DNA of 34,013 nt from NCBI GenBank assembly GCA_903930455.1, contig CAIYYT010000013.1:1-34013 (forward strand). Direction: 5' to 3'. Source of the DNA: an uncultured bacterium (GTDB lineage Bacteria > Zixibacteria > MSB-5A5 > CAIYYT01). The notes under the pieces were generated by a model. It did no database searches. It was not told the DNA's origin and saw only the letters and a program-made list of their open reading frames with translations. Positions 1 to 34,013 of this stretch are shown piece by piece (within the stretch, counting starts at the first letter, position 1; each line of letters starts with the position of its first letter). Position numbers and translations under genes: made by a program.

Positions 1-17
1 GTCTGAGACACAAAAAA

Positions 18-96
<79 letters not shown>

Positions 97-178
97 TCAG
101 CGAAGTCTGGGATTATACGTTTCTGGCGGGATTTGTCAAGAGAATTGTTGTGATGCTAGGGGCATGGTGCTGGCGCAG

Positions 179-1858
179 CTATTCATGCGAGAAAGCGGCA
201 AGATAGAGAACAAGAGCTGCCAGCATGATCAGAAACAGCGAACCCCAGACAATCAGCCTCGTCCAGTCGTTATCTCCGGTTCTGGCAAAAGCATCAGCCC
301 GGGCAGTTGGCGCGGCTGTATCCACCTTGGCGAGTAGGTCATGAATCTCAGCAAAGCCTTGGAAACGTTCCGACGGTAAGGTTCGAACCATCCGTTGGAT
401 AAGAGTCTTCAGCGATTGGGGCGTAGTGCGAGCACCGTCAATCCAGACAAATTTGCCATAGGTATCGAAAGTCGGTTTGCGATTGGTGAGCAGTTGGTAG
501 AAAATAACTCCGGCGGCATAAACATCACTGGCCTTACTTTTACGTCGTTCGGGAGCGGCATACCAGTTGGCGGCGTTTTTGTCCACCGTGGGCATAAGGG
601 CGAAATCGGCGATTTTGAGTACATCCTCGCGGTCAAACAGGATATTCGATGGCTTAAGGTTGCCATGAACAATGTTACTCTTGTGAGCAAAATCCAGCCC
701 GGCGGCAATCTGCAACATCAACCGGCGCGCGTCGCGGTGATGCATCGGTTTGACCAAGCGATCCGCCAGCGACCCTCCCTGTGCATAGTCCATAATGATG
801 ACTAGCTTGGCACTGTCACTGCCGGCGCCATGCAGGGCCAGAATGTTGGGATGATGCATATTGGCAAGAAGCCTGGCTTCCCGCAACCCGATTTCGGGTT
901 TATTTTGCTTCTTGATGACGAACAACGAGCCGGTGGCACGGTCTTCCACAAGGTATGTTGAGCTGTATACACCCGTCTTGAGCGTGTCCAAAAACGAGCA
1001 ATTGCCGAGAAAAGCCTTGGCCTTCTCCACTGTCGGTGGCGCGGCCGCAACATCGCTCTTGTGCATTACGGCAAGCAATTCATCTTTCATCTCCACCGCT
1101 TTCTGATATCTAGCGTCAGGATCGGGCTGCAGTGCTTTCATCACGATGGCATCGAATCCTGACGACAGTTGCGGATTGACTTCCGACGGCTTGCGATGTC
1201 TCGCCATTGGCGGTTTTCCGGTCAACACTTCACAAAGCATGACCCCCACGGCATAGATGTCGGTACGGTGATCAACCCTGGAGGAATCCTCTTTCTGTTC
1301 GGGAGACATGTAAGCGAAGGTTCCGACCATTGCACCCGTTGCGGTGAGTTGATTAGCCTCAGCCCCGAGAATATGAGAGATGCCGAAATCGGCGATTAGA
1401 GCGTTATCTTCGCTATCAATCAGAATATTCGCCGGCTTGATATCTCGATGGATGATGCCGTTTTTGTGAGCATAGTCAAGACCCTTAAGCACCTGCACGA
1501 TGACATGAAGTTTGCGATCAAGTGGCCAGTTCTCTTTCTGGAGAATGCGCTGAAAATCGGTACCGACAACATACTGCATGGCAAAATAGAGCCGCCCGTG
1601 GTCCTCACCGCGGTCGATTATCTGCACGATGTTGGGATGAGACATCTCCGCCAAAGTAGTCGCCTCGCGGTCAAAACGCTGAATCAGGTTCGTGTCTTGG
1701 CTAAGACGCGGGTGGAGTATCTTAATGGCTACCTTGCGGTTAAGTGACTTTTGACGTGCGAGATAGATTTCGGCAAGACCCCCCTCTCCAATCTTGTCGA
1801 TAATCTCGAACTCGCCAATTGCGGCGGGATATGGTTTGGTCAACTTAGTCTCAGGCAT
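179..1858 (-). CDS. Membrane-anchored Ser/Thr protein kinase with a second, pseudokinase domain
   Basis: 559 aa. Residues 16-265 are a full Hanks-type (PknB-like) kinase: glycine loop GEGGLAE (24-30), Lys46 in VAIK, HRDIKPAN (137-144) with catalytic Asp139, DFG (157-159), MSPEQ (184-188). Residues 285-510 form a second kinase fold: VIKK (314-317) and HPNIL are kept, but HRD is HGN (398-400), so the catalytic Asp is Asn, and DFG is DFA (418-420). This second copy is therefore probably inactive. A hydrophobic helix at about 535-556 ends the protein, with no domain after it, so both kinase units should face the cytoplasm and be tail-anchored in the inner membrane. The gene lies 71 bp downstream of a secreted T9SS-cargo gene on the same strand. 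The substrate is unknown; a signalling role in envelope regulation is inference. No strong ribosome binding site is seen before the ATG. Confidence 0.93.
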   Translation of the reverse strand: MPETKLTKPYPAAIGEFEIIDKIGEGGLAEIYLARQKSLNRKVAIKILHPRLSQDTNLIQRFDREATTLAEMSHPNIVQIIDRGEDHGRLYFAMQYVVGTDFQRILQKENWPLDRKLHVIVQVLKGLDYAHKNGIIHRDIKPANILIDSEDNALIADFGISHILGAEANQLTATGAMVGTFAYMSPEQKEDSSRVDHRTDIYAVGVMLCEVLTGKPPMARHRKPSEVNPQLSSGFDAIVMKALQPDPDARYQKAVEMKDELLAVMHKSDVAAAPPTVEKAKAFLGNCSFLDTLKTGVYSSTYLVEDRATGSLFVIKKQNKPEIGLREARLLANMHHPNILALHGAGSDSAKLVIIMDYAQGGSLADRLVKPMHHRDARRLMLQIAAGLDFAHKSNIVHGNLKPSNILFDREDVLKIADFALMPTVDKNAANWYAAPERRKSKASDVYAAGVIFYQLLTNRKPTFDTYGKFVWIDGARTTPQSLKTLIQRMVRTLPSERFQGFAEIHDLLAKVDTAAPTARADAFARTGDNDWTRLIVWGSLFLIMLAALVLYLAAFSHE

Positions 1859-1897
1859 ATTTCAACACCACAATTGTATTGCACCCCTAATAGGTAT

Positions 1898-1915
1898 TTT
1901 CGGTAAGGACCGAAA
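1898..1915 (-). terminator. Small hairpin between the T9SS-cargo gene and the kinase gene
   Basis: A 7-bp perfect stem (TTTCGGT / ACCGAAA) with a 4-base loop sits between the two minus-strand genes. In the minus direction it is followed by ATACCTATT rather than a clear T-run, so it is at best a weak or attenuating terminator. Confidence 0.3.
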
Positions 1916-1929
1916 CGATCTTGAGGAAG

Positions 1930-2742
1930 CTATTTGATCAACAACATTTTACGGGTCAGTACACCAAAATTGGTCGTAAGACGATAGAAATAGACCCCTG
2001 ATGGTTGCGATCCGGCGTCCCAGATAACAACATGCTCTCCGGAAGAGTATCTGTCCTCAGCCAAAGTGGTAAGGCGATGCCCCGCAACGTCATAGACGTC
2101 GAGTCGAATGTGATCTGATCGCTTGAGCGAGAACACGATCTGCGTGCTGGGATTAAAGGGATTGGGGAAGTTCTGTCGCAGAGAGAACTGCTCTGGTATC
2201 TCAACATTTCCATCTTCAACTGAAGTGGCTTGACGAATCTGAATGCCTCCGGCAGTAAAACTAGGATAAATCGTCCGGCCAGACGCATCTGAGGCATCCA
2301 GCCGTTCGTAAAGCGTCGGATGATAGAATGTATCTATAGGCACATAGGCATCTGCAGCAAACGTTGTTGTGTGGAAATGTATCCTGCAGATTTCACCCCC
2401 CCCAGCGGGAAAAGTCGGGATCGGCGGGTTGAGGCTTGGGATGACATCGATGAATCCTTCGCGATCGGCGTCAGTGACCTGTGCCCAAAGGCTGAAATTG
2501 CCTATTGCGATCGTGTATTGAAACGATACCGAGTCAATGATAATGTCGCTGCTGGCGCCAATCTTGAGCGGAATTCGAAGTCCCGCAAGCGGGACATCAT
2601 TGTCGCACAAGATGCGCAAGTAGCTTGCCGTCGCACGCCCCACATCCTTAGTCTCCACTTGTACTGAGACAGTCTGGCCCAGACCCGTGGCAACAAACAG
2701 CGTGAAAAAGACGAGGGTTTTCGCAAAAAGGCGTGAAGGCAT
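1930..2742 (-). CDS. Secreted cohesin-like protein with C-terminal T9SS sorting domain
   Basis: 270 aa from the chosen ATG. Residues 1-22 are a signal peptide (FAKTLVFFTLFVATGLGQ). Residues 25-170 look like a beta-sandwich of the cohesin-like type seen in FCB secreted proteins (LAGLRIPLKI, a PAGGGEICRIHF strand, then FTAGGIQI); this assignment rests on pattern only. Residues 185-270 are a typical type A T9SS sorting/FlgD-like domain: FSLRQNFPNPFNPSTQIVF, LDVYDVAGHRL, GVYFYRL, and the final RKMLLIK. The protein should cross the inner membrane by Sec and the outer membrane by T9SS, whose SprA channel is encoded at the right end of this window. The start at 2742 is preferred over the longer frame starting at 2781, because the promoter -10 box overlaps that codon and a GGAG lies before 2742. 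Ligand or function is unknown. Confidence 0.85.
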   Translation of the reverse strand: MPSRLFAKTLVFFTLFVATGLGQTVSVQVETKDVGRATASYLRILCDNDVPLAGLRIPLKIGASSDIIIDSVSFQYTIAIGNFSLWAQVTDADREGFIDVIPSLNPPIPTFPAGGGEICRIHFHTTTFAADAYVPIDTFYHPTLYERLDASDASGRTIYPSFTAGGIQIRQATSVEDGNVEIPEQFSLRQNFPNPFNPSTQIVFSLKRSDHIRLDVYDVAGHRLTTLAEDRYSSGEHVVIWDAGSQPSGVYFYRLTTNFGVLTRKMLLIK

Positions 2743-2779
2743 TCGATCTCCGTGACATGACCGGGCGAAGTAACAGGGC

Positions 2780-2807
2780 AATATAACTCACGCGGTCATA
2801 TTGTCAA
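2780..2807 (-). promoter_or_regulatory. Promoter of the T9SS-cargo gene (TTGACA - 16 - TATATT)
   Basis: On the minus strand a perfect -35 TTGACA (2802-2807) is followed after exactly 16 bp by TATATT (2780-2785). The predicted transcript start near 2773 lies about 30 nt before the ATG at 2742. The same box pair and spacing occurs at 24264-24291. Confidence 0.75.
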
Positions 2808-2883
2808 CGAGTTAGACCTTGCCAAATTCGGCACTACCGTGTCCCAACGCTTCGTTGTGAACACATATGCCATTCAACAGCAT

Positions 2884-2913
2884 TTGCGTAGTCTCACCAT
2901 TTGGGCTTATATT
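2884..2913 (+). promoter_or_regulatory. Possible promoter of the tilS operon
   Basis: TTGCGT (2884-2889), 18 bp, TATATT (2908-2913). The -10 box matches others in this window but the -35 is weak and the spacer is long. If used, transcription would begin at about the ATG at 2923, giving a leaderless or nearly leaderless tilS message. Confidence 0.35.
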
Positions 2914-2922
2914 CCCGATCGT

Positions 2923-4359
2923 ATGGCGCGAAAAAAAACATCAGGGCTTGACGAAACCGTCTTCACGAGCACCCTATCCTCGCTGACTGGCGCGTCAGGC
3001 AGTCGCCCGAAAATGGTGGGCAATGAGCCGGCAGATACGCTGGTCGCGCTGTCCGGCGGTCCTGACTCAGTAGCGCTACTGCATCTCATCCATGCGGTAA
3101 GCATGGAGATGGGGTTCATGGTCGCTGCCGCCCATGTCAACTATAGACTCCGTGGTGAGGAATCGCAGGGGGATGAACGCTTCTGTCGCGATCTATGTAG
3201 GCAATTGGGCATCAAGCTCCACATCAAGAAAGCGAGTCTGTCAGCTCGGAAATCCGGAACGAACCTGCAGGCCGAGGCGCGCAGAATACGATACAGTTTT
3301 TTTGACGAAATCTGCGCGAAGCACCAGCTCACCTGGATTGCTACAGGGCACAACAAGACCGACAACATCGAGACAATCCTGATGAACCTATGCCGTGGCG
3401 CGGGTACGTTTGGCTTGTCAGGTATCGAACCTGTTTCGGGCAAGGTCATTCGTCCGCTGCTCGATTTCACGCGCGAGGAGATCATCGCATATTTGCAACA
3501 AAATCATCTCCCTTATCGCATCGACCGCTCGAATTTGGAAGGCAAGTACACGCGTAACAAGGTCAGGCAGCAACTGCTGCCAGTCGTCGTGAAGATATTC
3601 GGAGATAAGGCGATTGGCAGTATCGCCCGCGCGGGACAAATATTAGCTCAGCAAGAGTATTACTTGCGCGGACAAATTTCTCGGTTGTTGGATCGCGACG
3701 CCGTGGTGACACCGTTCGGAAAGATAGCCCTTGATTTGAAGCGCTTTCGGCGATATGATGATCTCCTGAAGCAGTTACTGATCGCAGACTGCTTCGAGCG
3801 GTTGACTGGATCACTGCAGAACTTCGATCTGGCGGCGGCACAGAGAGTGATCAAGCAGGTACGCTTGGCAACAGTCAAAGCAGATCTGACGTCCGGACTG
3901 ATTGCCGAGATTGTCGGTGAACGGCTTTACATCTATCGCACGGCGAAAGACAAACCGTCCTACGCGGTTCGACGCAAGGGATCCACCTGTCTGCAAGGGT
4001 ATGGGATGGAGATATCAATAGAAGAGACACCGACGGCGAAGCTAGCCAGCAAAGAATTGCGTCTCGGCAAGAACCTGAAGGTCTATGTCGATGCAGACAA
4101 GATGCGGGGTAAGCTGACGGTCAGATCACCGAGAGTCGGCGATCACTTTTCGCCGTTGGGCATGAAAGGGTCAAAGAAGCTGTCGGACTTCTTTGTCGAT
4201 CGCAAGATCGACCGTCCGCTGCGCGAGGAAAAACCGTTGTTACTTTGCGGCGACAAAATCGTATGGATAATTGGTCATGAGATTGCCGATAATATCAAAA
4301 TCTCTGCACTGACGAGGACGGCACTGAAATTGGAGGTAACGCAACATCGCGAGTTCTGA
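2923..4359 (+). CDS. tilS: tRNA(Ile)-lysidine synthetase TilS
   Basis: 478 aa from the ATG at 2923. The enzyme puts lysine on C34 of the CAU anticodon of tRNA-Ile2 using ATP, so that it reads AUA. Residues 44-49 are the PP-loop SGGPDS. The N-terminal ATPase domain continues through AAHVNYRLRGEES, ATGHNKTDNIETILMNL and GLSGIEP, followed by IRPLLDFTREEI. The C-terminal TilS domain is visible in RSPRVGDHFSPLG and KKLSDFFVDRKI. The frame is open back to a GTG at 2839, but the extra 28 residues have no family counterpart and overlap the promoter region of the divergent gene; an ATG at 3013 is a further alternative. It is the first gene of the tilS-hpt-ftsH-folP-cdaA run, an order common in bacteria for the first three. 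Confidence 0.95.
   Translation: MARKKTSGLDETVFTSTLSSLTGASGSRPKMVGNEPADTLVALSGGPDSVALLHLIHAVSMEMGFMVAAAHVNYRLRGEESQGDERFCRDLCRQLGIKLHIKKASLSARKSGTNLQAEARRIRYSFFDEICAKHQLTWIATGHNKTDNIETILMNLCRGAGTFGLSGIEPVSGKVIRPLLDFTREEIIAYLQQNHLPYRIDRSNLEGKYTRNKVRQQLLPVVVKIFGDKAIGSIARAGQILAQQEYYLRGQISRLLDRDAVVTPFGKIALDLKRFRRYDDLLKQLLIADCFERLTGSLQNFDLAAAQRVIKQVRLATVKADLTSGLIAEIVGERLYIYRTAKDKPSYAVRRKGSTCLQGYGMEISIEETPTAKLASKELRLGKNLKVYVDADKMRGKLTVRSPRVGDHFSPLGMKGSKKLSDFFVDRKIDRPLREEKPLLLCGDKIVWIIGHEIADNIKISALTRTALKLEVTQHREF
4332..4348 (+). promoter_or_regulatory. Ribosome binding site and ATC start codon of hpt
   Basis: GGAGG at 4332-4336, inside the 3' end of tilS, then 9 nt, then ATC at 4346-4348. No usual start codon exists at a workable distance, so this site decides the hpt start. 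The ATC is the only near-cognate codon at normal spacing. Confidence 0.7.
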
Positions 4360-4903
4360 TATCGACCGCCAACTGGAAATACTGATCAGTAAGGAGCGAC
4401 TCCAACAGCGCGTCGTCGAACTGGCGCAGGAAATCAAGCGCGACTATCAGGATCAAAACCCGGTTCTGATCGGTACGCTCAAAGGGTGTTTCGCATTCCT
4501 GACTTTTCTGGCTCTAGAACTTGACTTCGATGTCGAAATCGATTTCATCTCCGCGCGGTCCTATGGTCATTCCGACCGTACTTCGGGCAGAGTGGATTTA
4601 TTCAAGAATCTTTCGATAGATGTAAAAGACCGGCATGTGCTGCTGGTAGAGGATATAGTAGACTCGGGCTTTACTTTGCGCATCCTGCTGGAGGATCTCC
4701 AGCTTGCCAAACCGAAATCGGTCGCTGTAGTAGCGCTGCTGAACAAACGCGCGAGTCATCACGTAGAAGTGCCGCTGAAATATGTTGGCTTTGATATTGA
4801 AGATGATTTTGTTGTAGGATTCGGACTTGACTTTTCGGAGAAGTACCGGAACTTACCATATATAGCCGTGTTAAAACGTATGAACATGAGCAAAAACCAG
4901 TAG
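4346..4903 (+). CDS. hpt: Hypoxanthine(-guanine) phosphoribosyltransferase, apparent ATC start
   Basis: 185 aa. Purine salvage enzyme joining hypoxanthine or guanine to PRPP. The full family length is only reached if translation begins near 4346. The reading frame opens after a stop at 4337-4339 and has no ATG, GTG or TTG until a GTG at 4592, which would remove the first 82 residues, including ILISKERLQQRV and VLIGTLKGCFAF that the family needs. A perfect GGAGG (4332-4336) lies 9 nt before an ATC at 4346, giving the N-terminus M(I)ASSDIDRQLEI. The PRPP-binding motif VLLVEDIVDSGFTL is intact, followed by the family pattern VGFDIEDDFVVGFGLDFSEKYRNLPYI. The coding start overlaps the tilS end by 14 nt, as expected for translational coupling. 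An ATG-to-ATC assembly error cannot be excluded. Confidence 0.92.
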   Translation: MASSDIDRQLEILISKERLQQRVVELAQEIKRDYQDQNPVLIGTLKGCFAFLTFLALELDFDVEIDFISARSYGHSDRTSGRVDLFKNLSIDVKDRHVLLVEDIVDSGFTLRILLEDLQLAKPKSVAVVALLNKRASHHVEVPLKYVGFDIEDDFVVGFGLDFSEKYRNLPYIAVLKRMNMSKNQ

Positions 4904-4922
4904 GAATTTGGAGTAAACGCGT

Positions 4923-6872
4923 TTGGATAGCAATTTGAATAGAGGGCCTGATCTGCCACCGCCGATGCCGAGGCGGGGCGAAGATCCCAAGGGCAAAAAC
5001 GACTCGAATTGGAAGCGCAATTCCCGAACCATGGCCTTCTGGCTGATCTTTTTGTTGATTATCGTCTTCCTGCTCAAATACGTGGCTTCACCACATTCTG
5101 AACGAACGCCGATCAGGTATACCGAGTTGCTCGATCAACTCAAGAAGGGCAATATCGAGGAAGTGACTTTCGTCGAACGCGAAGTTCGCGGCAAGCTCAA
5201 GAGCAAATTCGTTCCGGAAGATTTCAAGGGCAAAACTGAAGGCATCGACAACTTCGTGGCGATGATTCCTTTCACCGACCCAGAACTGGTCAACAAACTG
5301 GATTCCGCCGGCGTGAAAATTAGCGCCGAGAAATCGGAAGAGAATTGGCTCAGCTACCTCTTCACCTTCGCGCCCTTTCTACTGGTCATTCTCTTGTGGC
5401 TTTTCATAATGCGCCAGATGCAGGGGGGCGGCCCCAAGAGCCTGTTCAGTTTCGGCAAGTCACGAGCGAAACTGGCGACTGAAGATCGTCCAAAGGTGAC
5501 GTTCAACGACGTCGCCGGCGCAGATGAAGCCAAGGAAGAGCTTGGGGAAGTTATCGAATTCCTCAAGGAACCGGGCAAGTTCCAACGGTTGGGGGGGAAA
5601 ATCCCCAAGGGCGCGCTTCTGATCGGCGCTCCAGGCACCGGCAAAACGCTCTTGGCGCGCGCCGTGGCAGGCGAGGCAGGTGTGCCCTTTTTCTCGATGT
5701 CGGGCTCCGATTTTGTAGAAATGTTTGTCGGCGTAGGCGCATCGCGAGTACGCGACCTGTTTGATCAAGGCAAGAAGAATGCTCCGTGTATCCTATTCAT
5801 CGACGAAATCGACGCAGTCGGTCGCTTGCGCGGCGCAGGTCTGGGGGGTGGACACGACGAGCGCGAACAAACGCTAAATCAGTTGCTCGTGGAGATGGAT
5901 GGCTTCGAATCCAATGAGGGCGTAATCTTGTTAGCAGCCACCAACCGCCCTGACGTGCTTGACCCCGCCTTGCTGCGACCGGGACGTTTTGATCGACAGA
6001 TCGTGGTCAACCTTCCCGATATCAAAGGCCGCGAAGGAATCCTGCAAGTGCATATCCGCAAGCTTAATCTTGCCGATGATGTTGACATCAAGTTGATCGC
6101 CCGTGGCACACCCGGGATGTCGGGCGCCGATCTCGCCAACTTAGTGAATGAAGCGGCTCTACTAGCGGCGCGCCACGACGCCGACAAAGTCAGCATGCAG
6201 GACTTCGAAAAGGCGAAGGACAAAGTCATGATGGGCGCCGAGCGGCGGTCATTAGTGATCTCCGAGGAGGAAAAACGCACGACGGCCTATCATGAAGCCG
6301 GACACGCGCTGGTTGGCAAGCTCATTCCCAAAGCCGATCCTGTCTACAAAGTGACAATTATACCGCGCGGTCTGGCTCTGGGTGTGACCAGCTTCCTCCC
6401 GATTGAGGAAAGGCACACATATTCCAAGGAATACCTCGAAACCAAGCTAATTTATCTCATGGGTGGACGCGCCGCCGAAAAACTGGTGTTCGACCAGTTC
6501 ACTACCGGCGCAGGTAATGATATCGAACGGGCAACGGAGTTGGCGCGCAAGATGATTTGCTCTTGGGGCATGTCGGACAAGCTCGGACCGTTAGCCTTCG
6601 GCAAGAAAAGCGAAGAGATATTTCTCGGTCGGGAGATCTCGCAGCATCGCGATTTTTCGGAGAAGACGGCGATGATAATCGACGAGGAAGTGCGCGGCAT
6701 CGTGGAGCGCTCTTACAATAACGCTGAGGAAATCCTGCAAGCCAATCTTGACAAGCTGCACAATCTGGCAACGGCGCTGCTTGAACACGAGATTCTTGAC
6801 AGTGATGAAATTGACACAATCATGCACGGCGACCGACTCGCCAAAGCACCGATCAACCCCCAGAAGGCATGA
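4923..6872 (+). CDS. ftsH: ATP-dependent zinc metalloprotease FtsH
   Basis: 649 aa, normal family length. Inner-membrane AAA+ protease that degrades misfolded membrane proteins and selected regulators. Transmembrane helices are at about 37-55 and 144-163 with a periplasmic domain between them. Walker A GAPGTGKT (235-242), Walker B ILFIDEID (290-297), the pore loop around MFVG (267-270), and the second region of homology [19 protein letters not shown] follow. The zinc site is HEAGH (457-461) with the third ligand Asp533 in GNDIERAT. The start is TTG at 4923, placed 9 nt after GGAG (4910-4913); an alternative ATG would cut into the N-terminal region before the first helix. The end overlaps folP by ATGA. 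Confidence 0.98.
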
Positions 6873-7723
6873 CGAGTAGAGAGCTGAGACAAGAAGATCG
6901 GGTAGCGGTACTTTTCAACAATCGTAATCGAATTATCGTGATGGGCGTGGTAAACACCACGCCCGATTCTTTTTCGGACAGTGGGCAGTTTTTAGACGCA
7001 AACCACGCCGTAGACCATGCGCTGCAACTTGCCACAGACGGAGCAGACATCATCGACGTCGGCGGTGAGTCTACCCGTCCCGGCGCCGATTCAGTGGGTT
7101 CGGAAGAGGAGATGCGCCGGGTCATACCGGTGATCGAGCGCCTTGCCGCACAGATTGTCGTACCGATTTCAATCGATACATACAAAGAATCAGTGGCGCG
7201 CGCCGCCTTGACCGCCGGAGCAACGATTGTGAATGATATCTCAGGGTTGACCGCTGATCCCCGATTGGCGCAAACAGCCGCCGAGTTTGGGGCGGGGCTT
7301 ATTCTGATGCACAAGCGTGGCGATCCGACCACAATGCAGTCCGATACCCACTATGAGGACTTGATCGCCGAGATCAGCTTGTTCCTGCGAGAGGCCATTT
7401 CTAAAGCAGAGGCGGCCGGCGTTGACCCTGCAAAGATCATGATCGACCCCGGAATCGGGTTCGGAAAAGACCTTGCGGGAAACGTGCAAATCATTAATTC
7501 TGTTGGTAGTTTGACAGAGCTCGGCAAGCCGGTTCTGATCGGCGCATCACGCAAGGCGTTTATCGGTCGGATAACCGGAGCCGATCCGGCACATCGACTC
7601 CACGGCTCGCTGGCAGCAACGGTGGCAGCAGTGATCTATGGTGCAGCGGCGGTACGCGTACACGACGTCAAAGAGACTCGTGAGGCGGTCGATGTGGCGA
7701 TTCAATTGCGACGGGTGAAATAA
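6869..7723 (+). CDS. folP: Dihydropteroate synthase FolP
   Basis: 284 aa. Condenses 6-hydroxymethyl-7,8-dihydropterin diphosphate with p-aminobenzoate in folate synthesis. A TIM barrel with the family motifs in order: [13 protein letters not shown] (25-37), GGESTRPGA (65-73), SIDTYK (101-106), NDISG (122-126), MHKRG (147-151), DPGIGFGK (193-200), GASRKAFIG (225-233) and RVHDV (263-267). The loop 2 motif reads MHKRG where MHMxG is usual, a small variation in the pABA-proximal region. The ATG overlaps the ftsH stop by four bases (ATGA), and the stop overlaps the cdaA start, so all three are likely translated from one message. Confidence 0.97.
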
Positions 7724-8484
7724 TGGAATTGTTCGGTTACAAGTTTATCAAGTTCACGCTGATCGATCTGATCGATGTCTTGGTCGTCGCCTATATTTTC
7801 TACAAGTTCCTGTCGCTCTTGAAGGGCACCCGCGCGGCTCAAATGATCACCGGCCTGACAATGCTGTTTGTGATTGCTTTCTTCGCGTTTTGGTTCCAGT
7901 TGCAGGGTCTGATGTGGCTCTTCTCTAATCTGGCCACGGTCGGTGTTATCGTGATGGTGATTCTATTCCAACCGGAGATTCGCGGCGCGCTGGCGCAGAT
8001 CGGATTTTCGCGAATCGCAAAGTACTTCTATCGCGGTGAGGATTCGGCTACCGTGGATGAGATCTCTCGCGCGGTACTCAAGCTCTCGGTGCTCAACCAC
8101 GGCGCTCTGATCGTAGTAGAAAGAAACATCGGTCTGCGCGATTTCGTCCAGAGCGGTAAGGAAATCAATTCCAGGGTCTCCGAGGAGTTGATCACCACGA
8201 TCTTCACGCCATATACACCACTCCACGATGGCGCAATCATCATCCGCCAAGACTTGATAGTTGCCGCCGGTTGCATGCTGCCGTTATCGCAAAATCCGGC
8301 ATACCTCAAAATGTTTGGCATGCGCCACAAGGCCGGTGTCGGCATCACCGAGGAATCGGATGCCGTCTGCATCATCGTTAGCGAAGAAAGTGGTGGGATC
8401 TCAATTGCTCTCGAAGGGGCGCTGCGTCGTGATATCGAACGCACGCAGTTCAAGGAAATCCTGATGCGGTTCTTAAAGGCCTGA
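7723..8484 (+). CDS. cdaA: Diadenylate cyclase CdaA (c-di-AMP synthase)
   Basis: 253 aa. Makes cyclic di-AMP from two ATP. Three transmembrane helices are at about 14-30, 40-58 and 63-82, then the DAC domain from about 105 to 245 with HDGAIII (168-174; the metal/ATP-binding DGA) and RHKAGVGITEESDA (201-214). The second motif is RHK-AG rather than the more usual RHR-AA; the change is conservative. It overlaps folP by one base. Family members often lie beside cdaR and glmM; neither is present here, and the folP-cdaA pairing resembles the layout known from Bacteroidota. c-di-AMP usually governs potassium and osmotic balance. Confidence 0.94.
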   Translation: MELFGYKFIKFTLIDLIDVLVVAYIFYKFLSLLKGTRAAQMITGLTMLFVIAFFAFWFQLQGLMWLFSNLATVGVIVMVILFQPEIRGALAQIGFSRIAKYFYRGEDSATVDEISRAVLKLSVLNHGALIVVERNIGLRDFVQSGKEINSRVSEELITTIFTPYTPLHDGAIIIRQDLIVAAGCMLPLSQNPAYLKMFGMRHKAGVGITEESDAVCIIVSEESGGISIALEGALRRDIERTQFKEILMRFLKA

Positions 8485-8556
8485 CGAGTCACTACAGACG
8501 CGAGCAGTTGAAGGTGGACGCTGTCACCGCTATCGGTGCTGAATGGAGGTTGTTCG

Positions 8557-8889
8557 ATGGCTAGACTCGTGGGAAATAGGTTATACGTACTCAAGATATT
8601 GCGCCGCGTTAACGCTGCGATACTTGTCGGAGTTCCCTTGTTCGGTTTTTTAGTCGGCATGTTCTGGAGGGATCCAGAGCTGAGCCGACTGGGAACGGCG
8701 CTCAGAATCACGTTCTTTCCTGTGCTCCTTATAAGTCCGTTCTGTATCCCTTTTCTCGTGTTGAATATCTGGGGACTCAGGATTGATCCGGAGCGGCGAG
8801 TACGCTACATCATTGAGATGATCGTGTTATCGGTCTGGATAGCGTGGGCGGTGTATGAGTACATCACACTTCCAATGCTAGCACCTTAG
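8557..8889 (+). CDS. Small membrane protein of unknown function
   Basis: 110 aa. No family recognised. The ATG at 8557 has a perfect GGAGG at 8545-8549, 7 nt upstream; a longer frame from GTG at 8536 would start before that site and is rejected. Hydrophobic segments are at about 19-37 (INAAILVGVPLFGFLVGMF), 50-72 (FPVLLISPFCIPFLVLNIW) and 87-105 (IIEMIVLSVWIAWAVYEYI), so three membrane helices are likely. It lies 72 bp after cdaA and ends just before a terminator, so it may be the last gene of that operon. Confidence 0.7.
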   Translation: MARLVGNRLYVLKILRRVNAAILVGVPLFGFLVGMFWRDPELSRLGTALRITFFPVLLISPFCIPFLVLNIWGLRIDPERRVRYIIEMIVLSVWIAWAVYEYITLPMLAP

Positions 8890-8903
8890 TGGAGTAGTTG
8901 TAG

Positions 8904-8935
8904 GTCAGGCCGACTTGCGGCCTGACGGCATTTTT
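8904..8935 (+). terminator. Rho-independent terminator of the tilS-cdaA region
   Basis: A perfect 9-bp stem GTCAGGCCG / CGGCCTGAC (8904-8912 and 8918-8926) with loop ACTTG, followed by GGCATTTTTC. It begins 15 nt after the stop of the small membrane protein. Confidence 0.8.
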
Positions 8936-8973
8936 CTGATACATGCGAGACTGATTGCCATGGACCTTCGACG

Positions 8974-9042
8974 CCGTTCGCCCTGAGCCTGTCGAAGGGC
9001 AAGAGGCGTCCGTTCATCCTTCGACAAGCTCAGGACGAACGG
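8974..9042. repeat. Long inverted repeat, REP-like
   Basis: Left arm 8974-8998 and right arm 9018-9042 are inverted copies of 25 bases matching at 23 positions, with core CCTGAGC-TGTCGAAGG. The spacer is 19 bases. The right unit, read with its flank from 9010, is the CCGTTC...CTTCGACAAGCTCAGGACGAAC type that I recall as a scattered intergenic repeat in many environmental bacterial genomes. The two differences are both C in one arm against T in the other when aligned in the same sense. A further CCTTCGAC at 8965 pairs with the GTCGAAGG end of the left arm. Confidence 0.75.
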
Positions 9043-9061
9043 ACTCACTTCTCCTGGTTGT

Positions 9062-9097
9062 GTCAGGTCATGGACGTAAGGCGTCCTAAGACCTGAC
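9062..9097. repeat. Hairpin sharing the GTCAGG/CCTGAC ends of the nearby terminator
   Basis: Outer stem GTCAGGTC / GACCTGAC (9062-9069 and 9090-9097) and inner stem GGACG / CGTCC (9072-9076 and 9082-9086) with a small asymmetric bulge. No T-run follows. The arms resemble those of the terminator at 8904-8926, so the two hairpins flank the inverted repeat at 8974-9042. Confidence 0.6.
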
Positions 9098-9141
9098 GGA
9101 ACTGCGAGCCAAGGTCACTTGTCGTTGGCAGCTTATCCCGC

Positions 9142-9170
9142 TTGACCCGGCACCAGCGGTTGTGTATATC
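9142..9170 (+). promoter_or_regulatory. Promoter of rmuC (TTGACC - 17 - TATATC)
   Basis: -35 TTGACC (9142-9147), 17 bp, -10 TATATC (9165-9170). The predicted start near 9177 gives a leader of about 27 nt before the GTG at 9204. Confidence 0.65.
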
Positions 9171-9203
9171 TGTGAGGCGAACTAGCGTCTTCTGGAGGAA
9201 GTA

Positions 9204-10409
9204 GTGACCAACATCATCCTTGCGCTCCTGGGTGGGCTTGCCATTGGCCTGACGGTGGCATTCGTTCTGAGAAATCAGCAGGCTAAGCAGGCCAGAGAGC
9301 TGGCGGAAGAGCTTTTCCGCGAAGCCGAGGCACAGCGCAAAGCCAGTATCGATGCGGTTATTGATAACGTGAAAGCATCCTTCGGCGCTATGTCACTGGA
9401 AGCACTCTCAAAATCGACTGAAGAGTTTCTCAAACTCGCAAAAGCCAGGCTCGACACCGAGCGGGAAGCCTCGGCCAGGGAGCTTGACTCCAAGAAGGGA
9501 CTGATCGACCAGCAGCTTCAGGCGATGACGGTACAGATGGAGCAGGTTTCGCGCACGATCAACGAGCTTGAAAAAGACCGCGTTGAGAAGTTCGGACAGC
9601 TTTCCAGTTCACTTATGCTGCATGCGGAACAGACCCAGTCTCTGATGCAAACGGCCAACGCGCTACGGCAGGCGCTCTCCAGCACCAAGGCGCGCGGACA
9701 GTGGGGCGAGCGCATGGCCGAGGATGTGTTGCGGCTGGCGGGATTTATCGAGAATGTCAACTACGAGAAACAGAAGCGGATTGATTCTTCCGGGAAGATC
9801 CCTGATTTTACATTCTTCCTGCCGCAAGAACTCAAGCTTAACATGGATGTAAAGTTCCCGCTCGACAACTATCTGCGATATCAGGAAGCGACCAGCGATA
9901 CCGACAAATCACGTCACCTGAGCGATTTCCTGCGCGATGTGCGCGGTCGCGTCAAAGAGGTCGCCACCCGTGAATACATCAACCCCGAGCAAAACACCGT
10001 CGATTACGTGCTGCTCTTCATTCCCAACGAGCAGGTCTATGCTTTTATTCACGAGCAGGATCGCAAGATCTTGGACGATGCGCTGATGAACAAAGTGATC
10101 TTCTGTTCACCGCTGACCTTGTACGCCATTCTGGCGGTAATCCGCCGTGCCGTCGACAACTTTACTCTGGAGAAGACATCGCATCAAATCCTCGCGCTCT
10201 ATGGCGAATTCCAGAAGCAGTGGACCAAGTTTGTCGAGAAAATGGATTCGCTGGGAAAGAAGATTCGGGATGCACAGGAAGTCTTTGAGGAGGTCACCAC
10301 CACTCGCCGCCGTCAGTTGGACCGCGTACTCGATAAGATCGGTGATCTGCGCACTCAGACCGGTCTGCCGGAGAACAATGTCAATTCAGTCGAGGACAAT
10401 TCACAATAG
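9204..10409 (+). CDS. rmuC: DNA recombination protein RmuC homologue
   Basis: 401 aa. One N-terminal membrane helix (about 3-22), then a long Glu/Lys/Ala-rich coiled coil (about 25-135), then the RmuC nuclease-like domain (about 150-370) with RGQWGERMAEDVLRLAGF, the predicted catalytic PDFTFFLPQELKLNMDVKFPLDNY segment, VDYVLLFIPNEQVY and a C-terminal helix run. In E. coli rmuC limits recombination at inverted repeats; it is intriguing but probably chance that a long inverted repeat lies just upstream. The start is GTG with GGAGG (9194-9198) 5 nt before. It has its own promoter and ends facing a minus-strand operon. Confidence 0.95.
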   Translation: MTNIILALLGGLAIGLTVAFVLRNQQAKQARELAEELFREAEAQRKASIDAVIDNVKASFGAMSLEALSKSTEEFLKLAKARLDTEREASARELDSKKGLIDQQLQAMTVQMEQVSRTINELEKDRVEKFGQLSSSLMLHAEQTQSLMQTANALRQALSSTKARGQWGERMAEDVLRLAGFIENVNYEKQKRIDSSGKIPDFTFFLPQELKLNMDVKFPLDNYLRYQEATSDTDKSRHLSDFLRDVRGRVKEVATREYINPEQNTVDYVLLFIPNEQVYAFIHEQDRKILDDALMNKVIFCSPLTLYAILAVIRRAVDNFTLEKTSHQILALYGEFQKQWTKFVEKMDSLGKKIRDAQEVFEEVTTTRRRQLDRVLDKIGDLRTQTGLPENNVNSVEDNSQ

Positions 10410-10462
10410 CGACGCTCTCGCAGTTGCACATCGCTCATCCAATACAAGAACAAATGAGGAAA

Positions 10463-10486
10463 GGGGTAGCCCGCACGGGCTACCCC
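10463..10486. terminator. Bidirectional terminator between convergent genes
   Basis: A perfect 11-bp stem GGGGTAGCCCG / CGGGCTACCCC with a 2-base loop lies between rmuC (plus) and the lipoprotein operon (minus). T-runs are poor on both sides (TATAAC on the plus side, TTTCCTCATTT on the minus side). Confidence 0.6.
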
Positions 10487-10511
10487 TATAACACACTTGA
10501 GCTAGTCGAAC

Positions 10512-12008
10512 CTACTTCGGAGTCGGCTTGGCCTGTTGCGGACTGCTCTGCACACCGCCGGGATTGTAGTCGATAATCGTATTCCTCTCAATTATCGCAC
10601 CTGTTGGCGTCAGGTCGAAAGCATACCACCAAAGACCAGCACCTGTGGTCGGGACATCGAAGCTGCGAATGAGAGACGCTCCCTTGTAGAAATCTATATG
10701 TGCGCGCGAGACAGTGATGTCCGGCGAACCGGAATAGTTTTTTACAGAGAATTTGCAGGTATCAAGGAGCTTCCCGATTGTGATTGTTTCCGGTCCATAG
10801 CTGTCGAGATCGTCTACGTCCAGGAAGGCGTATGGTATCGTGTCGAGGCTTCCCTTATAAAACCAGTAGATTTCTGTACCAAGCGTCCAGAGATGGAGAT
10901 CAAGATCGTGCGGATCCAGACCCCAGGTCAGAACCGCTCGATATTGATTGGAATCCAGCACGGGTGTAAGCACGAAATCGACGCTAACCGTAGGCTCCAG
11001 AAGCTGGACCGTGCGCGTACCTTGAATGAAACCGGTCTTCGATGCAATCACTTGATATGATCCATAAGGCAACTCGGCCATTGAGAACATGCCGTCGCTA
11101 TTGGTCTTCACTGAGCGTTGGGCCGGTCCCGTGACCGTGACATCTACACTGTCCAGAGGACCGCCAGTCAACGCATTGCTTGCGCTTCCGGCGATTGTGC
11201 CGTATTCGGAAACCTGCTGAATGCTGATTGTCTGGCCGTCCGCGACAAAGGAGCTACTTCCCAATTCGGCAATCGTGCCGACGTTGTCAACCATCCTGTT
11301 TGTGGACAATGTTAAGTCGGTTGATCCTGCGGTGAGCGCCGTAAACCACAAATCAACCAGCGCCGGGAAATTCAACGGGACGATATCATCATTGCCTTGC
11401 CGCGACACACCGACAAGAAGGTGCGTCCTGAGAACCGTCGCAGTATCCACCAGTTCACCCCAGGCATTACTAGACGCACTGATGCTGTCGAATCTGATAA
11501 CTGTTGGATCAAAAATGATCTGGAAATCCCCACTGCGAAACTTGGCGATGTTGTACAACTCCAGTTTGCTTTCAAAAGACGAACCGGTTTGCGTTTGCGC
11601 CCAGTAAGGCGACAATTTCACCATCGGCACAGCGGGCAGAAGTTGCAGCGACACGGTGTTGTCGCGACCCGGTTGAATTGTGACAGTCGTTTGCCCTGAA
11701 TAGACAACGTGATTTTGAGAATCGAGCGCATGGACCGTGAAGGTGGCGGCAACGGCATCCAAGTCAAACGTGGAAAAGCTGAAGTGGCCATCGGCAACCG
11801 CCGTTGTGTCATGGCGAATGATTTGATCATTCTGCACAACCTCCAACGTCACCTTCTGCACAGTTGCCGCCAAAGAGGTCTTGAGCAGCGTAACCGCCAG
11901 TGCCGTCGGCTGACGATCGGACTTTGTTGGCTTGTTGCTGATACAGCCAATCATAAGGGATATCGCGATCAGGCTAATTAGAGCTGAAAATCTGATTGCT
12001 TTCATCAT
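10512..12008 (-). CDS. Lipoprotein with cohesin-like, CarboxypepD_reg-like and YfaP (DUF2135) domains
   Basis: 498 aa. Signal peptide with lipobox LMIGC, lipidated Cys22. Residues 35-122 look like an N-terminal beta-domain. Residues 128-265 resemble a cohesin-like module (FESKLELYNIAKFRSGDFQI, DPTVIRFDSIS, then LTAGSTDLTLS). Residues 268-350 are a carboxypeptidase-regulatory-like beta-sandwich (GTIAGSASNALTGGPLDSV, TNSDGMFSMAELPYGSYQV). Residues 356-480 match the YfaP/DUF2135 pattern: LTWGLDPHDLDLHLW, YKGSLDTIPYAFLDVDD, YGPETITI. It is the last gene of a three-gene operon, 3 bp after the beta-barrel gene; its ribosome binding site GGGGAGG (12015-12021) overlaps the end of that gene. Probably anchored in the outer membrane. 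Function is unknown; surface binding is inference. Confidence 0.85.
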   Translation of the reverse strand: MMKAIRFSALISLIAISLMIGCISNKPTKSDRQPTALAVTLLKTSLAATVQKVTLEVVQNDQIIRHDTTAVADGHFSFSTFDLDAVAATFTVHALDSQNHVVYSGQTTVTIQPGRDNTVSLQLLPAVPMVKLSPYWAQTQTGSSFESKLELYNIAKFRSGDFQIIFDPTVIRFDSISASSNAWGELVDTATVLRTHLLVGVSRQGNDDIVPLNFPALVDLWFTALTAGSTDLTLSTNRMVDNVGTIAELGSSSFVADGQTISIQQVSEYGTIAGSASNALTGGPLDSVDVTVTGPAQRSVKTNSDGMFSMAELPYGSYQVIASKTGFIQGTRTVQLLEPTVSVDFVLTPVLDSNQYRAVLTWGLDPHDLDLHLWTLGTEIYWFYKGSLDTIPYAFLDVDDLDSYGPETITIGKLLDTCKFSVKNYSGSPDITVSRAHIDFYKGASLIRSFDVPTTGAGLWWYAFDLTPTGAIIERNTIIDYNPGGVQSSPQQAKPTPK

Positions 12009-12011
12009 CCT

Positions 12012-13190
12012 CTACCTCCCCTGCCCCGGTTGAAAGGTCAGCACGAATGCCAGTCCAAGACCGGTAAGACCGTATTGCGAGTCGATCTTGCCCGTGTAAT
12101 ACGAGATCATTGAGCTTGCGGAAAATGCGTCGGTCAATGCATAGGCAACACCACCGCCAAAGCCTACATAGTGGGACTTGGGCAGGAATCCCAGACTCTC
12201 CCTGGCATAGTCGTTAGCACTCACATTCTCCAACTCAAGCCGGCCAAGAACTCGCAACTTCTCGGATGCTGGGAAGCGGCCATTGACATAGGCGAGAATC
12301 TGGCTGCGGCCTGATTTTAGTGCTTCGTCAGACAACACCTGTTCGCCTGACGATCTGATCTTTGCCTTGCCGCGCATTAGCACAGACGTTCCGAGAGTTA
12401 GATCAAATCCTTCGCTGTATGTCACAGCACCGCTGATTGTCGTTGCCACGCCAGCCTGAAAGGTCTCTTTGTTGTCGTAATTGTCCTTCGTGTAGTACTT
12501 GACAGTCACACCTAATGATCCGCCGACGGGACGACTGTCAAGACTGACACCGAGCGATCCGAAAATCTCATCGCCGTACTTGTACTCTCGCGTGTCCGAC
12601 TCAAGCGGTCGGTACTTGCCGCGGTGAAGGTAGCCACCGCCGACATTCAGGCCAAAACTCCCCCAGCTCGGAAGTGCAAACCAATCGGCACCGATATCAA
12701 GCCCCTGCCCATAACGACGCACCATGAATTTGCGGGAGACGTCAGCCAACTGGGCCGTAAGCTCGTATTGATCAGCCGTCAACTCTCGCTTACCCGTCGG
12801 CAAATTGAAGAACACCGACCCGGCGCCCTTGCCTTCTCCGAAAGTGTAAGTAAGTCGTAGGCGCGTATCGTTGAGAGAAGACAGACTTTGCTTGAGATTG
12901 TTTGCAGTGTTGTTATACTCTAACCGTGACGTGGAGTTCGCCATTGTTCCGCTTAGATCAACATGAAATTTGCTGCTCAGAACACCTGTCGCGTCCAACC
13001 CAAACACCCCCTGACCTACTTTTTGATCATTTGGCTTGGGAGATGTCTCGTCAATTCCGCGCGTAGGCAGGTCAAGTTTCCAGTTTTGAAATGTGTAGTA
13101 AACCGACAACCGGTTCTGCTCTTCCGAATACCCGTCGCTCGCCAAAACCATCAGCAGTGCCACTGCTGCGAAAACCATTCTGACAATCAT
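12012..13190 (-). CDS. Outer-membrane beta-barrel protein of unknown function
   Basis: 392 aa. Signal peptide MIVRMVFAAVALLMVLASDGYS (about 1-22). The rest is alternating hydrophobic/polar strands typical of a porin-like barrel: LSVYYTFQNWKLD, FHVDLSGTMANSTSRLEY, LRLTYTFGEGKGAGSVFFNL, SFGLNVGGGYLHRGKY, ending YGLTGLGLAFVLTFQPGQGR. No family could be named. The ATG has GGGAGGA five bases upstream. It is the middle gene of an operon, 10 bp after the TPR/CsgG-like lipoprotein gene and 3 bp before the YfaP lipoprotein gene. The context suggests an outer-membrane complex of one pore or scaffold with two lipoproteins. Confidence 0.8.
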   Translation of the reverse strand: MIVRMVFAAVALLMVLASDGYSEEQNRLSVYYTFQNWKLDLPTRGIDETSPKPNDQKVGQGVFGLDATGVLSSKFHVDLSGTMANSTSRLEYNNTANNLKQSLSSLNDTRLRLTYTFGEGKGAGSVFFNLPTGKRELTADQYELTAQLADVSRKFMVRRYGQGLDIGADWFALPSWGSFGLNVGGGYLHRGKYRPLESDTREYKYGDEIFGSLGVSLDSRPVGGSLGVTVKYYTKDNYDNKETFQAGVATTISGAVTYSEGFDLTLGTSVLMRGKAKIRSSGEQVLSDEALKSGRSQILAYVNGRFPASEKLRVLGRLELENVSANDYARESLGFLPKSHYVGFGGGVAYALTDAFSASSMISYYTGKIDSQYGLTGLGLAFVLTFQPGQGR

Positions 13191-13200
13191 AACATCCTCC

Positions 13201-14490
13201 CTATCTCACCGAGCCGGACACGGTTGCCGAGCCGGTTCCTGTGGTTGTCGTCGGAAGGTCTTCATGACGCGGATCGGTATCGGAATTTGAGAGATCGAGC
13301 AGCTCGCGTCCGAGTTTGTCACCATTCGACTGCTTCGCCGACGTACCCGCTAATACCACACTACTAAACCGCTGCAAGTCAACTGAACCGGCTTGCAACA
13401 ACTGCGCCTGACTGTGGAATTCCTTGGCCAGACCAAAGGACGGATCAATACGCGTTGCTTCGATAAAGAAGGCATCGGCCTTGCCGTAGTCGCCTCGGTC
13501 AAACTGGTCCACACCGCGACCAAAGGCGAGAAACGCTGAGTAAGAATCAGTCGGCGACTTCTTGAGTTCTCGCCGCGCACTACCGCCGAGTTTGATGCCC
13601 AGACTATCCAGTACTGCCAGCGTCATCTGTTTTTGCACCTTCATAGCTTTGGAAAATTGATCGTTGGCAGCGAACGCCGGACTGTATGAACCGACGCCCG
13701 TGTTGATTAGACCGGTCTGTAGGGAAAGCTTGTCAGCGGCCGGAGAATCGAGATTGGCTGTAACAAGGTGCTGCGCCGTTACGAATTTCCCGAGCCTCGG
13801 TCCGGAATTTTTGGCAACGAAACCTTTTTCGGCGGCTGACAATTCGTCAGTCAAGTATTTCATCTGCAAGCGTTCAACAACTTGCAGTTCCTTCACTGAC
13901 GCCAGATCGTACCAGAGCGCTGCCGCCATTCCCTGTGCCAGCGCACTTGTATTCTCGCCCGCTTTGTTGGGTACATTGAAAGGCAACACGCCGACGGTCT
14001 TTTCTGCAGGGGTCTGACTCGCCAATGATTTCTCATTCTTCACTGCCTCAGCGACCTGTTTGCGCATCTGCTCATCTTGCACATATAATAACCGCCCCTT
14101 GATTTCTGGCACCATAGGCGATTTGCTGTTATCCGCCAGAAACTTGCCGTATAATTCGGCAGCGCCGGCGTAATCTTTCTTCGTTTCGGCGATCATGCCG
14201 AGGTATAGTATGATGGTACCATCTTTCGGAATCCGCGCCTGCGCAGCTTTCAACAACTTCTCAGCCTGATCATAGTCCTGCAGATGATAGTAAACCTGCC
14301 CCAGCGCACGCTGCACATGAGGATCGTCAGGGCGTTCGCGCAGCGCTTGCTCGTAGTAGGCCAGCGCCTGCTGATAACTCCGGCTTTTGAGCGCTTGATC
14401 CCCTTGTCTTACAAAGCTCTGACTGCAGCCTACAATAACTGCCAAAATCAAAAGCGCAAGCGTCAGACCGCTCGCTCTGGTTATGTTCAT
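13201..14490 (-). CDS. TPR lipoprotein with a CsgG/FlgO-like domain
   Basis: 429 aa. Lipobox VIVGC with Cys22. Residues 29-120 hold TPR repeats (QGDQALKSRSYQQALAYYEQAL, ALGQVYYHLQDYDQAEKLLKAA, ETKKDYAGAAELY). Residues 165-300 look like a CsgG/FlgO-type periplasmic domain: TVGVLPFNVP, AQGMAAALWYDLASVKELQVVERLQMKYLTDEL, KFVTAQHLVTANL. A further TPR is at about 315-355. The C-terminus is Thr/Ser/Gly-rich. The start at 14490 has AAGGAGG (14498-14504) seven bases before; the frame extends upstream to 14622 but without support. CsgG is the curli export pore; related lipoproteins often score lipoprotein or outer-membrane assembly. First gene of the three-gene operon divergent from the sigma/anti-sigma pair. 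Confidence 0.87.
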   Translation of the reverse strand: MNITRASGLTLALLILAVIVGCSQSFVRQGDQALKSRSYQQALAYYEQALRERPDDPHVQRALGQVYYHLQDYDQAEKLLKAAQARIPKDGTIILYLGMIAETKKDYAGAAELYGKFLADNSKSPMVPEIKGRLLYVQDEQMRKQVAEAVKNEKSLASQTPAEKTVGVLPFNVPNKAGENTSALAQGMAAALWYDLASVKELQVVERLQMKYLTDELSAAEKGFVAKNSGPRLGKFVTAQHLVTANLDSPAADKLSLQTGLINTGVGSYSPAFAANDQFSKAMKVQKQMTLAVLDSLGIKLGGSARRELKKSPTDSYSAFLAFGRGVDQFDRGDYGKADAFFIEATRIDPSFGLAKEFHSQAQLLQAGSVDLQRFSSVVLAGTSAKQSNGDKLGRELLDLSNSDTDPRHEDLPTTTTGTGSATVSGSVR

Positions 14491-14610
14491 ACCATGTCCT
14501 CCTTGAGAAACATTCAACCCGCGATCAGATTTATTGCGGCAGGGTCCGCACCGCAAGTGGCTGGTACGTCTCAAAATGACTCTGACTGCAGGTACACTTG
14601 GAAATCGATC

Positions 14611-14638
14611 AATATAACCCAAATCAATCTACCATTAA
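14611..14638 (-). promoter_or_regulatory. Possible promoter of the three-gene envelope operon
   Basis: On the minus strand TATATT (14611-14616) with a weak -35 TTAATG (14633-14638) 16 bp away. It would give a leader of about 115 nt before the ATG at 14490. The remainder of the 344-base gap 14491-14834 shows no gene or strong hairpin that I can support. Confidence 0.35.
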
Positions 14639-14834
14639 ACGCAACCCTGCCATTTTCTTATGGCAATATTACTGAACGCCATAGCCGGTTCGCAACGTCA
14701 TTCTTGCAGGAAAAGAAATTATGGGCTGGAAATGGGGTTTTGTTAATTGCGACTCGAAACAGGCACGGCTTGCGCCTTGATGTTCACTCCGATCGCGATC
14801 TTCTGTCGACCATTCGTGGGCAACAAAGCCGTCA

Positions 14835-15530
14835 GTGAATGTCAGTATAGTGCTATGCTGCAATCACTTAGACGCTTCCATGCTAACATCGTTTATAGCC
14901 CACGGGAGATTCCCGCAGATTCTTGTTACCTTCCGACCTCCAAAAGCATCTCTTAGACAAGTGGGAAAGAACAGCAGTCCATTCTGGCAGCTGGTCGCAA
15001 GAGAGCACGAAAACGCCAGAGCATATTGTATTCGATTGACGGGTAATTCTGGCGATGGAGATGATCTATACCAAGATGCCGTTATCAAAGCTTTCAAGGG
15101 TTTCGATGGTCTCAAACAGGTGGATTCTTTCAGGCCGTGGTTCTATCAAATCATCAACAACACATATAGGGGTCGTGTTAGAACCCCTTGGTGGAAACAC
15201 GTCTTGTCTCGACCCATTGAAATTGCGGATTATGACTGGAGTCACGATCCCACTAATCTTTATGAAGCGAAGAGACGCTTAGATTCCGCCCTGTCAGCGC
15301 TTTGCGTTGATGACCGCATCATCGTGACCCTGGCGGAATTAGAGGGATGGAAGATTTCTGAACTGGCTGAACTAGCTTCCAAGACGGAAGGATTCATCAA
15401 GATGCGCTTGTCCCGAGCTCGAACGAAAATGCGCAAACGGCTGGGCAGCTTGCATCGAAGAACAAAAAAACTCACAAGTGATAGAGGAACAGTGAATTCA
15501 TGCTGTGCCACCAAGCCCGAAGAAGACTAA
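14835..15530 (+). CDS. ECF-type RNA polymerase sigma factor
   Basis: Up to 231 aa. Sigma region 2 is at about 48-115 (FWQLVAREHENARAYCIRLTG, GDGDDLYQDAVIKAFKGFD, FRPWFYQIINNTY) and region 4 at about 150-215 (LDSALSALCVDDRIIVTLAELEGWKISELAELASKTEGFIKMRLSRARTKMRKRL), the layout of ECF sigma factors. The true start is unclear: the frame begins at GTG 14835, an ATG is at 14880, and neither has a good ribosome binding site; the sigma fold itself begins near residue 45. It is followed, with a 31-nt overlap, by a gene for a zinc-finger anti-sigma factor. Targets are unknown; the divergent envelope operon is a candidate. Confidence 0.9.
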   Translation: MNVSIVLCCNHLDASMLTSFIAHGRFPQILVTFRPPKASLRQVGKNSSPFWQLVAREHENARAYCIRLTGNSGDGDDLYQDAVIKAFKGFDGLKQVDSFRPWFYQIINNTYRGRVRTPWWKHVLSRPIEIADYDWSHDPTNLYEAKRRLDSALSALCVDDRIIVTLAELEGWKISELAELASKTEGFIKMRLSRARTKMRKRLGSLHRRTKKLTSDRGTVNSCCATKPEED

Positions 15531-16210
15531 ACGAGTGTGATTGGCTCCATAGCAATTACAGTCTCGATGAAGAACTAATGGAGCATTTGGGAAGATGTCC
15601 GAAGTGCTACAGTCTGGTTCAGGCTGAAGAAGCTTTACGCAGTGATCTCGGCGTTCTTCGAGAGGCCAAACCGGACGGCGATCTGTCATTGGACGCTATC
15701 AGGGAAAAGACCGAGAGTTTGGCACGTCGTACGGACAGAGTAGAACCGGATGTCAGATCTTTTGCTCATAGACTGGCGCTTGCTCTCGTGCCTAACACGC
15801 GCTACAAATTCGCTGTGGTAGCAATTGCCGTTCTCGTTGGATTCCTTGCCGTGGTTCCTTTCAACTTCAAGGAAAAGATCGGTTACGAAATCGCTATTGG
15901 TGGCGTAGAGAAGAGCATTGCCTTGGATAACCAGCAGATCACTTCGCTTCTCGGCGCGCTTGGCATGGAGAAAGGCAAGGCGTCCACGCTTCTGGATTCG
16001 CTGGGGATGAGCGACATACATCTCTCCGTCGGCGAATGTAGCGAGACCTGCCGTCTAACAATATCCGATTTGAAAACCGAACGAGACGTAAGACTGATGG
16101 TGAAAGCAATAATCGAACTGGGTTGCTGTCAGATCGACAATATTGCTCCCATCTTTCGCAGCGAGTCAACAAGCTTACTGGGCCTTGCTGCCAGAAAACT
16201 GCTTTCTTGA
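15500..16210 (+). CDS. Membrane-bound zinc-finger anti-sigma factor
   Basis: 236 aa. The N-terminal 40 residues carry the ZAS-type motif HxxxCxxC (His29, Cys33, Cys36, in HLGRCPKC) with an upstream Cys3 as the likely fourth ligand. One transmembrane helix at about 103-121 (FAVVAIAVLVGFLAVVPF) puts about 115 residues in the periplasm. That part holds Cys180, Cys184 (CSETC) and a Cys209-Cys210 pair, a possible metal- or redox-sensing cluster. The gene overlaps the end of the sigma factor gene by 31 nt, the usual arrangement for a cognate pair: the zinc finger binds and holds the sigma factor until a signal is received. Confidence 0.88.
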   Translation: MLCHQARRRLNECDWLHSNYSLDEELMEHLGRCPKCYSLVQAEEALRSDLGVLREAKPDGDLSLDAIREKTESLARRTDRVEPDVRSFAHRLALALVPNTRYKFAVVAIAVLVGFLAVVPFNFKEKIGYEIAIGGVEKSIALDNQQITSLLGALGMEKGKASTLLDSLGMSDIHLSVGECSETCRLTISDLKTERDVRLMVKAIIELGCCQIDNIAPIFRSESTSLLGLAARKLLS

Positions 16211-16322
16211 TAGCCAATCATGGCAACTATCCGCGAATGGTTAGCAGTAACACACGAACTTTATACGAATAGCATAGAAAACCATCAACCTACCAAGACA
16301 CTCTGAGAAAATGGAGAACGAG

Positions 16323-17090
16323 ATGAGGAACTCAGTACTGATCATTTTGATCGCAATACTCACGCTTTGTGGCATCACACTCGCACAAGAGACCAAGAGC
16401 ACGAACGCCAAAGTCTTTATTGAGGAGACGAACTTCGACTTCGGATACATTCCCGGTGGCGAGGTCGTCAGCCATTCGTACTACCTGCAAAGTCGGGGCA
16501 CAGACTCGCTGAAAATCCTTAAAGTTCAGCCCGGCTGCGGTTGCACCAAAGCCCCGCTCAAAAAAGATGTCGTTGCCGTCGGCGACAGCGCGAACGTCGA
16601 ACTGGTATTTACATCCACCAAGGGAGGCCACGGCCCGATCTCAAAGAGCGCCACTGTTACCTGTAATGACAATGATCGTTCGAACTTTCAGTTGACTTTC
16701 AAAGGCAAGACCTACGACTACCCTGATTCGCTGCAACCGTTGACCCTCTCGGTTGCGACCATCAGGATGGACGCAACGACAAAGTCAAAGGAAGCAAAAC
16801 TAGTAGTAAAGAACGTTTCCAAGACGAACGTCAAGATGAATCTGGTTAGCCTGCCATCCGACTATCTGAAAATCGATATCCCTGACTCCGAAATCAAACC
16901 GGGCAAGGAGAAGGAGATCAAAATACGGGTCAATCCTCTGGTCAATGACGAGGAATTCAAGAAGTCGTTTACGTTCGCTGTAAACGATTCCGCCGGCACT
17001 CGCTACACGGTTCCGGTGCTTCTCACCAAGTCAGCCGGAGTGGCGCAAACTCCGACGTCACCGGACAAGAAGGTCGAAGGCACTCATTAG
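16323..17090 (+). CDS. Secreted DUF1573 family protein
   Basis: 255 aa from the ATG at 16323, which has GGAG six bases upstream; a second ATG lies at 16311. A signal peptide (about 3-22, SVLIILIAILTLCGITLA) precedes a DUF1573 domain: NFDFGYIPGGEVVSHSYYLQSRGTDSLKILKVQPGCGCTKA, then a second immunoglobulin-like domain (about 135-235, KLVVKNVSKTNVKMNLVSLP). DUF1573 domains are small beta-sandwich modules of exported proteins, common in FCB bacteria; the PGCGCT stretch is typical. It lies 112 bp after the anti-sigma gene, same strand, and ends in a strong terminator. Confidence 0.88.
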   Translation: MRNSVLIILIAILTLCGITLAQETKSTNAKVFIEETNFDFGYIPGGEVVSHSYYLQSRGTDSLKILKVQPGCGCTKAPLKKDVVAVGDSANVELVFTSTKGGHGPISKSATVTCNDNDRSNFQLTFKGKTYDYPDSLQPLTLSVATIRMDATTKSKEAKLVVKNVSKTNVKMNLVSLPSDYLKIDIPDSEIKPGKEKEIKIRVNPLVNDEEFKKSFTFAVNDSAGTRYTVPVLLTKSAGVAQTPTSPDKKVEGTH

Positions 17091-17120
17091 TGCGCGCTGT
17101 ACGACAATAGTTTTGAGATA

Positions 17121-17160
17121 CGCCCCGTCCGGTCAATTATTCCGGATGGGGCGTTTTCTT
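17121..17160 (+). terminator. Rho-independent terminator after the DUF1573 gene
   Basis: A 12-bp near-perfect stem CGCCCCGTCCGG / CCGGATGGGGCG (17121-17132 and 17142-17153; one G-T pair) with loop TCAATTATT, followed by TTTTCTT. Confidence 0.9.
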
Positions 17161-17176
17161 GTCCCGCGATATGCAC

Positions 17177-17206
17177 AAAAGAAAGAACCGCCCAAATGGG
17201 CGGTTC
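17177..17206 (-). terminator. Rho-independent terminator of the minus-strand dockerin gene
   Basis: A perfect 9-bp stem GAACCGCCC / GGGCGGTTC (17185-17193 and 17198-17206) with loop AAAT. Read on the minus strand the stem is followed by TTTCTTTTGTG. It stands back to back with the terminator at 17121-17160. Confidence 0.9.
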
Positions 17207-17234
17207 TTCATCAAGCTGTGATAGCAGCCAAATG

Positions 17235-19124
17235 CTAGGGTGTTCCGCAAGCCACGGACCAGCCAGTGCAGTTGCAGGGAGCCGAACCACCCGAAAAGAT
17301 GTAACTGATCAAGTACACGACGTCACTGATGTCCACCATGCAATCGCAGTTGGCGTCGCCCGAGCAGATAGCATAAGGTGTCGGTGCTGAACCACCTGAG
17401 AAGATGAAAGAGATCAGGTAAACAACATCGGAAATGTCAATCGTGGCATCACCATTGGCATCGCCTGGCTTGCAGGTACAGGCAACCTCGCAAGCATCTC
17501 CAATGCCGTCGCCGTCGGTATCGGCCTGCGATGGGTTATACACCGTCGGGCAGTTGTCACAAGCGTCGCCTACGCCGTCCCCATCGGTATCTTTCTGAAG
17601 AGGATTGTACACAGTCGGACAATTATCAAACGGGTCAAAAACGCCATCCCCATCGGTATCCGGTCCACACGTAAGCACCTTCTCGAAGATAATATCCTGA
17701 CTGCTTCCGTTTCGCCCGTCATTCCAAGTGAACGCTGATCCATTCAACAGGTTGAAATCCGATCCCATATAATCGCCGATATAGAGTCCTGCCGGAGGGA
17801 TAGCGAAAGTAGCTTTTGGCGGAATTGGCGGTATGTCCGAGAGTATGCAGTCTTTCCAGTTTAGACCGCAGTCTATCGAAGTTGATGCCCAGGTCTGGAT
17901 AGCGGTATTAGTGGGATCAAGTCTCCGGTCGAAGTAGCTGATTACGATTGTGCCCGTCACAGGATCGACAGTCATCTGCGGCGCCCACTGGTCGCGCCCA
18001 TTGCCTATTGGGTCTTGATTGACTCTGACCGGGGCGGTCCAAGTCCCTGCGGCACCGGTGGGGCTGGATGAGAAGTAAATATCAACATCGATGCCGCCGG
18101 GATCCGTCGCCCAGGCAACAAAGACCTTGCCTGCGCATGGACCCGCTCCAACTGCAATAGTAGCGTTGGAAGCGGACTTGATTCCCGGATTCAAAATCGG
18201 GGGCACAGCCGGAAAGGCTGCCACGAGCGCAGGACCAATGAAAGGCGCACCTAGAGCAGGAGACGCGGTAACATAGACATTCATTCCGTCTGTCCATGCC
18301 ACATAAACACCTCCAACAGGTACAAACGGATTCCCCGGAGGACCCATCGTAGCAATACTGGGGCGGTGAGCTTGCATCTCCAAACCCATCACCGGACCGG
18401 CAAACAAGACCACGGGCGCCGAAAAGACTGGATAAATGGGGGCAGGCCCCGGCAGAGTGCGGGAATAGACGAAGTTGATATTGTACATGTCGGCCGGTTC
18501 GTCAAAGGGATTACCTGTACCGTTGGGATCGCCGTCAGCATCCATATAGCTGACCCATGCCACATAGACAGTACCTAAGCTCAGTGCGGGAACGGCAGGA
18601 TTATCATTGATCATAATGTTGGGGTAGTCCAACCAAGTAGCTCCCGGTGCGTTCACGGCGATAGTTGGTCCTACAACAAACGGAGTTCCCCCACCCGCTG
18701 ACTTGTACACAGTGATGCCGTTAGGGCTAATGTAGGGAGGAGCTGGCCCATAGTTGGCGCAAACGCTGTAGAACCCCCCCAATGGATGCGACGCTATCGC
18801 GGGATTCCACGCAAAAGCATATGGTGGCGCTGGAGGCAAAACCATACCAGCTGCCCAGGAGACGCCACTGGTGGGAGAAAATGACCAGTTGATCAACGAT
18901 GTGCCGAAACCTGCCGGAAAGTCGGACCACACGGCGTAGATTTCCCCGGGAGTGACTTCACTTTGGGACACTGCCGAGTTGTTCTGCTCGGTTGCCGGTG
19001 GACTGGTGAAACTAACGAGCGTGTTCGGTAGAGCGGATGCAGGCGGACTTGCCGCTGTCAAGATCAGCAACAGCGCAGTCCCCACGAACGCCCATTTTCG
19101 ATTGGCAAGAACGAACCTTCCCAT
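17235..19124 (-). CDS. Large secreted protein with sialidase-like repeats, TSP type-3 repeats and dockerin-like C-terminus
   Basis: 629 aa from ATG 19124, which has AGAGGTG before it; the frame is open to 19184 without support. Signal peptide about 1-32 ([21 protein letters not shown]). Residues 35-480 contain recurring beta-strands of the form VYVAWxxxxDxxG and [11 protein letters not shown], as in exo-sialidase/BNR-type propeller proteins; no catalytic set could be confirmed. Residues 486-545 are three calcium-binding thrombospondin type-3 motifs ([20 protein letters not shown] and two more). Residues 550-616 are two dockerin-like repeats ([25 protein letters not shown] and [25 protein letters not shown]). 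No T9SS sorting domain follows. Likely a cell-surface protein; ligand unknown. Confidence 0.85.
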
Positions 19125-19245
19125 GGTCACCTCTTTTGTTGGTGTTCTCGTGTGGCGAAACTTCAAATCAAAGACCCAGGTCATTCAATATCAGAATCCT
19201 GACTCCGGATAGCGACCCCGAACCCTCCGAGAAAGCGCATGATTA

Positions 19246-19271
19246 GGCTGGCAAGCGCAAATGCGCCAGCC
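19246..19271 (-). other. Hairpin in the leader of the large dockerin gene
   Basis: GGCTGGC (19246-19252) and GCCAGCC (19265-19271) form a 7-bp stem. It lies about 120 nt upstream of the ATG, inside the predicted leader; a regulatory role is only inference. Confidence 0.3.
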
Positions 19272-19299
19272 AGAGGACTGTGATTCTAACTTCTCCACA

Positions 19300-19328
19300 A
19301 ATATACTGCCGATTTCCGAAAAAAGCAA
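19300..19328 (-). promoter_or_regulatory. Possible promoter of the large dockerin protein
   Basis: On the minus strand TTGCTT (19323-19328), 17 bp, TATATT (19300-19305) followed by TG. The leader would be about 170 nt and includes a hairpin at 19246-19271 (GGCTGGC / GCCAGCC). Confidence 0.4.
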
Positions 19329-19348
19329 CGGTTTTCTTGGGTTCGTAA

Positions 19349-19657
19349 CTTGGGGTCTCGTGCTATGACAAACCAGCGCCAGGCACTCGCTCTAGCGAGT
19401 CAGAGGTGTTGGCGTTCTCCGGCTTTGATCTCGCGATTACTGACACGATCACTTTCAGAGCACGGACGACGGACATCAGTACGGGACGGTGCGCCAACGA
19501 CAGCGGAACGATAACTCCTTCGTTTGGAGCACAGAACAACTGCCCCGCTACCTATGTCTGCGGTGATGCGAATGGTAACGGTTCCGTCGATATCTCCGAC
19601 GCGGTGTACTTGATCGCATACATCTTCAGCGGCGTACATGCGCCTTGTACCCCGTAG
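19349..19657 (+). pseudogene. Stranded C-terminal fragment of a dockerin-like secreted protein
   Basis: A plus-strand frame, open from just after a stop at 19346, ends in one dockerin-like half: CGDANGNGSVDISDAVYLIAYIFSGVHAPC, then a stop at 19655-19657. It lacks a signal peptide, a ribosome binding site and the second repeat that the two other dockerin-like genes in the window have. The 60 residues before it (LAFSGFDLAITDTITFRARTTDIS) read like the end of a beta-rich domain. Best explained as the tail of a gene whose front was deleted. A short functional protein from GTG 19406 is less likely. Confidence 0.55.
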
Positions 19658-19683
19658 ACAGGGTTGAAAACGGCAGAACAGAA

Positions 19684-19711
19684 ACCGGGAGCTTTGGGGC
19701 AAGCTCCCGGT
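19684..19711. terminator. Hairpin after the dockerin fragment
   Basis: An 11-bp perfect stem ACCGGGAGCTT / AAGCTCCCGGT with a 6-base loop. No T-run on the plus side; on the minus side TTTCTGTTCTG follows. Probably the old terminator of the fragment gene, or one that stops readthrough from tRNA-His. Confidence 0.5.
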
Positions 19712-19758
19712 CTCAAGATATCTCGATATTAGTCACCGAGCAAACACACTAATTCAAG

Positions 19759-19833
19759 GGTGGGTGATGGGTCTCGAACCCACGACCTTCAGGGCCACAA
19801 CCTGACGCTCTAACCAACTGAGCTACACCCACC
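19759..19833 (-). tRNA. tRNA-His (anticodon GTG)
   Basis: Minus-strand cloverleaf: acceptor GTGGGTG / CACCCAC, D-arm GCTCAGTTGGTTAGAGC, anticodon stem TCAGG / CCTGA around loop TTGTGGC (anticodon GTG), T-arm GTGGG-TTCGAGA-CCCAT. The extra G at position -1 (19833) faces C73, the identity pair specific to tRNA-His. CCA is not encoded (CTT follows the discriminator). Confidence 0.96.
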
Positions 19834-19932
19834 GTGGTGTCGGCGTGCGCATAACGACGCACGGCTTAATAATATACGCGCCGGGCAACACTGAGGCAAC
19901 TCCAAAATCGAGCACTTCACACCTCTCGCCCG

Positions 19933-20838
19933 TTATGGTTTGAACCAACCGAAACCGAATGCCTCAACCGTTTTCAGGAAATCCTCATTTCTGTCAACTA
20001 TGAGATCAGCCTGATAGTGCAGTCCGAAGTAGTTCTGGGCCACGTTGAAATATCCCTGCTCACGTACGGCCTCCAGGCATTTGCGCGCAAATTCCTCTCC
20101 GTGCATTTCACGGCAAACTCTCTCGAAAGTCTCCAGGCGCACCGGTGTGATTTCTTTCTGCCAGGCCGGGTACTTCTCTTCATAGGCTGCCAGGAGTTCT
20201 GCGTCGGAAAGCTCATGGTACTTCTCGCCATGAACAATCACTGGCGCGCCCAGCTTCTTTTTCGGCAGCGGCCGCGCTTTCGGATAACCAAGCGACACCA
20301 GCACAACGGGGAAAACGCCATCCGGCAGCTTGAACATCTGGCGCAGTTCCGGGATACATTCCAACACGGTGCCGACATAGACTGAACCCAGATCGAGCGC
20401 ATCAGCGGCTGTACAGATGCTTTGGGCAGCAATAATCGTGTCTTGAAACGAGATCCAGAAATGACGGAACGAGTTGTTGGCGGCAAACGGCGCATTCTGA
20501 AGCTGCGCCCAGCGCTGCAACCTACGCCAATCAATGCAGAAGAGCAGATCGATCGGCGCAGTCGCGACAAACACCTGGTCGCCACAAAGCCTGTCCAATT
20601 CCTGTTTGATAGCAACATCGGTGATCTTGATTATCGAATACGGCTGAAGATTGCCTCCGGTAGCTGAGTGAATTCCCGCTTCCAGAATCAGTTCCAGCAC
20701 TTCATTCGGAATCTGCCGATCAGAAAAGCTGCGGCAACTGCCTCTTTCAATCAGCAGTTTGAGCGTTTCATTGGGATACTGTCTGTGTGATGATTCGTCC
20801 ATGCCATGATGGGATGGTTCAGATCTACTCTCGGTCAT
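19933..20838 (-). CDS. Nitroreductase family protein
   Basis: 301 aa from ATG 20838, which has AAGGAA about nine bases upstream; a TTG at 20910 would add 24 residues. FMN-dependent nitroreductase fold: GSCRSFSDRQI (33-43) is the FMN phosphate-binding start, followed by ATGGNLQPYSI (59-69), the LGSVYVGTVLECIPE segment, and VSLGYPKARPLPKKKLG. About 90 residues past the core form a helical C-terminal extension (ELLAAYEEKYPAWQKE). Such enzymes reduce nitroaromatics, quinones or flavins with NAD(P)H. It lies directly after an alcohol dehydrogenase gene on the same strand, so the pair may share a message. Physiological substrate unknown. Confidence 0.9.
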   Translation of the reverse strand: MTESRSEPSHHGMDESSHRQYPNETLKLLIERGSCRSFSDRQIPNEVLELILEAGIHSATGGNLQPYSIIKITDVAIKQELDRLCGDQVFVATAPIDLLFCIDWRRLQRWAQLQNAPFAANNSFRHFWISFQDTIIAAQSICTAADALDLGSVYVGTVLECIPELRQMFKLPDGVFPVVLVSLGYPKARPLPKKKLGAPVIVHGEKYHELSDAELLAAYEEKYPAWQKEITPVRLETFERVCREMHGEEFARKCLEAVREQGYFNVAQNYFGLHYQADLIVDRNEDFLKTVEAFGFGWFKP

Positions 20839-20925
20839 AACTCGGATTCCTTGTAGCTTGCGAAGTGGATTTCGGGCAAAAGACATGTTCCCTGGAAATG
20901 TAGATCGCAAATCTCGCCTCTGGCT

Positions 20926-21933
20926 TCATTGATTGACCAATACCATCCGGTAACGCGCCTTGCCCTGTCGGACTTTGGCGATAGCGCCGTTGACTTGATC
21001 CATCGGCACGGCTTCGGTCTTGGCGACGATGTTGCGCCGCGCTGCAAATTCAAGCATCTCGGCGATTGCCGGTCGGCCCCCGATAACACTCCCGGAGAGC
21101 GAGGCCTGAGTCAGCAATATCTGAAACACATGAAACGTAATCGGACTCGCCGCGGCGCCGACAAAGCAAAGTCTGCCGTGAGGACGCAACATCTTTATGT
21201 ACGCTCCCCAGTCGAGATCGGCATAGACCGTGGAGATGATGAAATCCAGAGACCTGACACACTTTTCCAAGGCGCCCCTGTCAGAGCCGGCGACAAAATG
21301 ATGTGCGCCGAAGCTCCTAGCTTCAGCTTCTTTGTCCGGCGATGAAGAAAATGCGGTCACTTCACATCCGAATGCTCCAGCAAACTGAACGGCCAGATGC
21401 CCCAACCCGCCGATACCGATCACGCCGACTCTCATCGACGGCTTGACGTCGTAGAGTCGCAACGGTGAATAGACAGTAGCTCCACCGCAGAGCAAAGGCG
21501 CGGCATTTTCGGAGGCGAGGTTAACCGGAATTTTGAAAGCAAAGCGACCGTCGGCACGAATCACTTTGGCGAAACCGCCGAAGTGGCCGTTGCAGGTGGT
21601 CTCGTTTTGCAAGCACATGTTTTCCTCACCCTTCACGCACCATTCACAACTCATACACGAGCTTCGTTGCCAGCCGATGCCAACCCGATCGCCTTTCTGC
21701 AAGTGCGTGACTTGCGCACCAAGCTGGGTGACCGTACCAACGATCTCGTGCCCCGGCACCAGCGGATAGATACTGTTCTGCCAATCGTTGTCGATCAAAT
21801 GGATGTCACTGTGACAAATCCCGCAGTGCGTGATTGCCACCTCAATATCCCAGGGGCCGAGATTATCCGGATCGTAAGCGAACTGGGCCAATGATTGCTT
21901 GGCTGCCATGGCGGCATAGGCGTTTATCTGCAT
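20926..21933 (-). CDS. Zinc-dependent NAD(P) alcohol dehydrogenase (YahK/CAD-like)
   Basis: 335 aa. Medium-chain dehydrogenase/reductase. Catalytic zinc ligands Cys40 (GICHSD), His62 (GHE) with Glu63, and Cys149; structural zinc Cys93, Cys96, Cys99 and Cys107 (CMSCEWCVKGEENMC). The Rossmann motif is GIGGLGH (173-179). The pattern matches the cinnamyl-alcohol dehydrogenase/YahK group, broad-range aldehyde reductases that favour NADPH; cofactor choice is not decided here. The ATG follows GAGGAGG about five bases upstream. A possible promoter lies at 21981-22009. It probably forms a two-gene unit with the nitroreductase. Confidence 0.94.
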   Translation of the reverse strand: MQINAYAAMAAKQSLAQFAYDPDNLGPWDIEVAITHCGICHSDIHLIDNDWQNSIYPLVPGHEIVGTVTQLGAQVTHLQKGDRVGIGWQRSSCMSCEWCVKGEENMCLQNETTCNGHFGGFAKVIRADGRFAFKIPVNLASENAAPLLCGGATVYSPLRLYDVKPSMRVGVIGIGGLGHLAVQFAGAFGCEVTAFSSSPDKEAEARSFGAHHFVAGSDRGALEKCVRSLDFIISTVYADLDWGAYIKMLRPHGRLCFVGAAASPITFHVFQILLTQASLSGSVIGGRPAIAEMLEFAARRNIVAKTEAVPMDQVNGAIAKVRQGKARYRMVLVNQ

Positions 21934-21980
21934 AACATCCTCCTCTCTAGCTGTGTGCGCGATTCTCTGCCCAAGGCGAC

Positions 21981-22009
21981 AATTAAACCACTCGGCAAGT
22001 CAGAAGCAA
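21981..22009 (-). promoter_or_regulatory. Possible promoter of the alcohol dehydrogenase/nitroreductase pair
   Basis: On the minus strand TTGCTT (22004-22009), 17 bp, TTAATT (21981-21986). Spacing is good, both boxes are imperfect. Confidence 0.35.
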
Positions 22010-22035
22010 TACGAGAAAACGAGTCCCCTCGTGAG

Positions 22036-22443
22036 TTACGAGCCTGCCTGATGAGCGTAATTGCGGATCATCATTCCGGTGGCTCTGACCATACCGAGCT
22101 GTTCGTAGAACGGCTGCAGGCGACGATCACAGAGCAGATCGATCATGTACATGCCATCAAGCAACCAGAGCATCCGCCGTACCAGTTCGTCCCCTATCCC
22201 TTGCATCTGATAATCGGGTAGCACTTCCAGCAAAGGGAGGTATGCGCACAGCATCCCGTCACTGATGGCATTGATAAAACCGACAACACGGCTGCTCTGA
22301 TCATCGACAGCAAGCACCACGCGATACGACTGCTGCAACAGACGCAGATGTGTCTCCGTCGTCGGTGGTTTTGGCCAGCCGACGAAAAAGCCGTTGAGCA
22401 TTTCAGTGGAAATGCCGTCAAGACTAGTGCGGTAGGTAATCAT
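22036..22443 (-). CDS. GNAT family N-acetyltransferase
   Basis: 135 aa from the ATG at 22443, with AGGGA about eight bases before it. The frame is open to 22689, but the extra part overlaps the next gene upstream in another frame and reads as non-coding. Motif A of the acetyl-CoA site is visible as LLEVLPDYQMQGIGDELVRRML (Q-x-x-G-I-G), followed by motif B FYEQLGMVRATGMMIRN. Substrate unknown. It starts 43 bp after a second GNAT gene on the same strand. Confidence 0.85.
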   Translation of the reverse strand: MITYRTSLDGISTEMLNGFFVGWPKPPTTETHLRLLQQSYRVVLAVDDQSSRVVGFINAISDGMLCAYLPLLEVLPDYQMQGIGDELVRRMLWLLDGMYMIDLLCDRRLQPFYEQLGMVRATGMMIRNYAHQAGS

Positions 22444-22486
22444 TTGATTGTCCCTGTTAGCGAGCAATACTGCCGGAAGTTCTGTT

Positions 22487-22981
22487 CTACAAGAGCTTCT
22501 GCAGCCACACAAGATCGAAATCTTGGCTAAATTTGCGGCCAACACGCTGGAATCTGCCGCATTCGACAAAACCATGCTTCTTTTGGAAAGCAATACTCGG
22601 CTCGTTGTGGGAAGACGCGCCACCAAGTAGCGTATCCACGCCGTGCGCCTTCGCATCGGCTTCCAATAGCCCCAGTAGACGGTCTCCAAGTCCTTGCCGT
22701 GTGTGTTCCGGTAGAATGAATATCGTGGCCTCGGCGGTGCGACGGAATGTGTCGGCGAGATGATAAGGTCGGATCAGCGCAAAACCTACCACAGTCCCCT
22801 CCGGCGACTCAACCACATGCATCGGAAACTTCCCTGCCACACCACACAACCTCCCAAGAAACGATTCGTCCACTTCTTGGGACGGAAACGCAGCAAAACT
22901 GGTCTTGACAAAATGGTTGAAAACATGCGAGACGGCCTCAGCGTCCGTATCCTCGGCACGACGGATATTGTATGGCATCAA
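22487..22981 (-). CDS. GNAT family N-acetyltransferase (PAT/MnaT-like)
   Basis: 164 aa. MMPYNIRRAEDTDAEAVSHVFNHFVKTSFAAF resembles the start of the phosphinothricin acetyltransferase/MnaT group. Motif A is TIFILPEHTRQGLGDRLLGLLEADAK (RQGLG), followed by ASSHNEPSIAFQKKHGFVECGRF, the typical C-terminal half. Likely acylates an amino group of a small molecule; substrate unknown. It begins 32 bp after a dockerin-like gene and precedes the second GNAT gene; the three may share a transcript. Confidence 0.88.
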   Translation of the reverse strand: MMPYNIRRAEDTDAEAVSHVFNHFVKTSFAAFPSQEVDESFLGRLCGVAGKFPMHVVESPEGTVVGFALIRPYHLADTFRRTAEATIFILPEHTRQGLGDRLLGLLEADAKAHGVDTLLGGASSHNEPSIAFQKKHGFVECGRFQRVGRKFSQDFDLVWLQKLL

Positions 22982-23013
22982 CTATTCCATGTCTGCGACC
23001 ATCTGACAGCTCT

Positions 23014-23634
23014 TTACTTGCACGCCGCGCATGGCACGACCCCGCCGGAGAAGATATAACTCACGAGATAGACGACATCGGCAATTGTAATTTCTCCGTC
23101 GCAGTCAACATCGCCGGAAGCCAATGGGTCGGGCGCTGCACCTCCGGAGAAGATGTAATTCACAAGATAAACCACGTCAGCGATATCGATGTCGTCGCTA
23201 TGGTCAACATCGCCGCAAAGGTAGCCACCGCCGAAGTTCTGCCAGTACCCCGACTGCAGTAAGTAGCTGCCGACACTCGACGATCCTGCGGCGATTTGTC
23301 CGATCGTAGAACCAAGAACCAGTGTGCCCAACGTCTGCGTGCCCCCTCCAGAAGCCAATACCTGCCAATTGATCTGCTCACCAGCTTGCGGTGAAGCGTT
23401 GATGTTGGTCAGCTCCGGTGTTTCGGAAACAGGCGAAACCATTGCTGTTGATGATGACGACACATTAACAGTCTCCGGCTGCGTCTGAGGCGCTTGCTGT
23501 TGAGCCGGTTTGGTGACAGCTGTCTGCGCTTTGTTTGCTTGAATGGGAATCTTCTTGGCAGCACTGCCGACTTCAGTGCTCACAAGCAACACCACCACTG
23601 CCAGAACAATGACCAGGATTAGCTTTGATCGCAT
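23014..23634 (-). CDS. Secreted protein with two dockerin-like repeats
   Basis: 206 aa from ATG 23634, with AGGAGA about eight bases upstream. Signal peptide about 1-24 (RSKLILVIVLAVVVLLVSTEVGSA), then a Gln/Thr/Pro/Ser-rich linker (25-85). Residues 86-140 contain a motif frequent in FCB surface proteins (LGTLVLGSTIGQIAAGSSSVGSYLLQSGYWQNF). Residues 141-203 are two dockerin-like repeats (CGDVDHSDDIDIADVVYLVNYIFSGG and GDVDCDGEITIADVVYLVSYIFSGG), each with a DxDxDxxIxxxD-type calcium loop. No sorting domain follows. A TATATT at 23661-23666 (minus) is a possible -10 box with no clear -35. A small cell-surface module; partner unknown. Confidence 0.86.
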   Translation of the reverse strand: MRSKLILVIVLAVVVLLVSTEVGSAAKKIPIQANKAQTAVTKPAQQQAPQTQPETVNVSSSSTAMVSPVSETPELTNINASPQAGEQINWQVLASGGGTQTLGTLVLGSTIGQIAAGSSSVGSYLLQSGYWQNFGGGYLCGDVDHSDDIDIADVVYLVNYIFSGGAAPDPLASGDVDCDGEITIADVVYLVSYIFSGGVVPCAACK

Positions 23635-24263
23635 AAATTTGTTCTCCTGTCTGCTATTTGAATATACATCATTTCTATGCAAAACACGTCTCAATTCCCG
23701 TAGCGCCCAGATATACACCTGCAATGAATCAGTGTCATCACCAGATTTTTAGATATCTTCCGACTGCCCAAGCTGCAGTGAGAACTCAATATCAGTGCAC
23801 CGCAAGAACGAAAGTATGTACCATCAACAATCAATGCATCTGGAGGGATTTGTCAATGAGAAAATGAGGGTTGGCGCAATTATCAACGTGTTCAACACGA
23901 GCTTACCAGGTCGCGAAAACCTTGTGGATGCGATCCCCGCTATTAGTGCTCCCATTCCAAGGGTCGGAAGCGACTGAAGACACCCTGATACACCAAGTTA
24001 CATTTCTCCAACCAAAACTCCGAAAACGGCTTAACAGGGTTCGATTCGCGGACCCCTAGCCGGAGAAACCCATCATTCTGGTGAAGCGGTGTGAACTTCA
24101 GTGCACTCTGCAAAGTACTACTGCCGAGAAGCCGGAGTGGAATTGTAGCATTATCTGACTTCTATACCTCATCTTGATTCGCTCGAGCAGACACCGCAGC
24201 TAGGCTAATGCAAAGGTCGTCGTTCAACCAAGGCGCTACTATCCCGTTTTCCCCTACTGCTGG

Positions 24264-24291
24264 TTGACAATCCAGTCGATAACACTATATT
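24264..24291 (+). promoter_or_regulatory. Strong promoter of the 45-residue repeat protein gene (TTGACA - 16 - TATATT)
   Basis: -35 TTGACA (24264-24269), 16 bp, -10 TATATT (24286-24291). Predicted start near 24298, giving a leader of about 113 nt before the ATG at 24411. The rest of the gap 23635-24263 (about 630 bases) shows no gene or clear hairpin that I can support. Confidence 0.75.
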
Positions 24292-24410
24292 GAGACATGG
24301 GGGTTCAGCATAGCCAAGCCAGTTCCGGAGTCTCGGCGCTGAACGGTTTTCGGTCTCGCGAGAGAGTAGAATTCTTGTTTCAATTAACGTTTATATCCAA
24401 GGAGTACAAC

Positions 24411-26702
24411 ATGAAATGCACCAATGCATCCTGGATTATCGTGTGGGTGTTTGTGATGTTCTGGTCGTCTCTTTCATTTGGGGCGATTCCTCAGTCAATC
24501 AGTTATCAAGGTCGACTCACCAACAGCGTAGGCGTGCCACTTGACACAACTGTCAACTTGGTCTTCACGATCTGCAGCGACAGTCTCGGTACCAACAGTC
24601 TCTGGAGCGAGACGCATTCGGGAGTGGTCATCAAGGATGGCTTGTTTCAGGTGATGCTTGGATCGATCAGTATACTTGGACAGAACGTCTTTGACGGTAG
24701 CAAACGTTGGTTGGGTGTGCAATTGCAGGGCGGTCCTGCGCCAACAGCATTGATTCCGATTGTCAGTACGGCCTACGCCTATCGATCAGCAAACTCCGAC
24801 ACCGCCGATTATGTAAAGAATGCCGGAGGCTCCAACTGTGCCGACTGTAATACCATTTTCGTGAATGTCATCGGACCAGACAGTGTCTACTCCAGTTCAG
24901 GAACGGCTTTCCTGGTGAAGGTGGAGGGGTACACGGCATCTGAGCTACGCGGTGTGGAGGGTTATGCTTCAAACGCCTATAACGGCCATGCCTATGGCGG
25001 CTATTTCAGCACGTCTGCTGAAGGTACCGGTATTCATTATGGTCTAAGAGCCGACGGAAACGGCGCCGCTACCGTGAACACATACGGAGTGTTGGGCAGC
25101 GCCAACAACACTTCCAGCGGTAACACGTACGGCGGACGTTTTACCGTCAACAGCATTGGTACCGGTGATCATTATGCTCTGAGTTCCAATGCCAGTTCCA
25201 GCTCATCATCCCCAAGCTATGGCATTGATGCCACGTCGTACAACACGTCCGGCGGTGACGCTTACGGTGGCCGATTCTCAGCTCTAACGAATGGTACTGG
25301 CGTACACTACGCACTCAGTGCCGACGCGGCTGGCAGTTCGTCAACAGCGGTATATGGGCTTAACTCGACTGCCTCTAATAGTTCCACAGGCACTGTCTAT
25401 GGTGCTGCTCTCAAGGCTGAGGCTGGTGGCACAGGCACCCATTACGGCGTCAACATCCATTCAGATGGTGCCGGAGTAGGCGGTGCTTTCGGAGTTTGGA
25501 GTGAAGCTGAAAATACGTCCGCAGGTTCCGCCTACGGAGGTTACTTCCGTACCACCACCGGCGGAACAGGGAATCACTACGGTGTGAGCGGCAACGCAAA
25601 CGGTGCATCGGATGCAACAAGTTACGCGTCCTACGGCTATGCGACGAACAGTTCCACTGGCGACGCCTATGGCGGTTATTTCATCACCTCTTCCACCGGC
25701 ACCGGTATTCACTACGGGCTGAAGGCTGAGGGCAATGGCTCGACAGCGTCGGCTGTTCACGGCGTTAATGGCACGGCGACGAACACTTCAAGCGGAACTG
25801 CCTTAGGCGGGATGTTTATCTGTGACTCGGACGGCTCGGGAATTCATTATGGAGTTCATGCGCAGAGTTCTGGCAGTTCTTCGCAGAATACCTATGCCGT
25901 TTATGGCACAGCGAGTAATTTTTCCAATGGTCGTGCCTATGGAGGTTACTTTGCAGCCGGCAACTCGGGAACAGGCGAGCATACAGGGGTTTATGCTGAA
26001 GCCTATAACGATGATAACCATGACTGTTTCGGCGTGTACGGCTACGCCAACAATACTTCCAGCGGAGCTGCCTATGGCGGATATTTTTACGCTCCAAGTG
26101 GCGGAAGTGGAGTAAAATGCGGTGTCTATGCTGAAGGCGGCACGAATTGGGCAGGCTGGTTCCAGGGAGATGTCCAAGTCATGGGCAGCCTCTATGTAAG
26201 CGAAGATAAATTCGCAACGGTCAAAGTAGATAATGGTGAATATCGGGGGGTTTCCTGCCAGGAATCGCCCGAAGCCTGGTTCGAGGATTTCGGAGAGTCG
26301 AGGTTAGTGAACGGCAGCGTCCATGTCGGACTCGATCAACTCTACTTGCAAACGGTCACCATCGATAGTTCGCATCCGATGCAAGTTTTCATCCAGCTTT
26401 ATGATGAAGACTGCAACGGGACAGCGGTCAAGAGGGGGACAACTGGGTTTGACGTGATTGAGGTACAAAACGGTACGAGCAATGCTTCATTCTCTTACCG
26501 GGTAGTAGCTAAGCGAAAAGGCTATGAGGACGTAAGATTGCCGCTATCGCCGGGACCGACTCCGGAAGAAATGAAAGCAAAGAGCACGACAATACGCGCC
26601 AAGTTCGAAGCGGACAAGGCAACCACGCAGGCTGAGAATCAGCGGATGAACAAAGAGAGCGAAGCTTCAAAGCGAAATCCTGCAACCGAAGAGGAGAAAT
26701 AG
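24411..26702 (+). CDS. Secreted repeat protein: nine 45-residue YGGYF/GTGxHYG repeats
   Basis: 763 aa from ATG 24411, after AAGGAG; the frame is open to 24297 but that is the promoter start point. Signal peptide about 1-25. Residues 26-130 form the domain found in many such proteins (IPQSISYQGRLTNSVGVPLD, SLWSETHSGVVIKDGLFQVMLG, STAYAYRSANS). Residues 181-585 are nine tandem repeats of exactly 45 residues: GVxGxAxNTSSGxAYGGYFxxxxxGTGxHYGVxAxxxGSSSxxxY. They probably build a beta-helix or a trimeric beta-fibre. Residues 590-720 are a conserved C-terminal domain (EAWFEDFGESRLVNGSVHVGLDQLYLQTV, then DCNG and FSYRVVAKRKGYEDVRLPL). The last 40 residues are charged and helical (EEMKAKSTTIRAKFEADK). 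Role unknown; a surface fibre is inference. Confidence 0.88.
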   Translation: MKCTNASWIIVWVFVMFWSSLSFGAIPQSISYQGRLTNSVGVPLDTTVNLVFTICSDSLGTNSLWSETHSGVVIKDGLFQVMLGSISILGQNVFDGSKRWLGVQLQGGPAPTALIPIVSTAYAYRSANSDTADYVKNAGGSNCADCNTIFVNVIGPDSVYSSSGTAFLVKVEGYTASELRGVEGYASNAYNGHAYGGYFSTSAEGTGIHYGLRADGNGAATVNTYGVLGSANNTSSGNTYGGRFTVNSIGTGDHYALSSNASSSSSSPSYGIDATSYNTSGGDAYGGRFSALTNGTGVHYALSADAAGSSSTAVYGLNSTASNSSTGTVYGAALKAEAGGTGTHYGVNIHSDGAGVGGAFGVWSEAENTSAGSAYGGYFRTTTGGTGNHYGVSGNANGASDATSYASYGYATNSSTGDAYGGYFITSSTGTGIHYGLKAEGNGSTASAVHGVNGTATNTSSGTALGGMFICDSDGSGIHYGVHAQSSGSSSQNTYAVYGTASNFSNGRAYGGYFAAGNSGTGEHTGVYAEAYNDDNHDCFGVYGYANNTSSGAAYGGYFYAPSGGSGVKCGVYAEGGTNWAGWFQGDVQVMGSLYVSEDKFATVKVDNGEYRGVSCQESPEAWFEDFGESRLVNGSVHVGLDQLYLQTVTIDSSHPMQVFIQLYDEDCNGTAVKRGTTGFDVIEVQNGTSNASFSYRVVAKRKGYEDVRLPLSPGPTPEEMKAKSTTIRAKFEADKATTQAENQRMNKESEASKRNPATEEEK
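24951..26165 (+). repeat. Nine tandem 135-bp coding repeats
   Basis: The repeat units begin at 24951 and every 135 bp to 26031, with no insertion or deletion between them. They are conserved at the protein level (YGG at unit positions 15-17, GTGxHY at 25-30) but differ much at the DNA level, so they are old rather than freshly duplicated. Confidence 0.85.
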
Positions 26703-26760
26703 GGCGGTTAGACAGGTCGAAAAACCTTGTGGTTCTGACATTCGGGATGGGTAAATCAAA

Positions 26761-26834
26761 TACCCCCGACAGGACTCGAACCTGTTACCCTCTGCTTAGA
26801 AGGCAGATGCTCTATCCACATGAGCTACGGGGGC
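26761..26834 (-). tRNA. tRNA-Arg (anticodon TCT)
   Basis: Minus-strand cloverleaf: acceptor GCCCCCG / CGGGGGT (first pair G-U), D-arm GCTCATGTGGATAGAGC, anticodon stem CTGCC / AGCAG around the loop TTCTAAG region (anticodon TCT), T-arm ACAGG-TTCGAGT-CCTGT. Discriminator A73 at 26761; CCA is not encoded. Confidence 0.95.
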
Positions 26835-26996
26835 ATTGTCTGTTTGAATACGGTTGACAACGTTGCCGGCGCAGTCGGTCGTATTTCAATTGACCGCCAA
26901 GGTAGCGCCTTTGTCACAGGTCAGCAAGCAGATTTTGAACCGACCTACATACGCCAGGGAAACGAACGCATGAGATCTCGGTGACCAAAAATGCTG

Positions 26997-27512
26997 CTAT
27001 TTCTGAGTGGCAGCAGTGTCAGGTTTTGCGGTGTTGGATTGCGTGTCGCCAACCGTGACGTTTGGTCGAAGTAACTCGAGAGTTTTTTTGCCTATGCCCC
27101 GGACCTGCACCAACTGTTCAACTGAGTCAAATCGCCCGAGCCGTTGACGTAGTTCGATGATCCGCTGACTGATCACTTTGCCGACTCGCGGAAGCATCAT
27201 CAGACTCTCCGCCGGCGCAGTATTGATATTCAGCAAAAGCGAGGTCGGCTTGGCGGGCTTTCTTGTTGAGACAGAGGATGTATCTCGTGATTGAGCGCGT
27301 GCAGGCCTAGTATTTGTCTGCGAGACCGGTGCGCTCACATGGGATTGATTGGTCGCTGCACCTGCCGACTGAAAAAACAACTCCGGCGGTAGTGTTTCGG
27401 TGCTGTTTTCGTAAAGCAGAATGCCACCGCCGATCAGAACCATCAGCAGCAGAATCGCCAGCGCGAACGTCTCAGCGCGGCTGAACTGAAAAATCTCTTT
27501 CCAATCACTCAT
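26997..27512 (-). CDS. ComEA-like helix-hairpin-helix DNA-binding protein
   Basis: 171 aa. One N-terminal membrane helix at about 15-35 (TFALAILLLMVLIGGGILLY), a Pro/Thr/Ser-rich linker (36-90), then the ComEA helix-hairpin-helix domain (92-155): LLNINTAPAESLMMLPRVGKVISQRIIELR and FDSVEQLVQVRGIGKKTLELLRP, with the two hairpins PRVG and RGIG. ComEA binds incoming DNA during transformation; many such small anchored proteins have no proven uptake role. The start overlaps the M28 peptidase stop (ATGA), and it is the last gene of the sprA operon. No comEC or type IV pilus gene is in the window. Confidence 0.88.
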   Translation of the reverse strand: MSDWKEIFQFSRAETFALAILLLMVLIGGGILLYENSTETLPPELFFQSAGAATNQSHVSAPVSQTNTRPARAQSRDTSSVSTRKPAKPTSLLLNINTAPAESLMMLPRVGKVISQRIIELRQRLGRFDSVEQLVQVRGIGKKTLELLRPNVTVGDTQSNTAKPDTAATQK

Positions 27513-28423
27513 AACGGGTCAACCACCAACGATAACACTAACTTGCCAATACGCCCCAGCGATTCCGGCGAGCACTTGTCGGGTGTGTCCTGAGTAGTGT
27601 GCCACCAAGGGTAATCAAAATCAATAATGTCCATCGTTCTTATGGATGCTGCCAACAGCGGCAGATGATCATCGTAAATCGGCTGTGATATTCGGGCATC
27701 GAAGGTAGTCGACATTCCGAGATGCGCGGCTCGAGCCCAGACCTTGTCAACCAGTTTCCCCTCATAGCGAACCGAGTATTCCTCCTTGAAAAATCGCTGA
27801 CTCTTGTCTCCCACCATATCAAGCACAACGCTGTAATCGTACACTTTCGCGTCAGCGCGACGCGCGAATTCCTTGGCGCCAAGGCAGTAGTAATCCAGAT
27901 CCCCGGATTCACCCCAATCCTCGCCGTCGAGAAAAACGAGGTCGACGCCCCTTTCTACGTGCAGCGCGGCCAGTTCCTTCGCCAGTTGCAGCAGAACCGC
28001 AGTGCCCGAAGCACCATCGTTGGCGCCCGGCAATGGCTGAGTTTGCTTCTGAGAATCGGCATCCATCTCCGAGCGTGGGCGCGAATCCCAATGCGCGCAA
28101 AACAGCAAGCGGTTGCTCTTATTAGGATTAAACCTGCCGATCACATTTGTCAGGTGCAGGGTGTCGGAGGAATAAGGGTCTTTGACCTGGAAATCCTGTT
28201 TCTCCACCGCGATTCCAAGACTGTCAAAGGTGCGCGCGATCAGAGCGAGCGCCTGCTGATGCGCCAGTGTATTGGGTACACGTGGCCCAAGATCGCATTG
28301 TGCGATCAAATACTGATAGGCTGCGCTGCCATCAAACTCGCTCACTGACCGGCGTGAGCTGCTGTCGGAACCACAAGAAATGGCGAATAGGGCAAACGTG
28401 ATTATGAAAACGCGCATTGTCAT
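27509..28423 (-). CDS. M28 family lipoprotein, glutaminyl-peptide cyclotransferase-like
   Basis: 304 aa. Lipobox FAISC with Cys17. The M28/QC fold is clear: NVIGRF, HWDSRP (111-116), GANDGASG (133-140) with zinc ligand Asp136, FLDGEDWG (164-171) with Glu168, VVLDMVGD (199-206), YDDHLPLL (250-257), and WWHTTQDTPDK with zinc ligand His275. The single zinc-ligand set Asp-Glu-His and the DDH and WHT motifs are those of animal- and bacterial-type glutaminyl cyclases, which convert N-terminal Gln to pyroglutamate. T9SS cargo of Bacteroidota often has Gln after the signal peptide, and a QC of this type acts there; the link with sprA in one operon fits. Its ATG overlaps the sprA stop (TAATG). Confidence 0.88.
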   Translation of the reverse strand: MTMRVFIITFALFAISCGSDSSSRRSVSEFDGSAAYQYLIAQCDLGPRVPNTLAHQQALALIARTFDSLGIAVEKQDFQVKDPYSSDTLHLTNVIGRFNPNKSNRLLFCAHWDSRPRSEMDADSQKQTQPLPGANDGASGTAVLLQLAKELAALHVERGVDLVFLDGEDWGESGDLDYYCLGAKEFARRADAKVYDYSVVLDMVGDKSQRFFKEEYSVRYEGKLVDKVWARAAHLGMSTTFDARISQPIYDDHLPLLAASIRTMDIIDFDYPWWHTTQDTPDKCSPESLGRIGKLVLSLVVDPL

Positions 28424-31400
28424 TAGAAGCGAATTTCCACCCAGAATGAGAGTTCACGCACATGGCTCTTCTTCTTAGTGCGGATATCATTAGAATCCTG
28501 CCAGCGCGCACTCATGCCACCCTTGATATTGGTAGAGAAGTTGTAGGTGACGCTCGGGACCGCCGAGAAATCAGTGCGCTCAGCGGTGGTTTGGTCTCCA
28601 GTGAGATAGTAGTTGACTGTGCGGTTAAGGCGACGACTAATATCCAAATTAAAGGTCAGAGTTGACTGTATCTTGATTTTTCCAAAAAGAGGCAACCAGA
28701 GTTTGCTTCCACCTCGGAAAGAGTACGATGTCTTTATGGATAGCGTGTTGGCAAAGTCCTTGACGTCACTGATTTGAACGCCGGTCGAATCGTTGAAGCC
28801 TTCACTCTCGGAGATTGTCCTGGAGTAGTTAAAGGTGGACTGCAGACCTTGCGCCAGCTTCCAGTCAATCTTGACCGTCACCAGTGGCGAGTAGTTTGTC
28901 GCTGTCAAGCGACTCTTGAGCTTTCCGTACTGCTTGCTTATCGAAGTATTCTGTTGGCGGGAATACTTGGAATCCAGTGAGATCGACTTGGAGAAAAGCT
29001 TAGGCAGAAGCAAGTAGTCGAGCTTGCCGAAAGTAAATGTCAGATCCGGATAAGTGGTTGATTCATCGCGCGTCGCTTTGCCGGTTGCATCCGAAGTGCT
29101 ATAGGCGTAGGTGGCGGCGACCTTGATGTCTAGAATCAACCGTACTCCGGAATGGAAAGAGTAACCTTGCCCCCGAGTTATTGCGTCCGTTTGACTGGTA
29201 CCGGCGGAGGCGAGAATACGATCTGCATTCGGATCGTCCGAAAAACCAATTCGGTAAAGAAAACTTGGCCGCTGCACAAAACCGGCGAGCGACTGGCGTT
29301 TCTCCCAGTGGAAAGAGCCGCCGATCGGATCGACTCGATCGGTGAAGAGGCGGACAAACTGCAGTCCGATCCCATAGAACGGTGTTCCCGGCGGTCCTTG
29401 CGCCTTCGGCTTGCCTTTCTGACTGGCTGGCTTGAGGGCGGTTGAATCGTGCTTGACTTTCGTCGAGTCAGACGTTGCGGCACCCGGTTTGGTCGGGACC
29501 TTGTTCTTTGGGGTTTCCGCGCCCACTCCCTTACCCTTGCTCTCCTTGTTCGCAAGCGAATCAGATTTTGTCGAAACCGTGTCTCCAGCAACCGGAGGAA
29601 TTACCAGCGGTGGCTTCACTTCGCCCTTCTCTTCGTCTTTTGGTGGTGTCACCGGAATTGGTGGAGCTTGACCGCTGTCAGGATTTGGTTCCGCAAACAC
29701 GACCGCGAAAGTCTGACCAATACTCTCGGGGAGATTCAGGGACGCCTTCTTGTCGCCAATCTTGGTGGTATCCCTCAAAGAGTCGGCAGCCGGTGGCTTT
29801 GGAGGATTCGGCCCACCGGGACCTTGCCGCATAGAGTCAAGCGATGGAACTCTCGTGCTGTCCGCTGCCGGCAGATCATGGGGTTTGCCTTTGCCTTTCT
29901 TGCCCGTTGAATCAGGAGGAACAGTCTCACCCTTGCCTTTCTTTGGAGGGGGGTTCTCCTTGGGTGGCGCCTTCTTGGTAGACGGCCGGTTCTTGCCAAG
30001 CAGTTTTTGCAGATCAAAAGTGGCATTGGCAGTCAAGCTCCTGCTGTTATCGGCGCGCCGAGTACCTATCTCTTGAGCGCTCGTCGAGGTCAGCACTACA
30101 GTTTCCGTGTGATTGACGGAATAGCCGAACTTGGTGCCAGTGACAAACGGCAAAATCTGAGGCGAGTAATTGGTCGAGAAACTCTGAGTGTATTGCCGTT
30201 CCTGACCCAACTTGGCCTGCTTGGGGTCAAGTGCGAATTTGAGCAGCGTCGGATCGCTTAGATCGCGGTCAGTCGTGAAGCCGTAGTTGACGTCGACCGA
30301 GTTTAGCGGCGCGAAGCCAGTTTCGAATCGGCCCTGAAACGTCCGCAGATAACGGTTTGTCTGCGTGCCATAGCTGTTCGTCGTGCTCTCGAGCGTGCGA
30401 TTGACCGTGCCATCGAGGGAGGCACGCAATGGAATCGGGTTGAACTCGGTGCCCAGCACTCGCTTTGGCAACAGCGGCATGCCGCGCAACCATGACAGGA
30501 GTTTCAGCCCATGCTTAATCGGGCTGTTGACCGAGTACCTGCCCGTGAGCGTGTAACGTTCACTCTCATAATTTGGCGTCGTGGGTGTGCGTGCAATTGA
30601 CTTGTCGTACGAGAAATTCGAGTTGAACTTGTTTAGCAGAGCACCATAGATAATATTTCGAGTCTGTTTGTTCCAGCTTTCTCCGATCTGGAAATGGGTG
30701 GTCGTGCTAACCGACTTCTGTTCCTCGGTGCGGTCCGGAGTCACAGCAATATCAGAGCCGGTGATAAGTCGTGGCGAAGACTCATTGCGACGCCAGCTAT
30801 AGCCCACTGGGATGTTGGCTTTCTCCTGCGACGATAAGAACTTATCGAGCTTCATATCTGCGCTATAGCCATAGTTGGTACTGGAGTTGCCAGATCCGAG
30901 ATCACTCTGATCGGAAGTTAGATTCCGGAAAAATGCATCCTGCTTGGAGTAGTCAGAGTGGAAGGAACCGAGATCGCCAACCGAAATCGAGGTGGACGCA
31001 ACAGCCGCCAAACCGCGGTCGTTTCGAACGCTTGTTGCCCGCAACTCATCTACCCACAATTCTCCCGTAGTCAGTTTCTGCGACTCATTCGTATGCAAAT
31101 TAACGACGCCCATGGCGTAGTACTTCACGCGCGTTAGAGATGGGCTACCGAAAACGCGGTAGTGAGGATGCACCGGCGTCGTTATCTGAGTGGAATCAGA
31201 AGTAGTATCTTTGGCGATCAGCTTCAATTGTGTGATGTCATCGAAAGTGATGTCGACTGAGTTATGGGCACTCCAACCGGAGTCAATTGTGGTGCGATAC
31301 TCATAGTAGTTGGAAGCGTCTGGACCGAAACGAAAGAAGAACTCAGTGCTGTCGCGGACGCTGTCACCATGAACCCACATCGCCAGCTTTCGATAATTGG

Positions 31401-34013
31401 TCAGATCCTGCGCTTTATACGGTATCTTTTCCGCATAAGCGGTATCACCGGGAAGCAGCTCTCGGTAATTCAGGCTGAGCGATTGCTCCTTCTCCTGCAA
31501 ATTGTTGACCTGATCGTAATAGCCGGCGACTCCCGGAGGGGAGTAGTAGTCTACGTTTTCTTCCGTATTGACAACCGCTGCATTGAGCCCCGCCGAATCA
31601 CCGCGCAGAGCCGTCGTGGGAAGTGTCGCCTGTACCTCCCAGATGTTGCGCGCCAATTGAAGATCGGCAATCTCAACAGTGTCGGGATTGTCGGAGTCGA
31701 CACCATCGATCCACAACCGGACTCCCGTAATGTTGGAACGTGACGGTGAGCCAATACTGTCCTTTACGAAAGCGTTGTTAAACGGAATTCGCACCGTATA
31801 CCAGCCGTTGCGGTCCGAATTCGGCACCACATTCTCGCCTCTGGCCAAGTCGATGGAATAGGAGTAATAGTTGTCCAGGGAATCAAGAACGCCACTGCCG
31901 TTAAGATCTTCGGTGTCGGGACGTCCATTGATGCCCGGATCAAGACCATTATTTTCCGTGCCATTTATATGTTCATAGTTGCGAGGATCTTGGTAATCCC
32001 AATCGTCACCATGCGGATCAGGATCTGTGCAGCCGCACTCCCGTCGCTCCAGACTATCAGGCATCAGATCAAGACCCGTATCCTCGCCGAAATCGAGAAT
32101 GCCGTTCGTGTTGATGTCTTCCGTGTCAAGTTTGCCATTCGTCTGGCCGTTACTATCTGGCAGGTCTTCGGTGATTTGGCCAAAATCAAGATGAAGCACG
32201 CCGAGCGATCCTCTCATCCGCAGTTCAATAAACTGGATATTGCTCTGATCATAAGAACCCTTGCTCAAAGCCTTCATCACTCCACCCCAGGAAGACTTGC
32301 GATCGCTGCCACTCGGCGTCAGGCGCATGACCAACACATTAATGTGGTCTTCCCCAGCCTTGGCATTCCTGTCGTATACCTGCGTGACCGGAATTTGATC
32401 GTAGGGGTTGTACCAGATAAATCGGCCCGGCTTCGTGAACGACGCCTGCTTCTGTGCCGGCGTCGAGGCAAAATGCCAGCCTTCGCGGGTAACACCCAGA
32501 GAAAACTGCTCGCGCGCCCCTTCGAAATCATCCACGTATGCTTCACCGCTGACATTGGAATTCGGTACCGACCGCGCCACCTCGCCGTTGACCGAAATCT
32601 GTGAGGGGGTGTTGGTCTCGATAAACGGAAGCGCATCAACCATCTTCGTGAGCAGATTGCTCTGGAAAGCGTACGATATGTCGGAGTCGAGATTGAGGGA
32701 TTTCGTCTGCTCCTCGCCGATGCGCGGTTTGCGGTCGGTTGTCTTCTCCGACTTGTACAGTACGGTAACACCCATTTTCAGATTGCTCCCAACCTGGTAC
32801 TCCGCCCGAGCACCTAAAAGCGTTTTTTTCTGAGCCGCAATCAACGGCGAGTACTCGTAATCGACTTTGACATCAGCCCCGGGATTGAGCGCTTCTTGAT
32901 TGAGGAACGAGATTCTGCCCAGATCGTAGTATATCTGGTAATCAACACCCTTTTTGAGTGGCTTGCCGTTCAGAGTCACGGTCTCGGATTCCGATACAAT
33001 ATCTGAGTGTCCCAAGTAGAACTCGCTCTGGCGCGACGTCGAATTAACGACGAGATAGTACTTGGTCGCATTCTTCCAAGCCGTTGTCGTCGATTTCGTG
33101 AGGTAGAGAGAATCCACACGCACATCGAGAATCGGGTCAGCAAACGGCTTGCGACTTCTCGGAAAGCGCAAGTGTCCTCGGGTGAGGTCGACTATTTGTC
33201 CGTTACGGCTGTCTATTTGCCCGTTGCCGTCGCTGTCAAGCCCGAGCAGCTTGATATACGGCGTCCCGTTCTGGTGGTCCAGATCGGAGACATCGCGGTC
33301 CGTGATGCTGGTGGCGGCGCCTTTGTATATCTTGACCTCGAGATTGTCCGGATCTTCAATGGCGCCACCCAGACTATATACGTTACGCCAAACGTAGTTC
33401 CAAGTAACGAACGTTGGCTGTGGATTTGCGTTGGCAATAAGCTTCAGCGTATAGGTCGAAGTGTCTGGCCTGCTGCCGATCTCGTTATAGGTAGTGTCTG
33501 TCCCCAGCACGCGTCGGTATCTGATGTAAGCGCCAATCGACAGATTAGTGACCGGCTGACTCATGATTACATAGTGTTCAGTGGGATGGAAATAGAAAGT
33601 ACCATAATTTGTGCAGTTGTTGAATGAAACAAACGTACCCTGAACGTTCTCGCTGGAATAGCGTGTGTTTGTTATGTCGAAAGGATCAACCCAGACATTG
33701 CACAAATGCTTGAAGTTGTCACAGGGGCCGCCCGTGTTAGTAGCGGTTACGGAGTAGTAGAGTTCAAGTTCGGTGATGCTGTCTCCCTGATGCAAGTCGT
33801 TCTCGGAAACGGTGTCCAAACGCGCGAGATCGAAATAGGTCATGTCCAGAAACTGATTTTCGCGGATAACGTGCGTTTGAGATTCCGTCCCGGCCTTGAA
33901 GCTGGCGCCCTGATTGGACGACTTTTCCTGGGACGCGATTGCTGTCAGCTTCAGCCCGCCGAGTTCTGCGGTTGTCTTGATACCAAACAATCCCTGAATC
34001 TGCCGCGAGTAAC
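28423..34013 (-). CDS. sprA: T9SS outer-membrane translocon protein SprA/Sov, N-terminus beyond the window
   Basis: At least 1862 residues are present; the frame runs open through the right edge (residues YSRQIQGLFGIKTTAELGGLKLTAIASQ), so the N-terminus is missing. SprA forms the giant 36-strand beta-barrel of the T9SS channel. Recognisable family traits: QIQGLFGIK...LTAIASQEKSSNQG, the plug/beta-sandwich part with VDDFEGAREQFSLG, DLDFGQITEDL-type strands and GELWVDELRATSV, and a C-terminal barrel that ends in the outer-membrane signature WVEIRF. EF-hand-like loops DSDGNGQIDSRNGQ, NGKLDTEDINTNGILD and INGRPDTEDLNGSG suggest bound calcium. A roughly 200-residue Pro/Lys/Ser-rich stretch encoded at 29390-29990 interrupts the barrel. 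First recognisable gene of the operon sprA - M28 peptidase - comEA. Confidence 0.93.
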   Translation of the reverse strand, partial: YSRQIQGLFGIKTTAELGGLKLTAIASQEKSSNQGASFKAGTESQTHVIRENQFLDMTYFDLARLDTVSENDLHQGDSITELELYYSVTATNTGGPCDNFKHLCNVWVDPFDITNTRYSSENVQGTFVSFNNCTNYGTFYFHPTEHYVIMSQPVTNLSIGAYIRYRRVLGTDTTYNEIGSRPDTSTYTLKLIANANPQPTFVTWNYVWRNVYSLGGAIEDPDNLEVKIYKGAATSITDRDVSDLDHQNGTPYIKLLGLDSDGNGQIDSRNGQIVDLTRGHLRFPRSRKPFADPILDVRVDSLYLTKSTTTAWKNATKYYLVVNSTSRQSEFYLGHSDIVSESETVTLNGKPLKKGVDYQIYYDLGRISFLNQEALNPGADVKVDYEYSPLIAAQKKTLLGARAEYQVGSNLKMGVTVLYKSEKTTDRKPRIGEEQTKSLNLDSDISYAFQSNLLTKMVDALPFIETNTPSQISVNGEVARSVPNSNVSGEAYVDDFEGAREQFSLGVTREGWHFASTPAQKQASFTKPGRFIWYNPYDQIPVTQVYDRNAKAGEDHINVLVMRLTPSGSDRKSSWGGVMKALSKGSYDQSNIQFIELRMRGSLGVLHLDFGQITEDLPDSNGQTNGKLDTEDINTNGILDFGEDTGLDLMPDSLERRECGCTDPDPHGDDWDYQDPRNYEHINGTENNGLDPGINGRPDTEDLNGSGVLDSLDNYYSYSIDLARGENVVPNSDRNGWYTVRIPFNNAFVKDSIGSPSRSNITGVRLWIDGVDSDNPDTVEIADLQLARNIWEVQATLPTTALRGDSAGLNAAVVNTEENVDYYSPPGVAGYYDQVNNLQEKEQSLSLNYRELLPGDTAYAEKIPYKAQDLTNYRKLAMWVHGDSVRDSTEFFFRFGPDASNYYEYRTTIDSGWSAHNSVDITFDDITQLKLIAKDTTSDSTQITTPVHPHYRVFGSPSLTRVKYYAMGVVNLHTNESQKLTTGELWVDELRATSVRNDRGLAAVASTSISVGDLGSFHSDYSKQDAFFRNLTSDQSDLGSGNSSTNYGYSADMKLDKFLSSQEKANIPVGYSWRRNESSPRLITGSDIAVTPDRTEEQKSVSTTTHFQIGESWNKQTRNIIYGALLNKFNSNFSYDKSIARTPTTPNYESERYTLTGRYSVNSPIKHGLKLLSWLRGMPLLPKRVLGTEFNPIPLRASLDGTVNRTLESTTNSYGTQTNRYLRTFQGRFETGFAPLNSVDVNYGFTTDRDLSDPTLLKFALDPKQAKLGQERQYTQSFSTNYSPQILPFVTGTKFGYSVNHTETVVLTSTSAQEIGTRRADNSRSLTANATFDLQKLLGKNRPSTKKAPPKENPPPKKGKGETVPPDSTGKKGKGKPHDLPAADSTRVPSLDSMRQGPGGPNPPKPPAADSLRDTTKIGDKKASLNLPESIGQTFAVVFAEPNPDSGQAPPIPVTPPKDEEKGEVKPPLVIPPVAGDTVSTKSDSLANKESKGKGVGAETPKNKVPTKPGAATSDSTKVKHDSTALKPASQKGKPKAQGPPGTPFYGIGLQFVRLFTDRVDPIGGSFHWEKRQSLAGFVQRPSFLYRIGFSDDPNADRILASAGTSQTDAITRGQGYSFHSGVRLILDIKVAATYAYSTSDATGKATRDESTTYPDLTFTFGKLDYLLLPKLFSKSISLDSKYSRQQNTSISKQYGKLKSRLTATNYSPLVTVKIDWKLAQGLQSTFNYSRTISESEGFNDSTGVQISDVKDFANTLSIKTSYSFRGGSKLWLPLFGKIKIQSTLTFNLDISRRLNRTVNYYLTGDQTTAERTDFSAVPSVTYNFSTNIKGGMSARWQDSNDIRTKKKSHVRELSFWVEIRF

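Follow-up and report, generated by a model that had tools for sequence, protein, structure and literature searches.

An ancient retained paralogue of a widespread, unnamed envelope operon in Zixibacteria: a TPR/CsgG-like lipoprotein, a beta-barrel and a cohesin-like lipoprotein

Introduction

Assemblies that combine TPRs with an outer-membrane beta-barrel have been described for different export tasks. In the Slam/DUF560 translocons, TPRs and a barrel pair for surface lipoproteins (PMC8406197), and in PelBC a lipoprotein ring is located beneath a TPR/16-strand barrel (PMC12141448). Other described systems that bear on the locus analysed here are the curli secretion channel CsgG (PF03783), the cellulosomal association of cohesins with dockerins and the type VI secretion system (T6SS) with its Bacteroidota-like components TssBC, Hcp, VgrG and TssFGK.

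The locus is located on a stretch of 34,013 nucleotides from an uncultured bacterium of the Zixibacteria (contig CAIYYT010000013.1 of assembly GCA_903930455.1), hereafter called the window, and comprises three genes, A, B and C, which are a copy of a longer operon in relatives, the parent operon. As in the Slam/DUF560 translocons (TXISS), TPRs and a barrel are encoded beside a surface-lipoprotein gene; however, the TPR and barrel genes are separate here, while the DUF560 (PF04575) barrel of Slam is fused to the TPRs, and B has approximately 16 strands as compared to 14 and no DUF560 match. Equally, a TPR scaffold, a 16-strand barrel and a periplasmic small alpha/beta lipoprotein are found in PelB-PelC, with PelC presumably resembling the alpha/beta fold class of A; in the locus, though, the TPRs are carried by the lipoprotein and not by the barrel, synthase genes are missing and a cohesin-type lipoprotein has been added. 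CsgG and A are both lipoproteins with a CsgG-type alpha/beta domain, but A is without the TM1 insertion of about 22 residues and is TPR-flanked, a separate barrel gene is present whereas CsgG makes its own barrel, and the operon contains no curli genes. With the cellulosome, the locus has in common that the C family includes cohesins and that dockerin proteins neighbour the parent locus and are abundant in the genome. In contrast to the cellulosome, a single cohesin resides on an outer-membrane lipoprotein and not on a multi-cohesin scaffoldin, and, instead of cellulases, the tested dockerin partners comprise surface proteins of the PKD, beta-helix or Ig-like kind. Finally, the parent operon adjoins a T6SS cluster in 19 genomes, but no Tss match is found for its own genes, which occur also without a T6SS.

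Organization of the locus

Table 1. Features of the A-B-C locus and the divergent sigma factor unit in the window.
Feature	Coordinates	Strand	Description
A	13201..14490	(-)	lipoprotein: N-terminal TPRs, CsgG/LpoB-like alpha/beta domain (residues ~155-300), C-terminal TPR helices
B	12012..13190	(-)	outer-membrane beta-barrel: signal peptide and ~16 long strands
C	10512..12008	(-)	surface-type lipoprotein: cohesin-like region ~125-260, CarboxypepD_reg 271-348, C-terminal module
Divergent intergenic region, A/sigma	14491..14960		470 bases
Probable autoregulatory ECF promoter TGTTAC-N16-GCATCT	14924..14951	(+)	ends 9 bases 5' of the sigma start
ECF sigma factor	14961..15530	(+)	189 aa, start GTG 14961
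Anti-sigma factor, ZAS-like	15500..16210	(+)	N-terminal H-x3-C-x2-C, one membrane segment
DUF1573 protein	16311..17090	(+)	conserved partner of the sigma/anti-sigma pair

A first-pass annotation had described a tight A-B-C operon opposite an ECF sigma/anti-sigma pair, which was confirmed for all five genes and their strands (Table 1), with the trio extending from 14490 to 10512 and gaps of 10 bases between A and B and 3 bases between B and C. Its divergent gap of 344 bases had been calculated from the longest sigma open frame, starting at 14835; with the GTG start set by the relatives the gap increases to 470 bases. An intergenic block at approximately 14608-14681 is near-identical between the window and genome G001 of the same genus. 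In the window, an Rfam scan identified three tRNAs and nothing else, a scan for sigma-70-type promoters gave an unclear result with 10 promoter-like sites versus 5.1 expected, and terminator-like sites occurred at chance level.

Additional genes of the window include a Ser/Thr kinase of 559 aa (179-1858) with kinase matches in two separate stretches, which is related to the kinase of the parent operon without linkage to it. Located at 1930-2781 is a weak Por_Secre_tail match (24.3 versus 27 bits), a possible T9SS cargo, and at 28423-33990 a T9SS translocon-like protein of 1855 aa with an SprA_N match of 121.8 bits.

An old copy of a widespread operon

Ninety-eight relatives plus named contigs were searched, by which the genome is assigned to Candidatus Zixiibacteriota, and the barrel was counted phylum-wide over 133 genomes. 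Most relatives carry a parent operon of five genes with the order Ser/Thr kinase - CsgG-like - A - B - C, the CsgG-like gene of which (A0), a paralogue of A, matches CsgG with 56.8 bits against a cut-off of 20.8; outside the phylum, the parent operon is found in Krumholzibacteriia and Latescibacterota. The barrel was matched in 69 of the 133 phylum genomes and the window type in seven, namely G000 (the genome of the window), G001, G002, G004, G034, G049 and G054. All seven keep the order A-B-C, with the contig of G054 ending inside C, and the gene set is therefore not due to chance; the three genes thus stay together in relatives, the co-occurrence that had been proposed as a check of the operon. 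No kinase or CsgG-only gene is found beside the window-type trio, while in genomes of family f1 (window, L122, L123, L124) it is adjoined by rmuC.

Phylogenetic analysis of the A proteins groups all window-type members in a single clade (support 100/100) with a long branch. The parent copy is retained in all seven genomes including G000, where it is located on another contig (L121, G000:C160) that ends inside the CsgG-like gene. Because the window-type copies constitute a single fully supported clade and none of the seven genomes has lost the parent copy, the window trio is an ancient retained paralogue of a widespread unnamed operon. Literature searches for the gene set or for a T6SS of Zixibacteriota recovered no description, in agreement with the initial statement that a named system with this set is not known.

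Two lipoproteins and a barrel

In A, the N-terminal TPRs are above the Pfam cut-off, while the CsgG match is sub-threshold (17.6 versus 20.8 bits). As 36 of 38 A-family members match CsgG (PF03783) at E<=0.01, the original designation as a TPR/CsgG-like lipoprotein holds for the TPRs and, on the level of the family, for CsgG, with the window protein itself remaining below the cut-off. An AF2 model (pLDDT 85.9) arranges A as TPRs, a CsgG-like alpha/beta domain and TPR-like helices. Foldseek with A gave TPR matches only and a PDB profile search with A0 was dominated by designed TPR proteins; the CsgG-like domain alone has CsgG as its sole relative in the PDB (E ~0.05). Profile positions up to 98 align to residues 65-132 of CsgG and the next aligned piece ends at 178, such that about 22 CsgG residues (TM1, ~133-153) have no counterpart in the family profile and constitute an insertion of CsgG. 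The strands of the domain are short in the AF2 model, and the TM2 pore hairpin of CsgG is presumably absent as well. In CsgG, the barrel is lined by the TM1 hairpin; because the domain has none, we consider a curli-type channel unlikely and dropped a curli-like pore as a candidate. A membrane pore formed by A itself is equally unlikely, and the membrane part is the barrel B.

B has no Pfam match. Its AF2 model (pLDDT 92.1, pTM 0.86) is a barrel of approximately 16 long strands, with structural matches to porin-type folds at TM ~0.4, BcsC barrels among them, and without assignment to a specific family or a match to any known translocon.

The lipoprotein C possesses a lipobox, a CarboxypepD_reg domain (49 bits versus a cut-off of 32.3) and a C-terminal module common to other Zixibacteriota proteins. 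The cohesin match of window C is below the cut-off (19.1 versus 24.1 bits), which is passed by four C proteins of parent operons (25.6, 28.6, 33.2 and 42.5 bits), and a C-family profile retrieves cellulosomal scaffoldin cohesins from the PDB (best E 3.3e-5). Of the modules assigned to C initially, CarboxypepD_reg is thus solid and cohesin is borne out in the parent proteins; a YfaP/DUF2135 module was discarded, with no Pfam match at E<=0.1 for window C and at E<=1 for the relatives.

Beside C, all five parent loci tested, which represent three families, encode a dockerin protein (23.1-34.8 bits against a cut-off of 22.9). These neighbours are large PKD/beta-helix/Ig proteins with a FlgD_ig/Por_Secre_tail-like C-terminus, and in G034 and G049 C and the adjacent dockerin gene remain paired, although both have been relocated to the opposite side of the kinase. 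Dockerins occur also in upstream neighbours of the parent operon (G001, G002, G040), and the 3.8 Mb genome G000 contains 93 dockerin and 7 cohesin matches. As judged from these domains and their neighbourhood, a role of the parent operon in cohesin-dockerin attachment on the outer surface is supported. Approximately 50-100 dockerins are present also in several related families.

The window operon has no adjoining dockerin gene; the nearest are at 23014-23724 (28.4 bits) and at 17235-19184, the latter encoding a BNR/TSP3 protein in which the dockerin match is sub-threshold (16.8 bits). The window copy has diverged and, with its cohesin match below the cut-off, the ligand of window C may differ, so that the cohesin-like region may bind something else.

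A surface-display model and its alternatives

The reading that we tentatively prefer, although we would place it somewhat short of an even chance, is that an assembly of A and B in the outer membrane surface-exposes C to hold dockerin-tagged proteins, with the trio as a conserved ancient duplicate. A, an outer-membrane-anchored periplasmic lipoprotein with TPR and CsgG/LpoB-type folds, would gather beneath B and act as an adaptor or collar in the periplasm; the A-B complex would move C to, or hold C at, the external side of the outer membrane, where the cohesin-like and other beta-sandwich modules of C would bind dockerin-bearing or other secreted proteins. The exposure of C by A and B is modelled on Slam-type and PelBC-type assemblies. 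Of the export or surface-display complex envisaged previously, display fits the true cohesin of parent C and its dockerin neighbours, while a CsgG-type export channel is weakened by the missing TM1. The SprA-type T9SS protein in the window was counted in favour of surface display. In many cases, the neighbour of the parent operon is a T6SS cluster and not a dockerin gene; display may therefore not be the ancestral role.

This association leads to an alternative, in which the operon family constitutes the outer-membrane part of a TssM-less T6SS. The injection machine would be anchored to the outer membrane or gated there by A0, A and B and would be activated by the kinase, and the window copy would be a spare or a specialised one. 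Of 36 genomes with the parent operon and this T6SS, 19 have the operon within ~20 kb of the T6SS cluster, usually convergently, and this layout is also seen beyond the phylum, in Krumholzibacteriia and in a further lineage (L192, L194). The linked cluster contains a split ClpV, TssB, TssC, Hcp, VgrG, TssG and TssK, with TssC and Hcp matching the Bacteroidota-type models PF17541 and PF17642. Operon and sheath co-occur (36 genomes with both, 15 with the operon only, 9 with this sheath type only and 38 with neither; Fisher p 3e-7, not corrected for kinship), and TssM is absent in 45 of 45 genomes with this sheath type, being present only in 11 other genomes; among these 11, a classical-type TssG is matched in nine. 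Against this alternative, the 15 operon-only and 9 sheath-only genomes exclude an obligate T6SS role of the operon. Furthermore, the window-type copy is never beside T6SS genes, and three of the seven window-type genomes have TssM without this sheath type. The T6SS linkage being that of the parent operon, the window operon was rejected as a direct T6SS part; for the operon family as a whole, we consider a T6SS function unlikely. A combination of the two readings, with the parent operon as outer-membrane anchor and switch of a TssM-less T6SS in FCB-group bacteria and the duplicated copy turned into a surface-display device in families like that of the window, appears unlikely.

Several observations concern the T6SS genes themselves. 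In G000, a TssC gene is present on a separate contig (C233), and TssG and TssK were not found in this assembly. ClpV is split into two genes (L142:11196-18284 and L141:12680-19453; G060, G072), one encoding Clp_N and D1 (484 aa) and the other D2 and ClpB_D2-small (384 aa). Conserved cluster proteins of ~307 aa, ~733 aa and ~176 aa (L137:3945-7648), the ~733 aa protein with a P-loop and a weak double-GTPase match, are candidates for the missing membrane complex.

Alternatively, A and B might serve polysaccharide export, as a port comparable to PelB-PelC, BcsC or AlgK-AlgE, and C would be a lipoprotein that binds the matrix. The combination of TPRs, a CsgG/LpoB-like lipoprotein domain and a 16-strand barrel mirrors PelBC, and BcsC barrels are recovered with B. 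Yet, the matches of B are generic to porins and no polysaccharide synthase or modification enzyme was detected by Pfam in the window operon or the tested neighbours, which makes a port improbable.

The control of the operon by the sigma pair, as proposed by the first-pass annotation, did not withstand comparison with the relatives. The divergent arrangement of pair and operon, with a largely alignable intergenic region, is conserved only within the genus (G000, G001). In G002 and G004, members of the same family, sigma/anti-sigma is on another contig than the operon, and in G078, G082 and G043 it is present without a window-type operon. Directly after the anti-sigma gene, a DUF1573 gene is found in six of six loci with a readable downstream side. 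The occurrence of the pair mostly beside other genes had been named by the first-pass annotation as a refutation of its proposal, and this is the pattern observed. G000, G001, G078 and G082 all carry the conserved motif TGTTAC-N16-GCATCT, probably an autoregulatory ECF promoter as judged from its form, directly 5' of the sigma gene, and variants of it occur in G002 and G043; upstream of A, where a search for an ECF-type promoter ahead of 14490 had been suggested, it is absent. With up to 2 mismatches, the only other site in the window lies inside B, as compared to about five expected by chance, and across the genome G000 the motif has two exact copies. Since the pair is unlinked in the same family and its own promoter is absent upstream of A, a regulatory link is rejected and the sigma pair appears to be a chance neighbour outside the system of the operon. 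Activation of a CsgG-type export complex by the divergent pair, which the arrangement within the genus would favour, is largely refuted by this linkage, the promoter distribution and the missing TM1 hairpin, and hence very improbable.

The sigma factor, the ZAS-like anti-sigma factor and DUF1573 constitute a conserved three-gene unit in its own right (window 14961-17090; L130, L131, L128, L129). The anti-sigma factor has no Pfam match; its H-x3-C-x2-C motif at residues 29-36 was read from the translation.

Significance

The trio is real, ancient and conserved, and it belongs to a widespread unnamed parent operon, the individual parts of which are of known kinds. For the five-gene envelope operon, whose barrel is detected in about half of the phylum genomes, no name or described function was found. 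Its analysis joins three subjects, TPR/CsgG-type lipoproteins with a barrel, outer-membrane cohesin-dockerin attachment and the TssM-less T6SS. Thereby, direct tests become accessible of how Zixibacteriota hold approximately 90 dockerin proteins and, equally, of how TssM-less injection machines are anchored in the envelope.
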